A stretch of 64,000 nt of DNA from Lysobacteraceae bacterium PS02340 (GTDB lineage: Bacteria > Pseudomonadota > Gammaproteobacteria > Xanthomonadales > Xanthomonadaceae). The stretch lies in the NCBI GenBank assembly GCA_029959605.1, contig JASCOC010000004.1, forward strand, positions 1-64,000. The letters are read 5' to 3'. Made by a program: the position numbers and the translations under genes. The notes beneath the pieces are model-generated. The model searched no databases. It saw nothing but the letters and a program-made list of their open reading frames with translations, and was not told the origin of the DNA. This document shows, piece after piece, positions 1 through 64,000 of the stretch (its first letter is position 1; each line of letters begins with the position of its first letter).

Positions 1-106
1 TTTGGGCTGGGGATTTTGGGGGTGCCCCCACCCCCGCCGGGTGGTGGGTTTTGGGTCAAACGCCCTCATCCGCTGCACGGTTTGGCATCGACTGGATGTC
101 AGGTTT

Positions 107-136
107 GGGGGCCGCCTTCGGGCGGCCCCGTTTTTT
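107..136 (+). terminator. Rho-independent terminator of an off-window gene
   Basis: A perfect 9-bp stem (108-116 with 121-129) closes on a UUCG tetraloop at 117-120 and is followed by G and six T (131-136). It reads on the plus strand and ends a transcript entering from the left, isolating the S9 peptidase gene that follows. Bases 1-106 hold only G/C-rich hairpins and no convincing gene. Confidence 0.9.
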
Positions 137-273
137 GAGCGTCGTGGACACGCGCATCGCCTGACGGAAGGCGCGCGGCGGCGCAAGTCCCGTCGGTCCC
201 GTCCCGCAGGCGGCGGCTGCGCCCGACTCGGCGGTTATGCTCGACGACCCGTGTGCTTCCGGATCGCCTGCCG

Positions 274-2787
274 ATGTCTTCCACGATCGCCCGCCGCCGT
301 CTCTCCGTCGTCGTCTCCGCCACGCTGCTCGTCGCGAGCCTGTCCTGGGGCGCACCCGTGCTCGCGCAAGGCGCGAATGCGGGTCAGAGCACGGCCGCGT
401 CGGCCGATACCGGCTACCGGTTGCCGCCCGAAGCGCTGCAGGCGATCGTCGATGCGCCGCGTCCACCGCGGCTGCTGCTGAGCCCGCAGCGCGATCTGGC
501 CGCATTCCTGCAGACGCCGGCGCTGCCCAGCATTGCCGAGGTGTCGCAGCCCGAGCTCAAGCTCGGCGGCATCCGCATCAATCCGAAGACGTATTCGACC
601 AGCCGCGCCTCGTTCGTCTCCGACCTGTGGCTCAAGCCGGTCGACGGCGGCGACGAACAGCGCATCGCCGGCCTACCGGAGCCGCTGTCGCTGGCCTCAA
701 TGCTGTGGTCGCCGGACCAGCGCCACATCGCCTTCAGCCAGGTCGACGTGCGCGCCGGCGAAGTGCAGCTGTGGATCGTCGACGTGGCCACGCGCCAAGC
801 GCGCCGTCTGCTCGCGCAACCGCTCAACGCCGTGGTCGGCAACGGCTTCGAATGGATGCCCGACAGCGCCGGCCTGCTGGTGCGCCTGCGGCAACCGGGC
901 GAGCTGCCGCAGGACGACGGCATTCCCGCCGGCCCGAACGTGCAGGAAACCGGCGCTGGCGGCACGGTGCAGCAGCTGCGCACCTATCAGGATCTGCTGC
1001 GCAGCGAGCAGGACGCACGCGTGTTCGCGCACTACATGACCAGCCAACTCGCGCGCGTGGCGCTCGACGGCACCGTGTCGCCGATCGGCGCGCCGGGCCT
1101 GACCACCAGCGCGACGACGTCGCCCGATGGGCGCCACATCCTGCGGCAGCAGATCGATCGTCCGTTCTCGTATCTCGTGCCGTACACGCGCTTCCCGCGG
1201 CGCATCGAAGTCGTCGGTCTGGACGGCAAGGTCCAGCACACCGTCGCCACGCTGCCGCTGGTCGAAGGCCTGCCGGTCGGCAACGACGCGGTGCCGACCG
1301 GCGTGCGTTCGGTCGCCTGGCGCAGCGACGCCCCGGCCACGCTCGCGTGGGTGGAAGCGCAGGATGGTGGCGATCCGGCGCGCGAAGTCGCGGTGCGCGA
1401 CATCGTCTACATGCAGGCCGCGCCGTTCCGTGCCAAACCGCAGGTGCTGGCCGAACTCTCGATGCGCTACGCCGGCACGCAGTGGGGCAGCGGTGATCTC
1501 GCGCTGTTGACCGAATACTGGTGGAAGACGCGGCGCATCCGCGAATGGCGCCTGCAGCCCGATGGCGGCGACGCGGTCATGGTGCGCGACGGCTCCTACG
1601 AAGATCGCTACGCCGATCCTGGCATGGCGGTGACCATGCCCGATGCGACCGGCAACAGCCGTCTGCTGATCGCGTCGGATGGCAACAGCATCTACCGCAT
1701 CGGCGATGGCGCCTCGGAGGAGGGCGATCGCCCGTTCCTCGATCGCCAGAACCTCGCCGACGGCAGCACCACGCGTCTGTTCCATTCGCAGGCGCCGTAC
1801 TACGAATCGCCGAGCGCGGTGCTCGACGCCGACGCGACGCGCCTGCTGACCTCGCGCGAAACCCAGACCGAGCCGGCGAACTATGTCGTGCGCAATCTGC
1901 AGGCCGCCGCCGACGGCGCGGATCCGGTGCCACTGACCGCGTTCGAACATCCGACGCCGCAGCTGCGCGACGTGCAGAAGGAACTCGTGCGCTTCAAGCG
2001 CAAGGACGGTGTGGATCTCACCGGCACGCTGTATCTGCCCGCCGGCTACGACGCCAAGCGCGACGGCCCGCTGCCGATGCTGATGTGGGCGTATCCGGGC
2101 GAGTTCAAATCCGCCGATGCCGCCAGCCAGGTCACCGATTCGCCGTACCGTTTCAACGCGATCGGCTACTGGGGGCCGCAGGCGTTCCTGGCGATGGGCT
2201 ACGCGGTGTTCGCCGACGTGTCGATGCCGATCATCGGCGAGGGCACTGCGGAACCCAACGACACCTACATCGAACAGCTGGTGGCGAGCGCCGAAGCCGC
2301 GATCGACGAAGCGGTACGCCGCGGTGTCGCCGACCGTCGTCGCGTGGCGATCGGCGGGCATTCCTACGGCGCTTTCATGACCGGCAACCTGCTCGCGCAC
2401 TCGCGCCTGTTCGCCGCCGGCATCGCGCGCAGCGGCGCCTACAACCGCACGCTGACCCCGTTCGGCTTCCAGGCCGAGGAACGCAACTACTGGCAGGCGC
2501 AGGAGACCTACCTGCAGATGTCGCCGTTCAACTACGCCGGCGACATCAAGGATCCGATCCTGCTGATTCATGGCGAAGAGGACAACAATTCCGGCACGTT
2601 CCCGATGCAGAGCGAGCGCATGTTCGCCGCGATCAAGGGCCTGGGTGGCAATGCGCGTCTGGTGATGCTGCCCAAGGAATCGCACGGTTACCGCGCGCGC
2701 GAATCGATCCTGCACATGCTCTACGAGACCAATGCCTGGCTCGACACGTACGTGAAGAACCGGCCGGCGGAAGACGCGGCGCGCTGA
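274..2787 (+). CDS. Secreted S9 family prolyl oligopeptidase (glutamyl endopeptidase-like)
   Basis: Serine peptidase of 837 aa. ATG 274 is preferred over the in-frame GTG at 253 because it directly precedes a clean signal peptide (MSSTIARRR, then a hydrophobic core ending near AQGANA). The N-terminal two thirds is the beta-propeller gate. The C-terminal alpha/beta-hydrolase domain has the nucleophile motif GGHSYGAFM (Ser697), an acid in HGEEDNNSG (Asp770) and His804 in KESHGY. The stretch around RSGAYNRTLTPFGFQ closely resembles the S9D glutamyl endopeptidases of plant chloroplasts. It is presumably periplasmic and degrades peptides; Glu specificity is inferred from family resemblance only. 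It stands alone, with a terminator upstream and a repeat element downstream. Confidence 0.93.
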   Translation: MSSTIARRRLSVVVSATLLVASLSWGAPVLAQGANAGQSTAASADTGYRLPPEALQAIVDAPRPPRLLLSPQRDLAAFLQTPALPSIAEVSQPELKLGGIRINPKTYSTSRASFVSDLWLKPVDGGDEQRIAGLPEPLSLASMLWSPDQRHIAFSQVDVRAGEVQLWIVDVATRQARRLLAQPLNAVVGNGFEWMPDSAGLLVRLRQPGELPQDDGIPAGPNVQETGAGGTVQQLRTYQDLLRSEQDARVFAHYMTSQLARVALDGTVSPIGAPGLTTSATTSPDGRHILRQQIDRPFSYLVPYTRFPRRIEVVGLDGKVQHTVATLPLVEGLPVGNDAVPTGVRSVAWRSDAPATLAWVEAQDGGDPAREVAVRDIVYMQAAPFRAKPQVLAELSMRYAGTQWGSGDLALLTEYWWKTRRIREWRLQPDGGDAVMVRDGSYEDRYADPGMAVTMPDATGNSRLLIASDGNSIYRIGDGASEEGDRPFLDRQNLADGSTTRLFHSQAPYYESPSAVLDADATRLLTSRETQTEPANYVVRNLQAAADGADPVPLTAFEHPTPQLRDVQKELVRFKRKDGVDLTGTLYLPAGYDAKRDGPLPMLMWAYPGEFKSADAASQVTDSPYRFNAIGYWGPQAFLAMGYAVFADVSMPIIGEGTAEPNDTYIEQLVASAEAAIDEAVRRGVADRRRVAIGGHSYGAFMTGNLLAHSRLFAAGIARSGAYNRTLTPFGFQAEERNYWQAQETYLQMSPFNYAGDIKDPILLIHGEEDNNSGTFPMQSERMFAAIKGLGGNARLVMLPKESHGYRARESILHMLYETNAWLDTYVKNRPAEDAAR

Positions 2788-2886
2788 GCATCCAAACGTT
2801 GGAGCTTCACGTCTCACGCTTGACGACTTCTTTCGAACGGACTTGGGCCTTTCTGCGCGTAAAGTAATAGTCGGCAGCAGCCGGAC

Positions 2887-3007
2887 ACCTCTTCCTCCGG
2901 GAGAGGTCGACGCGCAAAGCGCGTCGGGTGAGGGGCGGGGCTCTACATAGAAGCCGTTTAAAGCACCCTCATCCGCCCTCCGGGTACCTTCCCCCAAGGG
3001 GGAAGGG
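2887..3007. repeat. Intergenic inverted-repeat element (xanthomonad type)
   Basis: The space between two convergent genes (2788-3083) carries an imperfect inverted pair: a left arm at 2889-2934 and a right arm at 2964-3006, both of the CTCCGGG / GGTGAGGG - CCCTCATCC type. The left arm contains a perfect palindrome CGACGCGC-AAA-GCGCGTCG at 2908-2926. Folded RNA from either strand would make a strong hairpin, so it may also act as a bidirectional terminator. Similar short C/G-rich dyads recur at about 17.3, 17.4, 21.7, 21.9 and 23.4 kb. Confidence 0.7.
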
Positions 3008-3083
3008 AATACACGGGTCTCTTGATCTCGGGTTCGGCCCGAGTTGAAACACGACACGTATCAGCGCGAGCAGACCGCTCAGA

Positions 3084-3815
3084 TCAAGCCCACTCCGGCG
3101 ACGGCAACTCCGCGACCGCGCGCCGCATGCTGTCGTTCCAGTGATTGCGGATCGACTGCAGATACGCGTCACCGTCCTCGAAACGCTGCTGGATCTCGAC
3201 CTTGAAGCTGTCGCGCTTGTAGACCAGCAGGTCGATCGGCGGGCCGACCGACAGGTTGGAGCGGATCGTCGAATCGAACGACACCAGCGCGCACTTGGTC
3301 GCGGTGACCAGATCGGTGTGGCTGTTGATCACGCGATCGAGGATCGGCTTGCCGAACTTGATCTCGCCGGTCTGGAAGAACGGCGTCTCGCCGGCGCTCT
3401 CGATGAAGTTGCCTTCCGAGTACACCAGGAACAACCGCGGCGCCTCGCCGGCGATCTGGCCGCCGACGATGAAGGAGCCGCTGGGGTCGATACCGCCGTC
3501 GCGCAGGTAGGCCTCGTCGCGGCCGCGGATCTCGCGCATCGCATCGCCGACCACCTGCGCCACCTGGAACATCGATTGCGCGTTGAGGATGCCGATGCGT
3601 TCGGGTTCGTGCCGCGCGCGATGCTCGAGCAGATTGAGCACGTTCTGCGTCAACGAGAGGTTGCCCGACGACAGCGTCACCACCACGCGTTCGCCGTCCT
3701 GGGCGAAGACCCGCATCTTGCCCGCTCGGCGGATGTGGTCCACGCCGGCGTTGGTACGCGAGTCGGAGGCCAGCACGAGGCCTTCGTCGAGGTTGAGTCC
3801 GATGCAGTAGGTCAT
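3084..3815 (-). CDS. Anbu/BPH proteasome-type peptidase
   Basis: A 243-aa Ntn-hydrolase of the Anbu (ancestral beta-subunit) family. The protein begins MTYCIGLNLDEG, so removal of Met exposes the catalytic Thr. Asp18 and Lys33 (ASDSRTNAG, GKMRVF) match the conserved proteasome active-site set. There is no propeptide. Anbu subunits assemble into open or helical rings; substrates are poorly known. It is last in a minus-strand cluster after an ATP-grasp and an alpha-E protein, 64 bp behind the latter. In many genomes a transglutaminase-like cysteine peptidase also belongs to this cluster; none is encoded here. The identification is firm; the cellular role is not. Confidence 0.93.
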   Translation of the reverse strand: MTYCIGLNLDEGLVLASDSRTNAGVDHIRRAGKMRVFAQDGERVVVTLSSGNLSLTQNVLNLLEHRARHEPERIGILNAQSMFQVAQVVGDAMREIRGRDEAYLRDGGIDPSGSFIVGGQIAGEAPRLFLVYSEGNFIESAGETPFFQTGEIKFGKPILDRVINSHTDLVTATKCALVSFDSTIRSNLSVGPPIDLLVYKRDSFKVEIQQRFEDGDAYLQSIRNHWNDSMRRAVAELPSPEWA

Positions 3816-3879
3816 GTCATGTCGCGGTACAGCGCAATTGCAGGCGCCATTGTGCCCCGCGACGACGGGCAGTGACAGC

Positions 3880-4887
3880 TCAGGACGTGCGCTGCCATTG
3901 CGACTGGCGCATGACCGGCGGTGCGACGGGCGCCGCGCCGGTGGTCATGAACTGCCGGTGGATCTCGTCGCCGAGCTTCGACAGCCGCGACATCGTGTCC
4001 TGCAACCACGTTTCCAGGCCGCCGGCGATGATCTCGTCGATGTGCGCGTAGCGCGCCTGCGCGGCCAGTGCACCGGCCTGGCGGGCGACTTCCAGCGATT
4101 CGCCGCCCGACAGTTGCTGGAGGATCTGATGGATCGCGCCGACGCAGGTCTGCAGCGAGCGCGGATTGTCGTCGTTGAGCAGCATCAGCGCGGCGACACC
4201 GGCCGGGCTGACCGATTCGCGATACAGGCGGCGGTAGGTTTCGAACGCCGACAGCGCCTGCAGCAACGCGCTCCACTGGAAGTACTGCGTGGCATCGCGC
4301 GCTTCGCCGGTCTCGGGCAGCTCCTCGTCGCTGCTGATCATGTCCAGCAGCCGGATCGACCAGTCCGCGCGTTCGATGAAGGCGCCCATCTGCAGGAACT
4401 GGTAGCCCTCGCCGCGCCCGAGCGTGCCGATGGTGATGCCGCGGAACGCGGCCGAGCGGGTCTTGACCCACTCCAGCGCGCTGCTCAGGCCGTCCTGGCG
4501 CAGACGCGCGCCGTCGAAGCGGCGGATCTCCAGCCACGAACTGTTGAGGTCTTCGTACATCTCCGCGGTGATCGCGACGCGCTGCGCACGTGCGTTCTCG
4601 CGCGCGGCGCGCAGGCAGCTGTAGATCGAGCCCGGATTGTCGGGCGAGAGCAGCAGATGCTGGACGACGCTCTCGGCATCGATGCGGCCGTGCGCCTGCT
4701 CGAACTCCTGCGCCGAGCCCAGCGAGTCGAGCGCGCGACGCCACGGCGCCGCCTGCGCCTTGCCGCGGTCCAGGCGCTCGGGCAGCAGCGCGATGCGCTG
4801 GGCCATGTCGAGCAGGCGCGCGGTGTTCTCGGCGCGCTCCATGTTGCGGGCCACCCAGTAGAGATCGTTCGCGGTGCGGCAGAGCAT
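3880..4887 (-). CDS. Alpha-E domain protein (DUF403), Anbu cluster
   Basis: A 335-aa, almost entirely helical protein starting MLCRTANDLYWVARNMERAENTARL, the characteristic opening of alpha-E (DUF403) proteins. The conserved sequence WVARNMERAENTAR lies at about residues 11-24 and a second conserved helical block near residues 100-125 (SSWLEIRRFDGA). It has no known catalytic residues; alpha-E domains always occur with circularly permuted ATP-grasp proteins and are thought to act with them in peptide or amide-bond chemistry. It sits between the ATP-grasp gene (92 bp upstream) and Anbu, consistent with one transcript. Substrate unknown. Confidence 0.92.
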   Translation of the reverse strand: MLCRTANDLYWVARNMERAENTARLLDMAQRIALLPERLDRGKAQAAPWRRALDSLGSAQEFEQAHGRIDAESVVQHLLLSPDNPGSIYSCLRAARENARAQRVAITAEMYEDLNSSWLEIRRFDGARLRQDGLSSALEWVKTRSAAFRGITIGTLGRGEGYQFLQMGAFIERADWSIRLLDMISSDEELPETGEARDATQYFQWSALLQALSAFETYRRLYRESVSPAGVAALMLLNDDNPRSLQTCVGAIHQILQQLSGGESLEVARQAGALAAQARYAHIDEIIAGGLETWLQDTMSRLSKLGDEIHRQFMTTGAAPVAPPVMRQSQWQRTS

Positions 4888-4979
4888 GGGTCAGCGCCTG
4901 TTCGGATGGCCGGCACGCGACGCGCCGTTGGACGTGTGTGTGCGGGCGCGGGCGCCGGGGCAGGCGGGCATCGCGCGGC

Positions 4980-6392
4980 TCATGCCTCCATCACCCAGGT
5001 GTCCTTGGTGCCGCCGCCCTGCGACGAGTTCACGACCAGCGAGCCTTCGCGCAGCGCGACGCGGGTCAGGCCGCCGGGCACCACGTGGATGCGGCGTCCG
5101 CTGAGGATGTAGGGCCGCAGATCGATGTGGCGCGGCGCGAGGCCGCTCTCGACGTAGGTCGGGCAGGTCGAAAGCGACAGCGTCGGCTGGGCGATGTAGT
5201 TGCCCGGATCGGCGAGGATGCGCGCGCGGAATTCCTCGATCTCCGCCTTCGTCGACGCCGGCCCGACCAGCATGCCGTAGCCGCCCGCGCCGTGGACTTC
5301 CTTGACCACGAGTTCGGGCAGATGCTCGAGCGTGTACTTGAGGTCGTCCTTGTTGCGCAGTTGCCAGGTCGGCACGTTGTGCAGGATCGGCTCTTCGCTG
5401 AGGTAGTAGCGGATCATCTCCGGCACGTACGGGTACACCGACTTGTCGTCGCCGACGCCGGTGCCCGGCGCATTCGCCAGCGTGACGTTGCCGGCGCGGT
5501 AGGCGCCGAACAGGCCGGGTACACCCAGCATCGATTCGGGGCGGAAGACCGTCGGATCGAGATAGTCGTCGTTGATGCGGCGGTAGATCACGTGCACGCG
5601 TTGCGCGCCGCGCGTGGTCTGCGCGTAGACCATGTCGCCCTGCACGAACAGGTCCGCGCCCTCGACCAGCTCCACGCCCATCTGCTGGGCGAGGAACGCG
5701 TGTTCGAAATAGGCGGAGTTCGCTGCGCCCGGCGTCAGCACTGCGACCACCGGATTGTCCACGTTCGCGGGCGCGCACTGGCGCAGCACTTCGAACAGGG
5801 CATCGGGATACCGCTCGACCGGCGCGATCTGCTGCCGCGCGAACAGCTCGGGCGTGAGCCGCGCCATCATCCGGCGGTTCTCCAGCATGTAGGACACGCC
5901 GGAGGCCACGCGCAGATTGTCTTCGAGCACGTAGTACTCGCCGTCGCCGGCGCGCACCAGATCGATGCCCGAGACGTGGGAATAGGTGTTGCAGGCGACC
6001 TTGAGGCCCTGCATTTCCTTGCGGTACTCGCTGTTGTCGAGCACCAGTTCGGTGGGGATGCGGCCATCGCGCAGGATGCGCTGGTCACCGTAGATGTCGC
6101 CCAGGAACAGGTTCAGTGCGTGCACGCGCTGGCGCAGGCCGGCTTCGAGCATCCTCCACTCGTGCGCCGGCAACACGCGCGGCACGATGTCGAACGGGAT
6201 CAGGCGTTCGTTGCCCGATTCCTCGCCGTAGACGGAGAACGTGATGCCCACCCGGTGGAAGGAGATTTCCGCCTCACGCCGCTTGTGCGCGACCTGTTCG
6301 TCGGGCGTGGCCTGTAGCCAGTCGTCGAAGCCGCGATAGTGCGGGCGGACATGCCCGTCGGCATCGTGCATCTCGTCAAAGCTGGGCGGCAT
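4980..6392 (-). CDS. Circularly permuted ATP-grasp type 2 protein, Anbu cluster
   Basis: A 470-aa protein of the circularly permuted ATP-grasp type 2 family (DUF404/DUF407). ATG 6392 (MPPSFDEMHDADGHVRPHYR) is chosen because this is the usual family N terminus; the open frame extends further upstream but that segment looks non-coding. Conserved blocks include FDIVPRVLPAHEW, LFLGDIYGDQRILRDG, GIDLVRAGDGEYYVLEDN and VKEVHGAGGYGMLVGP. The family is predicted to form amide bonds with ATP, perhaps on a peptide. It is first in the three-gene Anbu cluster. A hairpin at 6504-6527 separates it from metK, so it should have its own promoter within about 6393-6503. Confidence 0.93.
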   Translation of the reverse strand: MPPSFDEMHDADGHVRPHYRGFDDWLQATPDEQVAHKRREAEISFHRVGITFSVYGEESGNERLIPFDIVPRVLPAHEWRMLEAGLRQRVHALNLFLGDIYGDQRILRDGRIPTELVLDNSEYRKEMQGLKVACNTYSHVSGIDLVRAGDGEYYVLEDNLRVASGVSYMLENRRMMARLTPELFARQQIAPVERYPDALFEVLRQCAPANVDNPVVAVLTPGAANSAYFEHAFLAQQMGVELVEGADLFVQGDMVYAQTTRGAQRVHVIYRRINDDYLDPTVFRPESMLGVPGLFGAYRAGNVTLANAPGTGVGDDKSVYPYVPEMIRYYLSEEPILHNVPTWQLRNKDDLKYTLEHLPELVVKEVHGAGGYGMLVGPASTKAEIEEFRARILADPGNYIAQPTLSLSTCPTYVESGLAPRHIDLRPYILSGRRIHVVPGGLTRVALREGSLVVNSSQGGGTKDTWVMEA

Positions 6393-6503
6393 CGGGTGAC
6401 AGGCTCCGTGGGCAGCACGCGGGCGGATCTGTGCTGCACTGCACAGATAGCATGCGAACTCCGCGATGCACAACGGGTGATGGCTGGGGAACGCCCAACG
6501 AGA

Positions 6504-6527
6504 AACGGGCCGCATGTGCGGCCCGTT
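6504..6527 (-). terminator. Terminator downstream of metK
   Basis: A perfect 11-bp inverted repeat AACGGGCCGCA/TGCGGCCCGTT with a 2-nt centre. On the minus strand it lies 44 nt after the metK stop and is followed by TCTCGTT, a weak U-rich tract. It most likely ends metK and insulates the ATP-grasp cluster. Confidence 0.75.
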
Positions 6528-6570
6528 CCCGGAAGTGACGCAGACGCGGCAAACGCCGCAGCCCGACCCC

Positions 6571-7782
<1,212 letters not shown>

Positions 7783-7989
7783 CAGGCCTATATCCCTATA
7801 TTCGGATGAAAAGATGGGCCGAAATGATACAGCGCCGGCCGCGGAATTGCATTGTGCCCTGCCCAGGATTGCGCTGCGGTTAAGCGCACCGGCGCCCATG
7901 CCGCGACTGTCACGGGCCTGAAAGCGCGCTGCAATGCGGGCGACGCGGCGCGGGCACAGGCTGTGCGCATCCCGCCCGCACTGGCCCCC

Positions 7990-9684
7990 ATGCTCCGGAT
8001 CGAGGATCGCCTTCGGCAGCGCTGGCCGGACTGGTTCCGCGGCCGCCGCGCCCGCATCACGCGCCCGCTGCTGCGCGGCTTCGGCCACTGGTCGCGCTTC
8101 GACGACATCGACGCCTTCCTTGCCGGCAGCGCCCATCTCTCCGGATTCGACTTCGTCGCTGCCTGCAGTCAGCACCTGGGCCTGCGCTTCGAGGTGAGCG
8201 ACGCCGACGTCGCCCGCATTCCGGCGCGCGGCCGGTTGCTGGTGGTCGCCAACCATCCCTCCGGCGCGCTCGACGCTCTGGCGCTGCTGGCCTGCATCGG
8301 CCGGGTGCGCCGCGACGTGCGCATCGTCGCCAACGACCTGCTGTCGACGGTCCAGCCGCTGGCGCCGCTGATGCTGGGCGTGCGGATTCTTGGCGGCCGG
8401 CCGACCGAAGCCAGCATCGCCGCGGTCGAAGCCTCGCTGCGCGAAGACGCCTGTGTGGTGATCTTCCCGGCCGGCGAAGTCTCGCGGCTCGGGCCGGGTG
8501 GGGTGCGCGACTCGCGCTGGCGTCGCGGTGTGCTGCGCTTCGTCCGCAACACCGGCGCGCCGGTGTTGCCGGTCCGCATCGAGGCGCGCAATTCGCCGCT
8601 GTTCTATGGCGTCTCCGCGCTGTACCGGCCTGCCGGCACGGCGCTGCTCGCGCGCGAGATGTATGCGCGGCGTGGCCGGCCACTGCGCCTGCGCATCGGC
8701 ACGCCGCTGGCCTTGCCGGCCGACGACGATGGCGACGCCGTGCTGCGTTCGCTGCGCCGGCAGCTCTATGCGATCGGCACCCGCCGCGAGGCCTGCGCGC
8801 AGGGCCAGGCGCCGCTGGCGCGTCCCGCATCGCCGGCACGTCTGCGCGCGGCCGTCGCCTTGACGGACTGCCTGTGCGAACTCGGCGCCGGTCAGCAGGT
8901 GCGGTTGCTGCGCGGTGACCTGCGCAACCCGCTGCTGCGCGAGATCGGCCGCCTGCGTGAGCTGACCTTCCGTCGGGTCGGCGAGGGCACCGGACGCGCC
9001 CGCGATCTCGACGCCTTCGATGCGCACTACGACCACATCGTGCTGTGGGACGACACCGCGGCGCGCGTCGTCGGCGCCTATCGCGTCGCCTGCGGCGCGG
9101 ACGTGCTCGCGCAGCGCGGACTCGACGGTCTGTACTCGGCATCGCTGTTCCGCTACGCCGATCCGGCGCTGCCGCGCCTGCAGGCCGGCATGGAGCTCGG
9201 CCGCAGTTTCGTCGTGCCCGAGTGCTGGGGCGGGCGCGGGCTCGATGCGCTTTGGCAGGGCATCGGCGTGTATCTGCAACGTCATCCGCAGGTGCGCTGG
9301 CTGTACGGACCGGCGTCGATCAGTGCGGCGCTGCCGCGCGATGCACGCGAACACCTGGTCGCGTATTTTCAGCGCTACCACGCCGGCGATGGACTCGCGG
9401 TCGCGCGCCGTCCGTTCGCGTTCGCCGGCGATGCGCCATCGTTCGGCGATCTCGACGCCGCATCCGCGCTGACGCGACTGAAGGCCGGCCTCGCCGCGTT
9501 CGGCGCCGGCGTGCCCACGCTCTACCGCCAGTACGTCGAGCTGTGCGAGCCGGGCGGCGCGCGGTTTCTCGCATTCGGCGTCGATCCCGACTTCTGCAAT
9601 TCCGTCGACGGCCTCGTCGAACTGGATCTGCACCGCCTGCGTCCGCACAAGCGGCGCCGCTACCTGGGGAAGACCGACGCATGA
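7990..9684 (+). CDS. PlsC-GNAT fusion acyltransferase, OlsF-like (ornithine lipid synthesis)
   Basis: A 564-aa two-domain acyltransferase. The N-terminal half is a PlsC/LPLAT domain with NHPSGALD (His89, Asp95; the HX5D spacing is that of OlsF-type rather than classical HX4D PlsC proteins) and [10 protein letters not shown], the acyl-acceptor EGTR-like block. The C-terminal half (from about residue 310) is a hemolysin-like GNAT with [20 protein letters not shown] and [22 protein letters not shown], as in OlsB. Known bifunctional OlsF proteins have the same order and make ornithine lipid (N-acylation by the C-terminal part, O-acylation by the N-terminal part). The start is uncertain: ATG 7990 is preferred; GTG 7963 and TTG 7852 are in frame. 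It overlaps the next gene by ATGA. Confidence 0.82.
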
Positions 9685-10511
9685 GCCTGCCGACCCGACT
9701 CCCGGCGCCGCGCCCGCATCACCGCGCGGTGTTCGTCTCCGATGTGCACCTCGGCGCCAAGCATTGTCACGCCGCGGAACTGGCCACGTTCCTCGATGGC
9801 CTGCGCTGCGACCGGCTGTATCTGGTCGGCGACATCGTCGATCTGTGGTGGATGGCGCAGCGCCGCGCGCGCTGGGGTGCGCCGCAGATCCGTGTGGTCG
9901 AAGCGCTGCATGCACTGCGCCGTGCCGGCACGACGATCGTCTACGTGCCCGGTAACCACGACCGCGCGCTGCGTCGCGTCTGCGGCCTCGCGCTGCCGGC
10001 GATGCAGGTGCGCCGGCGCACCGTGCACGAAACCGCCGATGGCCGCCGCCTGCTGGTCACGCACGGTGACGACTACGACGCGATCACCCACTTCGGCGGC
10101 CTGCAGGAACGGTTCGGCGACTGGCTCTACTACCGCATCCTCACCGGCAACCAGTGGCTCAACCGCGCGCGTCGGCAACTCGGCATGCGCTACTGGTCGC
10201 TGTCGGAGTTCCTCAAGTCGAAGAGCGGAGCGGCCGAGCGCTACATCGAACGCTTCGTGCAGGCCGGTCTCGACGATGCGCGCCGCCGCGGCCTCGACGG
10301 CATCGTCTGCGGTCACATCCATCGCGCGTCGCTGGTCGAACGCGACGGTCTGGTCTACGCCAACGACGGCGACTGGGTCGAAAGCCTGACCGCGCTGGCC
10401 GAAGCGCAGGACGGCAGCCTGCGCCTGCTGTCGCACCAGGGCGAGGTGTTCGCGGCCCTGCCGGCGCAGGCCGCGATAGTGCCGGCCGAACACGTGCCGC
10501 GCGCGGCCTGA
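9681..10511 (+). CDS. LpxH-like metallophosphoesterase (UDP-2,3-diacylglucosamine diphosphatase family)
   Basis: A 276-aa calcineurin-type phosphoesterase with all metal-binding blocks: VSDVHLGAK (DxH), [11 protein letters not shown] (GDxxD), VPGNHDRAL (GNHD), THGDDYD and CGHIHRA (GHxH). The family includes LpxH, which releases lipid X in lipid A synthesis, and less specific LpxH2-type enzymes. This protein is longer than typical E. coli LpxH (about 240 aa). Its ATG overlaps the stop of the OlsF-like gene (ATGA at 9681-9684), so the two are translationally coupled and a joint role in membrane lipid metabolism is likely. Exact substrate is not determined by sequence. Confidence 0.85.
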
Positions 10512-10549
10512 CGCATCGTCGTCGGGTGGCCGGCTGCTAGCATCGGCGG

Positions 10550-11599
10550 ATGGATTCCCTGACCCAGATCGTGCTCGGCGCATCGGTCGCCGCTGCCATC
10601 GTGCCTGCCGCCCATCGTCGTGCCGCGCTCGCCGCCGGCGCCGTGCTCGGCACCTTGCCGGACCTCGACGGCTTTCCGATCGCGTTGATGACCGACGATC
10701 CGGTGCTGCGGATGACCCTGCATCGTGGGCTGACGCATTCGCTTCTGGTGCTGCCGCTCGTCGCGGCCGGCATCTGGTGGCTGTTCAAGCGCTTCGGCAA
10801 GGGCCGCGTCGCCGAGTCGCCGGTGCGCTGGTTCTGGGCGATCGCGCTGGCGCTGATCACCCATCCACTGCTCGATGCGTTCACCGTCTACGGCACCCAG
10901 CTGTGGTGGCCGCTCACGCCACCGCCGGCGATGTGGTCGAGCGTCTTCATCATCGATCCGCTGTACACGGTGTGGCTCCTGATCGGCGTGCTCGTCGCCG
11001 CGTTCGCCGGCCCGCGCCTGATCGCCGGACGCATGATCGCCGCCGGACTCGTGCTGAGTACGGCGTACCTGGGCTGGTCGCTGGTGGCCAAGACCCTGGT
11101 CGACCGCGAGGCCGATCGCGCGCTGGTCGCGATGGGCCTGGGCGATGCGCCGCGGTTTTCGGTGCCGATGCCTGCCAATACCGTGTTGTGGCGTGTTGTC
11201 GCGATGACCGACGACGGCTACGTCGAGGGCTTCCGCTCCCTGGTGGCCGATCGAGGCCCGATGCGGTTCACTGCGTACTCTTCCGATGTCGCCGCGCTGC
11301 GCGAGAACGCAGGTCTGCCTGCCGTGCAACGACTCGCGTGGTTCAACCACGGCTTCATGGGCGCGGCCGTCGTCGACGACACCCTGCAGCTCAGCGACCT
11401 GCGCATGGGCAATGAGCCGGACTATTTCTTCCGATTCGATGTGGCGCGGCGTGCGGGCGATGGCTGGCGATCGATCCCGCCAGTGCAGCCGCCGATGGCG
11501 CGCGATCTCGCCGGTACGTGGAATGCCACCTGGGCGCGCATCTGGCACGAGCCGGCATCGCCCGGACTCGAGACGGGCGAGGCCGTCGGCAGCCATTGA
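10550..11599 (+). CDS. Membrane-bound metal-dependent hydrolase (DUF457/YdjM family)
   Basis: A 349-aa inner-membrane protein. It opens MDSLTQIVLGASVAAAIVP and has the family's histidine/aspartate motifs HRGLTHSLLV and THPLLDAFTVYG, expected to bind metal, with four to five hydrophobic segments in the first 190 residues. The C-terminal 150 residues are soluble and carry YFFRFDVARR. It follows the phosphoesterase by 38 bp and could be in the same transcript. The reaction is unknown for the family; E. coli YdjM-type members are SOS-regulated, but no LexA box was recognised here. Confidence 0.85.
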   Translation: MDSLTQIVLGASVAAAIVPAAHRRAALAAGAVLGTLPDLDGFPIALMTDDPVLRMTLHRGLTHSLLVLPLVAAGIWWLFKRFGKGRVAESPVRWFWAIALALITHPLLDAFTVYGTQLWWPLTPPPAMWSSVFIIDPLYTVWLLIGVLVAAFAGPRLIAGRMIAAGLVLSTAYLGWSLVAKTLVDREADRALVAMGLGDAPRFSVPMPANTVLWRVVAMTDDGYVEGFRSLVADRGPMRFTAYSSDVAALRENAGLPAVQRLAWFNHGFMGAAVVDDTLQLSDLRMGNEPDYFFRFDVARRAGDGWRSIPPVQPPMARDLAGTWNATWARIWHEPASPGLETGEAVGSH

Positions 11600-11616
11600 G
11601 CCCGTGTCGGACGGGC
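11600..11616. terminator. Short hairpin between convergent genes (possible terminator)
   Basis: GCCCGT-gtcgg-ACGGGC forms a 6-bp GC stem in the 21-bp gap between two convergent genes. There is no U tract on either side, so its termination function is uncertain. Confidence 0.3.
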
Positions 11617-11620
11617 GGGC

Positions 11621-12616
11621 TCAGGCCGCGAGCGTCGGCCGGATGTCGCCGGCGACCAGCGCATCGAAGTAATCGCGGGTCAGCGCGATCTGCGCCTCCG
11701 CGGTCTCGGCGCGGTTGACCACACTGCGGAACGCCGCGTTTTCGGGCCGGTCCTTGGCGTACCAGCCCAGATGCTTGCGCGCGATGCGCACGCCGGAGGT
11801 CTCGCCGTAGAACGCGTGCAGCGCGTCGAGATGGCCGAGCAGGATGTCGCGCACTTCCGTCAGCGTGGGCGGCGGCAGATGCGTACCGGTGGCGAGGAAG
11901 TGCGCGATCTCGCGGAAGATCCATGGCCGGCCCTGCGCGGCGCGGCCGACCATCACCGCATCGACGCCGGTGTGGCGCAACACCGCCAGCGCCTTCTCCG
12001 GCGAGTCGATGTCGCCATTGGCGAGCACCGGAATCGACAGCGCCGCCTTGATCGCGGCGATCGTGTCGTACTCGGCGGTGCCGGTGTAGTGCTGGTCGCG
12101 CGTGCGGCCGTGCACGGCGAGCGCGGCGATGCCGGCATCCTGCGCGATGCGCGCGATGGTCGGCGCGTTGCGATGCTCGGCACACCAGCCGGTGCGGATC
12201 TTCAGCGTCACCGGCACGTCGACCGCGCGCACCACGGCACCCAGGATGCGCGCGACCAGCGCCTCGTCCTGCATCAGCGCCGATCCGGCCCAGGCGTTGC
12301 AGACCTTCTTCGCCGGGCAGCCCATGTTGATGTCGATGATCTGCGCGCCGTGGTCGACGTTGTAGCGCGCGGCGTCGGCCAGCATCGCCGGCTCGGTGCC
12401 GGCGATCTGCACGCCGACCGGCGCGGGTTCGCCGTCGTGGTCCATGCGCCGCAGCGACTTTTCGGTCTGCCAGAAGCGCGGGTCGCTGATCGTCATTTCC
12501 GACATCGCCAGCCCCGCGCCCAGCCGCTTGCACAGCTGCCGGAACGGCTTGTCCGTAACCCCGGCCATCGGGGCCAAGACCACGTTCGGTTCGATGCGGT
12601 AGGGACCGATCTGCAT
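11621..12616 (-). CDS. dusB: tRNA-dihydrouridine synthase DusB
   Basis: FMN/NADPH-dependent reduction of uridine in the tRNA D-loop. The 331-aa product starts MQIGPYRIEPNVVLAPMAGVTD, the DusB N terminus. Signatures include DINMGCPAKKVCN with the catalytic Cys, TLKIRTGW, and ALAVHGRTRDQHYTG, followed by the FMN-binding NGDIDSPEKA and VMVGRAAQG. In enterobacteria dusB precedes fis; here it instead follows a ribokinase gene by 53 bp on the same strand, and no fis is seen. Length is normal for the family. Confidence 0.96.
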   Translation of the reverse strand: MQIGPYRIEPNVVLAPMAGVTDKPFRQLCKRLGAGLAMSEMTISDPRFWQTEKSLRRMDHDGEPAPVGVQIAGTEPAMLADAARYNVDHGAQIIDINMGCPAKKVCNAWAGSALMQDEALVARILGAVVRAVDVPVTLKIRTGWCAEHRNAPTIARIAQDAGIAALAVHGRTRDQHYTGTAEYDTIAAIKAALSIPVLANGDIDSPEKALAVLRHTGVDAVMVGRAAQGRPWIFREIAHFLATGTHLPPPTLTEVRDILLGHLDALHAFYGETSGVRIARKHLGWYAKDRPENAAFRSVVNRAETAEAQIALTRDYFDALVAGDIRPTLAA

Positions 12617-12669
12617 GCCGCCATTGTCGCCGATCGACGGAATGCGGCGCTCGCGGCCGCTCCGGGTGT

Positions 12670-13620
12670 TCAGCCGCCGGCGGCGAGCCGCGGCATCGCC
12701 AGCGCGGCGCCGACGTGCTCGGTCGACAGACCGGCATAGCGGTTGGCGAAGCGCACGTGTTCGGCGAACGGATGCGCATGCGCGCCCGCGTAGGCCGCGG
12801 CGAGGGCGCCGTTGAACGCGTCGCCGGCGCCGGTGGTGTCGACGGGCTCCACCTTGTCGGCGGCCACGCGATAGAAGGGCGCGTCGTCGCCGCGCAGCAG
12901 GTCTTCTCGGTGCGAGACGAACGCGCCGGCGGCGCCGAGCGTGATCACCACGGTGCCACGCGGCAGCAGGGTGCGGCACAGGCGGTGCAGTTGCGCGTCC
13001 GGCGTGCCGGCGATCGCATCGCTGTCGATGCGGTGGCTGGTGTGGCGTTCCAGCAACGCGGCGAACTCGGTTTCGTTCGGGGTGAGGATGTCGGCCGCGG
13101 CCAGCAGTTCGCGCAGGCACTGCGCGTTCGCCGGTGCCGGGTTGAGCATCGTGATCGTGCCGGCCGCGCGTGCCAGGCGCATCGCTTCGAGCACGCTGTC
13201 GAGCGGCGATTCGAGCTGCGACAGCAGCACGCGCGCGCCGGCGAGCGCCGCGGCCTGGCGGCCCAGCCACGCGACGCTGAGATCGGCATTGGCGCCGGCG
13301 CCGATGACGATGGTGTTGTGACCGGCTTCGTCGACGTAGATGCCGGCCGTGCCGGTGGGCTGGCTGCTGTCGTGCACGCGCAGGTCGATGCCGTCGGCTT
13401 CGGCCAGCGCACGCGCCTGGCGACCGCCGTCGTCGTTGCCCAATGCGCACAGGAAGCCCGTCTCGGCGCCCGCGCGCGCGGCCGCGACGGCCTGGTTGAA
13501 GCCCTTGCCGCCCGGACCGGTGTGGTAACGACCGCTCAGCGTTTCGCCCAGGCGCGGCAGCGTGGCGCAGTTCCAGACATGGTCGACATTGAACGACCCG
13601 ACGACGACGACGTGACTCAC
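12670..13620 (-). CDS. rbsK: Ribokinase (PfkB family)
   Basis: A 316-aa PfkB-family sugar kinase. The N-terminal signature GGKGFNQAVAAARAG and the C-terminal anion-hole/catalytic motif DTTGAGDAFNGALAAA (catalytic Asp in GAGD) are both present, with the length of ribokinase. It starts 13 bp after the NupC stop on the same strand, so the pair is very probably an operon for nucleoside uptake and ribose or nucleoside phosphorylation. No nucleoside hydrolase or ribose ABC transporter is nearby, so a nucleoside-kinase activity (PfkB nucleoside kinases exist) is a real alternative. Confidence 0.87.
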   Translation of the reverse strand: MSHVVVVGSFNVDHVWNCATLPRLGETLSGRYHTGPGGKGFNQAVAAARAGAETGFLCALGNDDGGRQARALAEADGIDLRVHDSSQPTGTAGIYVDEAGHNTIVIGAGANADLSVAWLGRQAAALAGARVLLSQLESPLDSVLEAMRLARAAGTITMLNPAPANAQCLRELLAAADILTPNETEFAALLERHTSHRIDSDAIAGTPDAQLHRLCRTLLPRGTVVITLGAAGAFVSHREDLLRGDDAPFYRVAADKVEPVDTTGAGDAFNGALAAAYAGAHAHPFAEHVRFANRYAGLSTEHVGAALAMPRLAAGG

Positions 13621-13633
13621 GCGAATAATCCGA

Positions 13634-14932
13634 TCAGGCGCCGATGTAGGTCAGCACGCCGGCGATGGTGGCCGTCATCAGCGTGGCGATCGTGCCGCCG
13701 AGCACCGCGCGCAGGCCGAAGCGTGCGAGGTCCTGGCGACGGTCCGGAGCGAGCCCGCCGATGCCGCCGATCTGGATCGCGATCGAGCTGAAGTTGGCGA
13801 AGCCGCACAGCGCATAGGTCGCGATCAGGCGGCCCTGTTCGCTGAGCACCACGCCGTCGACGCGGCCGTTGACGATGTCGGCAAGCTGCAGATACGCGAC
13901 GAATTCGTTGATGACGATCTTCTGGCCGATCAGCGAACCGACCACCGAGGCGTCCTGCCACGGCACGCCGATCAGCCACGCGATCGGCGCCAGCACGAAG
14001 CCGAAGATCGTCGCCAGGTTGGTCGGCTTGCCGATCGCCTCGGCCAGGCCGGTGACTTCGCCGATCCACTCCAGCGGATAGTTCACCATCGCGATCAGCG
14101 CGATGAAGGCCAGCAGCATCGCGCCGATGTTCAGCGCCAGACGCAGGCCGTCGCCGGCGCCCGCGGCCGCGGCGTCGATGATGTTGCTGGTGGTCTTTTC
14201 GACCTCCATCTTCACCGTGCCGCGGGTCAGCGGCTCACCGGTTTCGGGAATCAGGATCTTGGCGATCACCAGCGTGGCCGGGGCGGCCATGATCGACGCG
14301 GCCAGCAGATGCTTGGCGTAGAACGCCTGTTCTTCCGGATTGCCGCCGCCGAGCATGCCGACGTAGGCCGCAAGCACGCCGCCGGCGATGTGCGCCATGC
14401 CGCCGATCATCATCGTGATGAGCTCGGATTCGGTCATGCGCGAGATATAGGGGCGCACCGTCAGCGGCGCTTCGGTCTGGCCGATGAAGACGCTGGCGCA
14501 GACGCTGGTGGTCTCGGCGCCGGAGACGCGCATCACCTTGGTGATTGCCGAGGCCATGATCCGCACGATGAACTGCATGATGCCCAGGTGGTACATCACG
14601 CCCATCAGCGCGGCGAAAAAGATGATCGTCGGCAGCACCTGGAAGGCGAAGATGAAGCCGTAGGTCTCGACGTTCATCAGGCTGCCGAAGATGAACTCCG
14701 AGCCGGCGTTGACGAACGAGAGGATCTTGACGAAGCCGTGGCCGAGCGCGTCGAACACCTCGCGGCCACCCGGCACGCGCAGCACCACCGCGGCGAACGC
14801 GATCTGCAGCGTCACGCCGGTGGCGACCAGTTTCCAGTCGACCTTGCGCTTGTTGTTGGAAAACAGCCACGTGATCGCGAGCAGCACGGCCAGTCCGAAC
14901 AGGCCGAAGCCGATCCGCGTCAAGTCATCCAT
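13634..14932 (-). CDS. nupC: NupC-type concentrative nucleoside transporter
   Basis: A 432-aa CNT-family permease importing nucleosides with protons or sodium. Family blocks are visible: LGIMQFIVRIMASAITKVM, SVFIGQTEAPLTVRPY, MTESELITMMIGGMAHIAGG and the C-terminal YALCGFANFSSIAIQIGG. About eight or more hydrophobic segments. Tandem ATGs lie at 14935 and 14932; the second is at better distance from GGGGG. The in-frame extension further upstream is rejected as it is Pro/Arg-rich and atypical. It is followed by the ribokinase gene after 13 bp. Confidence 0.94.
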   Translation of the reverse strand: MDDLTRIGFGLFGLAVLLAITWLFSNNKRKVDWKLVATGVTLQIAFAAVVLRVPGGREVFDALGHGFVKILSFVNAGSEFIFGSLMNVETYGFIFAFQVLPTIIFFAALMGVMYHLGIMQFIVRIMASAITKVMRVSGAETTSVCASVFIGQTEAPLTVRPYISRMTESELITMMIGGMAHIAGGVLAAYVGMLGGGNPEEQAFYAKHLLAASIMAAPATLVIAKILIPETGEPLTRGTVKMEVEKTTSNIIDAAAAGAGDGLRLALNIGAMLLAFIALIAMVNYPLEWIGEVTGLAEAIGKPTNLATIFGFVLAPIAWLIGVPWQDASVVGSLIGQKIVINEFVAYLQLADIVNGRVDGVVLSEQGRLIATYALCGFANFSSIAIQIGGIGGLAPDRRQDLARFGLRAVLGGTIATLMTATIAGVLTYIGA

Positions 14933-15019
14933 CATGGCCCCCGGGCCCTTCGCCAAGTCGCGCAGCCTAGTGCAGCGGGCCGGCCCGGGCAACCACAGCG
15001 CCTGTGAAAACGCCGTCGT

Positions 15020-16153
15020 TCAGGCGTCACGCGCTTCCACGCGGTTGCGTCCGGCGCGTTTGGCCTGCTGCAGGCGCCGGTCGGCGACGCCGAGCAGGGC
15101 GGACACGTCGCCACCGTCGGGTGGGAAAGCGGCGAGCCCGGCGCTGAAGCTCAGCGGCAGGGGGCGCCCGTCGCGATCGACCACCAGCGACTCGCAGGCC
15201 ATGTCGCGTCGCAGCCGGTCCAGCCGCTCCCACGCGCTACCGGCCGGACACCGCAACAGCAGCACGAACTCCTGGCCGCCGATCCGCGACAGCGATTCAT
15301 CGTCCTCGAGCATCGTCTGCAGCCGCAGTGCGATGCCCCGGATCGCGCGATCGCCCGCGCGCGGGCCGGCATCGGCATTGATCCGGCGGAAGCCGTCGAG
15401 ATCGAGCAGGCCCAGCGTCAGCGAGCGGCCTTCCCGGCGCGAGTCGGCGAGCTGCCGCGGTGCGTGCTGCAGCAGCCAAGCGCGGTTGGGGAGGCCTGTC
15501 AGCCCGTCGCGCCCGGACAGATCCACCAGCCGCTGCATGCGATAGACGACCGCGCAGGCGACCACCGTCATCATCGCCAGCAGCAACAGGCGCTCGACCT
15601 GGCCGGCGACCGAGGCCACGCCGTAACCGAGTGACGCCGGGCGCGCCTCGCCGGTGCCGGCCATCAGCGCGATCGCCAGCGTCGCGTACTGCACGACCGC
15701 CAGCCCGCCCACGTACACGGCCAGGCGTCCGTCGTTGCGCAGGGCGGTGAGCGCGATCGCCAGCATGTAGAAGTTCCACACCACCACGCTGTTGAGCGCG
15801 GCCGCCGGCTCGCGGGTCGCCAGCAGCACCAGCACCAGCGTGGTCATGCTGATGTCGTAGCTGGCGGTCGCGTAGGGCAGCCAGGGATGACGACGCTGGC
15901 GCCGGGCAAGCGCCAGCCAGACCTGGGCCATCAGATTGGCGAACACCGCCAGCGCGAGTCCGACGACGACGGTGCGGGTGCCATGACCGCCGCTCGCGGC
16001 GATCAGCGGCAGCAGCAGGATCAGCAGAGAAAGCGCGGCGCGGACGCGCGCGACCATCAGTTCGCCGCCGGCGCCGAGTTCGAGCATCACCTCGTCGGCG
16101 CGGCCGAACAATGTGGCGACGACGCCCTGCCGGGTGCGTTGCGGTGCGCGCAT
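15020..16153 (-). CDS. GGDEF-domain membrane protein with degenerate GGQEF site
   Basis: A 377-aa protein. Residues about 30-210 contain five or six hydrophobic segments (a membrane sensor unit); a GGDEF domain follows (DGLTGLPNRAWLLQ, LGLLDLDGFRRINADAG). The signature loop reads RIGGQEFVL: residue 294 is Gln (codon CAG at 15274-15272) where active diguanylate cyclases have Asp or Glu. There is no RxxD inhibitory site ahead of it. It is probably inactive or altered as a c-di-GMP synthase and may be a sensor or GTP-binding protein; activity cannot be decided from sequence. ATG 16153 is chosen as the start; upstream in-frame codons look non-coding. Confidence 0.88.
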   Translation of the reverse strand: MRAPQRTRQGVVATLFGRADEVMLELGAGGELMVARVRAALSLLILLLPLIAASGGHGTRTVVVGLALAVFANLMAQVWLALARRQRRHPWLPYATASYDISMTTLVLVLLATREPAAALNSVVVWNFYMLAIALTALRNDGRLAVYVGGLAVVQYATLAIALMAGTGEARPASLGYGVASVAGQVERLLLLAMMTVVACAVVYRMQRLVDLSGRDGLTGLPNRAWLLQHAPRQLADSRREGRSLTLGLLDLDGFRRINADAGPRAGDRAIRGIALRLQTMLEDDESLSRIGGQEFVLLLRCPAGSAWERLDRLRRDMACESLVVDRDGRPLPLSFSAGLAAFPPDGGDVSALLGVADRRLQQAKRAGRNRVEARDA

Positions 16154-16250
16154 CAAGACGGTCCCTGTGGCAGCTGCGGCAGCATAGCGCGGGCGGTCGC
16201 CGGTGGACGGCGGGCATACTTTGCGCATTCCGACCGTTCCAGGAGTTCCC

Positions 16251-17222
16251 ATGCAGTACCGCCGCCTCGGCTCGTCCGGCCTGCAGCTGTCCGCGTTGTC
16301 GTTCGGGGCCTGGGTCACCTTCGGCAGCCAGATCGGCCGCGGCGAAGCGCGCAACCTGGTCGCGGCCGCGTGGGACCACGGCATCAACTTCTTCGACAAC
16401 GCCGAGGGCTATGCCAACGGCGCGGCCGAACAGGTCATGGGCGACGTCATCGCCGATCTGCGCCTGCCGCGCGACGGCTACTGCGTATCGAGCAAGGTGT
16501 TCTTCGGCGCGGCCGCCGATCCGCGTCCCACGCAGCGCGGCCTGTCACGCAAGCACGTGCGCGATGCCTGCGACGCGGCGCTCAAGCGCCTGCGCGTCGA
16601 GCATCTCGATCTGTACTTCTGTCATCGGCCCGATCCCGACACACCGGTCGCCGAAACCGTCTGGGCGATGGACGCGCTGATCCGCCAGGGCAAGGTGCTG
16701 TACTGGGGCACGTCCGAATGGCCTGCAGCGCTGATCCGCGAAGCCGACCGGATCGCGCGTGCGCATCATCTGCACGGTCCGACGATGGAGCAGCCCGAGT
16801 ACAACCTGCTGCGCCGTGAGCGCGTGGAGCTGGAATACGCCCCCCTGTATGCCGAACTCGGACTCGGCACGACGATCTGGTCGCCGCTGGCGTCCGGCCT
16901 GCTGACCGGCAAGTACGCCGACGGCGTGCCGGCCGACAGCCGCCTCGCGCAGCCGCAGCTCGAATGGCTGCAGGGCAGCGTGCTCGGCGATGCGAACGCG
17001 AACCGCGTCGGACGGGCAGGGCGCTTCACCGCGCTCGCCGCCGAACTCGGTGTCGCGCCCGCGCCGCTGGCGATCGCGTGGTGCCTGACCAATCCGCATG
17101 TCTCGACCGTGCTGCTGGGCGCGAGCCGGGTGTCGCAACTGCTCGAGAACCTGCAGGCGCTGGAGTTGCTCGGACGCTTCGACGACAGCGTGTGGCGGCG
17201 GGTGGAGGCGGTGACGGGGTGA
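16251..17222 (+). CDS. Aldo/keto reductase (Kv-beta / YghZ-like)
   Basis: A 323-aa NADPH-dependent oxidoreductase with the AKR tetrad: Asp and Tyr in NFFDNAEGYANG, Lys in VSSKVFFG and His in FCHRPD. The GTSEWPAALI and VLLGASRVSQLLENLQAL blocks match voltage-gated potassium channel beta-subunit-like AKRs (AKR6/AKR14). ATG 16251 follows AGGAG at 16241-16245 with ideal spacing. It is cytoplasmic, monocistronic, and reduces aldehydes of unknown identity. Downstream is a repeat-bearing spacer. Confidence 0.93.
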   Translation: MQYRRLGSSGLQLSALSFGAWVTFGSQIGRGEARNLVAAAWDHGINFFDNAEGYANGAAEQVMGDVIADLRLPRDGYCVSSKVFFGAAADPRPTQRGLSRKHVRDACDAALKRLRVEHLDLYFCHRPDPDTPVAETVWAMDALIRQGKVLYWGTSEWPAALIREADRIARAHHLHGPTMEQPEYNLLRRERVELEYAPLYAELGLGTTIWSPLASGLLTGKYADGVPADSRLAQPQLEWLQGSVLGDANANRVGRAGRFTALAAELGVAPAPLAIAWCLTNPHVSTVLLGASRVSQLLENLQALELLGRFDDSVWRRVEAVTG

Positions 17223-17275
17223 GGTGCAACTCTTGAAGAGTGATTGCGCGCTTGAACGCGCGCGATTGCGCTTTA

Positions 17276-17315
17276 CGTCCTCCCCCGCAAGCGGGGGAGG
17301 GTTGGGTGGGGGCAA
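17276..17315. repeat. REP-like dyad: CCTCCCCCGC-aa-GCGGGGGAGG
   Basis: A perfect 10-bp stem followed by GTTGGGTGGGGGC. The same stem plus GTTGGG(T/C)GGGGGC tail is present at 23397-23437, and related copies lie at 17425-17453, 21719-21760 and 21853-21895. All copies are intergenic. Confidence 0.75.
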
Positions 17316-17424
17316 TCCGTCGGCTCCCGTAGACGTCTGGGTCGTGCACTTGTCACTCGGCGCGGCGCTTTTGCTTCTGATCGCGCTCGAGACCGGCTGA
17401 TCTCCCTCTGATCGTTCGCCCCTT

Positions 17425-17453
17425 CCCAGCCTCCCCCGCAGGCGGGGAGGAGA
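17425..17453. repeat. REP-like dyad, partner of 17276-17315
   Basis: The core CCTCCCCCGCAGGCGGGGAGG is an imperfect hairpin of the same family, lacking the GTTGGG tail. It lies about 110 bp from the first copy, so the two could fold as a pair. Confidence 0.65.
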
Positions 17454-17501
17454 AAAGCGGATCAACGTGTGCAGTTTCCAAATGACATCCGCTCTTGACT
17501 G

Positions 17502-17520
17502 GCGAATGAGAATCACTATC
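17502..17520. promoter_or_regulatory. Fur box upstream of hemP
   Basis: GCGAATGAGAATCACTATC matches 15 of 19 positions of the classical Fur consensus (GATAATGATAATCATTATC). It lies 30 bp before the hemP ATG, where bound Fur-Fe would block transcription. This explains iron-dependent control of the heme-uptake genes that follow. Confidence 0.88.
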
Positions 17521-17549
17521 ATCGAAATCCTCTTCCGGAGGATCCCGAC

Positions 17550-17756
17550 ATGCGCGTATCCCAGTTCCAGGAGGCATCCGCTCCCCGCGACGCCCACGAC
17601 GCCGGCAACGTTCATCCGTTGACCCGCGCCCCCGAGGTCATCGAGCTCGACAGCGTCCAGCTGTTGCGCGGCCAGCGCGAACTGCGCATCCGCCACGGCA
17701 ACGAGATCTACCGTCTGCGCCACACCCGCAACGACAAGCTGATCCTCACCAAGTAA
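17550..17756 (+). CDS. hemP: Hemin uptake protein HemP
   Basis: A 68-aa HemP-family protein. The conserved C-terminal part reads LLRGQRELRIRHGNEIYRLR and ends in TRNDKLILTK, nearly the family consensus. GGAGG at 17537-17541 sets the start. HemP is a small protein found before heme receptor genes; in other bacteria (HmuP) it activates receptor transcription together with heme. The Fur box just upstream and the receptor gene 146 bp downstream make the same role likely. Confidence 0.95.
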   Translation: MRVSQFQEASAPRDAHDAGNVHPLTRAPEVIELDSVQLLRGQRELRIRHGNEIYRLRHTRNDKLILTK

Positions 17757-17902
17757 ACCGCTTTCGCGAGTCGCCGCCCGGTCCCGATGGACCGTGCGCG
17801 CGCCGCGCCGTGTCACCCCACCCTCTCCCCAGAGGCTGCCCGCCCGCGCGATCCTCTCCCCGCGCCCGCCAGCTCGCCGATCTCCACTTTTCGCGAGCGC
17901 CC

Positions 17903-20134
17903 ATGCGTCCCAGCCTGCTGTCCGTTTCCCTGGCCCTGTGCCTGTCGTCCACCGCTGCCGTCGCCGCACCCGACGGCGCGCCGCGCGACTTCGACCAGAT
18001 CGTCGTCACCGCCACCCGCACCGAACGTGCGATCAGCGACGTGCCCAACACCGTCGACGTGATTGATCGCGCGCGCATGGACACGTTGCTGGTCCGCGAC
18101 ATCGCCGATCTGTTCCGTTACGAGCCGGGCATCACCGTCGGCAGCAGCTTCGGCCGCTTCGGGCTCAACGACATCCGCATCCGCGGCCTCGGCGGCAACC
18201 GCGTGCGCATCCAGACCGACGGCATCGCGGTGCCGGATGCGTTCGCGATCGGCAGCTTCTCCAGCGCCAACCGCAACTTCGTCGATCTCGAAACGCTCAA
18301 GCGCGTCGAAGTGGTGCGCGGGCCCACGAGTTCGTTGTACGGCTCCGACGCGCTGGGCGGCGTGGTCTCGTTCGTGACCAAGGACCCGTCCGACTATCTG
18401 CGCGCCGGCGACACCGCGCACTTCGGCGCCAAGATCGGGTTCGAAGGCGCGAACCAAAGCCTGTTCGCCGGCGCGACTGCCGCCTTCGGTGGCGAGCGCT
18501 GGTCGGGCCTGGTCGCGGTCAGCCATCGCCAGGGCAAGGAAACCGAAAACATGGGCGAGATCGGCGGCGAAGGGGCTGCCCGCACGCAGGCCAACCCGCA
18601 GTCGTCGAACGGCCGCAGCGTGCTCGGCAAACTGGTGTTCGCGCCCAGCCACACGCAGCGCTTCAAGCTGACGGTCGACGGCAACGAGGACGACGTCGAG
18701 ACCGACGTGCTGAGCTCGTACGGCTTCCAGAGCCTGACCCGCGCGACCAATACCCGGGTGCTCGGCGACGACCACCAGTCGCGCGCACGCATCACCTTCG
18801 GTCACGAACTCGACGGCCTGTCGTCGGCGATGGCCGACAGCGTCGACTGGCAGGTCTACCGCCAGGACAGCCGAACCCGGCAGGACAGCGTGGAAGTGCG
18901 TCGCGTGCCATCGGGCGCCGCGACGATCCGCGACCGGCGCGAACGCGAGTTCCGTTTCGACCAGCGCAGCTATGGCCTGCAGGCGAACGCGCGCAAGACG
19001 TTCGAGACCGGCAGCGTGCAGCACGCGCTGGCCTACGGCCTCGACATCGAGCGCACCGAAACGAAACAGAAGCGCGACGGCCGCCGCATCTTCCTCGACA
19101 CCGGCGTGGTCACCAACGTCATGTCGCCCGACACCTTTCCAGTGCGCGACTTCCCGATCAGCGAGACCACCAAGGCCTCGCTGTACGTGCAGGACGAGAT
19201 CGCATTCGCCGACGGCGCGTTCCGCCTCGTGCCGGCGGTGCGCGTCGACCATTACCGGCTGGAGCCGGAAGTCGACACGATCTTCCGCGAGGACAACCCG
19301 ACCACGCAGGTTGCCGACCTCCAGGAGACCAGCGTGTCGCCGAAGCTCGGCTTCGTGTGGACGTTCGCCGATGCCTGGTCGCTCTACGGCGGCTACGCCC
19401 GTGGCTTCCGCGCGCCGCCCTACAACGACGTCAATATCGGTTTCACCAATTTCCAGTTCGGCTACACGGCGATCCCGAATCCGGATCTGAAGTCTGAAAC
19501 GAGCGACGGACTCGAACTCGGCCTGCGCTATTCCAGCGACGCGGCCTACGCGAGTCTCAGCACCTACTACACGCAGTACGACGACTTCATCGAGTCGACG
19601 CGCTACACCGGCATCGATCCCGTGTCAGGGCTGATGGTCTACCAGTCGCAGAACATCGCCGACGCGCGTATCCGCGGTGTCGAGTTCAAGGGCGGCGTGT
19701 ACTTCGACAGCGTCGCGCCTGCGCTCGCGGGCTGGTCGCTGCGCGGCGCGGCGGCGTGGTCGCGTGGCGAGGACCGCACCACGGGCGAGGCGCTGGCGAG
19801 CGTGGACCCGCTGACCGCGACACTCGGCGTCGCGTTCGACCGGGGGGCATGGGGCGCCGAACTCGCAGGCCGCTTCGTCGGCCGTCGCGACCGGTTGCCG
19901 ACAGCGCCTGCCGGCAGCAGCTACTTCGAAAGCCCCGGCCATGCCGTGCTCGATCTCTACGCGCACTGGAATTTCGCGCCGGGCACGCGCCTCGACGCCG
20001 GCGTGTTCAATCTCGCCGACCGCAAGGTCTGGCAGACGGGACTGGTGCCGCTGGTCGCTGCGAGCAGCGCCACGCTCGACCGCTACACCGCGCCGGGCCG
20101 CAACGTCGCGGTCAGCCTGTCGTTCGACTTCTGA
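17903..20134 (+). CDS. TonB-dependent heme/hemoglobin receptor
   Basis: A 743-aa outer-membrane receptor of the hemoglobin/transferrin/lactoferrin family. ATG 17903 starts a signal peptide (MRPSLLSVSLALCLSS, cleavage near AVAA), then the TonB box region DQIVVTATRTE and the plug (IRGLGGNRVRIQTDGIAV, VVRGPTSSLYGSDALGG). FRAP- and NPNL-type boxes (GFRAPPYNDVN, NPDLKSE) mark a heme receptor, and the chain ends in Phe. No histidine lies between those boxes, unlike Yersinia HemR, whose key His sits there. The open frame extends to 17810, but that segment is Pro/Arg-rich and unlikely. The next gene starts two bases after the stop. Confidence 0.93.
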   Translation: MRPSLLSVSLALCLSSTAAVAAPDGAPRDFDQIVVTATRTERAISDVPNTVDVIDRARMDTLLVRDIADLFRYEPGITVGSSFGRFGLNDIRIRGLGGNRVRIQTDGIAVPDAFAIGSFSSANRNFVDLETLKRVEVVRGPTSSLYGSDALGGVVSFVTKDPSDYLRAGDTAHFGAKIGFEGANQSLFAGATAAFGGERWSGLVAVSHRQGKETENMGEIGGEGAARTQANPQSSNGRSVLGKLVFAPSHTQRFKLTVDGNEDDVETDVLSSYGFQSLTRATNTRVLGDDHQSRARITFGHELDGLSSAMADSVDWQVYRQDSRTRQDSVEVRRVPSGAATIRDRREREFRFDQRSYGLQANARKTFETGSVQHALAYGLDIERTETKQKRDGRRIFLDTGVVTNVMSPDTFPVRDFPISETTKASLYVQDEIAFADGAFRLVPAVRVDHYRLEPEVDTIFREDNPTTQVADLQETSVSPKLGFVWTFADAWSLYGGYARGFRAPPYNDVNIGFTNFQFGYTAIPNPDLKSETSDGLELGLRYSSDAAYASLSTYYTQYDDFIESTRYTGIDPVSGLMVYQSQNIADARIRGVEFKGGVYFDSVAPALAGWSLRGAAAWSRGEDRTTGEALASVDPLTATLGVAFDRGAWGAELAGRFVGRRDRLPTAPAGSSYFESPGHAVLDLYAHWNFAPGTRLDAGVFNLADRKVWQTGLVPLVAASSATLDRYTAPGRNVAVSLSFDF

Positions 20135-20136
20135 CC

Positions 20137-20733
20137 ATGGCGACCGCCCTGTCGCCGGCCATTGCAAGCGTCGTCCCCACGCCATCGCAACTGGCGGCGC
20201 TGGGCACGGTGTTGTGTCTGCACCGCCCGGGTGCCGCGCGCGAACTCGGCGGCTGGTCGTCGGCACGCCGCGCGCAGGCGCATGCCGGGCTCGACTTCGA
20301 CGGCATGCACGAAAGTTTGCGTTTCTTCGATGCCGACGATGCCTGTTGCTGGCAGCTGCATCTGCTGCCCGACAGCGACTTTCTCGCCTGGGAACGTCTC
20401 GCCGCCGATCTTCCGCGTTGCAGCGATGTGGCACCCGGCGGCATCGGCGAGCGGCTGTGGCGCGGCCTGGCGCAGCGCATCCGCGGCGGCCTTTGGGAGG
20501 CCAGCGTGCTGCGCTTCCAGTCGGTACCGGCGGCACCGGAGGACGGCGGCCCGATGCTGGTCGCCAGTCTCGGCACGCTGTCGCCGCTCGGCGTCGATTG
20601 CGCGCGACGCATCGCGCGCGGCCACGGCATCACCCCGTCGTCCTCGCTCGACGACTGCTGCTGCCGACGCGCAGCCGCGGCCGCCAGAACCGCGTCGCCC
20701 GACGCGTACCGCCATCCGATCCCTCTCTCCTGA
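20137..20733 (+). CDS. Uncharacterised protein of the heme-uptake locus
   Basis: A 198-aa protein that I cannot assign to a characterised family. The start is only 2 bp after the receptor stop and the gene ends 28 bp before the DUF6607 gene, so it is co-transcribed with the heme receptor. It has no signal peptide or membrane segment and is predicted cytoplasmic. Notable are LGTVLCLHRPGAARELGGW near residues 17-35, an acidic/aromatic middle (FFDADDACCWQLHLLPDSDF) and a C-terminal tail with three consecutive cysteines and Arg (DDCCCRR). Its size, place and His/Cys content suggest a heme-handling or heme-degrading accessory (HemS/HutX-like position), but that is inference from context only. Confidence 0.8.
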   Translation: MATALSPAIASVVPTPSQLAALGTVLCLHRPGAARELGGWSSARRAQAHAGLDFDGMHESLRFFDADDACCWQLHLLPDSDFLAWERLAADLPRCSDVAPGGIGERLWRGLAQRIRGGLWEASVLRFQSVPAAPEDGGPMLVASLGTLSPLGVDCARRIARGHGITPSSSLDDCCCRRAAAAARTASPDAYRHPIPLS

Positions 20734-20761
20734 CGTTTCCCGACCACGAGGTTCCACCGAC

Positions 20762-21709
20762 ATGACACCGCAAGCGACCGCGCTGGCACTCGCCGCCCTG
20801 CTGGCCGCCACCGCCGCACCGGCTGCCACCCGCACGCCCGCCACACCGCCCGAGGCCGACCGCAGCGCGATCCTCGGCATGCAGGGCGAATACACCGTGC
20901 GTTTCCTGTTCGACGAGACCGTCGTCCTCGCGCCCGGCTACACGCGCAAGGACCCCAAGCGCAGCGGCGGCGACGAAGTCGTCATCGTCGTCGAGAACAC
21001 GCCGACCAAGATCGTGCTGCAGCATCTGCTGCTCGACGTCAAAAGCGGCCACGTGATCAAGCACTGGCGTCAGGACTGGATGTTCGAAGCGCCGACGCGC
21101 TGGGAGTTCGCATCCGACCAGACGTGGCGACAGCGCGACGTGCCCGCCGAACTGGTGCGCGGCGGCTGGACCCAGTGCGTGTTCGAAGTCAGCGATGCGC
21201 CGCGCTACTGCGGCAGCGGTCGCTGGGTCCATGAGAACGGCGCATCGACGTGGACATCGGATGCCGGCTGGCGTCCGCTGCCGCGCCGCGAATACACCAC
21301 GCGCGAGGACTACAACGCGCTGGCCGCGGTCAACCGCCACACCATCGTGCCGGGCGGCTGGACCCATGAGCAGGACAACCGCAAGGACGTCCGCGATGCA
21401 GCCGGCGCGGTCACCTCCAGCATCGTCCGCGAGACCGGCTTCAACGATTATGTGAAGACCGATGCGATCGATTTCACCCCGGCCTACGACTACTGGAAGG
21501 CGACGCAGGACTACTGGGCACGGGTGCGTGCGCGCTGGGACGCGCGGCTGTCCGCGCCGGCAGGCGTGCACCTGAAGACGAAGGTCGACGGCATGGCGCT
21601 GATCGTCCCGTTCTTCGAACAGGCGCAGACCGTGCAGGACGGCGGCAGCGTCAGCGACGCGGAGATCGACGCCGTGTTCGCGCAGTGGGTAGATACGCCG
21701 CGCGACTGA
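20762..21709 (+). CDS. DUF6607 family exported protein
   Basis: A 315-aa protein starting with a signal peptide (MTPQATALALAALLAATAAP, cleavage near AAT). The mature part contains the blocks GEYTVRFLFDETVVLAPGY, KHWRQDWMFEAPTRWEF, and GGWTHEQDNRK, which I recognise as DUF6607. That family is often found beside TonB-dependent heme or iron receptors. It is presumably periplasmic and the last gene of the Fur-controlled heme locus. Its Trp/Asp/His-rich blocks could bind a ligand, but no activity is known. Repeat elements follow. Confidence 0.85.
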   Translation: MTPQATALALAALLAATAAPAATRTPATPPEADRSAILGMQGEYTVRFLFDETVVLAPGYTRKDPKRSGGDEVVIVVENTPTKIVLQHLLLDVKSGHVIKHWRQDWMFEAPTRWEFASDQTWRQRDVPAELVRGGWTQCVFEVSDAPRYCGSGRWVHENGASTWTSDAGWRPLPRREYTTREDYNALAAVNRHTIVPGGWTHEQDNRKDVRDAAGAVTSSIVRETGFNDYVKTDAIDFTPAYDYWKATQDYWARVRARWDARLSAPAGVHLKTKVDGMALIVPFFEQAQTVQDGGSVSDAEIDAVFAQWVDTPRD

Positions 21710-21718
21710 TGCCGGTCT

Positions 21719-21760
21719 ACGCCTTCCCCAGCGCGCGGGGGAAGGCGGGATGGGGGCAAA
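21719..21760. repeat. REP-like dyad: CGCCTTCCCC...GGGGAAGGCG
   Basis: A near-perfect 10-bp stem with an AGCGCGCG-type loop followed by GGATGGGGGC, related to the other dyads of the window. It lies 10 bp after the DUF6607 stop and may end that transcript. Confidence 0.65.
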
Positions 21761-21852
21761 CCTGCCGACCCCTGTGTCACCGGATTCAGTCGTGGTCGTC
21801 GCCAATAGCTGACCACTCACCCACGATCACATCGATTGAAGCCTGACGGTTG

Positions 21853-21895
21853 GTTCCCGCCCAACCCTCCCTGTTGCACAGGGGAGGGCGTTTTC
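21853..21895. repeat. REP-like dyad in opposite orientation to 21719-21760
   Basis: TTCCCGCCCAACCCTCCC, then a loop, then GGGGAGGGCGTTTT. This is the reverse-orientation version of the repeat family, about 100 bp from the first copy, giving the same head-to-head pair arrangement as at 17.3-17.45 kb. The TTTT tail would also allow termination. Confidence 0.65.
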
Positions 21896-21972
21896 ACGCC
21901 GATCGGTCCGCGACACCCTGCGCCTATACTCGACGCCAGCGGCATCGGCCGCCCGCACACAAGGATCGAACT

Positions 21973-22941
21973 ATGGGAACCGGACTGTTTCTCGCCGTGG
22001 TACTGGCACTCGCCGGCGTCGTCGTGCTGTTCAAGACCGTGCGCATGGTGCCGCAGGGGTTCGAATGGACCGTCGAGCGCTTCGGCAAGTACACGCACTC
22101 GATGGCGCCGGGCCTGCATTTCCTGATTCCGGTGGTCTACGGCGTCGGCCGCAAGATCAACATGATGGAACAGGTGCTGGACGTGCCGAGCCAGGAAGTC
22201 ATCACCCGCGACAACGCGGTCGTGCGCGTCGACGGCGTGGTGTTCTTCCAGGTGCTGGACGCGGCCAAGGCGGCGTATGAAGTCTCGAATCTGGAGATCG
22301 CATCGATCGCGCTGGTGCAGACCAACATCCGCACCGTGATCGGCTCGATGGATCTCGACGAGTCGCTGAGCAACCGTGAGCGCATCAATGCGCAGCTGCT
22401 CAACGTCGTCGACCACGCCACCAATCCCTGGGGCATCAAGGTCACGCGCATCGAGATCCGCGACATCCAGCCGCCGCGCGACCTCATCGACTCGATGGCC
22501 CGGCAGATGAAGGCCGAGCGCGAACGCCGCGCGGTGATCCTCGAGGCCGAAGGCCACCGGCAGTCGGAAATCCTGCGCGCGGAAGGCGACAAGCAGTCCT
22601 CGATTCTGCAGGCCGAGGGCAAGAAGGAAGCCGCGTTCCGCGAGGCCGAAGCGCGCGAACGTCTGGCCGAAGCCGAGGCCAAGGCGACCGAGATGGTGTC
22701 CAACGCGATCGCCAATGGCGACGTGCAGGCGATCAACTACTTCGTCGCGCAGAAGTACGTCGAGGCGTTCAAGGAACTGGCGATGGCGCCGAACCAGAAG
22801 TTCGTGCTGATGCCGATGGAGACCAGCGGCCTGATCGGCTCGATCGCCGGCATCGGCGAGCTCGCGCGCGAGGCGTTGTCTGGCAAGCCGACGCCGCCCG
22901 CGCCGCCGCCGCCGGTCCAGCGTCCGCACGCCGGAGTCTGA
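21973..22941 (+). CDS. qmcA: SPFH/band 7 stomatin-like protein QmcA
   Basis: A 322-aa membrane-anchored scaffold of the SPFH family. One N-terminal hydrophobic segment (residues 4-22) precedes the band-7 domain (PQGFEWTVERFGKYTHSMAPGLHFLIP; VITRDNAVVRVDGVVFFQV). After that is a long Ala/Glu/Arg coiled coil (from about 175 to 250) ending in a Pro-rich tail. It forms large rings in the inner membrane and works with FtsH/HflK-like quality control in other bacteria. The NfeD gene follows after 3 bp, the usual SPFH-NfeD pair. Confidence 0.93.
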   Translation: MGTGLFLAVVLALAGVVVLFKTVRMVPQGFEWTVERFGKYTHSMAPGLHFLIPVVYGVGRKINMMEQVLDVPSQEVITRDNAVVRVDGVVFFQVLDAAKAAYEVSNLEIASIALVQTNIRTVIGSMDLDESLSNRERINAQLLNVVDHATNPWGIKVTRIEIRDIQPPRDLIDSMARQMKAERERRAVILEAEGHRQSEILRAEGDKQSSILQAEGKKEAAFREAEARERLAEAEAKATEMVSNAIANGDVQAINYFVAQKYVEAFKELAMAPNQKFVLMPMETSGLIGSIAGIGELAREALSGKPTPPAPPPPVQRPHAGV

Positions 22942-22944
22942 GCC

Positions 22945-23385
22945 ATGGATTGGATGCGCTGGGATGTCGCGGGTTGGGGCGCGCTGGCCCTGCTGCTGAT
23001 GGCGGCGGAGACGCTGGCGCCGGGTGCGTTCCTGTTGTGGATGGGCTTCGCCGCCGCGGCGGTGTTCCTGGTCGCGCTGTTCGCGCCCGGGCTGACCCTG
23101 TTGACCCAGGTCGCGCTGTTCGTCGTGCTGAGCTTCCTGTCCGCGCTGGTCTACCAGAAGTTCTTCCGCAAGCGCGCCCGCCAGAGCGACCAGCCGTTGC
23201 TCAACCGTCGCGCGCAGCAGCACGTGGGACGCGTGCTGCCGCTGGAGCAGGCGATCGTCGACGGCCGCGGCCGGATCAAGATCGGCGACGCGTTCTGGGT
23301 CGTCGAGGGTCCGGACCTGCCCACCGGCGCGCCGGTGCGGATCACCGGCACCGATGGTGTGAACCTGCACGTCGAAGCGGCCTGA
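22945..23385 (+). CDS. NfeD family protein (YbbK-like), SPFH partner
   Basis: A 146-aa short NfeD protein: three hydrophobic segments in residues 8-75 (WGALALLLMAAETLAPGAFLL and following), then a small OB-fold domain (VGRVLPLEQAIVDGRGRIKIGDAFWVVEG). It is 3 bp behind the stomatin-like gene and surely co-translated. NfeD proteins bind SPFH partners; no peptidase domain is present, so this is the short b-type. Confidence 0.92.
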   Translation: MDWMRWDVAGWGALALLLMAAETLAPGAFLLWMGFAAAAVFLVALFAPGLTLLTQVALFVVLSFLSALVYQKFFRKRARQSDQPLLNRRAQQHVGRVLPLEQAIVDGRGRIKIGDAFWVVEGPDLPTGAPVRITGTDGVNLHVEAA

Positions 23386-23396
23386 TTCGCGTGACG

Positions 23397-23437
23397 TCCG
23401 CCCCCGCACGCGGGGGCGGGTTGGGCGGGGGCGAACC
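23397..23437. repeat. REP-like dyad: CGCCCCCGC...GCGGGGGCG with GTTGGGCGGGGGC tail
   Basis: Same architecture as 17276-17315: CCGCCCCCGCACGCGGGGGCGG followed by GTTGGGCGGGGGC. It sits 11 bp after the NfeD stop. Confidence 0.7.
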
Positions 23438-23562
23438 ATCGTGCGGGTGATCGCACCACCATGCGAAGCGTCTTGGACTTCGGCACATCTCTGGGACCGG
23501 TTCCCCGCGGCCGGCGCGTCCGACCTGCGATAATCCCGGCTTTCCGCTTGCGAGCCGGCCAG

Positions 23563-24657
23563 ATGACGCAGAAGACGATCCTCAACGATGCCCACCGTGC
23601 GCTCGGCGCACGCATGGTCGATTTCGGCGGCTGGGACATGCCGCTCAACTACGGCTCGCAGATCGAGGAACACCACCACGTGCGCCGCGACGCCGGCATG
23701 TTCGACGTCAGCCACATGACCGTCGTCGACCTGCGCGGCGCGGGCACGCGCGACTTCCTGCGCCGCCTCGTCGCCAACTCGGTCGACAAGTTGAAGGTGC
23801 CGGGCAAGGCGCTCTACACCTGCATGCTCACGCTCGACGGCGGCATCGTCGACGACCTGATTGTCTACTTCATGGCCGACGACTGGTTCCGCCTGGTCGT
23901 CAACGCGGCGACCCGTGAGAAGGATTTGGCGTGGATCGCCGCGCAGGCCGCCGACTTCGATGTCGCCGTGACCGAGCGCCCGGAGCTGGCGATGATCGCC
24001 GTGCAGGGGCCGCAGGCGCGCGACACGGTTGCCACGCTGCTGGGCGAAGACGGCAAGACCGTCGCCAAGCTCGGCCGCTTCGCCGCCGCCGCGCTCGAAG
24101 GCACTGCGTTCGGCGATCTGTTCGTCGCCCGCACCGGTTACACCGGCGAAGACGGCTTCGAGATCGTCGTCGGCGAGTCGCACGCGGTCGCTTTGTGGAC
24201 GGCGCTGCATGAAGCCGGCGTCGCCCCGGCCGGTCTCGGCGCGCGCGACACGCTGCGCCTCGAAGCCGGCCTCGCACTCTATGGGCAGGACATGGACGAA
24301 TCCGTGTCGCCGTTCGAAGCCGCCCTCGGCTGGACCGTCGCCCTCGACGCGGATCGCGCGTTCAACGGCCGTGCGCTGCTGGAGTCGCAGGCCGAAGGCG
24401 CGCCGCGGCAGATGATTGGTCTGGTGATGGACGACAAGGGCGTGCTGCGTCACGGTCAGACGGTCGCGACCGCGAACGGCGCCGGCGAGATTCTGTCTGG
24501 CACGTTCTCGCCGACGATCGGCAAGGCGATCGCGTTCGCGCGCGTGCCGGCCGGCGAGCCGGGCGAGGTCACGGTCGACATCCGCGGCCGCCAGGTGCCG
24601 GTGCGCGTGGTCAAGTTCCCGTTCGTCAAGAATGGCCAGCCCGCCGACGGCGTCTGA
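23563..24657 (+). CDS. gcvT: Glycine cleavage system aminomethyltransferase (T protein)
   Basis: A 364-aa T protein that transfers the methylene group from the H-protein aminomethyl arm to tetrahydrofolate. ATG 23563 gives the family N terminus [21 protein letters not shown]. Signatures include [42 protein letters not shown] and [17 protein letters not shown]. gcvH follows 70 bp downstream; gcvP is not in the window. A GATAAT sequence at 23529-23534 could be a -10 box. No glycine riboswitch was recognised in the 180-bp leader. Confidence 0.97.
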
Positions 24658-24727
24658 TGCGCGCCGCTCGGCATCGTCGTTACACTAGCCCCACCTTCCC
24701 GATCGAACGTTTTCCCCGGAGCCGACC

Positions 24728-25123
24728 ATGAGCGAAATCCCTGGCGACCTGAAATTCCTGAAGTCCCACGAGTGGGTCCGTATCGAAGGTGACGGCAAGG
24801 TCACCATCGGCATCTCCGACCATGCCCAGGGCCTTCTCGGCGATCTGGTCTATGTCGAATTGCCCGCCGTCGGCGACGACATCCAGGCCGGCACCGGCGT
24901 GGCCGTGGTCGAGTCGGTCAAGGCCGCGTCCGATGTCTACGCGCCGGTTTCGGGCACGATCACCGCTGTCAACGAGGCACTGGCCGACAAGCCGGAGACG
25001 ATCAACGAAGACGCCTATGGCGAGGGCTGGTTGTTCGTCGTCGAACTGAGCGAACCCGACCAGCTCAACGAGCTGCTGGCGCCCGACGATTACGCCGAGC
25101 AGATCGAGGGCGAAGAAGACTGA
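24728..25123 (+). CDS. gcvH: Glycine cleavage system H protein
   Basis: A 131-aa lipoyl carrier protein. The lipoylation site is the Lys in [17 protein letters not shown]; the N-terminal [20 protein letters not shown] is typical. It shuttles the aminomethyl intermediate between P, T and L proteins. The 70-bp gap after gcvT contains TTACACT (24680-24686), a possible -10, so it may have its own promoter too. A strong terminator follows at 25153-25184. Confidence 0.97.
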
Positions 25124-25152
25124 CGTCTTCGCGCCATCGCCGTGCACATCGA

Positions 25153-25184
25153 CCGGTGCGTTCCGAGAGGAACGCGCCGGTTTT
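25153..25184 (+). terminator. Terminator of gcvH
   Basis: A 12-bp stem (25153-25164 with 25169-25180, one G-T pair) with a GAGA loop is followed by TTTTC. It lies 30 nt after the gcvH stop. Confidence 0.9.
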
Positions 25185-25969
25185 CATTTCCGGCGTTCCG
25201 ATCCGACGACGTGACGGCGGCGTCGTGCGAGGTCGTCGCGCCGCGACCGTCGACGCCCTCGATGCACGACGCGAACGTCGGTCGACGTGTTCGGAGGCCG
25301 CGCATTTTTCGCGCAAACCGATCCCGCAACCGCGCAAACGTGTCGCGCGTGGCGCAGCCGGATTTACGTTGCGGTCGGGTGGGTGATTCTTTTTTCACCA
25401 CGCCGGAAATGCCTGCGTGCGCAGGGTCGAAATGCACGCGATGAAAGCGCGCTGATGCATTGATGCCTTTTTTTATGATGTTTTGCGAAAGCGGTTCGCG
25501 TGCGATGCGCGAGGTCGCATGCCGGATCACACCACGTGCGTGGCATCGCCGCACCGCGTCGCCCGACACGCGTGCCGGCGGCGCCGGAAAAATTTTGCGA
25601 CGACCTGTTGACAGTGGAAAAAACCGTGATTAGGTTTCGCGGCAACACACGTCCGCAACGAAACGAGTGAGTCGAACCACGACACCAGCGCGCAGCACAA
25701 CTCGAACCTCTGCCAGGAACATCACACGGTGGATGCGGGCATCGTCTCCGCTGCGAAATCTCCCCACACATTTTCCCGACCTCCGCGACAGATCTGGCGC
25801 GTGCAGGTTTCCGCTTCACCGGGGCGACGTCGTGCAGTCGACGACCCACCCTTCGAATCCGGTCCGATGCGCGGTGCGCGTCGGCGGTTGTGCGCGGGTC
25901 CAACTCCCGCGTGCCGTTTGAGAACTGGGCCGCTGTACATGCAAGTCCACTGACGAGGAGAGCCATTCC
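25185..25969. other. 785-bp gene-free region and long leader of the histone-like gene
   Basis: No credible gene is seen here in either direction. Composition is uneven, with AT-richer patches such as TTTTTTTATGATG near 25470-25482. A good sigma-70 type promoter lies at 25608-25636, which would leave an untranslated leader of about 325 nt before the histone H1-like gene. The frame 25667-25921 is open (GTG start), but its Arg/Thr/Pro-rich product has no recognisable features and a usable ribosome-binding site is not clear. Confidence 0.6.
25608..25636 (+). promoter_or_regulatory. Sigma-70 promoter candidate for the histone H1-like gene
   Basis: A perfect -35 TTGACA at 25608-25613 is followed after exactly 17 bp by TAGGTT at 25631-25636 (4 of 6 matches to TATAAT). 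The spacer is AT-rich. Transcription would start near 25643. Confidence 0.65.
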
Positions 25970-26503
25970 ATGGCCACGAAGAAAGCCGTAAAGAAAGCGC
26001 CTGCCAAGAAGGCGGCCAAGAAGACCGCGAAGAAATCCACCGCCAAGAAGGTGGTGAGCAAGGTCAAGAAGGCTGTGAAGAAGGTCGCGAAGAAGGTCGC
26101 CAAGGTCGCCAAGAAGAAGCCGGCGGCGAAGAAGACCACCAAGAAGGTCGCGAAGAAGAAGGTTGCTGCTAAGAAGACCGCGAAGAAGGCAGCGAAGAAG
26201 ACCACCAAGAAGGTCGCCAAGAAGAAGGTCGCCAAGAAGTCCGTAGCGAAGAAGGCGACCAAGAAGACCGCCAAGAAGTCGACTGCGAAGAAGGCTGCGA
26301 AGAAGGCGACCAAGAAGTCCGCGACCAAGAAGACCGCGAAGAAGTCGACTGCCAAGAAGGCCACGAAGAAGGCCGCCACCAAGAAGGCAGCGACCAAGAA
26401 GTCTGCAACCAAGAAGGCCGCGACGAAGAAGCGCGCGCCTGCCAAGCGCACCAAGAAGTCGGCGCCGGTCGTGATCCCGCAGATGCCGACGCCGCTGATC
26501 TGA
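25970..26503 (+). CDS. Histone H1-like Lys/Ala-rich DNA-binding protein
   Basis: A 177-aa very basic protein, almost wholly of Lys, Ala, Thr, Val and Ser, built from degenerate tandem repeats of the type KKAAKKT / KKVAKK (residues 4-160), with a short non-repetitive tail (VVIPQMPTPLI). It resembles the C-terminal domain of eukaryotic H1, AlgP of Pseudomonas and the KAAK-repeat proteins of other Proteobacteria. It is expected to bind and compact DNA. GAGGAG at 25954-25959 is the ribosome-binding site. The repeats use AAG far more than AAA and are internally similar at DNA level, so copy number may vary between strains. Confidence 0.93.
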   Translation: MATKKAVKKAPAKKAAKKTAKKSTAKKVVSKVKKAVKKVAKKVAKVAKKKPAAKKTTKKVAKKKVAAKKTAKKAAKKTTKKVAKKKVAKKSVAKKATKKTAKKSTAKKAAKKATKKSATKKTAKKSTAKKATKKAATKKAATKKSATKKAATKKRAPAKRTKKSAPVVIPQMPTPLI

Positions 26504-26533
26504 TCTGACGTAGCTGCACTTCGTCATCGAAAG

Positions 26534-26574
26534 CGCTTCCTCCGCGTGCCCAGGCGGAGGAGGCGTTTTTTTTT
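26534..26574 (+). terminator. Strong terminator of the histone H1-like gene
   Basis: A 12-bp stem (26534-26545 with 26554-26565, one G-T pair) and an 8-nt loop precede nine consecutive T (26566-26574). Confidence 0.95.
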
Positions 26575-26615
26575 GCCCGTCGTCAGCCGCGCACAAGGAT
26601 GGGCCGCCGCCGCGA

Positions 26616-26645
26616 CGTAGGATGGGTAGAGCGAAGCGAAACCTA
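26616..26645. repeat. GTAGGATGGGTAGAGCGAAGCG-type intergenic motif
   Basis: The string of 30 bases beginning GTAGGATGGGTAGAGCGAAG and ending AAACCTAT resembles a motif widely dispersed between genes of many Proteobacteria (GTAGGGTGGGTT...GCGTAACCCACC type). Only one copy is seen in this window. The rest of 26575-26767 shows no gene. Confidence 0.4.
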
Positions 26646-26767
26646 TGGCCTTCGTTCGAACCTCACCTACCTTAGGCAGTCCTAGGCTCTGAGGACGAAG
26701 GCGAGAACTCCCGCTCAGCGTCGAAGACGCAGCACAGGCACGGGAAAGTGCCGATGCAGAAACGGAC

Positions 26768-26790
26768 AAGGCCGCCCAAAGGCGGCCCCG
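26768..26790 (-). terminator. Terminator of the serine hydrolase gene
   Basis: GGCCGCC-tttg-GGCGGCC on the minus strand (stem 26771-26786) followed by TTGTCCGTTTCT, 28 nt beyond the stop of the gene that ends at 26815. Confidence 0.6.
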
Positions 26791-26814
26791 TTCGCTTTCG
26801 AATCCCGGAAGAAT

Positions 26815-28239
26815 CTACTCCGGCGTCGCCGCCGCGCGATGCGTCGTGCTGCCCGACGAAGGTGTCGAGGCCGGCGCGTGTGTGCGCTGGGCGTGCAGCG
26901 TTTCGAGGTTCGGATCGACGTCCAGCCAGCGCTGCGGCGGCAGGCCGATCGCGCGGTCGAGGATCGTCGGCAGCAGGCCCGAAGGCAGGCTGCTCTCGCT
27001 GTTCCACAACACGACCATGCCGAAGTCGCGATCCGGAATCATCGCCATCAGGCCGCGATAGCCCTGCACCGCGCCGCCGTGGAAGACAACGCGCTGACCC
27101 GCGTAGTCGTAGACGCGCCAGCCCAGGCCGTAACCCGCGGCGTCGAGACGGTCGCGACGCCACGACGAATTACGCATCTCCGGCGGTGTACCGACGATCG
27201 GCGCCTGCAGCGTCGCCAGCAGCGGCGCCGGCAACACGTCGGGACGATGGCCGGTCTGCGCGACCAGCCACTGCGCCATATCGCTGATGCTGGCGTTAAC
27301 GCCGGCAGCCGGCGCCAGCCGGTAGTAGGTCGGCTTGGGCATCAGCGACGTCCAGCCGCCACCGGCTCGCACGTGCGGCTTGGCCCAGCGCGTGCTCGCC
27401 TGGATGCCGTCGAGCCCGTAGCTCGCATCGTTCATGCCGAGCGGTTTGAAGATCCGGCGCGACACCGCTTCGCTGAAGAACTGGCCGGAGGTCGCGAACA
27501 CCACGTCGCCGACCAGACTGAAGGCGACGTTCTGGTAGGCGTAGCAGTTGCCCGGCTGACAACTCATCGGCGCAGCGGCGAGCCGCTGCACGAGGTCGTG
27601 ATAGTCGGCGTTGCGTTCGATGTCGCGGTCGTAGGTGTTGCGGCCCAGACCGACGCGATGGCTCAACACGTCGGCGACGGTGAGCTGCTGCGCGGCCAGC
27701 GGATCGGAGAAGCGCAGCGACGGCAGGTAGTCGACGATGTGGCTGTCCCAGCGCAGTGCGCCTTCGGACACCAGCATGCCGGTCACGGTGCCGGCGAAGG
27801 ATTTGGACAACGACGCGAGCCGGAACACGGTGTGCGCATCGACCGGTTCGGCCGCCTTGACGTCGGTGATGCCGTAACCGCGCGCGCTGAGGATCTGGCC
27901 CTTGTGCACGATCGCCATCGCCAGGCCCGGCACGCGCTGGTTGGCGACGAGATCCTGCGCCATCGCTTCGAGCAGCGTCACGTCGAACGTCGACGCCAGC
28001 GGCTTGTCCTGGCCGGGCACGCGCGGTTGTGGTTTGACGGCGTCCTCGCGACTGACGATGGCTGACCGGTTGGCCTGCTCGTCGAGCGGCACGATCGCGG
28101 TGATCTCGTCTTCGCTTTCGTTCTCGACGACATCGGCGGATGTCGGTGCCTGCGCGGCGGAGCCCAATGCGGCAGGCAGCAGCAGGCCGATGAGGCCCAG
28201 CCGGACGAGCGGCCGGTGGGATGGATTTCGGCTTTTCAT
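26815..28239 (-). CDS. Beta-lactamase-fold serine hydrolase (class C / EstB-like), exported
   Basis: A 474-aa protein of the penicillin-binding-protein/class C beta-lactamase fold. A signal peptide (LVRLGLIGLLLPAALGSAAQA) leads, then a linker to about residue 90. The active site reads SLSK (Ser143, Lys146), YQN (in CYAYQNVAFSLVGD) and HGG (VVFHGGAVQGYRG), all in order. Such proteins are mostly esterases or D-aminopeptidases rather than true beta-lactamases; the HGG in place of KTG favours that. It has a Pro/Thr/Ser-rich C-terminal tail. It is periplasmic and divergent from lemA (82-bp gap). Confidence 0.92.
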   Translation of the reverse strand: MKSRNPSHRPLVRLGLIGLLLPAALGSAAQAPTSADVVENESEDEITAIVPLDEQANRSAIVSREDAVKPQPRVPGQDKPLASTFDVTLLEAMAQDLVANQRVPGLAMAIVHKGQILSARGYGITDVKAAEPVDAHTVFRLASLSKSFAGTVTGMLVSEGALRWDSHIVDYLPSLRFSDPLAAQQLTVADVLSHRVGLGRNTYDRDIERNADYHDLVQRLAAAPMSCQPGNCYAYQNVAFSLVGDVVFATSGQFFSEAVSRRIFKPLGMNDASYGLDGIQASTRWAKPHVRAGGGWTSLMPKPTYYRLAPAAGVNASISDMAQWLVAQTGHRPDVLPAPLLATLQAPIVGTPPEMRNSSWRRDRLDAAGYGLGWRVYDYAGQRVVFHGGAVQGYRGLMAMIPDRDFGMVVLWNSESSLPSGLLPTILDRAIGLPPQRWLDVDPNLETLHAQRTHAPASTPSSGSTTHRAAATPE

Positions 28240-28321
28240 CGCGCCTGTCCCCTGCGTATGCTCTGGTGCTGCGGCGATGATAGCGCCTGTGTAATGGATT
28301 GCATGAACAAGGGGAAGTTTG

Positions 28322-28927
28322 ATGGCTAGCGCGTTGATCCTGCTGGTATTGCTCGTGGTGATTGCTGCGGGTCTGGCGCTGTGGGGCGTTGGTATCTACA
28401 ACGGGCTGATCACCGCCCGCAACGCATACAAGAATGCGTTCGCCCAGATCGACGTGCAGTTGCAGCGTCGTTTCGACCTGATCCCGAATCTCGTCGAGAC
28501 CGTCAAGGGCTACATGAGCCACGAGCGCGAGACGCTCGAAGCCGTGACCCAGGCGCGCAATCTGGCGCAGGCCGGCCTGTCGGCGGCCAAGGCCGATCCC
28601 GGCGATCCGGCGGCGATGGCGCAGCTCGCGCAGTCGCAGGGCATGCTCAATGGCGCGCTCGGTCGCCTGCTCGCCGTGTCGGAGGCCTATCCGGATCTCA
28701 AGGCCAGCCAGAACATGATGCAGCTCACCGAGGAGCTGACCAGCACCGAGAACAAGGTCGCGTTCGCACGTCAGGCCTACAACGACTCGGTGATGGCCTA
28801 CAACAACAAGCGCGAAGTGTTCCCTTCGAGTGTTCTCGCTGGCATGTTCAATTTCAAGGCAGCGGCGCTGCTCGATATTCCGGCCGATCGCGCCGAAGTG
28901 CGCGAAGTGCCGAAGGTGACGTTCTGA
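28322..28927 (+). CDS. lemA: LemA family protein
   Basis: A 201-aa protein with one N-terminal membrane segment (residues 2-22) and the conserved LemA helical core: YNGLITARNAYKNAFAQIDVQLQRR, DLIPNLVETVKGYMSHE and YNDSVMAYNNKREVFPS. AAGGGGA precedes the ATG. LemA proteins commonly sit beside an M48 protease, as here (34-bp gap). Function is unknown; the C-terminal domain is exposed to the periplasm in models. Confidence 0.95.
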   Translation: MASALILLVLLVVIAAGLALWGVGIYNGLITARNAYKNAFAQIDVQLQRRFDLIPNLVETVKGYMSHERETLEAVTQARNLAQAGLSAAKADPGDPAAMAQLAQSQGMLNGALGRLLAVSEAYPDLKASQNMMQLTEELTSTENKVAFARQAYNDSVMAYNNKREVFPSSVLAGMFNFKAAALLDIPADRAEVREVPKVTF

Positions 28928-28961
28928 GGTCGACGCACCTGCCGGCACCGGTCGCATCGCG

Positions 28962-30854
28962 ATGAATTTCTTCGAACGCCAGGCCCAGGCGCGGCGCAAC
29001 AGCACGCGCCTGATCGCGCTGTTCTCGCTGGCGGTGCTGGGCATCGTGCTGATGGTCGGCGTGATGGTGCTGCTCGTCGTCGGGCCGCGTCCCGGACCGT
29101 TGCTGGCGGCCGCGGTGGCGACGCTCGCGGTGATCGGGCTGGGTTCGCTGTTCCGCATTTCGTCGCTGCGCAGCGGCGGCGAGACGGTGGCCCAGCAGCT
29201 CGGCGGCGTGCCGGTGGCAGAGGACACGCGCGATCCGCAACTGCGGCGGCTGCGCAATGTGGTCGAGGAAATGTCGATCGCATCCGGCGTGCCTGTGCCG
29301 AAGATCTACGTGCTCGAGCAGGAAGCCGCGATCAACGCGTTCGCGGCGGGCTACTCGACGTCCGACGCGGTGGTCGCGGTGACCCGCGGCGCGCTCGACC
29401 GGCTCAACCGCGACGAGTTGCAGGGCGTGGTCGCGCACGAATACAGCCACATCCTCAACGGTGACATGCGGCTCAACATCCGCCTGATCGGCGTGCTGTT
29501 CGGCATCCTGATGATCGGCATCATCGGCAGAAAGATCCTGATCCATGGCCGCGGCTTCCGGAACAGCGCGACGATCGTGGTGATCGTCGGCGCGCTAGCG
29601 GCGATGGCGGTCGGCAGCCTCGGCATGTTCTTCGGCCGCATGATCAAGGCTGGTGTCAGCCGTTCGCGCGAAGTGCTGGCCGATGCATCGGCGGTGCAGT
29701 TCACGCGGCAGACGGCGGGCATCGCCGGTGCACTGAAGAAGATCGGCGGTCTCGACAGCGGCTCGCGCCTCGCGCACCGCGAGGATGCCGAGGAAGTCAG
29801 CCACATGCTGTTCGGCGACGGCGTGGGCCTGAGCGGTCTGTTCGCCACGCACCCGCCGCTGATCAAGCGCATCCAGGCGCTGGAGCCCGGCTTCCGTCCC
29901 GAACAGCTGTCGCGCCTGCAGCAGCAGTGGATGATGAATCCACCCGACGGTCTGCAGGAAGACGTGGCGCTGGGTCTGGTCGCGCCGGGCGAAGCACTGC
30001 CGCACAAGGACCGCGCGCTGGCGGTGACGCCGCCGATGGTCGCCGCGCAGGTCGCGCATCCGCACGACGACGACTATGCCCGCGCACATGCGCTGGTCAC
30101 GGCCATCAGCGATCCGCTGCACGATGTCGCCACGCATCGTGAGGCGGCGATGCCGCTGGTGCTCGCCCTGCTGTTCGACGACAGCGATGTCGTGCGCGGT
30201 CGACAGCACACCGAGATCGTCGCGCGCATGGGGGCGTCGGTGGCGACCGAGGCGGCGCATCTGCGCGAAACGCATCTGCTGGAGCTGCACCCCATGCTGC
30301 GCATGCCGCTGGCGGCGTTGGCGTTCCCGGTGTTGCGGCGCCGCCCGCGCCCGGAACTGGCGACGTTCCTCGACACCGTGCACGCGGTGGTGCACGCCGA
30401 CTTGCAGGTGTCGCTGTTCGAGTACTGCCTCGGCCGGTTGCTGGAAGTGCAGTTGCGCGAGACGCTCGACCCGGGCCGTCACATCCGCTTCGGCCGGCGC
30501 AAGCCCGGCAACGTGAAGCAGGAATTCGCGACGCTGCTCGCCGTCGTCGCGCAGGCCGGCAATCCCGGCGACAAAGCTGCGGCGCAGCGTGCGTATCTCG
30601 CCGGCATGCAGCGTGTGCTGCCGCGCGATCACGTGCCGTACGCACCGCCAGCCGGCGGCGTGCAGGCGCTGGACGATGTGTGGGAGCCGCTCGACGCGCT
30701 CGACCCGCTGGCCAAGCAGGTGATGGTCGAGGCGATCACCGCCGCCGTCAGTCATGACGGCCAGGTCAGCGTGGCGGAGTCCGAACTGCTGCGCACGATC
30801 TGCGGCGTGCTGCATTGCCCGCTGCCGCCGACGCTGGAACAGCTGCCGCACTAG
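28962..30854 (+). CDS. M48 family zinc metallopeptidase with long C-terminal extension
   Basis: A 630-aa HtpX-like membrane protease. Two N-terminal hydrophobic segments (about residues 18-43 and 45-65) precede the catalytic HEYSHILNGDMRLN (HExxH, second Glu further on near SREVLADASAVQF), with two more membrane segments between. The first 330 residues are a complete HtpX-type enzyme. The remaining 300 are a soluble helical extension whose last 60 residues (AKQVMVEAITAAVSHDGQVSVAESELLRT) resemble the TerB/YebE-like tellurite-resistance fold. It follows lemA by 34 bp and is likely to be membrane quality control. Confidence 0.9.
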   Translation: MNFFERQAQARRNSTRLIALFSLAVLGIVLMVGVMVLLVVGPRPGPLLAAAVATLAVIGLGSLFRISSLRSGGETVAQQLGGVPVAEDTRDPQLRRLRNVVEEMSIASGVPVPKIYVLEQEAAINAFAAGYSTSDAVVAVTRGALDRLNRDELQGVVAHEYSHILNGDMRLNIRLIGVLFGILMIGIIGRKILIHGRGFRNSATIVVIVGALAAMAVGSLGMFFGRMIKAGVSRSREVLADASAVQFTRQTAGIAGALKKIGGLDSGSRLAHREDAEEVSHMLFGDGVGLSGLFATHPPLIKRIQALEPGFRPEQLSRLQQQWMMNPPDGLQEDVALGLVAPGEALPHKDRALAVTPPMVAAQVAHPHDDDYARAHALVTAISDPLHDVATHREAAMPLVLALLFDDSDVVRGRQHTEIVARMGASVATEAAHLRETHLLELHPMLRMPLAALAFPVLRRRPRPELATFLDTVHAVVHADLQVSLFEYCLGRLLEVQLRETLDPGRHIRFGRRKPGNVKQEFATLLAVVAQAGNPGDKAAAQRAYLAGMQRVLPRDHVPYAPPAGGVQALDDVWEPLDALDPLAKQVMVEAITAAVSHDGQVSVAESELLRTICGVLHCPLPPTLEQLPH

Positions 30855-30861
30855 TCACGCC

Positions 30862-32466
30862 TCAGCCGGTTCGGATCATCTCCGCCGCGCGCTCGGCGAT
30901 CATGATGACCGGCGCATTGGTGTTGCCACCCGGCAGGCTCGGCATCACCGACGCATCGACGACACGCAGTCCGTCGACGCCGCGCACGCGCAGCTGCGGA
31001 TCGACCACCGCGTCATCGTCGATGCCCATGCGGCAGGTGCCGACCGGGTGATAGACCGATTCCGCTTTCGCGCGGACGAACGCCGCCAGTTCGGCATCGC
31101 TCAGATCGTTGCGCGCGGGAAAGATCGGCGTGCCGCGGATACCGTCGAACGCGGCCTGCGACAGGATCGTCCGCGAGATGCGCGCGCACTCGACCATCAT
31201 CTTCAGATCGAAGCCGTCCGCATCGCTGAGATAGTTCGCCTCGATGCGTGCCTTGTCGCTGACGCGGTTGCTGACCAGCGTGACGCGGCCCCGGCTGCGT
31301 GGCCGCAGGAAGCAGGCGTGCAGGGTGTAGCCGTCGCCGGCCAGACGGTTGCGGCCGTGGTCGTCGAGCATCGCCGGCACGAAATGGAACTGGATGTCGG
31401 CGCGGTCGTCAGGCGCGAGCGGCGAGCGGTAGAAGCCGCCGGCTTCGGCGATGTTGCTGGTGCCCGGGCCGCGACGGCCACGCACGAAGTAGTCCCACGC
31501 GATCGCGACGTCGCTGGCGCGGTCGTAGGTGATGCGCTGCGTGGCATGGAACAGCGTGCAGATGTCGAGATGGTCCTGCAGATTGCCGCCGACACCGGGC
31601 GCGTCGTGCACGACTTTGAGGCCGTGCCGGCGCAGATCGTGTGCCGGGCCGATACCGGACAGCATCAGCAGCTGCGGCGTGTTGATCGCGCCGCCGCACA
31701 GCAGCACCTCGCGCGTCGCAGGCTGATGGAACGCGCCGCGCGCGGTCGAATACACCACGCCGGTCGCGCGTCCATCCTCGAACGTCACGCGGCTGGCGAC
31801 CGCGCCGGTCTGGATCGTCAGGTTCGGGCGCGCGCGCGTGGCGCGATCGAGGTACGCCGTCGCCGCCGAACACCGTGCACCATCGCGCTGGGTCACCTGG
31901 TACAGGCCGACGCCCTGTTGCCGCGGCCCGTTGAAATCGGCGTTCGCCGGCAGCCCCGCCTGCTGCGCGGCGTCGATGAACATCCGCGAGACCGGATTGA
32001 CGTAGCGCAGATCGGACACCGTCAGCGGCCCATCGCCGCCATGCAGTGCATCGCCGCCACGCGCGTTGCCTTCGCTGCTGCGGAACCAGGGCAGCACGTC
32101 GTTCCACGACCAGCCCTGCGCGCCCTGCGCGGCCCAGTCGTCGTAATCCGCCGGCACGCCGCGGATGTAGCACATCGCATTGATCGAGCTCGAACCGCCG
32201 AGCACCTTGCCGCGCGGCCACCACAAGGCCCGGTTGTCGAGCTGCGGCTCGGGCGCGGTGTCGTAGTCCCAGTTCACACCCTTGCGGTTCACCAGCTTCG
32301 CCAGGCCTGCGGGCATGTGGATGAAAGGGTGCGTGTCATTCGGGCCCGCTTCGAGCAGCAGCACGCGCACGTGCGGATCGGCGCTGAGCCGATGGGCGAG
32401 CACACAGCCGGCGGAACCGGCGCCGACGATGATGTAGTCGTAGACGGGAGCGGGACGGGGAGGCAT
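30862..32466 (-). CDS. GMC family FAD oxidoreductase (choline dehydrogenase-like)
   Basis: A 534-aa flavin-dependent alcohol dehydrogenase. ATG 32466 directly precedes the FAD dinucleotide-binding motif YIIVGAGSAGCVLAHRLS. GMC signature 1 (WWPRGKVLGGSSSINAM) and signature 2 (GAINTPQLLMLSGIG) are present. The active-site His lies in VYHPVGTCRMG, and Asn in LPGGNTNAPVIMIAE. It resembles BetA and alcohol dehydrogenase AlkJ, but no betaine-synthesis genes are adjacent, so the substrate is open. It converges on the M48 gene with 7 bp between stops. Confidence 0.93.
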   Translation of the reverse strand: MPPRPAPVYDYIIVGAGSAGCVLAHRLSADPHVRVLLLEAGPNDTHPFIHMPAGLAKLVNRKGVNWDYDTAPEPQLDNRALWWPRGKVLGGSSSINAMCYIRGVPADYDDWAAQGAQGWSWNDVLPWFRSSEGNARGGDALHGGDGPLTVSDLRYVNPVSRMFIDAAQQAGLPANADFNGPRQQGVGLYQVTQRDGARCSAATAYLDRATRARPNLTIQTGAVASRVTFEDGRATGVVYSTARGAFHQPATREVLLCGGAINTPQLLMLSGIGPAHDLRRHGLKVVHDAPGVGGNLQDHLDICTLFHATQRITYDRASDVAIAWDYFVRGRRGPGTSNIAEAGGFYRSPLAPDDRADIQFHFVPAMLDDHGRNRLAGDGYTLHACFLRPRSRGRVTLVSNRVSDKARIEANYLSDADGFDLKMMVECARISRTILSQAAFDGIRGTPIFPARNDLSDAELAAFVRAKAESVYHPVGTCRMGIDDDAVVDPQLRVRGVDGLRVVDASVMPSLPGGNTNAPVIMIAERAAEMIRTG

Positions 32467-32583
32467 CGCGGCACGGTAGGCAAGGGGGCTAGAGCATATG
32501 CTCCGCGCACCGGACCGTGCCCGCGATGTGCTGGTCGCCGTCATGGTGTTGCGTTAACGTGCCGCGTCCGCCAGGAGCCCGCC

Positions 32584-33951
32584 ATGCGCCCCCCCGTCAT
32601 GACGCCGCCACGCCCGCGGCTGCGCGCCGCGCTGGCGGAGTCGCCGCCACTGTGGTGGGCGCTGCTGTATTTCTTCTGCCTGCTGTGCGGCTACTACGTG
32701 CTGCGCCCGGTGCGCGACGCGATGGGCGCATCGTCGGATGCCTCCGCGGTGTTTCCGTCGTTCCTGCTGGACTGGGCCGCGGCACGCGGCATCGCGCTGG
32801 GCGACTTCACGTTGCAGGCGCTCTTCAGCGGCACCTTCGTGGTGATGCTGCTGCTGCAGCCGCTGTACGGCGCGCTGGTGTCGCGCTTCCCGCGGCGGGT
32901 GTTCCTGCCGGTGGTGTACCTGATCTTCATCGTCTGCCTGCTCGGTTTCCGCTGGGCGTTCGATACCGATCTCCAGGGCCGCGGCGCGCTGTTCTTCATC
33001 TGGATCGCGGTCTTCAACCTGTTCGCGGTCACGGTGTTCTGGAGCTTCATGGCCGACGTGTTCGACAACGAGCACGCCAAGCGCTACTACGGTTACATCG
33101 GTGCGGGCGGCACGATCGGTGCCTTCGTCGGGCCCTTCATCACCACGATGCTGGTTGGCCGGATCGGCGTGGCGAATCTCACGCTGGTGTCGGTCGGGTT
33201 TCTCTGCGTGTGCCTGCTGTGCATCCTGAAGCTGCGCGGCTGGGCGCGGCGCAACGAGGCGACGCGCGCCGAGCAGGGCGAGCAGGCGATCGGCGGTTCG
33301 ATCTGGGCAGGGTTGAAACTCATCGCCGCCGATCCGCTGCTGCGCGGCCTCGCCCTGCTGATGTTCTTCGGCGTCGGCGTGGGCACGCTGCTCTACAACG
33401 AACAGGCCGCGATCGTGCGGCGCCTGTATCCCACCGCCGAGGCGGCGACGCGCTACTACTCGATCATCGACTGGGCGGTCGCCAGCCTGACGATCGCGGT
33501 GCAGTTGCTGCTCACCCGCTGGTTGCTGCGCCGCTACGGCGTGGCGCCGTTGCTGCTGCTGCCGGCGGTGGCGATCCTGATCGGCTTCGCGCTGCTGTCG
33601 GCCTCGCCGTTGCCGCTGCTGATCGCGACGGTGCAGGTGATGACCCGCGCCAGCGAGTTCTCGCTGGCCAAGCCGGCGCGCGAGACGCTTTACACGCGCG
33701 TGAGCCGCGAATCGCGCTACAAGGCCAAGGCGGTCATCGACACGGCCGTGTATCGCGGCGGCGACGTGACCTTCGTCTGGGTGCACAAGGCGCTGTCGGT
33801 GCTGGGGTCGCAGCTGGTGTTCGTGGCCGGCATCGGCATCGCGCTGGGCATGACCTTCGGCGCATGGCGGGTGATCCGCGCCGAGCGCAGGCTGCCGGAA
33901 CAGCCGGCACCTGCCCGGCCTCTGGAGCACACCCATGGCAAGCCGTCGTGA
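32584..33951 (+). CDS. NTP/NDP exchange transporter-like MFS protein
   Basis: A 455-aa polytopic protein with about eleven or twelve hydrophobic segments. The opening WWALLYFFCLLCGYYVLRPVRD is typical of the family related to bacterial ATP/ADP translocases (COG3202) in free-living Proteobacteria; these are also annotated as MFS transporters. AGGAG at 32572-32576 supports ATG 32584. Its 3' end overlaps the Tat-exported SDR gene by 17 bp. Whether it really exchanges nucleotides is doubtful in a non-parasitic organism; the substrate is unknown. Confidence 0.85.
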   Translation: MRPPVMTPPRPRLRAALAESPPLWWALLYFFCLLCGYYVLRPVRDAMGASSDASAVFPSFLLDWAAARGIALGDFTLQALFSGTFVVMLLLQPLYGALVSRFPRRVFLPVVYLIFIVCLLGFRWAFDTDLQGRGALFFIWIAVFNLFAVTVFWSFMADVFDNEHAKRYYGYIGAGGTIGAFVGPFITTMLVGRIGVANLTLVSVGFLCVCLLCILKLRGWARRNEATRAEQGEQAIGGSIWAGLKLIAADPLLRGLALLMFFGVGVGTLLYNEQAAIVRRLYPTAEAATRYYSIIDWAVASLTIAVQLLLTRWLLRRYGVAPLLLLPAVAILIGFALLSASPLPLLIATVQVMTRASEFSLAKPARETLYTRVSRESRYKAKAVIDTAVYRGGDVTFVWVHKALSVLGSQLVFVAGIGIALGMTFGAWRVIRAERRLPEQPAPARPLEHTHGKPS

Positions 33952-35071
33952 GTTCCTCGCCCACAGCCTGACCGCCGCGACGTTCGCCGCGCTGCCGGCC
34001 GCCGTCTTCGCGTCGACCGGGCGCGCTGCGCGTCCGCTGAAACTCCTGATCCTCGGCGGCACCGGCTTCCTCGGTCCGCACTTCGTCGAATGCGCGCACG
34101 CGCGCGGCCACACGCTGACCCTGTTCAACCGCGGCCGCAGCAATCCGACGCGCTTCGACGGCACGCCGCTGGCGGGGATCGAACAGCTGCGCGGCGATCG
34201 CAAGGACGATCTCGCCGCGCTCGAAGGCGACCGCCACTGGGACGCGGTGCTCGACACGTCGGCGTACTTCCCCGACGACGTCGCGCGCAGCGCGGCGCTG
34301 CTGGCCGGCCGCGTCGGCCAGTACCAGATCATCTCGTCGATCTCGGTCTACGCCCGCAACGACATCGCCAACGACGAGGACAGCGCGCTGGCGACACTCG
34401 ATGACCCGTCTACGCGCACGATCACCGGCGAGACCTACGGCGGGCTCAAGGCCGCGTGCGAGCGCGCCGCGCAAAGCGCATTGCCGGGCCGCACATCGGT
34501 GGTGCGGCCCGGGCTGATCGTCGGGCCAGGCGATCCGACCGATCGCTTCACGTACTGGCCCGCACGCGCCGACCGCGGTGGCGAGATCGCAGCCCCGGGT
34601 GCGCCCGGCAATCCGACCCAGTGCATCGACGTGCGTGACCTCGCAGCATTCCTGCTGCAGCTGATCGAACAGGACACGACCGGCGTGTTCAACGCCGACG
34701 CGGCGGCCGGCACGCTCGACATGGGGCGTCTGCTCGACAGCTGCCTGCAGCAGGCGAAGGCGGCCGGCGGTGCGCCGGATGCACGGATGACGTGGTTGCC
34801 CGCGGAATTTCTTGAGGCGCAGAACGTGAAAGCGTGGTCCGACATGCCGGTCTGGATCGCCCCGGCGGGCGAGTACGCCGGCTTCGGCCGGACGCGCGTC
34901 GATCGTGCGATCGCGGCCGGGCTCACCCATCGCCCGATCGACGACACTGTGCGCGACACGCTGGCTTGGTGGCGCGCGCAGCCGGCAGAACGCCGCGCCG
35001 CACTAAAGTCGGGACTGACGCCGCAACGCGAGGCCGAGGTGCTGGCGGCGTGGCACGCGCGCAGCGCCTGA
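33935..35071 (+). CDS. Tat-exported NAD-dependent epimerase/dehydratase (extended SDR)
   Basis: A 378-aa SDR with an N-terminal twin-arginine signal (MASRREFLAHSLTAATFAAL, cleavage near FAS). The Rossmann motif LLILGGTGFLGPHF comes right after, then DTSAYFPDD and a YGGLKAACER stretch with the Tyr-Gly-Gly-Leu-Lys form of the YxxxK site. It resembles isoflavone-reductase-like epimerases. The Tat signal implies that it folds with its nucleotide cofactor in the cytoplasm before export. It overlaps the transporter gene by 17 bp, so the two may serve one pathway. Substrate unknown. Confidence 0.88.
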   Translation: MASRREFLAHSLTAATFAALPAAVFASTGRAARPLKLLILGGTGFLGPHFVECAHARGHTLTLFNRGRSNPTRFDGTPLAGIEQLRGDRKDDLAALEGDRHWDAVLDTSAYFPDDVARSAALLAGRVGQYQIISSISVYARNDIANDEDSALATLDDPSTRTITGETYGGLKAACERAAQSALPGRTSVVRPGLIVGPGDPTDRFTYWPARADRGGEIAAPGAPGNPTQCIDVRDLAAFLLQLIEQDTTGVFNADAAAGTLDMGRLLDSCLQQAKAAGGAPDARMTWLPAEFLEAQNVKAWSDMPVWIAPAGEYAGFGRTRVDRAIAAGLTHRPIDDTVRDTLAWWRAQPAERRAALKSGLTPQREAEVLAAWHARSA

Positions 35072-35117
35072 CCTGGCGCATCCCGCATAAGCGTGATGGA
35101 CGTTGGCCGTCGCGCGC

Positions 35118-35501
35118 TCAGCGCAGCGCGGCCACCGTGCACAGCACACCGCCGATCAGGAATGTCGCGCTCAACACGTGCACCAGCGGATGCTGCAGGC
35201 GTAGCCAGACGAACTGCAGCACCAGCCGCACCCACCAGAAGCCGGCCATGCCGGCGAGCACCGCCTGCCCGAGCCGCGTGCCCCCGAGTTCATCGGGCAT
35301 CACGAAGCAGAGCAGGGCAACCGCGCCGAACAGCCAGACCAGCTGCGCATTCGCGATCTGCACGATCGCGCGATTCGGGCGCGCCGTCGTCTGCAGCGTG
35401 CGTGGCCAGTCGAACAGCCGCCAGAAGCCGAGATGAAACAGTGCGAAGGCCGCGCTGTGCAGACCGCAGGCGAGGATCAGAAAGTCGAAGTCGGTTCGCA
35501 T
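35118..35501 (-). CDS. Small four-helix membrane protein, hypothetical
   Basis: A 127-aa protein starting MRTDFDFLILACGLHSAAFALFH with four hydrophobic segments and conserved-looking FHLGFWRLFDWP. ATG 35501 is preferred; the 24 codons in front are Arg/Cys-rich and overlap the neighbour's end. It lies 10 bp after the DUF4442 gene on the same strand. I do not recognise a function. Confidence 0.75.
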   Translation of the reverse strand: MRTDFDFLILACGLHSAAFALFHLGFWRLFDWPRTLQTTARPNRAIVQIANAQLVWLFGAVALLCFVMPDELGGTRLGQAVLAGMAGFWWVRLVLQFVWLRLQHPLVHVLSATFLIGGVLCTVAALR

Positions 35502-35511
35502 CCGCGCGCGC

Positions 35512-35991
35512 TCAAGTGGCACGTGCGCCGCGCGGCGAGACCCACATCGTGATCTGCGCGCGGAACACGGCATCGCCGGCCGGATCGCGGATCACCACGT
35601 CGACCGGCAGGGCATAGCCCGCTTCGGACGCAACCGGCTGGATCGCAGGCGTCGCCGTGGCGCGCATCGTGCCGACGGCCTTCTTCAGATATTCGACGGT
35701 CATGCCCTTCGGAATCCAGCGCATCGACGCTGGAATGCTGACATCGGTCATCAGGCCGCCGATCAGCTCGGCCAGGTTGCACAGCGCGATCGCATGCACG
35801 GTGCCGATGTGGTTAGTGACCACGCGACGGTGGCGCATCGTCGCCTCGCCCTGGCCGATGCGCAGCGCAGTGATGCGAGGCGCGATGCTGGCGAAGTAGG
35901 GCGCCTTGCGGCACACGAGGACGCCGAACAGCCAGGCACCGCCCGGCCAGCGGATGAGGCGATTTCGCAACGTCAGCAGTGGGGCGGTCAT
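35512..35991 (-). CDS. DUF4442 hotdog-fold protein (putative acyl-CoA thioesterase)
   Basis: A 159-aa protein of the DUF4442 group of the hotdog superfamily. Blocks include RRVVTNHIGTVHAIALCNLAELIGG and KGMTVEYLKKAVGTMRA, as in PaaI/YiiD-like thioesterases. It lies 93 bp behind fadE on the same strand, so hydrolysis or handling of acyl-CoA would fit the setting. A hairpin between the two genes suggests separate transcription. Catalytic residues are not firmly identifiable. Confidence 0.87.
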   Translation of the reverse strand: MTAPLLTLRNRLIRWPGGAWLFGVLVCRKAPYFASIAPRITALRIGQGEATMRHRRVVTNHIGTVHAIALCNLAELIGGLMTDVSIPASMRWIPKGMTVEYLKKAVGTMRATATPAIQPVASEAGYALPVDVVIRDPAGDAVFRAQITMWVSPRGARAT

Positions 35992-36035
35992 CGCGTGCTC
36001 CGAACACAGGGTGGAAACAGGAATGCCGGATACGA

Positions 36036-36060
36036 CAACGGCGGGACTGGCCCGCCGTTG
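36036..36060 (-). terminator. Hairpin after fadE
   Basis: A perfect 10-bp stem (CAACGGCGGG with CCCGCCGTTG) and a 5-nt loop, 24 nt after the fadE stop. On the minus strand the tail is only TCGTATCC, so it is a likely but not strong terminator. Confidence 0.55.
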
Positions 36061-36084
36061 CCGGTGTCACGTCATGCGTGTCGA

Positions 36085-38565
36085 TCAGGCCGCTTCGCGG
36101 GACTCGCTCGACGGCTGCGTCGGCGCGCGATACCCCGCCGAGCGCAGTTCCTCGGTATCAAAGTCATCGACGGTGATCGCGTCCAGCGTGAGTTCGCGCA
36201 GCTCCACCAGCAACGCGCGCTCCTCGGCGGTGATGTGACCTTCGCGCACCGCCTCGTCCAGCTGCGCGTCGTAATCCAAAGCCTCGATGCCCTTGCTCTT
36301 CATCGCCTTGAGGAACTTGCGCTCCACCGGCTCCGCCGCGATCGCCTTGGCCAGATAGCTGTCGATGCGGCCGCCCGGATTGTTCTCGCACGGGGTCATG
36401 AACACACCCTCGGCCAGACGCGAGCGCGCTTCGTTCGGCGCCATCAGCAGCGCTGCGACACGACGCGACAGGCGATCGCCCGGCGCCTCGGCACGACGGC
36501 CCCACGGGAAGATCAGCAGCCACATCAGCCAGCCGACCGGACGGATCGGGAAGTTGCGCAGCGCAGCCGACAGCGCGAGTTCGATCTTGTGCACGCTGTC
36601 GTGGAAGGCCCACGCCAGCAGCGGCTGGTCGGCCTGCGGCGCGCCTTCGTCGTGATAGCGCTTGAGCATCGCGCTGGTCATGTAGACATGGCTCAGGACG
36701 TCGCCGAGGCGACCCGACAGCGATTCCTTGAACTTCAGCTTGCCGCCGAGCGTCAGCATCGACACATCGGCCATCAATGCGAGGTTCGCGGAGTAGCGGT
36801 CCAGCTTGCGGAAGTAGCGGCGCGTGTAGTCGTCACCGGGCGCCGCGCCGATCTTCGCGCCGGTCAGACCGAACCAGAACGAGCGCACGGCGTTGGAAAT
36901 CGCGAAGCCGATGTGACCGAACAGGTTGCGGTCGAACTCCTCGAGGCCGCGCTGCGCGTCCGGATCCTGCGCCGCCTTCATTTCCTTCATGACCCACGGA
37001 TGGCACAGGATCGCGCCCTGGCCGAAGATCAGCAGGCTGCGCGTCATGATGTTCGCGCCTTCGACGGTGATCGCGATCGGCGCCGCCTGCCAGCTGCGGC
37101 CGGCGAAGTTCTTCGGGCCGAGGATGATGCCCTTGCCGCCGACGACGTCCATGACGTCGCTGATGACTTCGCGGCTCATCGAGGTGCAGTGGTACTTGGC
37201 GATCGCCGACGGCACCGATGGCACGTCGCCGCGATCGACCGCCGCCGCAGTCGCCTGCGACAGCGCGCTGATCGCGTAGGCCTTACCGCCGATGCGCGCG
37301 AGCGCTTCCTCGACGCCCTCGAAGCGACCGACCGACAGGCCGAACTGCTTGCGGATGCGCGCGTACGCACCGGTCACCACCGCGCCGGCCTTCGCGCCGC
37401 CCGAGGCGGTGGAGGGCAGGGTGATCGAACGGCCCACGGCCAGGCATTCGTTGAGCATGTTCCAGCCCTTGCCCGCCAATTCCGCGCCGCCGATCAGCTG
37501 GCTCAGCGGAATGAAGACATCCTTGCCGTGGATCGGGCCGTTCTGGAACGGGGAATTGAGCGGGAAGTGACGACGACCGATTTCGACGCCCGGCGTCTCA
37601 CGCGGCAGCAGCGCCAGCGTGATGCCGATGTCCTGGGTGTCGCCGATCAGACCGTCCGGGTCGTACATGCGGAACGCAAGGCCGACCAGCGTCGCCACCG
37701 GCGCCAAGGTGATGTAGCGCTTGTCGAAGGTCAGGCGCACGCCGAGCACGTTCGCGCCGGCCCACTCGCCCTTGCAGACGATGCCGTAGTCGGGAATCGA
37801 GGTCGCGTCGGAACCGGCGAACGGACCGGTCAGACCGAAGCACGGGACCTCTTGGCCGATCGCGAGACGCGGCAGGTAGTGGTCCTTCTGCTCCTTGGTG
37901 CCGTAGTGGTTGAGCAGTTCGCCCGGGCCGAGCGAGTTCGGCACGCCGACCGTCGAGCTGACCACGCTCGACATCGACGCCAGCTTCTGGATCACCTTGT
38001 GGTGCGCCAGCGCCGAGAATCCGAGTCCGCCGTACTCCTTCGGAATGATCATGCCGAAGAACTTGTTGGCCTTGATGTAGTCCCACAGCTCCGGCGGCAG
38101 ATCGGCGTGGACATGGGTGATCTCCCAGTCGTTGATCATGCTGCAGAGCTCTTCGACCGGCCCGTCGAGGAACGCCTGCTCCTCGGCGGTGAGCTGCGGC
38201 TTGGGATAGTCGAGCAGCTTCTGCCAGTCGGGATCGCCGGTAAACAGTTCGCCCTCGAACCCGACCGAGCCGGTTTCCAGCGCGATGCGTTCGGTCTGCG
38301 ACAGGGGCGGCAGCACCTTGCGGAAGAACTTCAGCAGCGGCGTGGTGATCAGTGACTTGCGCACCGACGGGATCAGCAGCGGCACCGCGATCGCGGCGAC
38401 CAGCAACGCGGCGATGACCGTGGCGACGCCATTGGCGCCGAGCAGCCAACAGGCGAGCAGCACAGTGACCGTGATCGCCGCCCAATAGACGAGACGAAGA
38501 CGGTGGTAGGCGGCGAAAGCACCCACCAGCAGGAAGGCGAGAAAGGGGATCGCGACGCTCATCAT
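36085..38565 (-). CDS. fadE: Acyl-CoA dehydrogenase FadE (long, membrane-anchored type)
   Basis: About 826 aa; first step of fatty-acid beta-oxidation (acyl-CoA to trans-2-enoyl-CoA). Two hydrophobic segments (first 60 residues) anchor it. The dehydrogenase part has YIKANKFFGMIIPKEYGGLGFS, ACFGLTGPFAGSDA-like GQEVPCFGLTGPFAGSDATS and the Arg/Glu region. The C-terminal 280 residues are the DUF1974 extension typical of E. coli FadE. Tandem ATGs at 38565 and 38562; the second is spaced better from GGAG. It is divergent from a TetR regulator, with a perfect palindrome between them. Confidence 0.96.
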   Translation of the reverse strand: MMSVAIPFLAFLLVGAFAAYHRLRLVYWAAITVTVLLACWLLGANGVATVIAALLVAAIAVPLLIPSVRKSLITTPLLKFFRKVLPPLSQTERIALETGSVGFEGELFTGDPDWQKLLDYPKPQLTAEEQAFLDGPVEELCSMINDWEITHVHADLPPELWDYIKANKFFGMIIPKEYGGLGFSALAHHKVIQKLASMSSVVSSTVGVPNSLGPGELLNHYGTKEQKDHYLPRLAIGQEVPCFGLTGPFAGSDATSIPDYGIVCKGEWAGANVLGVRLTFDKRYITLAPVATLVGLAFRMYDPDGLIGDTQDIGITLALLPRETPGVEIGRRHFPLNSPFQNGPIHGKDVFIPLSQLIGGAELAGKGWNMLNECLAVGRSITLPSTASGGAKAGAVVTGAYARIRKQFGLSVGRFEGVEEALARIGGKAYAISALSQATAAAVDRGDVPSVPSAIAKYHCTSMSREVISDVMDVVGGKGIILGPKNFAGRSWQAAPIAITVEGANIMTRSLLIFGQGAILCHPWVMKEMKAAQDPDAQRGLEEFDRNLFGHIGFAISNAVRSFWFGLTGAKIGAAPGDDYTRRYFRKLDRYSANLALMADVSMLTLGGKLKFKESLSGRLGDVLSHVYMTSAMLKRYHDEGAPQADQPLLAWAFHDSVHKIELALSAALRNFPIRPVGWLMWLLIFPWGRRAEAPGDRLSRRVAALLMAPNEARSRLAEGVFMTPCENNPGGRIDSYLAKAIAAEPVERKFLKAMKSKGIEALDYDAQLDEAVREGHITAEERALLVELRELTLDAITVDDFDTEELRSAGYRAPTQPSSESREAA

Positions 38566-38636
38566 CAACTCCGGCAAACGGCATTACAGAGAACGGGGCC
38601 GGCGCTGTGCCGGCTGCACGGGCGGATCCCGATGCT

Positions 38637-38648
38637 GACCGTACGGTC
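38637..38648. promoter_or_regulatory. Palindromic operator candidate GACCGTACGGTC in the fadE/tetR gap
   Basis: A perfect 12-bp palindrome, 72 bp before fadE and 101 bp before the tetR gene. The ACCG(N2)CGGT form is common among operators of TetR-family fatty-acid regulators. Its location suggests that the adjacent TetR protein binds here and represses fadE, itself, or both until an acyl-CoA is present. Confidence 0.72.
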
Positions 38649-38748
38649 GAGTATGGTGACGGTTTCCGGTGCTGTCAATGCTGCCAGCGCGCCTGTGTCC
38701 GGCATGTCGATACTGTTGCGGATGGATGCGTATGGATAGACTGTCGCG

Positions 38749-39369
38749 ATGAGCAGACCTGCCCCGAAATCCGCAGTGATCGCCCAGTCGGGCGATGCGT
38801 CACCGGCCGAACGGCCAAGCCGCCTGAGCGCCGACGACTGGGCCCAGGCCGCGCTCGACCTCATCGCCGAGACCGGCGTGCAGGCCGTCGCGGTCGAGCC
38901 CCTGGCGCGCCGTCTCGGCGTGACCAAAGGCAGTTTCTACTGGCACTTTCCGTCGCGCGACGCATTGCTGCAGGCGGCGCTCGAGCGCTGGGAAAATGTC
39001 GAGCAGGAAGCACTGTTCGGCGCGCTCGAAAAGGTGCCGGACGCGCGTGAGCGTCTGCGCGCGCTGTTCCACATGGTCGCGCGCGAGTACAAGTCGCATG
39101 TGATCTACAGCGCGCTGCTCAAGGCGCAGGACCATCCCACCGTGCACCCGGTGATCGAACGCGTCTCCAAGCGTCGCCTCGACTATCTGACCGCGTCGTT
39201 CCGCCAAGCTGGACTCGGCCGCGAAGACGCGCAGCACCGCGCGCGTCTGACCTACGCCGCCTACGTCGGCTTCCTGCAACTCAACCTGCAACTGCACCAG
39301 GCGCGCATGCAGCAGGACGAGTTCGACGCCTATGTCGAACATCTGGCGCAGACATTGGTCCCGGCCTGA
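38749..39369 (+). CDS. TetR family regulator divergent from fadE
   Basis: A 206-aa one-component regulator. The N-terminal helix-turn-helix runs from about residue 25 to 71 (WAQAALDLIAETGVQAVAVEPLARRLGVTKGSFYWHFPSRDALLQAAL in pieces), a textbook TetR domain. The C-terminal ligand domain is helical. It faces fadE across 183 bp that contain a perfect palindrome. Control of fatty-acid degradation in response to acyl-CoA is inferred from position. Confidence 0.94.
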   Translation: MSRPAPKSAVIAQSGDASPAERPSRLSADDWAQAALDLIAETGVQAVAVEPLARRLGVTKGSFYWHFPSRDALLQAALERWENVEQEALFGALEKVPDARERLRALFHMVAREYKSHVIYSALLKAQDHPTVHPVIERVSKRRLDYLTASFRQAGLGREDAQHRARLTYAAYVGFLQLNLQLHQARMQQDEFDAYVEHLAQTLVPA

Positions 39370-39393
39370 TTCCGCCGAACTTCCTGATCTGTC

Positions 39394-40227
39394 TCAGCCC
39401 GGTCCGGGCTGCGCCTGCAACACGCCACCGCGCCATTCCGCCTGCTCGTGCGCAAGCGCGCTGCGCTCGAGCCACGCGAGAATCGCACGCACCGTGACCA
39501 CCGGATAGCGACCCGACAACCGCGTCGCGACCGGATGGTCGCTGAAACTGACGTTGCCACCGAACAGGCCGCCGGCGACACGCCTGGTATAGGCGATCCG
39601 CAGGACATCCGGTTCGAAACCGGTCGCCAGCGCCTGCGCGTAGGCGATGTGCCGGGTGCGGATGTCGCCGCTGGCCGGCTGCGTGGCCGCGAGCGTCTCG
39701 AGGATCCACGAAGTCGAATTCTGGTACTGCGTGCTGTCGGGGCGTGCGATCAGGTTGTAGCGCGGCTGGAACAGCGACGCCTGCGGCAGGCCTACAAGAT
39801 GCGAGGCCAGCCGTTCCGCGTGCGCCGGCTGCAGCCAGACGATCCGCGCGTCCTGGGTCACCAGATCGTCCGCGAAGAAGTTCACCAGTCCCTGCACGTA
39901 CAGACCCGATGCGTGCGTGCCGCACTCGTTGAGCAGATGCACGACCGACCAGCGACCGCTCGCGTGATCGCGGACCGCGAAGCCCGCATGGCTGTAGACG
40001 AGCCCGTGTTCGGACAGGTCCTGTCCGATGCGCGCGATCAGCGCGACCGGCGCATCATGGGCGTCGAGTGCGGCGGCTGTGCGTAGCGCGGTTGATGCCG
40101 CATCCGCCACGCGCGCAGGGGCCAGTGGCTCGGGATTGCAGCCGCCACCCGCGTGCGTGGTCGTGGAAACGAGCATGCCGAGCAGCATCGCTGCCGTGCA
40201 TGCCGCCGTCCGCGGTCGTTCGATCAC
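39394..40227 (-). CDS. DUF2145 family exported protein
   Basis: A 277-aa protein of the DUF2145 family: GLVYSHAGFAVRDHASG, VVHLLNECGTHASGLY, and RYNLIARPDSTQYQNSTSWILETLA are characteristic. GTG 40227 is chosen because it overlaps the stop of the upstream gene (GTGA, 40224-40227) and gives a good signal peptide (IERPRTAACTAAMLLGMLVS, cleavage near THA). The His/Asn-Cys pattern hints at a papain/NlpC-like fold; activity is unknown. Convergent with the TetR gene. Confidence 0.88.
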   Translation of the reverse strand: MIERPRTAACTAAMLLGMLVSTTTHAGGGCNPEPLAPARVADAASTALRTAAALDAHDAPVALIARIGQDLSEHGLVYSHAGFAVRDHASGRWSVVHLLNECGTHASGLYVQGLVNFFADDLVTQDARIVWLQPAHAERLASHLVGLPQASLFQPRYNLIARPDSTQYQNSTSWILETLAATQPASGDIRTRHIAYAQALATGFEPDVLRIAYTRRVAGGLFGGNVSFSDHPVATRLSGRYPVVTVRAILAWLERSALAHEQAEWRGGVLQAQPGPG

Positions 40228-40664
40228 GACGAGATCCGCGTCGAATGGATGAAGGGTCGGGTGAGGGCGTCTGCGACGAACGCGATGCCTTCGCCGGCCG
40301 CACTGAGAATCCAGCCCCCGCTGACCGCAACCGCCACGATCGCGGTCCCTGCGACGATGCCGAGGCGTCGGACGAGTTCGGCCGACACGACGATCACCGC
40401 CGACGCGGCGAGACCGACGCCCGACACCGTCAGCACGACACCTTCGCCGCTCGCTTCCAGCGCGGTGATCGAAAAGCGGCCACCGGCCGACAGCGCCTCG
40501 GTCATCGCCACCGGCACCTGTGCCGATGCCAGCAGACTGGCATCGGACTGGCGGCTCATCGCATTCGACTGCGCGAATGCGGCACCGCATGCGAACAGGC
40601 TCCCAGCGAGCAACAACACGGTGCAGATGGCGGATTGCATGCCACGGGGTCGATGTCGGATCAC
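40224..40664 (-). CDS. Hypothetical exported membrane protein coupled to DUF2145
   Basis: A 146-aa protein. A signal peptide (QSAICTVLLLAGSLFACGAAFA) is followed by a Ser/Ala/Val-rich part with one or two hydrophobic segments (VVLTVSGVGLAASAVIVVSAEL; IVAGTAIVAVAVSGGWIL). GTG 40664 has GGAG six bases upstream; ATG 40640 is the alternative. Stop and next start overlap (GTGA), so it is obligatorily paired with the DUF2145 protein. Family not recognised. Confidence 0.78.
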   Translation of the reverse strand: MIRHRPRGMQSAICTVLLLAGSLFACGAAFAQSNAMSRQSDASLLASAQVPVAMTEALSAGGRFSITALEASGEGVVLTVSGVGLAASAVIVVSAELVRRLGIVAGTAIVAVAVSGGWILSAAGEGIAFVADALTRPFIHSTRISS

Positions 40665-40775
40665 CGGTATCTCCAGTCCATGAGGTGGGCTGAGCCTCGT
40701 ACTGTGTCGGATGACCGACAACCGGGATCGCTCAAGTCTCTGTTTCCGCGCCGCGTGGTCGCGTATTTTTAGACC

Positions 40776-41519
40776 ATGAGTCTATCCGTCGACCTGATCG
40801 AAGCCCTGAAGCGCGCCCTGCGCGCGCAGGGCATGACCTATCGCGTGCTGTCGCAGCGCCTGGCGATCAGCGAGGCGGCGGTCAAACGCATGTTCTCGCG
40901 GCGTGCGATGACGCTGGTGCGGCTGGAGTCGATCTGCGAAGTACTCGGGATCGGCCTGCAGGAACTCAGCGGCGACGCCGATCGAGGGCGCGAGCCGATG
41001 GCGCGCCTGAGCGAAGCACAGGAACAGGCGCTGGTCGACGAGCCGGCACTGATGCTGGCGATGTTCCTGACGATCAACCGGTGGTCGCAAGGCGAAGTGC
41101 TGGCGCATTTCGATTTCGACGTCCCGCAGTGGACAGGACTGCTGGTGCGGCTCGACCGTCTTGGCATCATCGAACTGCTGCCCGGCAATCGCGCACGCGC
41201 GCTGACCGCGCGCAATTTCCGCTGGCGCAGCGACGGACCCATGGAGCGTCACTTCCGCGCAGCGCTGCTGGGCGATTACTTCTCGACGCCGTTCACCGGC
41301 GCTTGCGACGCGCTGTTCCTGCTCAGCGGCAGCCTCGGACCCGACGGCATCGCCCAGATGCGCGCGCGCCTCGAAGACCTCGCACGCGAATTCGACGGTC
41401 TCCTCGCACGCGACGCCGGCCTTCCAGCGGAAGCGCGCACCGGCGTCAGCCTGGTGCTGGCGCAGAAGCCGTGGACGCTGCAGGTGTTCGACCGGTATCG
41501 ACGTCTGCCGTCCGGCTGA
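40776..41519 (+). CDS. XRE-type helix-turn-helix regulator
   Basis: A 247-aa protein with an N-terminal HTH (residues 5-65: LIEALKRALRAQGMTYRVLSQRL then AISEAAVKRMFSRRAMTLVRLE, ending GIGLQELS). The rest is a conserved C-terminal domain seen in many gammaproteobacterial XRE proteins (MARLSEAQEQALVDEPALMLAMFL). It is divergent from the DUF2145 pair with 111 bp between, so it may control that pair. Ligand unknown. Confidence 0.9.
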   Translation: MSLSVDLIEALKRALRAQGMTYRVLSQRLAISEAAVKRMFSRRAMTLVRLESICEVLGIGLQELSGDADRGREPMARLSEAQEQALVDEPALMLAMFLTINRWSQGEVLAHFDFDVPQWTGLLVRLDRLGIIELLPGNRARALTARNFRWRSDGPMERHFRAALLGDYFSTPFTGACDALFLLSGSLGPDGIAQMRARLEDLAREFDGLLARDAGLPAEARTGVSLVLAQKPWTLQVFDRYRRLPSG

Positions 41520-41838
41520 CACAAGGAAGTCGCGATGTGCGACGACATTCGCGGTTCGATTGACCGGCTTCGACGGCCGCGTTGAACGTCATAGCCGATT
41601 CGCACAATGACAGGTCCGCTTCGATCTGGAAGCGGGGTTTCAGTTCGGGTGGCAGCTCATTTGCTATCCGGTGCGGGGTTGGGCCTCCACGGGAATAGAT
41701 CCGAGTGCTGATGTGTTTCCGGTCCAGACGCTTGGCCTGCCGTCATGAGCGGCGAACGCCAATCTGCAGATTTTCTGTAGGCTCAAGGTTGAGCGGCGAG
41801 GCTAGAATGCATTCTCGGGGAGAGACTGGATCGCGAAC
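41520..41838. other. Intergenic region ahead of the oxygenase operon
   Basis: No gene is seen in 319 bases. It contains an inverted repeat at 41781-41794 (GCTCAA-GG-TTGAGC) and TAGAAT at 41803-41808, a possible -10. No clear -35 is found at 17 bp, so an activator-dependent or alternative-sigma promoter is possible. Confidence 0.5.
41781..41794. promoter_or_regulatory. Inverted repeat GCTCAA-GG-TTGAGC near a -10-like TAGAAT
   Basis: A perfect 6-bp dyad with a 2-bp centre, ending 8 bp before TAGAAT (41803-41808). A protein bound there would overlap the -35 zone of the promoter of the oxygenase operon. Confidence 0.45.
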
Positions 41839-43122
41839 ATGGCCGAATCTCTGGCTGGACTGGTGAATGCAGCGGGAGCCGCCGCTGCCAGTGGCCGATG
41901 GCAGGAGGCCGAGCGCGTGTGGAGGCAGGTCCGCGCGCTCGACCCTGGAAACGTGCAGGCGTTGTTTAGCCTCGGCGTGCATGCATTCCAACGCGGAGAC
42001 ACGCGTGGCGCGCTGGAACTGCTGCAGACCGCGCGATCGCAGGCGCCGCGCGATCCGATGCTCTCCGTGACCGTCGCACGGGTCTACCGCGAACTTGATC
42101 AGCCGGATCAGGAATGGGGCGCGATCATCTCAGCGCTGGAGATCGATGCGTACTTTCTCCCCGGCCTGCTCGCCAAGGCGGAGTTTCTTGAGCGGCAGCA
42201 GCGCGTTCGCATGGCTGCGGCAGCGTTCCGCGATGCGCTGAAAGCTGCACCTGGGGAGCCGGAATGGCCGGCCGCATTGCGACGACGACTCGAACACGCA
42301 CGGGAGGTCGTAAGCGAAGACACCGAGGAACTCGCTGTGTATCTCGCGCATCGAGTAGCGGCGACGCGCGCCTCGGTGCACGCCGTGACGTCCGGGCGAT
42401 GGGACGAAGCAATTTCGATCCTCGCCGGCAAGACCCGTCCCTATCATTCGGAATGTCATCAGCTGCACGTGCCGCGACTGCCTGCGATCACGTTTTACGA
42501 TGATGCTCTCTTTCCGTGGATGCGCGAACTCGAATCGCGCACCGACGCGATCAAGTCGGAGCTGCAGAGCATGCTTTCCAGTCGAGGTGATGCGTTCGTC
42601 CCCTATATCCAGTACGGGCCGGGCGATCCGGTCAACCAATGGGACAAGCTCAATCACTCGCGCAACTGGAGTGGTTTTCATCTGTACTCGCATGGCGAGC
42701 CGGTACACGAACATCTCTCCCGATGTCCAGAGACCGCCGAAGCCCTCGCACTCGTGGGGCGTGCGGAGATTGCGGGTCTGTGCCCAAACGCGATGTTTTC
42801 AGCGCTGGCACCAGGTGCGCACATCCCGCCGCATACCGGAGAGACGAACGCGCGCCTGGTCGCGCACCTGCCGCTCGTGGTGCCTGACGGGTGCAGCTAT
42901 CGGGTCGGCTACGACAGGCGGGAGTGGCGCGAAGGCAAGTGCTGGGTATTCGACGACACCATCGAGCACGAGGCACGCAACGACGGCGAGCAGATGCGGG
43001 TAATTCTAATGTTCGACGTGTGGAATCCGCTGCTCAGCCTCGAAGAACGCGAGATGGCGAAAGCGCTGGCGGGGGCCATGCGCGACTGGCGTAGTGCGGG
43101 CGACGAAACGCGAAACCCGTGA
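41839..43122 (+). CDS. TPR protein fused to an aspartyl/asparaginyl beta-hydroxylase domain
   Basis: A 427-aa two-part protein. Residues 1-185 form TPR-like helical repeats (VWRQVRALDPGNVQALFSLGVHAFQRGDTRGALELL in pieces). The C-terminal part (about 215-400) is an Asp/Asn beta-hydroxylase (AspH/LpxO-type, Fe(II)/2-oxoglutarate) with His332 in HIPPHTGETNARLVAHLPL and His377 in VFDDTIEHEARN; the Arg of the NAR segment would bind 2-oxoglutarate. No signal peptide: cytoplasmic. It is first of four co-directional genes. The target is unknown; bacterial relatives hydroxylate lipid A or peptides. Confidence 0.92.
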   Translation: MAESLAGLVNAAGAAAASGRWQEAERVWRQVRALDPGNVQALFSLGVHAFQRGDTRGALELLQTARSQAPRDPMLSVTVARVYRELDQPDQEWGAIISALEIDAYFLPGLLAKAEFLERQQRVRMAAAAFRDALKAAPGEPEWPAALRRRLEHAREVVSEDTEELAVYLAHRVAATRASVHAVTSGRWDEAISILAGKTRPYHSECHQLHVPRLPAITFYDDALFPWMRELESRTDAIKSELQSMLSSRGDAFVPYIQYGPGDPVNQWDKLNHSRNWSGFHLYSHGEPVHEHLSRCPETAEALALVGRAEIAGLCPNAMFSALAPGAHIPPHTGETNARLVAHLPLVVPDGCSYRVGYDRREWREGKCWVFDDTIEHEARNDGEQMRVILMFDVWNPLLSLEEREMAKALAGAMRDWRSAGDETRNP

Positions 43123-43148
43123 ATTATTCCCGATCTTCCAGAGGGGCA

Positions 43149-43613
43149 ATGACGATGCGTTGGATGGCACTTTCGATCATGTGGCTGCTCGCGCTTCCGC
43201 TCGCTGCGCAGGAGGCAACTCATCCCTGCGCGCAGGTGGCGGGTTCTGCCGCGCGTTTGGCCTGCTATGACGCAGCGTTTCCCCTGTCCGCCGAGGTGCG
43301 TGAAGCGGAGGCGCAACAAGTGCAGGCCGCGTTTGGTTTGAACACACCGCGGGCGCCGATGCGCGGTGTCGAGAGCAGAATCGAACAGACCGATCTCGAT
43401 GGCTTTGAGGGCCGTGTCATCAAGGTAGACCACGGCCCAGGTGGGGTGCGCAGTTTCAGGTTCGAAAATGGGCAGATCTGGACGCAGACCGAGGCGCGTA
43501 GCACTGGACATGTTCAGGACGGGCAGACCGTGCAGCTGCGCAAGGGGGTCCTCGGCAGCTATCAGCTGGTCACGCCATCCGGTGTGGTGCTGCGCGTACG
43601 CCGCACGCGCTGA
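43149..43613 (+). CDS. Small exported protein of the oxygenase operon
   Basis: A 154-aa protein. GAGGGG sits directly before ATG 43149, which begins a signal peptide (MRWMALSIMWLLALPLAAQ). The mature N terminus has a CAQVAGSAARLACYDAAFP motif (two Cys 13 apart, a pattern common in exported proteins of this order), then a small beta-rich domain (GRVIKVDHGPGGVRSFRFENGQIW; GSYQLVTPSGVVLRVRRTR). It lies between two oxygenase genes with gaps of 26 and 11 bp. Function not known. Confidence 0.82.
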   Translation: MTMRWMALSIMWLLALPLAAQEATHPCAQVAGSAARLACYDAAFPLSAEVREAEAQQVQAAFGLNTPRAPMRGVESRIEQTDLDGFEGRVIKVDHGPGGVRSFRFENGQIWTQTEARSTGHVQDGQTVQLRKGVLGSYQLVTPSGVVLRVRRTR

Positions 43614-43624
43614 GCGAAAATTTG

Positions 43625-45310
43625 ATGGCGCTTCGCGCACGTCCATTGAGTTCTGCGCAGGCGATGCGCTTCACGCAGGCGATCACGTGGTTGCAGTCTG
43701 GGCGGCATCCACAGGCATTGGCCATCGCTGAAACACTGGTCGAAGAAGCGTCCTTGGCAGCGGACGCCTGGCAGTTGCTGGGCATGTGTCTGGCCGATAG
43801 CGGACAAGCGGCACGGTCCGATGCCGCGTTCGAGCACGCGCTCGGTCTGGCGCCGGGCAACATCTCGGTTTCTCGTAACTACGGCGTGTGTCTCGCGCTC
43901 CGCGGCAAATCATTGCGGGCCCAAGACCAGTTTGATGCAGCGGCACCCGTATTGCGCAAGGCGCTGGCTTTGTCGGATGAACTGGTCTCGGCTTGGGTGG
44001 ATCTGGGCGTGGTACTGCGTCGTCTGGGGCGCATCGATGAATCCCTCGCTGCGCTCCAGCGCGCCAAGCAGATGCTTGAAGCGCGCGGCGCCCATACGTT
44101 CGAAGTGTGTGACGCGATCAACGGTGTGCTTGCGGATGCCGGACGCCCGGCAGACGCGCTGGCAGGTGCGCGCGAACTGGTGGCCACGCATCCGGATCAT
44201 GCGCGCGCGCACGAAACATTGAGCAATCTTCTCTGGGAGCATGGTGAGCGACACGCGCCGGGTGAGGATCCGCTTTCGGAATTCCGAATCGCAGCGCGGG
44301 CGCAGCTGGACAACAAGCCTCTGCAGCTGTCATTCGCACGCATGTTGCTTGGCGCGCAGCGGGCGCATGAGGCCCTCGTCGTGCTTCACCCGCTACGCAA
44401 GCGCGAGCCTGATGACCCATTGCTGGCCTGGTTTGCCGCAGATGCACTCGATGCACTGCAAGAGCGCGAGCAGGCGACCCGCTTGTATGACGCAGCTTCG
44501 CGGGGCGTGTTGGCCGAGCTGCCGGAATTTCTGAATGCACGTGCTCGGCATGCGTTTCGCACACAGCGATTCGATCTCGCGGCACGTTGCGCAGAGACCG
44601 TAGTCAGCCGCGATCCTGTCAATCAGGAGGGCTGGTGTCACCTAAGCACCGCGTGGCGCCTGATGGGCGACGCGCGTGAGCATTGGCTGTGCGATTACGA
44701 AGCGCTGGTAGGCGATGTCGAAGTTCTGCCGCCGCAGGGATATGCCGACATGACGAGCTTTCTGGCGTCGCTTGGCACCGTGCTGGAAGGCATGCACACC
44801 GCCAGCCGGGGGCCTGTGAACCAGAGTGTGCGTGGTGGCTCGCAGACTGCCGGTCAACTGTTCGGACGCGACATTCCGGTCATCCGGGAAGCGGAAGACG
44901 CGCTGCGGATCGCTGTGGAGCGCTGGTTGACGAACTTGCCAGACCGCGCCGGTCACCCGTTCCTGGCGCGAAAAGAGCGGAGTGTGCAGTGCGTCGGATC
45001 TTGGTCGGTACGGCTGAAGGCGTCGGGGCGCCACGCCAATCATCTGCATCCGAAGGGCTGGGCGAGTTCTGCGTTCTATGTCGCGCTTCCGGACGAGATG
45101 CTCGCGGGTGACGCGCCGTCGCGAGCGGGATGGCTTCAGCTCGGACAGCCGATGGAAAGCCTGGAGCTCGACCTGCCGCCGCGTCGCCTGGTTCAACCAC
45201 GACCCGGCCATCTCGCGCTGTTTCCCTCTTACATGTGGCATGGAACACTCCCGTTCGAATCGGACGCATGCCGATTGACCGTCGCGTTCGATATGCAGCC
45301 CAGGCGCTAG
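43625..45310 (+). CDS. TPR protein fused to a 2OG-Fe(II) oxygenase domain (TIGR02466/PF13759-like)
   Basis: A 561-aa protein. Residues 10-360 carry many TPR units (WQLLGMCLADSGQAARSDAAFEHALGLAP and following). The C-terminal 200 residues resemble the putative 2OG-Fe(II) oxygenase family: metal ligands are probably in NHLHPKGWASSAFYV (His473 or His475) and FPSYMWHGT (His539), with a later Arg (CRLTVAFD) for 2-oxoglutarate. It is cytoplasmic. The gene starts 11 bp after the small exported protein, so it is in the same operon as the other TPR-hydroxylase. The two enzymes belong to different families. Confidence 0.88.
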   Translation: MALRARPLSSAQAMRFTQAITWLQSGRHPQALAIAETLVEEASLAADAWQLLGMCLADSGQAARSDAAFEHALGLAPGNISVSRNYGVCLALRGKSLRAQDQFDAAAPVLRKALALSDELVSAWVDLGVVLRRLGRIDESLAALQRAKQMLEARGAHTFEVCDAINGVLADAGRPADALAGARELVATHPDHARAHETLSNLLWEHGERHAPGEDPLSEFRIAARAQLDNKPLQLSFARMLLGAQRAHEALVVLHPLRKREPDDPLLAWFAADALDALQEREQATRLYDAASRGVLAELPEFLNARARHAFRTQRFDLAARCAETVVSRDPVNQEGWCHLSTAWRLMGDAREHWLCDYEALVGDVEVLPPQGYADMTSFLASLGTVLEGMHTASRGPVNQSVRGGSQTAGQLFGRDIPVIREAEDALRIAVERWLTNLPDRAGHPFLARKERSVQCVGSWSVRLKASGRHANHLHPKGWASSAFYVALPDEMLAGDAPSRAGWLQLGQPMESLELDLPPRRLVQPRPGHLALFPSYMWHGTLPFESDACRLTVAFDMQPRR

Positions 45311-45512
45311 GGCGTGCGTTCCGTGATTCGCGAAGCCTTTTGCGCTGCGGATAATGTCGTGCAACGCTGTGCAGCGTGCTTCAGTGCGCTGAATTCGCCC
45401 CGCGTCAATGCGTGGAGCGCGGGCGGATTCGGGGCGATCCGTGGTTTGATCGCATTGGCGATTTCTCTTGGCTCTTCCGTCGCGATTTTCCAGACTCTGC
45501 AGAGGTACCGAA

Positions 45513-45881
45513 ATGCACCGCAATTCTGATGGTTCAAGTCGTCTGCCTGAATTTCCCGCGCGCAGGCCCCGATCGCGTGGGCATGTGTATTGGCTACCGC
45601 TGGCCGTCCTAATCACTGGTGTGCTGTCTTCGGCACCAGCGGCTGCGCAGGAAGCGCAAGGGGCGCAGAAGGCAGAAGAGGCTGCTGTCACCCCATCCGC
45701 GATGCCCACAGGTTCCGGCAGGAGTGCGAGGGTGTGCCGATATGAAGATGTCACTGGCAGCCGAATGGGAAAACGGGTGTGCCGCACGTCTGAGCAGTGG
45801 GAAGCGCGCGAGAGATCGGCCAAGGCGGCGGTGCGTGAACTGGACAACAAACCAGTGGCCGGATATTTGAACGAGGAGTAG
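45513..45881 (+). CDS. Small exported Cys-pair protein
   Basis: A 122-aa protein. ATG 45513 has AGAGG seven bases upstream. An N-terminal basic stretch precedes a hydrophobic signal segment (YWLPLAVLITGVLSSAPAAAQ). The mature part contains VCRYEDVTGSRMGKRVCRTSEQWEARE, a short motif with two Cys about 15 apart that recurs in small exported proteins of Xanthomonadaceae. It ends about 200 bp before a bidirectional terminator. Function unknown. Confidence 0.72.
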   Translation: MHRNSDGSSRLPEFPARRPRSRGHVYWLPLAVLITGVLSSAPAAAQEAQGAQKAEEAAVTPSAMPTGSGRSARVCRYEDVTGSRMGKRVCRTSEQWEARERSAKAAVRELDNKPVAGYLNEE

Positions 45882-46092
45882 TGGGTGTTGAATACTGGCC
45901 AGCGTGCTGGTTTATGCCGCAGCGCACCCGGCGCTCGTGTGAGGCAGTGATCTACGGGCTTCCACACAAAGATCACATTGGAGCGCTCACCAGCTTCTCT
46001 GTCTGCGCAAGTCACTAAATTGCTTCGATCGCGGTGGCTGCATGTTTTTCTTGCGGCGCCTGTTAGGCGCCCGATTCAGAGCCAACAAAAAC

Positions 46093-46121
46093 GCGGCGGG
46101 CCGAGGCCCGCCGCTTTTTTT
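46093..46121. terminator. Bidirectional terminator between the oxygenase operon and the TonB receptor
   Basis: A perfect 9-bp stem GCGGCGGGC/GCCCGCCGC with a 4-nt loop, T7 on the right (46115-46121) and A5 on the left (46087-46091). It can stop transcripts from both strands. The rest of 45882-46136 shows no gene. Confidence 0.93.
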
Positions 46122-46136
46122 GGAGCGTACCTGTAA

Positions 46137-49031
46137 TCAGAACTTCAGCGATACGCTGCCGAAGAAGTACCGACCGACCTGATCGTAGCCACCCAATGCG
46201 TTGGCATTGGCAGCCAGGCCGCTATCGCCGACGAACACAGGTTCCTTGTCGAGCACATTGTTCACGCCCAGCGACACCACCGCCGGACCAAAGCTCACGC
46301 TGCCGTTCAGATCGAGATAGCTGTAGGACGGCACGCCGTTTTCGATCCAGATCACGCCGTCCTCGATCGCGCTGCCATCGACGTCCTTGTAGTCCATCTC
46401 GCCGATGTAACGCCAGCGCAGACCAAGTGCGTAGCGGTCCCACGAGTAGCGCGCTGCGGCAATGTGCCGCCACTTCGGCGTCTGGCACAGGAACGTGTCG
46501 TTCACAAGACCCTTGCAGTCATAGCCGGTGCTCGGCTCGGAATCGAGCGTCTGGGTGTAGTCCTTGAGGACATAGTTGCCGCCCAGCGTGGTGGTCAGGC
46601 GCCCCGGCCCCACCGACAGCGAGTAGCTGGCAGAGAGATCCAGACCATTGCGCTTGTAGATGCCGATGTTGTCGGGGAGGTTGTTGATGTTGCCGGTTGC
46701 CGGATCGGATGCCTGGCCCACCCAGAGGTCGTAATCGCCTGAGCGTGCGTCCCGATTGATGCGGTCACAGTACAGATTCTGCTCCATGCAGAGGATCTGG
46801 ATCGTGTTGTAGCCGATGCCCGCAATCGCGCCCTCGATCTTCACGCTGTACCAGTCCAGGGACAGATTGAGATCCTCGATGGGCTCGACCGCGAAGCCCA
46901 CTGTGTAGGTGTCTGCGATCTCGGGAGCGAGACTCGGGTTGCCGCCGGTAATGTTGTTGTACTGGTTCGCGGGATTGCTCGGCACGTTGCCGTAGACCGC
47001 GAGCGGAACACCTGCCCGCGCGCACTGTTCGGCGGTGTAGCTGGGCGCCGCGCCCGCGCAGAGATCCGTACCACCGCTATTGAGTGCAATGCGCTGCGGA
47101 TAGTAGAGGTCATTGAGGCTCGGTGCGCGCACGGCGCGGTTGTAGCCGGCACGTACGAGGAGCTTGCTGTCGAGGAAGGAGCTGCTCAGGCCGAGCTTGT
47201 AGGTGTCGTAGTTGCCCGAGGTGTCGTCGTCGGAATACCGATAGCCGAGCGACGCATCGAGGCGGTTGAATGCGCCGCTGCCCACGAAGATGGGAAGCGC
47301 GGCTTCGAGGAAGAAGTCGTTCACGGTGTTGGACGCGTTCACCGGGAGGCTCGCGGCGCCCGCACCCGCGAAGTTGCCCGCGGCCGAGTCGCCGTCATAC
47401 TCCGTGGCGTAGGAGTAATCGCGACGTTCCATACCGAACGCCAGCCCGATCTCCTCACCATCCGCGCTCGGGAAGCCGAAGCCGAGGTACCCATTTGCTT
47501 CCGCCGAAAATGCGCGATAGCTGGTCTTGTAGATGCTGAAGCTGGTGCCTGCCATCGCATCGGCCGCTTCCTGGCTGATGTCGTTGTTCCAGATGTCGTA
47601 AAGGGTGCAGCCCGGGAAGGTGCCGTAGACCGGGTCGCTGCAGCCGAGAGCTGCGGCGGCGATTCGGCTGTTGAGGAAATCGTTCTTGCCGATATCGATG
47701 GTCTTGGTCTTGCCCGACAGCAGCGACACGTCGTAGGTCCACGAAGAGTCGAAGAACGCGCCGCGTACACCGGTGGTGATGCGATGGGTGGTGTCGTCGC
47801 TCAGGTGGATGCGCGGGCCGCCTTCCACGTTGCGCTTGTAGAGCGTGACGCGCGCCTGCGGCGTGGTGACGCCGGTGTCTGCGCAGAGCGTGCCGATCAG
47901 GGGGTTGTCGCAAGCCACGTTGACAGGAACGCCGAATGCGCCGGACTCCGCGATCTGCTGATCGGAGCTGCGCTCGAGGAACAGCGCTTCGATGTAGGGC
48001 TCGAAGTGCTCATTGATCTCGAAGCTTCCCATGAAGCCCGCGGTCACGCGTTTGTCCGGCCGCTGGTAGAAGTTGATCGGTGCGTAGTTATAGATCGGAA
48101 AGCCGTTTTCGTAGCCACTGCCGTTGTACACGAAGTTGGCATCCGTGCCCTGGGGCCATGGAACCACGGCACCATTCGCGAACTGGTTGACCAGGAAGCG
48201 GCCGGGATCGGCAGTGCCTGACCCGCCGCACTGCGGCGCGTCGAAGTAGACCGCGCAGCTGGAATAGTCACGTTGGCCCTGGTAGAGGGCATCGTTCTCG
48301 CGCCAGGTCAGCCAGCCGACCGCGTGGCCCCTGTTGTCGGCGAAGCTGCCGCCAAGCACCACCTCGGCGTTGCGGCTGATTCCGTCGAAGCCCGAGTCGC
48401 CGGTGGGATAGTCGAACCCGCTTTCTTCGTTGAGCGCCTGGATCGCGCGATTGTCGTTGTTGTGCTGGTATGCGGAGTAACCCAGATTGAAGCTGGCGCC
48501 TTCGAATTTGTCGTCAAGGACGAAGTTCACGACGCCGGCAACGGCGTCGGCACCGTAAACGGCGGACGCACCGCCAGACAGGATGTCGACGCGCCGGATG
48601 AGTGCGGCCGGTACGATCGAAGGATCGGTCACTTCGTTGCGGCTAGCCGGAAGGCGACGACCGTTGACAAGAGTAAGCGTTCGCTGCGGGCCGAGACCAC
48701 GCATCGAAATAGTCGCGTGACCGAAAGAGCCGTTGTTCTCGAAGTTGTCGAAGCTCAGATCGATCTGCGGCGACTGGTTGACCAGGTCTTCGACGGTCGT
48801 CGCGCCATAGGTGGTGAATTCTTCACCGCTGATTTCCGTAATCGGGCTCGAAGCCGTGAAGGTCTGGCTTTTGATGCGTGAGCCGGTGACCGTGATCGTG
48901 TCGAGTTCAGTAGCACTAGCGGCTTCTGGCGCGTCCTGGGCAAGCGCGACGCCGGTACCGGCAACGCTGGTCATACCTGCGATCAGCGCGAATGTGATCG
49001 CATCTCGCAGCCTGTTGGTCTTCAAGATCAT
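46137..49031 (-). CDS. TonB-dependent receptor (large, oligosaccharide/peptide-type)
   Basis: A 964-aa outer-membrane receptor. The signal peptide ends near ALAQD, then the TonB box ELDTITVTGSRIKSQ, and the plug (EFTTYGATTVEDLVNQSPQID; DILSGGASAVYGADAVAGVVNFVLDD). The 22-strand barrel follows and ends VGRYFFGSVSLKF with terminal Phe. GGAGAG precedes the ATG. The VTGSRI opening and Ala-Val-Tyr-Gly-Ala plug are those of the big Xanthomonas/Caulobacter TBDR expansions rather than siderophore receptors. Cys pairs in extracellular-loop-like regions are numerous. No Fur box was recognised upstream. It converges with the oxygenase operon. Confidence 0.95.
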   Translation of the reverse strand: MILKTNRLRDAITFALIAGMTSVAGTGVALAQDAPEAASATELDTITVTGSRIKSQTFTASSPITEISGEEFTTYGATTVEDLVNQSPQIDLSFDNFENNGSFGHATISMRGLGPQRTLTLVNGRRLPASRNEVTDPSIVPAALIRRVDILSGGASAVYGADAVAGVVNFVLDDKFEGASFNLGYSAYQHNNDNRAIQALNEESGFDYPTGDSGFDGISRNAEVVLGGSFADNRGHAVGWLTWRENDALYQGQRDYSSCAVYFDAPQCGGSGTADPGRFLVNQFANGAVVPWPQGTDANFVYNGSGYENGFPIYNYAPINFYQRPDKRVTAGFMGSFEINEHFEPYIEALFLERSSDQQIAESGAFGVPVNVACDNPLIGTLCADTGVTTPQARVTLYKRNVEGGPRIHLSDDTTHRITTGVRGAFFDSSWTYDVSLLSGKTKTIDIGKNDFLNSRIAAAALGCSDPVYGTFPGCTLYDIWNNDISQEAADAMAGTSFSIYKTSYRAFSAEANGYLGFGFPSADGEEIGLAFGMERRDYSYATEYDGDSAAGNFAGAGAASLPVNASNTVNDFFLEAALPIFVGSGAFNRLDASLGYRYSDDDTSGNYDTYKLGLSSSFLDSKLLVRAGYNRAVRAPSLNDLYYPQRIALNSGGTDLCAGAAPSYTAEQCARAGVPLAVYGNVPSNPANQYNNITGGNPSLAPEIADTYTVGFAVEPIEDLNLSLDWYSVKIEGAIAGIGYNTIQILCMEQNLYCDRINRDARSGDYDLWVGQASDPATGNINNLPDNIGIYKRNGLDLSASYSLSVGPGRLTTTLGGNYVLKDYTQTLDSEPSTGYDCKGLVNDTFLCQTPKWRHIAAARYSWDRYALGLRWRYIGEMDYKDVDGSAIEDGVIWIENGVPSYSYLDLNGSVSFGPAVVSLGVNNVLDKEPVFVGDSGLAANANALGGYDQVGRYFFGSVSLKF

Positions 49032-49293
49032 CTCTCTCTCCAGTGAGTCGTGGGATATCTCCGGCGAAACCTGCCACCAGCGCCAAGCTGGACGCCAAAA
49101 ACGGCAAATTCGGACTCGATACTATCGAGAAGATGCAATAAATTAAAGTGGCGTTAAGAAATGGTGTGGCCTTAACAAATTCAACGTGTTAGCCGCGCAA
49201 GACAGGCACGCCCATATTTCCGGAATCGCCCAGCAGGCGATTACAGATCGGAGAATCGTTGAATGAATGACGTCTAGGAGCTGAGTCGAAAAC

Positions 49294-50145
49294 TCAGAGA
49301 TCCTGCTGGTACCGGATGTACGGCACCGCGCCCTCGTCGTCCGCGTTCTCGGTCATCTTCGAGAACGGGTTCTTGCCGCGGGTGATCACGTTGTCGGCGC
49401 CGACCGTGAGCTGGCCGCTCCACGGGGTGCGCCAGCTGACGCCGAGGCCGACGCCTTCCCATTTCGGAAGGCCGGGGGTGTCGACAACCTGGCCGACGAT
49501 GTTGGCGCTGAAACGGCCGATGCCGCCGCCGACGCTGAGGCTGCGGCTGGTCCAGTGGTCGCTGAGCGTGGCGGGCGCGGCGGATGTCGGGATCAGCGTG
49601 GCCTTGGCCAGGGTGCCGGCAAGCGACACATAGGCGTCGTCGCCGATGTCTTTCTTGGCGAAGACGGTCAGATCATGGAGATCGACCTGGCCGGCCGACG
49701 CGACCCGCGACGGGCTGAGGAAGCCGGGCAGGGTGTCGCGGCCTTCGCCGAGGGTCAGGCCGACACCGCCGCCGGGGCGGCTCAGGCTGGCCGTCGCGCT
49801 GGCGCGGCGTGCGCCGGGCGTGTTGTCGCCGACCGAAGCCAACTGGCAGTTGCGCGCCAGGCTGCTGACGGCGCCGTTGAAGCTGCTGCCGGGGCTGCAG
49901 AGCAGGGCGAGCGAGCTGCCGGATTCGAGGCCGAAGGCGGCGTCGAACTGGCTTTCGCCGAAGCGCCAGCGACGGCTCGACTGGTTGGCGGTCGCGGGTT
50001 CGAGCACCAGGAAGGCCTCGACCTTGCCGGACGTATCGAGCACGGGGAGCACGGTCTGGTTGCGCTTTTCCTGCGCGGCCGCGCCCGAGGCCGCCGCGAG
50101 GGCGAGACCGAGGGCAAATACGAGGCGCGTGACAGGCATTCGCAT
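49294..50145 (-). CDS. Exported beta-rich protein, hypothetical
   Basis: A 283-aa protein with a signal peptide (PVTRLVFALGLALAAASGAAAQ). The mature part is Gly/Ser/Ala-rich with alternating hydrophobic strands (LSVGGGIGRFSANIVGQVV; GVGLGVSWRTPWSGQLTVGADNVI), suggesting an outer-membrane beta-barrel or surface protein. It ends GAVPYIRYQQDL, without a terminal Phe. Possible starts are 50145 and 50139; the longer frame to 50226 is unlikely. I do not recognise the family. The 262-bp spacer 49032-49293 on its 3' side holds the AT-rich promoter region of the TonB receptor. Confidence 0.78.
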   Translation of the reverse strand: MRMPVTRLVFALGLALAAASGAAAQEKRNQTVLPVLDTSGKVEAFLVLEPATANQSSRRWRFGESQFDAAFGLESGSSLALLCSPGSSFNGAVSSLARNCQLASVGDNTPGARRASATASLSRPGGGVGLTLGEGRDTLPGFLSPSRVASAGQVDLHDLTVFAKKDIGDDAYVSLAGTLAKATLIPTSAAPATLSDHWTSRSLSVGGGIGRFSANIVGQVVDTPGLPKWEGVGLGVSWRTPWSGQLTVGADNVITRGKNPFSKMTENADDEGAVPYIRYQQDL

Positions 50146-50250
50146 GGCCGTTGTGACCCGGGCTCGGCCCGGAAGTTCCCCTATCGTTCGTTCCGGGACT
50201 CTAGAACATTTATATTTCTTTAACAATCGTCGCTTGGCGGCCGAACACTG

Positions 50251-51153
50251 TTATTGCAACCGCTCCGACACTTCGACATCGACACCGGGTGTTTCGAGCA
50301 ACTGGTCGATCTCTTCGGCACTGAACCCGTACGACTGCCCACAGAACTCGCAGATCACCTTGGCTTCCCCATCGACGACCGCGGCGCGGGCCTCGTCGGC
50401 CCCGAGCGAGACCAGCATCTCCTCGACGCGTCCCCGGGAGCAGGAGCAGCCGAATTCCAGTGCTCGTTCCCCGAGCAACTGCGGCGCATCTTCCGGAAAC
50501 AGGCGCGCCAGCAGGGTCTCGGTAGGCCATCGAAGCAGTTCCGTCGTCGACAGCGTGTCAAACAGGGCGCTGGCGCGGTTCCAGCCGTCATCGTCGCCGT
50601 CGTCGCCGGGCAGCTTCTGCAACATCAGGCCCGCGGCCTCGCCGCCGTCGACCGTCAGCAGGACGCGCGTGGGCAACTGTTCGGACTGGCGGAAATAATC
50701 CTCGAACGCGCCCGACAGCGACTCGGCCGCCAGTGCGACCAGGCCCTGATAGCGGTTGGGCTCGCGGTGCGGCGACGGGTTCTCGATCGTGATCGCCAGC
50801 AGCGCATCGTCGCCGAGCGCGCGCAGGTCGCGCGAGACGTCCGCGCCGTCGCCGTCGAAGCGGGCGATGCCGCGGATGGTGCCTGCCGCGGTGCATTCGG
50901 CGAACAGCGTGCGCATCGGGCCCGGTGCGCGCAGTTGCACCGACAGGCGGCCGTCGACCTTGGCGTGGCCGGTGAAGAGCGCCGACGCGACGCAGGCTTC
51001 ACCCAGCATCTCTTCGATCGCCGGTGGGTAATGGCCATTGGCGCGCACGGCCTGCCAGGCGTCGCGCAGATGGACGCGGACGCCGCGCACGCCGGCGGTC
51101 TGCAGAAGGAAGCGTGACAGGCGGTCGCTGTCGGGCTGGGCGATGTCGGTCAT
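50251..51153 (-). CDS. hslO: Redox-regulated chaperone Hsp33
   Basis: A 300-aa Hsp33. The C-terminal zinc switch has CSC ([16 protein letters not shown]) and CEFC ([12 protein letters not shown]), the four Cys that bind zinc when reduced. Oxidation by peroxide or hypochlorite plus unfolding activates the holdase. The N-terminal domain has the typical [24 protein letters not shown] 51153 is the family start. It is divergent from mtgA with 59 bp between, so their promoters overlap. Confidence 0.97.
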
Positions 51154-51212
51154 GTCGGCTCGCAAAGGGATTTCGATTGGCGGCGTCGAGGGTGACCGAT
51201 AGAGTGGCCGCC

Positions 51213-51971
51213 ATGGAACAACCGGCTCTCCGACATGGGGACGGCACTGCCGTCCCGCAAGCACGCCCCTCGTCCACCCGTCGCTGGCTGCGCCGGCTGC
51301 TGTGGCTGGGCATTCTGCTCGCCGTGCTGCCGGTGTTGCAGGTCCTGACGCTGCGCTTCATCGATCCGCCGTTCTCGACCTTCATGGCGATCCGGCAGGT
51401 CGAAGCTTGGACCGGCGGCAAGCGTGATTTCAAGCTGTATTACCAGTGGCGCGACCTGGACCGCATCGCGTCTTCGCTGCCGGTGTCGGTGATCGCCGCC
51501 GAGGACCAGAATTTCGCCAGGCATCGCGGTTTCGATCTGGACGCGATCGAGAAGGCGCGCGCGCACAACGCCAGCGGCGGGCGCATGCGCGGTGCGAGCA
51601 CGATCAGCCAGCAGACGGCGAAGAACCTGTTCCTGTGGGGCGGACGCAGCTGGGTGCGCAAGGGTCTGGAGGCGTATTACACGCTGCTGATCGAAACGCT
51701 GTGGCCGAAGACGCGGATCCTCGAGGTCTACCTCAACGTCGCCGAATTCGGCGATGGCATCTACGGCGCGCAGGCTGCTGCGAAGCGGCACTTCGGCAAG
51801 GACGCCGCGCGCCTGAGCGCCGGCGAAAGCGCGCGGCTGGCGGCGGTGCTACCGAGTCCGCAGCGCTACAGCGCCTCGCGTCCCGGCCCGTACGTGCAGC
51901 GACGCGCGCAGTGGATCCAGCGCAATGCACGCCAGATCGGCGGCGAGTCGTATCTGGAGGCGCTCAAGTGA
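51213..51971 (+). CDS. mtgA: Monofunctional biosynthetic peptidoglycan transglycosylase
   Basis: A 252-aa GT51 enzyme that polymerises lipid II into glycan strands at the periplasmic face. One N-terminal membrane segment (residues about 26-46), then catalytic [14 protein letters not shown] (Glu97), [16 protein letters not shown] and [13 protein letters not shown], and the second catalytic region around [15 protein letters not shown]. No transpeptidase domain. Its stop overlaps the GTG start of the glycosyltransferase gene (GTGA at 51968-51971). Confidence 0.97.
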
Positions 51972-52948
51972 GTGCGCACGATCGGCTGACCATCGTCATC
52001 GCCGCGTTCGACGAGGCGCATGCGTTGCCGATGCTGCATCCGCGCATCGCCGCGGTCATGGAGACGCTCGCCGCGGACGGCATCGACACGCGCGTGCTGT
52101 ATGTCGACGACGGCAGTGGCGACGCGACCTGGCAGGTCCTGCAGGGCATCGCAGCCGGCGACGCACGCGTGGCGCTGCTGCGGCTGTCGCGCAATTTCGG
52201 CAAGGAAGTCGCGCTGACCGCGGGCCTCGACATGGTGACCGACGGCGCGGCGATGATCCTCGATGCCGATGGCCAGGATCCGCCCGAACTGATTCCGCAG
52301 TTCGTCGCGCACTGGCGCAACGGCTACGACGACGTCCACGGCACGCGGCTGAGCCGTGAGGGCGAGAGCTGGCTCAAGCGCTCGACTGCCCATGTGTTCT
52401 ATCGCGTCATCCAGCGCCTCGCGAAAACGCCGGTGCCGGCCGACACCGGCGACTACAGGCTGTTGTCGCCACGCGCGCTGGACGCGTTACGCCAGTTGCG
52501 CGAACGGCACCGCTTCATGAAGGGGCTGTTCGGCTGGATCGGATTCAACCGCATCGCTGTGCCGTACGCGCGCGAGCAGCGGATTGCCGGACACACCAAG
52601 TTCGGATTCTGGCGTCTGTGGAATTTCGCGCTCGATGGCGTGACGAGCTTTTCGACCGCGCCCTTGCGCCTGGCGACCTACGTCGGCGTGTTCACCGCCT
52701 GCGGCGCGTTCGTGTTCGCGCTGTATGTGATCGGCAAGGCGCTGATGTACGGCGACCGCGTCGCGGGGTGGCCGACGATGATGGCTGTGATCCTGTTCCT
52801 CGGCGCGGTGCAACTGGTCGCGCTGGGCGTGATCGGCGAGTACCTGGGCCGCCTGTACGAGGAATCCAAGCAGCGCCCGCTCTACTTGGTGAGTGCCTGG
52901 CATCCGGCGCCCGGACCGGGCGCATTGGATCGGCTGTCCGACGTCTGA
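51968..52948 (+). CDS. GT2 glycosyltransferase (GtrB/DPM1-like, polyprenyl phosphate type)
   Basis: A 326-aa enzyme. The GT-A domain (1-230) has [41 protein letters not shown] and [12 protein letters not shown]; two C-terminal membrane segments (about 238-262 and 272-296) follow. This is the layout of bactoprenol glucosyl/undecaprenyl-phosphate sugar transferases (GtrB, ArnC, YkoT). It is translated from a GTG overlapping the mtgA stop. It would make a lipid-linked sugar for surface glycosylation; the flippase and final transferase are not here. Confidence 0.93.
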
Positions 52949-52952
52949 TCGC

Positions 52953-54923
52953 TTATTTGGCGTAAGGCCCGCCGCAACCGCTGTCTTCGCCGCCGCCCAG
53001 TTCCAGCGTCGCGAGCAGTGCGGCGGGCGGCGCGATCGAGCCGAGCGCGAGGGCGATCGCGCCGCGCAGGCCCAGACGCGCGAGATCGGGCCGGAAGCTC
53101 GGTGATGCGAACGTGCGGCTGATCGTCAACGGCGTACGCAGCGCAAGAATGCTGCGGTCCTTGGGGCGCGGCCGCAGCAGCAGATCCAGTTGTTCCTCGC
53201 GCAGATTGATCGTGCCTTCGCCGAGAATGATGGTGTCGGTGGTGTCGAACGCGAACGCGCGAGTTTCCATGACGCCGCGCTGCACGCCGAAGTCCGCGAA
53301 CGCGCAACGCACCGGGATCTGCTTGTCGTTGCCGATCAGATATTTCAACGTCTCGTAGACGTCGATACCGGCCAGCTCGACCAGCAGGTTGCTGACCCGG
53401 CCGGCGCCCATGCCCACCGCGACGTCGCCATTCGCGCTGCCGAGCATCGCCGCGACCGAATTGCCGGTGCCGGCGAGATTGAAATCGCCGCCGATCCGGC
53501 CGACGGCTTCGCCGGCGAGCGTATCGGGCGGGAACAGGCCGCCGAGACTGATGCGTCGCACCGAGGCCTGCAGCCTGGTCTGGATGACGTCCTGACGCGC
53601 ATCGAGCCGTATGTTGGACCGGATGTTGCCGCCGGCCACGCCGAAGTTCAGCGGCTCCAACTGCAGCAGGCCGGCATCGAGCTTGAGATGCGCATCCATG
53701 TCGTCGATCGGCAACTTGGGCGCGTTGATGCGTTGCGCGCGCAGGCGCACGTCTGCGTCCATCGCCCGCAGCTTCGCGAGGTCGTAGGGCGTATCGGGCA
53801 GCACGCGGCCCTTGGACGCGAGCGCGCGTTCGCGTTCGACGAGCTCGGGATCGAGCGCGTCGCCTTCGGCGTCGGGCGCACCGCCGATGAAGCCGGCGAG
53901 ATCGTCGAAGTCGAGGCGCTTGGAGACCAGATCGGCCTTCAGGAACGGCCGTTCGCCGCCGAGCGTGATCGCGGCGGAACCGCCGAGATCGCTCTGGCCG
54001 ACCTTGCCGGTGAAGCCGTCGTAGTGCCACGTGGCCGCGTCGCGGGTCAGGCGACCGTCGAGCGCGTAGGGCGGCGTGTCGGGCAGGGCGACGCCGACAA
54101 GCGGAAACAGATCGGCGAGGTTGCGGCCCGACAGTGCAAACTGCAGATCGAAATCGCGCAACTGGAACGGCGCGACCAGCGAACCGCGCACATGGGCGCG
54201 CGTGGCGCCGGCGCGGGCACGCAGATCGATGCGGTATGGCTTGTCGGTGTCCTGCAAGGCGAGTGGCGATTCGGCCACGCCCTCCAGCGTGAACCCGTTG
54301 TTCGTCCAGCTGCCGCCGCCTTCGATTCCGATCGCCGGCGCGGCATCTTCACCGCCGCGCGATTCACGGCTGGCCAGACGCACGTCGATATCGGTCTGGC
54401 CCGGCACATCCAGATAGCGCAGGCGGCCGTCTTCGACCCAGAGGCGACGGATCTGCGGCGGCGGACCGTCGCCACCGTCTCCGAATGCAATGTCCCAGTT
54501 GGCGGTGCCACCGTCGGGATTGGTTTCCAGGCGCAGAATCGGTTTGACCAGGCGGATTTCGGGCAGGCGCATTTCGCGTTTGAACAGAAGCGGGAAGACC
54601 TCGACCTTGATCTCCAGCCGCTCGACCGACGCCATCGTCTGTGACTCGGACCAGTCCGCATTCGCGAACCGTAAGGCGTCGGCGCGGACGGTGGTCGTAC
54701 GGCCCAGATCGACGTCGAGATCGCCGCCGATCACGAGCGTGCGGCCGGTGCGGGCTTCGACGATGCGCTCCACCGGTCCTTTGAACCAGTTCCAATCCCA
54801 CAGGAGAACCAGCAGCACGATCGCCACCAGAAGCACGAGCGCAACGACACGCAGCGGTCGCGACGATGTGAATCGACGGAAGCGCGGACGGGGTGATGCG
54901 GGAGGTGGGAGCGTGGTCGTCAT
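52953..54923 (-). CDS. AsmA family protein
   Basis: A 656-aa protein with one N-terminal transmembrane segment (residues about 25-43: VVALVLLVAIVLLVLLWDWNW) followed by the AsmA fold (VERIVEARTGRTLVIGGDLDVDLG; SVERLEIKVEVFPLLFKREMRLPEIRLVKP) and a long repetitive beta-groove. AsmA-like proteins bridge the periplasm and are linked with phospholipid transport to the outer membrane. It converges on the GT2 gene with 4 bp between. Confidence 0.92.
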   Translation of the reverse strand: MTTTLPPPASPRPRFRRFTSSRPLRVVALVLLVAIVLLVLLWDWNWFKGPVERIVEARTGRTLVIGGDLDVDLGRTTTVRADALRFANADWSESQTMASVERLEIKVEVFPLLFKREMRLPEIRLVKPILRLETNPDGGTANWDIAFGDGGDGPPPQIRRLWVEDGRLRYLDVPGQTDIDVRLASRESRGGEDAAPAIGIEGGGSWTNNGFTLEGVAESPLALQDTDKPYRIDLRARAGATRAHVRGSLVAPFQLRDFDLQFALSGRNLADLFPLVGVALPDTPPYALDGRLTRDAATWHYDGFTGKVGQSDLGGSAAITLGGERPFLKADLVSKRLDFDDLAGFIGGAPDAEGDALDPELVERERALASKGRVLPDTPYDLAKLRAMDADVRLRAQRINAPKLPIDDMDAHLKLDAGLLQLEPLNFGVAGGNIRSNIRLDARQDVIQTRLQASVRRISLGGLFPPDTLAGEAVGRIGGDFNLAGTGNSVAAMLGSANGDVAVGMGAGRVSNLLVELAGIDVYETLKYLIGNDKQIPVRCAFADFGVQRGVMETRAFAFDTTDTIILGEGTINLREEQLDLLLRPRPKDRSILALRTPLTISRTFASPSFRPDLARLGLRGAIALALGSIAPPAALLATLELGGGEDSGCGGPYAK

Positions 54924-54996
54924 GAGGGGCCTTGTTCAGCCCCACCATCGACGCGCTGCGGTCAACTGCGGGTGAATGTTCCGTTGCGGTTCCGCA

Positions 54997-55389
54997 TCAC
55001 GACGCGTCAGCGGGCACGGAGTCCGGGAGCGCGGTCTCCGTGCAGCGCACGGTCCGGCCGTTGTCCTGCGAGAGTTCGGCGCCGTCGTCGGTGGTCACGA
55101 ACCGCAGGCCGACTTCCGACCACACCGGCGGCTGGCTGCCGCGGATCACGCCCAGATTCACAATGCGCCCGTCGGTCATGCGCAGGCGGGCGAAACGTCC
55201 TTCGCGGATGATTTCGACGATCGCGGCCGTCGGGCAGTCGTAGGCCGCGGTGACGGTTTCCGGCGCGGGTGCAGGAGTAGTCGGCGGCGGCGTCGGTGCA
55301 GCCGCGGGCGTGGGCGGTGCCGGCGTTTCGGCGGAGCAGGCCGCCAGCGTGACGACGGCGAGGACGGACAACATCGGGAAGGATCGCAT
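54997..55389 (-). CDS. Small lipoprotein with MliC-like C terminus
   Basis: A 130-aa lipoprotein. The lipobox is LAAC (VVTLAACSAE), then a Pro/Ala/Thr-rich linker to about residue 45. The folded part has two Cys (YDCPTAAIVE and RTVRCTET) framing an anti-parallel beta pattern of the sort in MliC lysozyme inhibitors. That resemblance is weak and the key MliC loop is not clearly present. It is probably outer-membrane anchored. The stop is 73 bp before the AsmA start on the same strand. Confidence 0.75.
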   Translation of the reverse strand: MRSFPMLSVLAVVTLAACSAETPAPPTPAAAPTPPPTTPAPAPETVTAAYDCPTAAIVEIIREGRFARLRMTDGRIVNLGVIRGSQPPVWSEVGLRFVTTDDGAELSQDNGRTVRCTETALPDSVPADAS

Positions 55390-55445
55390 GCGGAACTCCG
55401 GCGTGGACGACGACCGCTCGATTGTCGCGACGCGCGCGCCGACGA

Positions 55446-56102
55446 TCAACGCGCCGGTACGACCTGGGCCAGCACGGCCACGTAATGGCAGACGCTGCCG
55501 CCAATGCAGAACAGGTGCCAGATCGCATGCGCGTAGGGAATCGAATCGCGCATGTAGAAGAAGGTGCCGAGCGTGTAGAACACGCCGCCGGCGATGATCC
55601 AGCTCAGCGTCCAGGTGTCGAGCGCAGCGGCGACCGGGCCGATCGCGATCACCACCAGCCAGCCCATCGCCACATAGATCGCCGTCGACAGCCCACGGAA
55701 GCGGCCGGTGTAGAACAGCTTGAACACCACGCCCGCCAGCGCCAGCGTCCAGATGATGCCGAACAGCCACCAGCCCAGCGTGCCGCGCAGTCCGATCAGC
55801 GTGAAGGGCGTATAGGTGCCGGCGATCAGCAGATAGATCGCGCAGTGGTCGAACACCTTCAGGCGCCCCTTGGCTACCGGGTGCTCGACTGCGTGGTACA
55901 GCGTCGACGCCAGATACAGCAGCAGCAGCGAGACGCCGAACACGATCGATGCGCCGAGCTGCCAGCCGTTGCCGTAGAGCGCGGCCAAGGTGATCAGGAC
56001 CGCACCGCCGGCGAGCGCGGCGGTCGCGCCGAGACCGTGGGTCAGGGCGCTGGCAAACTCTTCGCGCTTCGCGCGGAGCGAACGGGGCGGGGCGGTGGTC
56101 AT
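55446..56102 (-). CDS. trhA: Hemolysin III / PAQR family membrane protein
   Basis: A 218-aa seven-helix protein of the PAQR (TrhA/YqfA) family. The metal-ligand histidines are in LASTLYHAVEHP and YAHAIWHLFCIGGSVCHYVAV, with DHCAIYLLIAGTYTPF between. E. coli TrhA is linked to membrane energetics/fatty-acid homeostasis; the haemolysin name is historical. Monocistronic or in loose tandem with the lipoprotein gene. Confidence 0.94.
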   Translation of the reverse strand: MTTAPPRSLRAKREEFASALTHGLGATAALAGGAVLITLAALYGNGWQLGASIVFGVSLLLLYLASTLYHAVEHPVAKGRLKVFDHCAIYLLIAGTYTPFTLIGLRGTLGWWLFGIIWTLALAGVVFKLFYTGRFRGLSTAIYVAMGWLVVIAIGPVAAALDTWTLSWIIAGGVFYTLGTFFYMRDSIPYAHAIWHLFCIGGSVCHYVAVLAQVVPAR

Positions 56103-56178
56103 CGACGTCCGGCTGGGGGATTGGACTGCCGCGAAGTATGACCGGGTGCCCGTGTCCTGTCAGAGACCGCGCCGCGGA

Positions 56179-57783
<1,605 letters not shown>

Positions 57784-57854
57784 GCGGGCGGCCGCGCGGG
57801 TGCGCGCAGGCTGGAATCGGGAAGCCGCCGATTATACGACGCCGTGCGGCCGCC

Positions 57855-58766
57855 TCAGGGCGGGGCGTCCGTGTCGGCCCGCACCTGTCCGAAGCGCAGC
57901 GGGCCGTCCGGTCCGGCCATCCGGAACGGCAGCGATTCGAGCCGCATGCCGCGGTTGGCCTGCACGACGAAGTGCAGGTGCGGAGCGGCGCTCAGGCCGG
58001 TATTGCCCGAGAAGCCGATGATCGTGCCGCGCAGCACGCGTGCGCCGGATGCGACGACCACGCCGGCCTGCTGCAGGTGCGCGTAGAGCGCCATCGTGCC
58101 GTCGTCGTGGAGCACGCGGATGAAGTTGCCGCGCACGCGGTCGTCGCCTGCATCCACGATCGCGTCTGGATCGAGGCGCGCGCTGGCGCCGGATTCGACC
58201 TGCATCACCACGCCGTCGCGCGCCGCCAGCACCGGCGTCCCGGCGGGCACCGCGAAATCGACCGCGTGCCGGTTTTCGTCGTCGTCATGACTGAAGCCGC
58301 CGCCGAAGCCCTGGGCGATCCGCACGGGCGCGTCGCGCAGCGGGTACAGGTATTCGACATTGCGCGCCCGTGCGGTCGGCAGGCCGGGGATGGCCACGAG
58401 CCGCAAGCGTGTGCCGGCGGCGCCATCCGTCAATTGCGCGATCACGAGGCGGCCGCCGCCCGGCACGGTAACGCGTGCCGGCAGGACCGGTGTCGCGTGC
58501 GGCGGCGGACCGTCGCTCAGCAGCGTAACTTCCACCGGGCCGGCGAGATGATTGATCGCAGTGGCCTCGGTGCCGCCGAAGCGCGGGCGCAGTTCGAGCT
58601 CGACGCTCGAAGCGCGGGTCGGCGAGGTGACGGCCTCGACCGAAGGCGCGGGTGGCGGCGTCGTGGTGCCGGGCCAGGTTCCGCTCGACGGCGTCTGCGC
58701 GAGTGCGGCGCCGTATGCGCACAGCGCCAGCAGCGCGAGCGCCGACTGCCATCGCCGCATCGGCAT
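57855..58766 (-). CDS. Exported M23 family zinc peptidase (LytM-like)
   Basis: A 303-aa protein with a signal peptide (WQSALALLALCAYGAALAQ), a Pro/Thr linker, a beta-rich N-terminal domain to about 160 and a LytM domain. Zinc ligands are in NRHAVDFAVP (HxxxD) and PHLHFVV (HxH), with the intermediate His in LYAHLQQAG. It is expected to cut peptidoglycan peptides or regulate amidases. Start ATG 58766 or 58760. It follows the phytase-like gene by 8 bp. Confidence 0.92.
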   Translation of the reverse strand: MPMRRWQSALALLALCAYGAALAQTPSSGTWPGTTTPPPAPSVEAVTSPTRASSVELELRPRFGGTEATAINHLAGPVEVTLLSDGPPPHATPVLPARVTVPGGGRLVIAQLTDGAAGTRLRLVAIPGLPTARARNVEYLYPLRDAPVRIAQGFGGGFSHDDDENRHAVDFAVPAGTPVLAARDGVVMQVESGASARLDPDAIVDAGDDRVRGNFIRVLHDDGTMALYAHLQQAGVVVASGARVLRGTIIGFSGNTGLSAAPHLHFVVQANRGMRLESLPFRMAGPDGPLRFGQVRADTDAPP

Positions 58767-58774
58767 CAGCGCGC

Positions 58775-59875
58775 TCAGCGGCTGCAGTCGGGATCGAGCT
58801 GCAACGCGGTCGCGACCTCGCGCAGATCGAACGCGACCACCGAGGCATCGTCGTCGACGGCGAACAGCGCACCGGCGGGGAAGCGCGCGGTAAGCGCGGG
58901 ATGCAGTGCGATGCCGTCGGTCGCGGCGACGTGGGCGCCGGTGAAGCTGCCTGCCGGCGTCAGCTGCGCACGATCGAACACCCGGAACACGGTGCGTGGC
59001 CGCAGCTGGTCGGCGACGATCCAGTAACCGCCGTCGACACTGCACGACCACAGCGCGATGCCTTCGGGCTCGGCATCGAACGTGCCGGCCGGCAATGCGC
59101 GACCGGTGGACGCGCCTTCGAGCGTGTAGACGTGGACCGTCGCGTTGTGGCGCAGGTCTTCGTCGGCGATCAACAGCTGGTCGTGGGCGGCATCACCGGC
59201 GATCGATTCGACGATGCGCAACGCGGTCTGCGCATCGGTAGCGCCGAAGGCGCCGAGTGCAGTGACCTTGGGCGTGCCGCCGTCGTGCGCTTCGAAGCGG
59301 TAGCGGCGCACGCGCTGGTCGAGGCGGGCGAAGTCCGGCACCTGCTTGTGGTCGGCGCCGTCCATGAAGCTGTCGGTGACGTAGACATCGAAGAGGTCCG
59401 GCGCGGTCTCGTGGACCCATAGACCGTAAGGGCTGCGGAGGTCATCGGCGCCGAACGCGGCCAGCGGCGTGAAACCGGGAAGCGAGAACACCTGCACGCG
59501 GTGGTTGTCGCGCTCGGCAACGAACACCAGATCTCCGTGCACGGCGATGCCGTTGGGCCGATCGAACTGGCCGGGCATGGCCCCGCGGGCACCGACCGTG
59601 CGCAGCATCGCGCCGCTGTCGGCATCGAACACGCGCAGCTGATGCGCGCGCTTGGCCGTGGCGATCAGCCAGGTGCCGCCCTCGGGCGTCGGCCAGGTGG
59701 CGAGCGAATCCAGTTCGTCGCCCGCGTGCGCGGACGAGCGCCAGGCTTCGACGATCACGGGTCGATCGGCCGCCGACACGCCGGCCATGACATCGGCCTC
59801 GGGTGCAGTGGGACGCGGGGAACTGGTGGTGCAACCGGCCAGCAGGGCGGCCGCGAACAGGAGGGCGATGCGCAT
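58775..59875 (-). CDS. Phytase-like beta-propeller lipoprotein
   Basis: A 366-aa lipoprotein (lipobox LLAGC, MRIALLFAAALLAGCTTS). The chain is a six-bladed propeller with phytase-like blocks: VIVEAWRSSAHAGDELDSLATWP, WLIATAKRAHQLRVFDADSG, FDRPNGIAV and DAEPEGIALWSCSVDGGYWIVADQ. Calcium-binding Asp/Glu residues are plentiful. Related Xanthomonas proteins are called 3-phytase, but the family also includes lactonases and proteins without activity. Operonic with the M23 peptidase. Confidence 0.85.
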   Translation of the reverse strand: MRIALLFAAALLAGCTTSSPRPTAPEADVMAGVSAADRPVIVEAWRSSAHAGDELDSLATWPTPEGGTWLIATAKRAHQLRVFDADSGAMLRTVGARGAMPGQFDRPNGIAVHGDLVFVAERDNHRVQVFSLPGFTPLAAFGADDLRSPYGLWVHETAPDLFDVYVTDSFMDGADHKQVPDFARLDQRVRRYRFEAHDGGTPKVTALGAFGATDAQTALRIVESIAGDAAHDQLLIADEDLRHNATVHVYTLEGASTGRALPAGTFDAEPEGIALWSCSVDGGYWIVADQLRPRTVFRVFDRAQLTPAGSFTGAHVAATDGIALHPALTARFPAGALFAVDDDASVVAFDLREVATALQLDPDCSR

Positions 59876-60218
59876 TACCGGATTATGCCGAGCGCCGCGT
59901 CATCTGCGTCACCGGTTGCATCCGAAATGATCCATCGCTGCATCCGGATGAAGCGATTGACTTTCCGGAATCGCGCTGGCAACCTGCACGCTCCATCGAG
60001 ACCGGCGGAGGGGCAGGCCCTTTGATGCCGGGGCAACCTGATGGGATCCGCGCTTCGCGCGGCGTCCATCGCGGTGCCAAGTCCTGCGGGGACCTGTGTG
60101 TCCACCGGAAGATGGTGATGCCGTATCGGCGTTCGCGCCGATGTCGTATTCCGCCGACAGGCGACTTCCGGTGATTCCCGCGAGACGCGATGGCCCAGTC
60201 CATCCGGAATCCCGTGCC
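59876..60218. other. Leader region of the methionine operon
   Basis: This 343-bp gap has no gene. It holds the SAM-I riboswitch (59991-60117) and its downstream platform. The frame is open upstream of the first ATG to 60096, but that part is the riboswitch and not translated. Confidence 0.8.
59991..60117 (+). ncRNA. SAM-I riboswitch (S-box leader) of the metX-metB-hom operon
   Basis: Canonical S-box core in order: P1 left CCATC (59993-59997), then GAGACC, CGGAGGGGCAGGCCC with TTTGATG, CCGGGGCAACC, a GC-rich P3 hairpin around 60043-60065, GGTGCCAAGTCC, and GGAAGATGG with P1 right GATGG (60111-60115). It lies 100 bp before the homoserine acyltransferase start. SAM binding should repress this methionine operon. 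A hairpin at about 60124-60141 and a pairing GATGG/CCATC (60189-60204) next to the start codon could form the expression platform; with no U tract, control of translation is more likely than termination. A TTGACT (59957-59962) may be the -35 box. Confidence 0.93.
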
Positions 60219-61271
60219 ATGAGTCTCGTCGACACCGCCTACCGCCCCGAACCCACGCCCGACGCGGCGTACGTGCACGCGCTCGCTGCCGATGCGCCGA
60301 TCGCGCACGACGTCACGCGCGGCAGCCTCGACGTGCGACTCGCCACCCGGCATGCCGGCATGCGTCAGGTCACGCTGCGGTATCAGCTGCAGGGCCCGGC
60401 AACGGCGCCGGTGGTGTTCGTCGCCGGCGGCATCTCCGCGCACCGGCATCTGGCTGCGAACGCCGCGCATGCAGAAGCCGGCTGGTTGGAAGAGCTGGTC
60501 GCGCCCGGCCGCACACTCGATCCGGCGCAGCTGCGCCTGCTGGCCTTCGATTTCGTCGGCGCCGATGGCGCGCTCGATGCGCCGATCGACACGATCGACC
60601 AGGCCGATGCGATCGCCGTGCTGCTCGACGCGTTGGGCATCGCGCGCCTGCATGCCTTCGTCGGCTACTCCTACGGTGCGCTGGTCGGCCTGCAGTTCGC
60701 GGCGCGCCACGCGACGCGCGTGCAGCGGCTGGTCGCGGTCAGCGGTGCGCATCGCGCGCATCCCTATGCGGCCGCCTGGCGCGCGCTGCAAAGGCAAGCC
60801 GTCGCGCTGGGCCAGCTGCAGTGCGCCGATGCGCAGGGCCTGTCGCTGGCGCGCCAGTTCGCGATGCTGAGCTACCGCACACCAGAAGAATTCGCCGAGC
60901 GCTTCGACGCCCCGCCCGAAGTCGTCAACGGCCGCGTGCGCGTCGCCGCAGAGGACTATCTCGACGCAGCGGGTGCGCGCTACGTCTCGCGCACACCGGT
61001 CACCGCGTGGCTGCGGTTGTCGGAATCCATCGATCTGCACCGCGTCGATCCGCGCGACATCCGCGTGCCGACGACCGTCGTCGCCGTCGAAGGCGACCGC
61101 CTCGTCCCGCTGGCCGATGCGGTGACGCTGCTCGAAGGCCTGGGCCCGAACGGACAACTGCGCGTGCTGCGCTCGCCTTACGGCCACGACGCCTTCCTCA
61201 AAGAAACCGACCGCATCGATGCACTGCTCGCGACCGCGCTGCGTGCCCCCACTTCCGGAGACCCCGCATGA
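60219..61271 (+). CDS. metX: Homoserine O-acyltransferase (MetX-like alpha/beta hydrolase)
   Basis: A 350-aa alpha/beta hydrolase-fold enzyme of the MetX group that acylates homoserine at the first committed step of methionine synthesis. Nucleophile elbow GYSYGALVG (Ser151), oxyanion region FVAGGISAHRHLAANAAH, Asp in TVVAVEGDRLVPL, and His in YGHDAFLKE near the end. Several xanthomonad members use succinyl-CoA, and the downstream metB (O-succinylhomoserine lyase type) fits that; acyl specificity cannot be read from sequence. Under the SAM-I riboswitch; ATGA overlap with metB. Confidence 0.9.
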   Translation: MSLVDTAYRPEPTPDAAYVHALAADAPIAHDVTRGSLDVRLATRHAGMRQVTLRYQLQGPATAPVVFVAGGISAHRHLAANAAHAEAGWLEELVAPGRTLDPAQLRLLAFDFVGADGALDAPIDTIDQADAIAVLLDALGIARLHAFVGYSYGALVGLQFAARHATRVQRLVAVSGAHRAHPYAAAWRALQRQAVALGQLQCADAQGLSLARQFAMLSYRTPEEFAERFDAPPEVVNGRVRVAAEDYLDAAGARYVSRTPVTAWLRLSESIDLHRVDPRDIRVPTTVVAVEGDRLVPLADAVTLLEGLGPNGQLRVLRSPYGHDAFLKETDRIDALLATALRAPTSGDPA

Positions 61272-62509
61272 GCATCCACGCCCCGACCGACGCCGCCTGT
61301 CAGCCCGCGACCCGCGCCGTGCGCGCGGGCATCGACCGCGATCCGGCCTATGGCGCGGTGACGCCACCGATCGTGCTGTCGAGCAACTTCAGCTTCGCCG
61401 GCTTCGGCGAGAAGCGGCAGTACGACTACACCCGCAGCGGCAATCCCACGCGCGATCTGCTCGGCGAAGCGCTGGCCGAACTCGAAGGCGGCGCGGGTGG
61501 TGTGATCACGCCGACCGGCATGGCCGCGATCACCCTGGTGCTCAATGCGCTGCTCGAGCCGGGTGATCGTCTGGTCGTGCCGCACGATGCCTACGGTGGT
61601 AGCTGGCGCTTGTTCGACGCGCTGGCACGCAAGGGGCACTTTGAACTTGTCACCGCCGATCTCACCGATCCGCGCAGCCTCGCCGACGCGCTGGCCACGC
61701 AGCCGAAGCTGGTGCTGGTGGAGACGCCGTCGAACCCGCTGCTGCGCATCACCGATCTGCGCTTCGTCATCGAGGCCGCGCACCGCGCCGGCGCGCTGGC
61801 GGTGGTCGACAACACCTTCCTGTCGCCTGCGCTGCAGCGCCCGATCGAATTCGGCGCCGATGTCGTGCTGCATTCGACGACCAAGTACATCAACGGCCAC
61901 AGCGACGTGGTCGGCGGCGCGGTGATCGCGCGCGACGCCGAACTGCATGCGCAGCTCGCGTGGTGGGCGAACGCGCTGGGCATTACCGGCTCGCCGTTCG
62001 ACAGTTTCCTGACCCTGCGCGGCCTGCGCACGCTGGATGCGCGCCTGCGCGTGCACCAGGAGAACACCGCCGGCGTGGTCGCACTGCTCGACGCGCATCC
62101 GGCGGTCGCGCGCGTCCACTATCCGGGCCTGGTCGACCATCCGGGTCATGCCATCGCCGCGCGTCAGCAGTCGGGCTTCGGCGCGATGCTGTCCTTCGAG
62201 CTCGCCGGTGCGCCCGGTGTGGCGCAGGAAGACGTGGTGCGCGCGTTCGTCGCCGGTCTCCAGCAATTCACCCTGGCCGAATCGCTGGGCGGCGTGGAAA
62301 GCCTGATCGCGCATCCGGCAACGATGACGCATGCGGCGATGACGCCGGCGGCGCGCGCCGCGGCCGGCATCTCCGACGGCCTGCTGCGCCTGTCCGTCGG
62401 CATCGAGGCGCTTGACGATCTGCTGATCGACATCGAGGCCGGCCTGGCCCGCGCCGCGAGCGTGCTGGATGCGGCCACCCGCCCGTCCCGCGCAGGCGTC
62501 GAAGCATGA
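61268..62509 (+). CDS. metB: Cystathionine gamma-synthase / O-acylhomoserine (thiol)-lyase
   Basis: A 413-aa PLP enzyme of the Cys/Met metabolism class. PLP Lys206 lies in LHSTTKYINGHSDVVGG, the PLP-ring region in VVDNTFLSPALQ, and substrate motif YDYTRSGNPTRDLLGEAL. It joins acyl-homoserine with cysteine (or sulfide) to make cystathionine (or homocysteine). The gene overlaps its neighbours by ATGA on both sides (61268-61271 and 62506-62509). Confidence 0.95.
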   Translation: MSIHAPTDAACQPATRAVRAGIDRDPAYGAVTPPIVLSSNFSFAGFGEKRQYDYTRSGNPTRDLLGEALAELEGGAGGVITPTGMAAITLVLNALLEPGDRLVVPHDAYGGSWRLFDALARKGHFELVTADLTDPRSLADALATQPKLVLVETPSNPLLRITDLRFVIEAAHRAGALAVVDNTFLSPALQRPIEFGADVVLHSTTKYINGHSDVVGGAVIARDAELHAQLAWWANALGITGSPFDSFLTLRGLRTLDARLRVHQENTAGVVALLDAHPAVARVHYPGLVDHPGHAIAARQQSGFGAMLSFELAGAPGVAQEDVVRAFVAGLQQFTLAESLGGVESLIAHPATMTHAAMTPAARAAAGISDGLLRLSVGIEALDDLLIDIEAGLARAASVLDAATRPSRAGVEA

Positions 62510-63594
62510 GCACCGTCGTGCAGTTGCGGCAGGGGCGTCGCGCGCAACCGCGGCCCGCGCGTCTGGCCTTGCTGGGTACCGGCACGGTCGGCTCGGCATT
62601 CGTCGAACGCTATGCGCGACTCGCCGCGCAGGGCGTGGCGCTCCCGGACGTGGCGTGGCTGTGCAATTCGCGCACCCAGGTCGGCGGTGGCGACGATCTG
62701 CATGCCGCGCTCGCGCAGGCCCGCGCCGCCGCGCGCCGCCGCGCCGGATTCCCGCCGTGGGCCGAAGGCGAAAGCCCGAAGCCGGGCGACATCATCGTCG
62801 ACGCAACGGCCAGCGAAACCGTCGCCGACTGGCACCCCGAATGGTTGACCCGTGGCGTGCACGTGGTCACCGCGAACAAGCTCGGCACCGGCGGCGATCT
62901 CGGCCGCGCATTGTCGATCGGCGATGCGCGCGCGATCGGCGGCCGCTATGGCGACAGTGCGACGGTCGGCGCCGGTCTGCCGCTGTTGCGCAGCCTGCGC
63001 GCGCTCATCGACGGCGGCGATCGCATCCACGCGATCGAAGGCGTGCTGTCGGGCTCGCTGGCCTGGCTGTTCTCGCACCACGACGGCCGCCGGCCGTTCT
63101 CGGCGCTGGTGCGCCAGGCGAGTGCGGCGGGTTATACCGAGCCGGATCCACGCGTCGATCTGTCCGGCGAGGACGTGCGCCGCAAGCTGCTGATCCTCGC
63201 GCGCGCCGCGGGCATCGGATTGCCCGCGCACGAAGTCGTCGTCGAATCGCTGGTGCCGGATGTGCTCGCACGCGCCGCGGATGCGGACGTCGATCAGGCA
63301 CTGGCCGCACTCGACGACACGCTCGAAGCGCGCCGCGCGGAGGCGGCTGCGAACGGCGAGCGCCTATGCTTCGTCGGCCGTTTCGACGCCGACGAAGCAC
63401 GCGTGGGTCTGCGCGCGTTGCCGGTCGGCCATCCGCTGTGCGCGGGCAATGGCACCGACAACCGGGTCGCGATCCACAGCGATCGCTACAGCACGCAGCC
63501 GCTGGTGATCCAGGGGCCGGGCGCGGGTGCGGAAGTCACCGCGGCGGCGTTGCTCGACGACGTGCTGGCCATCACCCACGCACAGGTGGTCTGA
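62506..63594 (+). CDS. hom: Homoserine dehydrogenase
   Basis: A 362-aa NAD(P)-dependent enzyme that reduces aspartate semialdehyde to homoserine. The Rossmann motif is LALLGTGTVGSAFVERY; catalytic parts include VVTANKLG and GVLSGSLAWLFSHH, SAAGYTEPDPRVDLSGEDVRRKLLIL. There is no aspartokinase domain and no ACT domain, so it is the short form. Together with metX and metB it forms a compact aspartate-semialdehyde-to-cystathionine operon, under the SAM-I riboswitch. No strong terminator is seen in 63595-63719. Confidence 0.95.
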   Translation: MSTVVQLRQGRRAQPRPARLALLGTGTVGSAFVERYARLAAQGVALPDVAWLCNSRTQVGGGDDLHAALAQARAAARRRAGFPPWAEGESPKPGDIIVDATASETVADWHPEWLTRGVHVVTANKLGTGGDLGRALSIGDARAIGGRYGDSATVGAGLPLLRSLRALIDGGDRIHAIEGVLSGSLAWLFSHHDGRRPFSALVRQASAAGYTEPDPRVDLSGEDVRRKLLILARAAGIGLPAHEVVVESLVPDVLARAADADVDQALAALDDTLEARRAEAAANGERLCFVGRFDADEARVGLRALPVGHPLCAGNGTDNRVAIHSDRYSTQPLVIQGPGAGAEVTAAALLDDVLAITHAQVV

Positions 63595-63719
63595 AGGCGG
63601 CGCACGCGTCGGAAGTCCCTGACTGGGGCGAACCCTAGATCGGGTGCGCCCCGGTGTCGTGGGCGCTGTGGGCGCGCTGGAATGGCGGCATTCAGATTCC
63701 ATCCAGCCAGGGGCCCACC

Positions 63720-64000
63720 GTGACCGACAACCTCAGCATCTCCGTTTCGCTCAGCATCAGCGGCCAGCTGCCGGCCGTGCAGAGCGCCGCCAGCACGCAG
63801 CGCACCGCCGACGGGCGCGTGCAGTTCGAAAACGAGAACTACCGCATCACCGCCGGCGACAACGACGAAGTCATCGTCTTCAACAAGGGCACCGGCGAGA
63901 ACTACCGCATCTGGGGCGACCCGCACGTCGAGATCGACGGCAAGCACGCCTTCGATTTCTGGGGCCAGACCACGTTCCAGCTCGACGACGGCACCAAGGT
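63720..64000 (+). CDS. DUF1521/MIIA-like protein with GDPHV motif (5' part only)
   Basis: The window ends inside this gene: 93 codons are seen from a GTG (63720) with AGGGG at 63709-63713. The product starts TDNLSISVSLSISGQ and is Ser/Gln-rich to residue 30; residues 33-64 have FENENYRITAGDNDEVIVFN and a second ENYRI. Then GDPHVEIDG (66-74) and HAFDFWGQTTFQLDDGTKV follow. This is the DUF1521 signature; in the metal-ion-inducible autocleavage (MIIA) domain of NopE1-type rhizobial effectors the chain is cut in GD-PHVD. The C-terminal part is not available, so domain completeness and secretion cannot be judged. Confidence 0.8.
   Translation, partial: MTDNLSISVSLSISGQLPAVQSAASTQRTADGRVQFENENYRITAGDNDEVIVFNKGTGENYRIWGDPHVEIDGKHAFDFWGQTTFQLDDGTK

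Follow-up and report, generated by a model that had tools for sequence, protein, structure and literature searches.

A recurring TonB-receptor cassette with TPR-carried oxygenases and small predicted exported proteins in a Lysobacteraceae bacterium

What do two TPR-carried 2OG-Fe(II) oxygenases encoded side by side in a Lysobacteraceae bacterium act on, and do they belong with the genes around them? The question is raised by positions 41839-45881 of the window, by which we mean the whole 64,000-nucleotide stretch that was analysed (strain PS02340, contig JASCOC010000004.1, positions 1 to 64,000). Four co-directional genes lie here, facing the gene of a TonB-dependent receptor (TBDR). The features were located as follows.

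41839..43122, + strand: TPR-AspH, N-terminal TPR repeats and a C-terminal Asp/Asn beta-hydroxylase domain (PF05118)
43149..43613, + strand: sm1, small predicted exported protein with a Cys hairpin (C..RLxCYD) and a predicted OB-like beta barrel
43625..45310, + strand: OG5, TPR repeats and a PF13759 2OG-Fe(II) oxygenase domain; start ATG 43625
45513..45881, + strand: sm2, small predicted exported protein with the motif C..(5-7)..TGSR......VC.T
46093..46114, no strand assigned: possible two-way terminator in the sm2/TBDR gap, a 9-bp G+C stem with a T-run
46137..49031, - strand: TBDR (PF00593, PF07715), convergent with the four genes
47883..47912, - strand: TBDR codons Cys374-Cys383, a 10-residue Cys-x-Asn-x6-Cys loop and candidate site

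The four-gene arrangement given in an earlier note was confirmed from open reading frames (ORFs) and starts, with gaps of 26 bp (AspH/sm1), 11 bp (sm1/OG5) and about 202 bp (OG5/sm2; about 200 bp in the note). The sm1 ORF covers 43119-43613, its likely start being ATG 43149, preceded by AGAGGGG and 26 bp past the AspH stop; the sm2 ORF covers 45468-45881, with ATG 45513 as likely start. By eye, the N-terminus of each small protein shows basic residues and then a hydrophobic segment that runs up to an A-x-A-like site, in agreement with the export predicted for them earlier. The lower GC content noted before was also recovered, at 0.632 for 41839-45881 and 0.619 for the TBDR versus 0.680 for the remaining window. 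Equally low values occurred in 8.5% of segments of the same length, nearly all of which overlap 41839-45881 or the TBDR. GC3 was 0.71 (AspH), 0.72 (sm1), 0.69 (OG5) and 0.80 (TBDR); five genes close to the cassette but not part of it had values of 0.82-0.89. Since seven terminator-like sites were found where 6.2 were expected, the stem at 46093..46114 is taken as a consensus match only. The designations HslO, PEPCK-like, acyl-CoA dehydrogenase-like, TetR and tatC-like used in this work are presumptive, in part assigned by eye.

The AspH product matched PF05118 with E=4e-43 (147 bits, cut-off 22.6), and both the domain scan and the alignments placed the TPR domain before the oxygenase domain. 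Its profile aligned with human AspH across both domains (7yb9, profile positions 14-421). In the catalytic-domain alignment, S321, H332, H343, H377 and R387 correspond to human Ser668, His679, His690, His725 and Arg735; numbering was matched by spacing and residue roles were taken from PMC6817910. These five residues were invariant in the 14 rows of a full-length alignment (window and 13 relatives), and by this alignment the two-His iron site and the 2OG-binding Ser, Arg and His are present. The position of human Arg688, which forms a hydrogen bond to a 2OG analogue in that enzyme, is occupied by Val341, so the protein is considered a relative of human AspH, not its equivalent. No signal peptide and no ER or membrane anchor was evident by eye. 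Bacterial TPR-AspH proteins are abundant (at least 579 relatives were confirmed), and a literature search over titles and abstract openings returned no named substrate for them.

OG5 combines TPR repeats with PF13759 (Pfam scan, E=1e-21), and its oxygenase domain belongs to a different Pfam family from that of AspH, as the earlier note had proposed for these two TPR-fused enzymes. Residues H474, H476, H540 and R551 were conserved in 27-28 of 30 aligned TPR-type copies. Ten of the 12 strong OG5 copies were located in TBDR cassettes; eight of nine weak OG5 places were examined.

For sm1, an AlphaFold model was obtained with a mean pLDDT of 82 and a pTM of 0.47; because of the latter, the model is not taken to define how its two domains are placed relative to each other. 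Foldseek returned no match to this model at E<=0.001, the weak matches being OB folds such as IF-1, and the sm1 profile gave just two matches among PDB sequences (E 0.3-0.4). Among 7996 candidates scored, 1085 relatives were retained at E<=1e-10, mostly unnamed. A family of more than 1000 such proteins thereby acquires its first genomic context.

Recurrence was assessed in three samples: 40 of 57 other AspH places in the family, mostly the better-scoring ones, with about 8 kb on each side; the best 80 of at least 579 AspH relatives, referred to as named proteobacterial loci; and 53 phylum-wide stretches holding 55 sm1 matches besides the window's own, two stretches carrying two copies. The gene caller used was a simple GC3-based one, which missed sm1 and sm2 of the window; for the family counts, every ORF of 60 codons or more was therefore searched with profiles. 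Because these profiles derive from cassette members of the first loci, strong sm1 and sm2 matches are partly circular. Low-scoring sulfotransferase matches may be TPR cross-matches.

In the family sample, 36 of 40 AspH loci had a TBDR nearby; in the named sample, 57 of 80 had one within 8 kb, as did 36 of the 51 having 8 kb on both sides. The 23 named loci with no TBDR comprise 15 with full flanks and eight on short stretches. Orphan AspH genes of this kind occur, for example, in Brevundimonas and Caulobacter. Following blind clustering of the genes of 120 loci, in which the GC3-based caller undercounts small genes, the top partners were the TBDR (90), a TPR-sulfotransferase (48), OG5 (27) and sm1 (26). 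As a control, 16 further TBDRs encoded in this genome were inspected (15 stretches, a few of them truncated where a contig ends): one had a TPR-sulfotransferase neighbour, and no AspH, OG5, methyltransferase, sm1 or sm2 was found around any of them. Conversely, a close TBDR (>570 bits) was present in 15 family genomes, and in 12 of them AspH, OG5 or a sulfotransferase adjoined it; of the three without enzyme, one is a fragment at a contig end. In a tree, TBDRs beside AspH were spread over several separate branches, which indicates that the link exceeds inheritance of one locus.

Partners other than the TBDR varied. At stricter cut-offs, the sulfotransferase was present in 21/40 family loci and 26/57 TBDR-linked named loci, and OG5 in 7/40 and 18/57, respectively. 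Two pairs of loci proved identical (L100/L034 and L120/L041); with duplicates removed, sm1 was found in 32/55 and the sulfotransferase in 24/55 TBDR-linked named loci, the association of OG5 being no longer significant (p=0.08, Fisher values ignoring kinship). Matches to sm2 above 80 bits numbered six in 149 family genomes, all at cassettes, weaker ones reaching at most 53 bits. A protein with PF10119 and PKMT_2nd was strong in one AspH-TBDR stretch (L052), with weak PKMT-like matches in an AspH locus (L137) and a control locus (L186); none was detected in the window between 33001 and 54000. The full order AspH-sm1-OG5-sm2 facing a TBDR recurred in two of 40 family loci (L032, L033) and five of 80 named loci (L093, L094, L095, L097, L101), L093 and L095 being from Luteimonas sp. 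XNQY3 and L. suaedae, and the co-occurrence called for by the earlier note was thus found.

Taken together, TBDR linkage, blind clustering and the same-genome control indicate that the locus represents one form of a modular cassette, in which a TBDR is combined with small exported proteins and with interchangeable tailoring enzymes carried on TPR domains. The TBDR is the constant partner; OG5, sm1 and sm2 vary in their presence, and elsewhere the set also includes TPR-sulfotransferases and methyltransferases. The earlier view of the four genes as the operon unit stands insofar as they do recur together, but it left the convergent TBDR out of that unit. Its statement that no system of this make-up has been described agrees with our literature searches, which returned no description of a TBDR/TPR-enzyme/small-protein cassette.

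As to the substrate, we tentatively favour, at somewhat less than even confidence, hydroxylation of exported proteins of the same locus, above all the TBDR, before secretion; the choice of the TBDR over sm1 or sm2 is a matter of judgement. AspH and OG5, in which no signal peptide was seen, would act in the cytoplasm. Their TPR superhelices may hold an unfolded stretch of the Sec-bound precursor, by analogy with the human AspH TPR domain and its EGF-like substrate; that domain binds substrate and is required for protein hydroxylation (PMC6817910). AspH would then add a hydroxyl group to Asp or Asn and OG5 to another residue, sm1 and sm2 would serve as envelope partners or further targets, and the modified TBDR could gain altered ligand, phage or bacteriocin contacts. 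Against cytoplasmic action, human AspH requires a disulfide loop in its substrate (PMC6817910, PMC9293771), and such a loop would be unlikely to form in the reducing cytoplasm.

Both plug and barrel domains are present in the TBDR (PF07715, PF00593). Its model (mean pLDDT 83) matched TBDR folds, with E=8e-37 to PfeA by Foldseek, and PDB matches were siderophore, colicin, heme and B12 receptors, the sequence matches lying mostly over the plug. Within the Cys374-Cys383 loop, Asn376 occupies the position hydroxylated by human AspH in EGF-like loops (geometry from PMC6817910 and PMC9293771) and is a candidate site. The strict motif C-x-D/N-x4-F/Y-x-C was found in none of five window proteins tested and none of 84 cassette TBDRs; the looser C-x-[DN]-x6-C was found in 17 of these 84, the window's included. 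Presence of the looser loop did not co-vary with AspH: it is missing from some AspH-positive TBDRs (Thr at the Asp/Asn position in L039, L040, L096, L101, L102, L105) and present in the AspH-free L173, L200, L201 and L202. The loop is accordingly kept as a candidate only. Residue tracing revealed no Asp or Asn column of the TBDR separating AspH-positive from AspH-negative relatives. Most compared columns were identical in L173 and L174, both without AspH; only D216 and N698 differed in L200 and L201, two enzyme-free loci from a single genus, and N698 was kept in the enzyme-free L202. A clade-specific Cys839-Cys849 loop, also considered as a tracking site, was retained in enzyme-free relatives.

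Alternatively, the small exported proteins, mainly sm1, could be the hydroxylated products or adaptors, with AspH and sm1 as a working pair and the TBDR merely the user. We regard this as doubtful, although it accounts for several observations. Of 43 sm1 copies, 21 (counting that of the window) lie immediately 3' of a co-oriented AspH gene; in ten of these pairs AspH identity is no higher than 38-41%, and the adjacency extends to distant gammaproteobacteria. Among named AspH loci, sm1 was present in 34 of 57 linked to a TBDR versus none of 23 unlinked ones (Fisher p=1e-7 ignoring kinship; eight of the 23 are short stretches). All 11 sm1 copies above 120 bits in 149 family genomes belonged to cassettes that also encode a TPR enzyme and a TBDR, and the three enzyme-free close TBDRs had no sm1. 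Moreover, sm1 D51 was invariant in alignments of 12 and 64 rows and nearly so in one of 28. On the other hand, D51 is retained where AspH is absent (L173, L174), and the human AspH motif was found in 0/45 sm1 and 0/23 sm2 sequences. Only eight of 40 family AspH stretches contained sm1, and it was missing from 23 of 57 named loci linked to a TBDR. Outside cassettes sm1 also occurs: in the phylum-wide sample, a recognised enzyme was present in 12 of 53 loci and none in 41, with a TBDR in 30, and weak matches (<=47 bits) were found in most family genomes, 121 of 149 having some match at E<=1e-5. Two sm1 homologues adjoin genes that we take by eye to be tatC-like, which also speaks against a dedicated pair.

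Tailoring of a peptide or small molecule of methanobactin (PMC3621798) or lasso-peptide type, taken up by the TBDR or exported and re-imported, appears improbable to us. It would fit the frequency of TPR-sulfotransferases and methyltransferases in cassettes, and SBP_bac_5 and BPD_transp genes, which hint at peptide uptake, were nearby in four and seven of 80 named AspH loci and in seven and four of 53 sm1 loci, respectively; in the 41 family stretches, the window's included, such ABC parts were found in none. In halotolerance-linked gene clusters of Pontixanthobacter, a lasso peptide B2 protein, two sulfotransferases, an aspartyl beta-hydroxylase, PqqD and an asparagine-synthase-related protein carry neighbouring numbers (PMC10040529), from which we infer that they may form one locus. 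However, the 21 matches to PF13471 (lasso B2-type) in 16 of 40 family genomes each lay either on a different contig from AspH or over 250 kb away from it, and no core biosynthetic enzyme or exporter was recognised among the 45 most frequent gene clusters (by eye from first residues, genes of at least 90 codons). The TPR domains, too, argue for protein partners.

That the genes share only an insertion hot spot beside the presumed HslO and XOO1806, with AspH and OG5 acting on unrelated cell proteins, is more improbable still: the occurrence of XOO1806 in 21 of the 40 stretches from the family (a shared position that explains part of the signal there), variable cassette order and content, the lower GC3 of AspH, sm1 and OG5 and two strong OG5 copies elsewhere without TBDR would suit it, but the link persists away from that site in further orders and classes and is recovered from AspH, OG5, sm1, sm2 or TBDR as the start, and other TBDRs of the same genome lack cassette genes except for the one TPR-sulfotransferase.

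Hydroxylation of the cassette's own exported proteins, above all the TBDR, remains the reading we prefer. Its wider form is modular receptor tailoring in Proteobacteria, in which receptor-adjacent TPR-guided hydroxylases, sulfotransferases and methyltransferases would catch the TBDR en route to Sec and write chosen side-chain changes into its surface loops, perhaps beta-hydroxylation of Asn376, and sm1 and sm2 would act as dedicated partners in the envelope; this we consider unlikely. If true, it would be a bacterial counterpart of the hydroxylation and sulfation of secreted proteins in the ER. Surface-protein hydroxylation by cassette enzymes would have few bacterial precedents. As the TBDR is a constant gene partner, the substrate question of bacterial TPR-AspH becomes testable by proteomics.

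Modification of bacterial outer-membrane proteins has a precedent in Acinetobacter KmtA, which methylates AtaA, and in the rickettsial PKMTs, which methylate OmpB (PMC11784438). PKMT1/2 and KmtA resemble the proposed system as bacterial enzymes modifying a surface protein, but they methylate instead of hydroxylating, and TPR repeats are not mentioned for them in the excerpted text of that source. TPR-sulfotransferases (PF13469) beside TonB receptors share the layout of TPR and catalytic domain and recur in sister cassettes, but are absent from the window's own. Methanobactin operons include a sulfotransferase and a TonB receptor among their gene parts. As in the window, a tailoring enzyme there adjoins a TonB receptor, whereas no core biosynthetic enzyme was found among the eight window proteins domain-scanned, and sm1 is a predicted folded exported domain. 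With human and other eukaryotic AspH, the window AspH shares the order TPR then PF05118, alignable over both domains, the two-His iron site, the Ser/Arg 2OG site and the His690 equivalent. It differs in having Val for Arg688 and, by eye, no ER or membrane anchor, in the lack of the strict substrate motif among the window proteins, and in its linkage to a TBDR and small exported proteins.

The four co-directional plus-strand genes proposed in the earlier note between 41839 and 45881, with oxygenases of two families (PF05118 and PF13759), are present, and a TonB-dependent receptor (TBDR) faces them:

40776-41519, just 5′ of the AspH gene: HTH_26 gene (domain match)
41839 (likely ATG), plus strand: AspH, TPR repeats and PF05118 (domain search)
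43149 (likely ATG), plus strand: sm1, small predicted exported protein (start assignment)
43625 (likely ATG), plus strand: OG5, 2OG-Fe(II) oxygenase with TPR repeats and PF13759 (domain search)
45513 (likely ATG) to 45881, plus strand: sm2, small predicted exported protein (start assignment)
46137-49031, minus strand: TonB-dependent receptor

Counted from the likely ATGs, the successive gaps from AspH to sm2 are 26, 11 and approximately 202 bp, matching the 26, 11 and about 200 bp claimed before. A strong G+C stem lies between sm2 and the TBDR, the number of terminator-like sites in the search not being above chance. Beyond the TBDR follow an XOO1806-family gene and a gene that we take to be hslO. 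GC3 of AspH, sm1 and OG5 is lower than that of five genes outside the cassette (TBDR and TPR-carried enzymes, with or without sm1 and sm2). PF05118 was matched once in the whole genome, and the three closest named AspHs, among the best 80 of at least 579 relatives, are from Luteimonas (78-83% identity), which suggests a Luteimonas-like host. The HTH_26 gene, with relatives near AspH in the neighbourhoods L032 and L034, is possibly a regulator of the operon.

Judged by their active-site residues, both oxygenases look functional. Across both the TPR and the catalytic domain, the AspH profile can be aligned with human AspH (7yb9). In the pairwise alignment, AspH has both iron-binding His residues as well as the 2OG-site Ser, His and Arg, with Val in place of human Arg688; residue roles were taken from the accessible part of PMC6817910 and numbering was matched by spacing. 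These five residues are invariant in an alignment of 14 relatives. For OG5, H474, H476, H540 and R551 are kept in 27-28 of 30 TPR-type copies. No signal peptide was seen by eye in AspH or OG5, which points to a cytoplasmic place.

In a co-occurrence search of other genomes, AspH was found mostly near a TBDR, with OG5, sm1 and sm2 in some of the loci; the finding of the earlier note is real, and larger than stated. AspH was matched at E ≤ 1e-20 in 56 of 149 genomes of the family, and 36 of 40 fetched neighbourhoods contained a TBDR (one of the four others, L045, stops at a contig edge). With stricter cut-offs, these 40 held a TPR-sulfotransferase (21), a methyltransferase of one kind (14), sm1 (8), OG5 (7), sm2 (6) and a PF13640-type oxygenase (5), Pfam identities being assigned on representatives.

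Scanning GTDB species genomes yielded at least 579 AspH relatives, the best 80 of which were kept as named loci. A TBDR lay within 8 kb of AspH in 57 of these 80, accompanied by sm1 (34), TPR-sulfotransferase (26), OG5 (18) and sm2 (13); corresponding counts for the 23 TBDR-free loci, eight of them short stretches, were 0, 1, 2 and 0. TBDR-linked loci span Xanthomonas, Stenotrophomonas, Lysobacter, Peristeroidobacter, Hyphomonadaceae, Caulobacteraceae, Haliea and Blastomonas records. Function-blind clustering of the genes called in 120 loci (118 AspH loci and two AspH-free cassettes), labelled by profile or by eye, ranked AspH (116), TBDR (90), TPR-sulfotransferase (48), OG5 (27) and sm1 (26) highest. 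The following eight clusters (13-24 loci each) seem to be general genes or genes of a shared Lysobacteraceae location; the methyltransferase cluster occurred in 13 loci. TPR-AspH genes without a nearby TBDR in Brevundimonas and Caulobacter records (L149, L151, L152, L158, L160, L166, L171), some adjoining ribosomal-looking genes, form a second, unlinked type. In L035, an AspH-OG5-TBDR locus without sm1, a DUF6445 protein (15308-15907) follows the TBDR.

Searches starting from the other members were carried out in the 149 family genomes. Ten of 12 strong OG5 copies (>360 bits) lay in TBDR cassettes, the remaining two elsewhere without TBDR or sm1; none of eight weak copies inspected (of nine) was in a cassette, with a low AspH-profile match in L193 and a low TBDR match in L199. 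All six sm2 copies above 80 bits were at cassettes. Close TBDR relatives in 15 genomes stood in a cassette in 12 (11 with sm1) and alone in three, and both inspected copies of 36% identical paralogues stand alone. Around the same genome's 16 other TBDRs, covered by 15 stretches of which some stop at a contig end, AspH, OG5, methyltransferase, sm1 and sm2 were absent and a TPR-sulfotransferase occurred once.

Nine of 11 family sm1 copies above 120 bits were at AspH loci, the other two in AspH-free cassettes with OG5, TPR-sulfotransferase and TBDR. Of 398 genomes across the phylum, 50 carry sm1, counting the window's own. Since 30 of the 53 resulting stretches held a TBDR and only 12 a recognised AspH, OG5, TPR-sulfotransferase or PF13640-type enzyme (13 and five among the 14 best-scoring), sm1 is primarily a companion of TBDRs and, within the window's family, of TBDR-plus-enzyme cassettes. 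Other gammaproteobacteria have a group of lower-scoring copies that lacks a TBDR; in two loci of this group, L219, with two sm1 in tandem, and L222, sm1 stands beside tatC-like genes (by eye). An SBP_bac_5 oligopeptide-binding protein or BPD_transp permease near the sm1-TBDR pair (L207, L208, L210, L212, L216, L111 and others) hints that this TBDR group imports peptides.

The XOO1806-family and hslO-like genes often flank the cassette in the family, in part consistent with one inherited locus. The cassettes differ in gene order, orientation and content, some occupy other sites, and AspH-adjacent TBDRs fall in several separate branches intermixed with cassette-free ones (FastTree, read without support values); repeated assembly around receptors is therefore favoured over simple descent.

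In the window's TBDR, Cys374 and Cys383 bound a loop in which Asn376 stands two positions past the first Cys. This ten-residue Cys-x-[D/N]-x6-Cys spacing is the loop size preferred by human AspH, according to the accessible part of PMC9293771; the aromatic residue of the classical motif is missing. Of 84 cassette TBDRs, 17 show this pattern, four of these 17 (L067, L117, L118, L122) elsewhere in the sequence. It does not track AspH, Thr being found in some AspH-positive TBDRs and Asn/Asp being kept in AspH-free ones, and the Asn376 loop may serve only as a candidate place to look. A TG[ST][RL] motif is present in 17 of 23 sm2 copies (VTGSRM in the window) and within the first 160 residues of 76 of 84 TBDRs (VTGSRI starts the window's plug); this likeness may be coincidental, or may reflect shared recognition or mimicry of the TonB-box region.

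Gene content, active-site residues and co-occurrence are results of the analysis; as to where the enzymes act, on which protein, when and to what purpose, we infer that they would modify the receptor before export, a preferred but tentative reading, with the small exported proteins as targets as second choice. Alternatively, the enzymes might serve a lasso-type peptide system. Table 2 of PMC10040529 gives adjacent cluster numbers (1738-1748) in Pontixanthobacter to a lasso peptide B2 protein, sulfotransferases (two) and an aspartyl beta-hydroxylase, possibly for a hydroxylated, sulfated lasso peptide, and adjacent numbers also to PqqD and an asparagine-synthase-related protein. This is a hint that lasso-peptide loci of some alphaproteobacteria can include such enzymes; within the window's family, however, none of 21 PF13471 matches (16 of 40 genomes) was near an AspH place. 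The accessible part of that paper describes no such cassette, nor was a description found in full-text literature by titles and abstract starts (subscription papers and preprints outside the scope), so that the system is undescribed as far as the literature could be searched.

Modification of the receptor before export is favoured because the layout of TPR plus catalytic domain recurs in enzymes of differing chemistry whose shared partner is a receptor, and because human AspH holds its protein substrate by the TPR domain, which hydroxylation requires (PMC6817910, accessible part). It is further favoured by a protein in the AspH-TBDR stretch L052 (11897-13495), located between two sulfotransferase-profile genes, that carries MethyTransf_Reg (PF10119) and PKMT_2nd (PF21782), in which it resembles outer-membrane-protein lysine methyltransferases, and by the bacterial precedents for modifying outer-membrane proteins, the rickettsial PKMTs and Acinetobacter KmtA (PMC11784438, accessible part).
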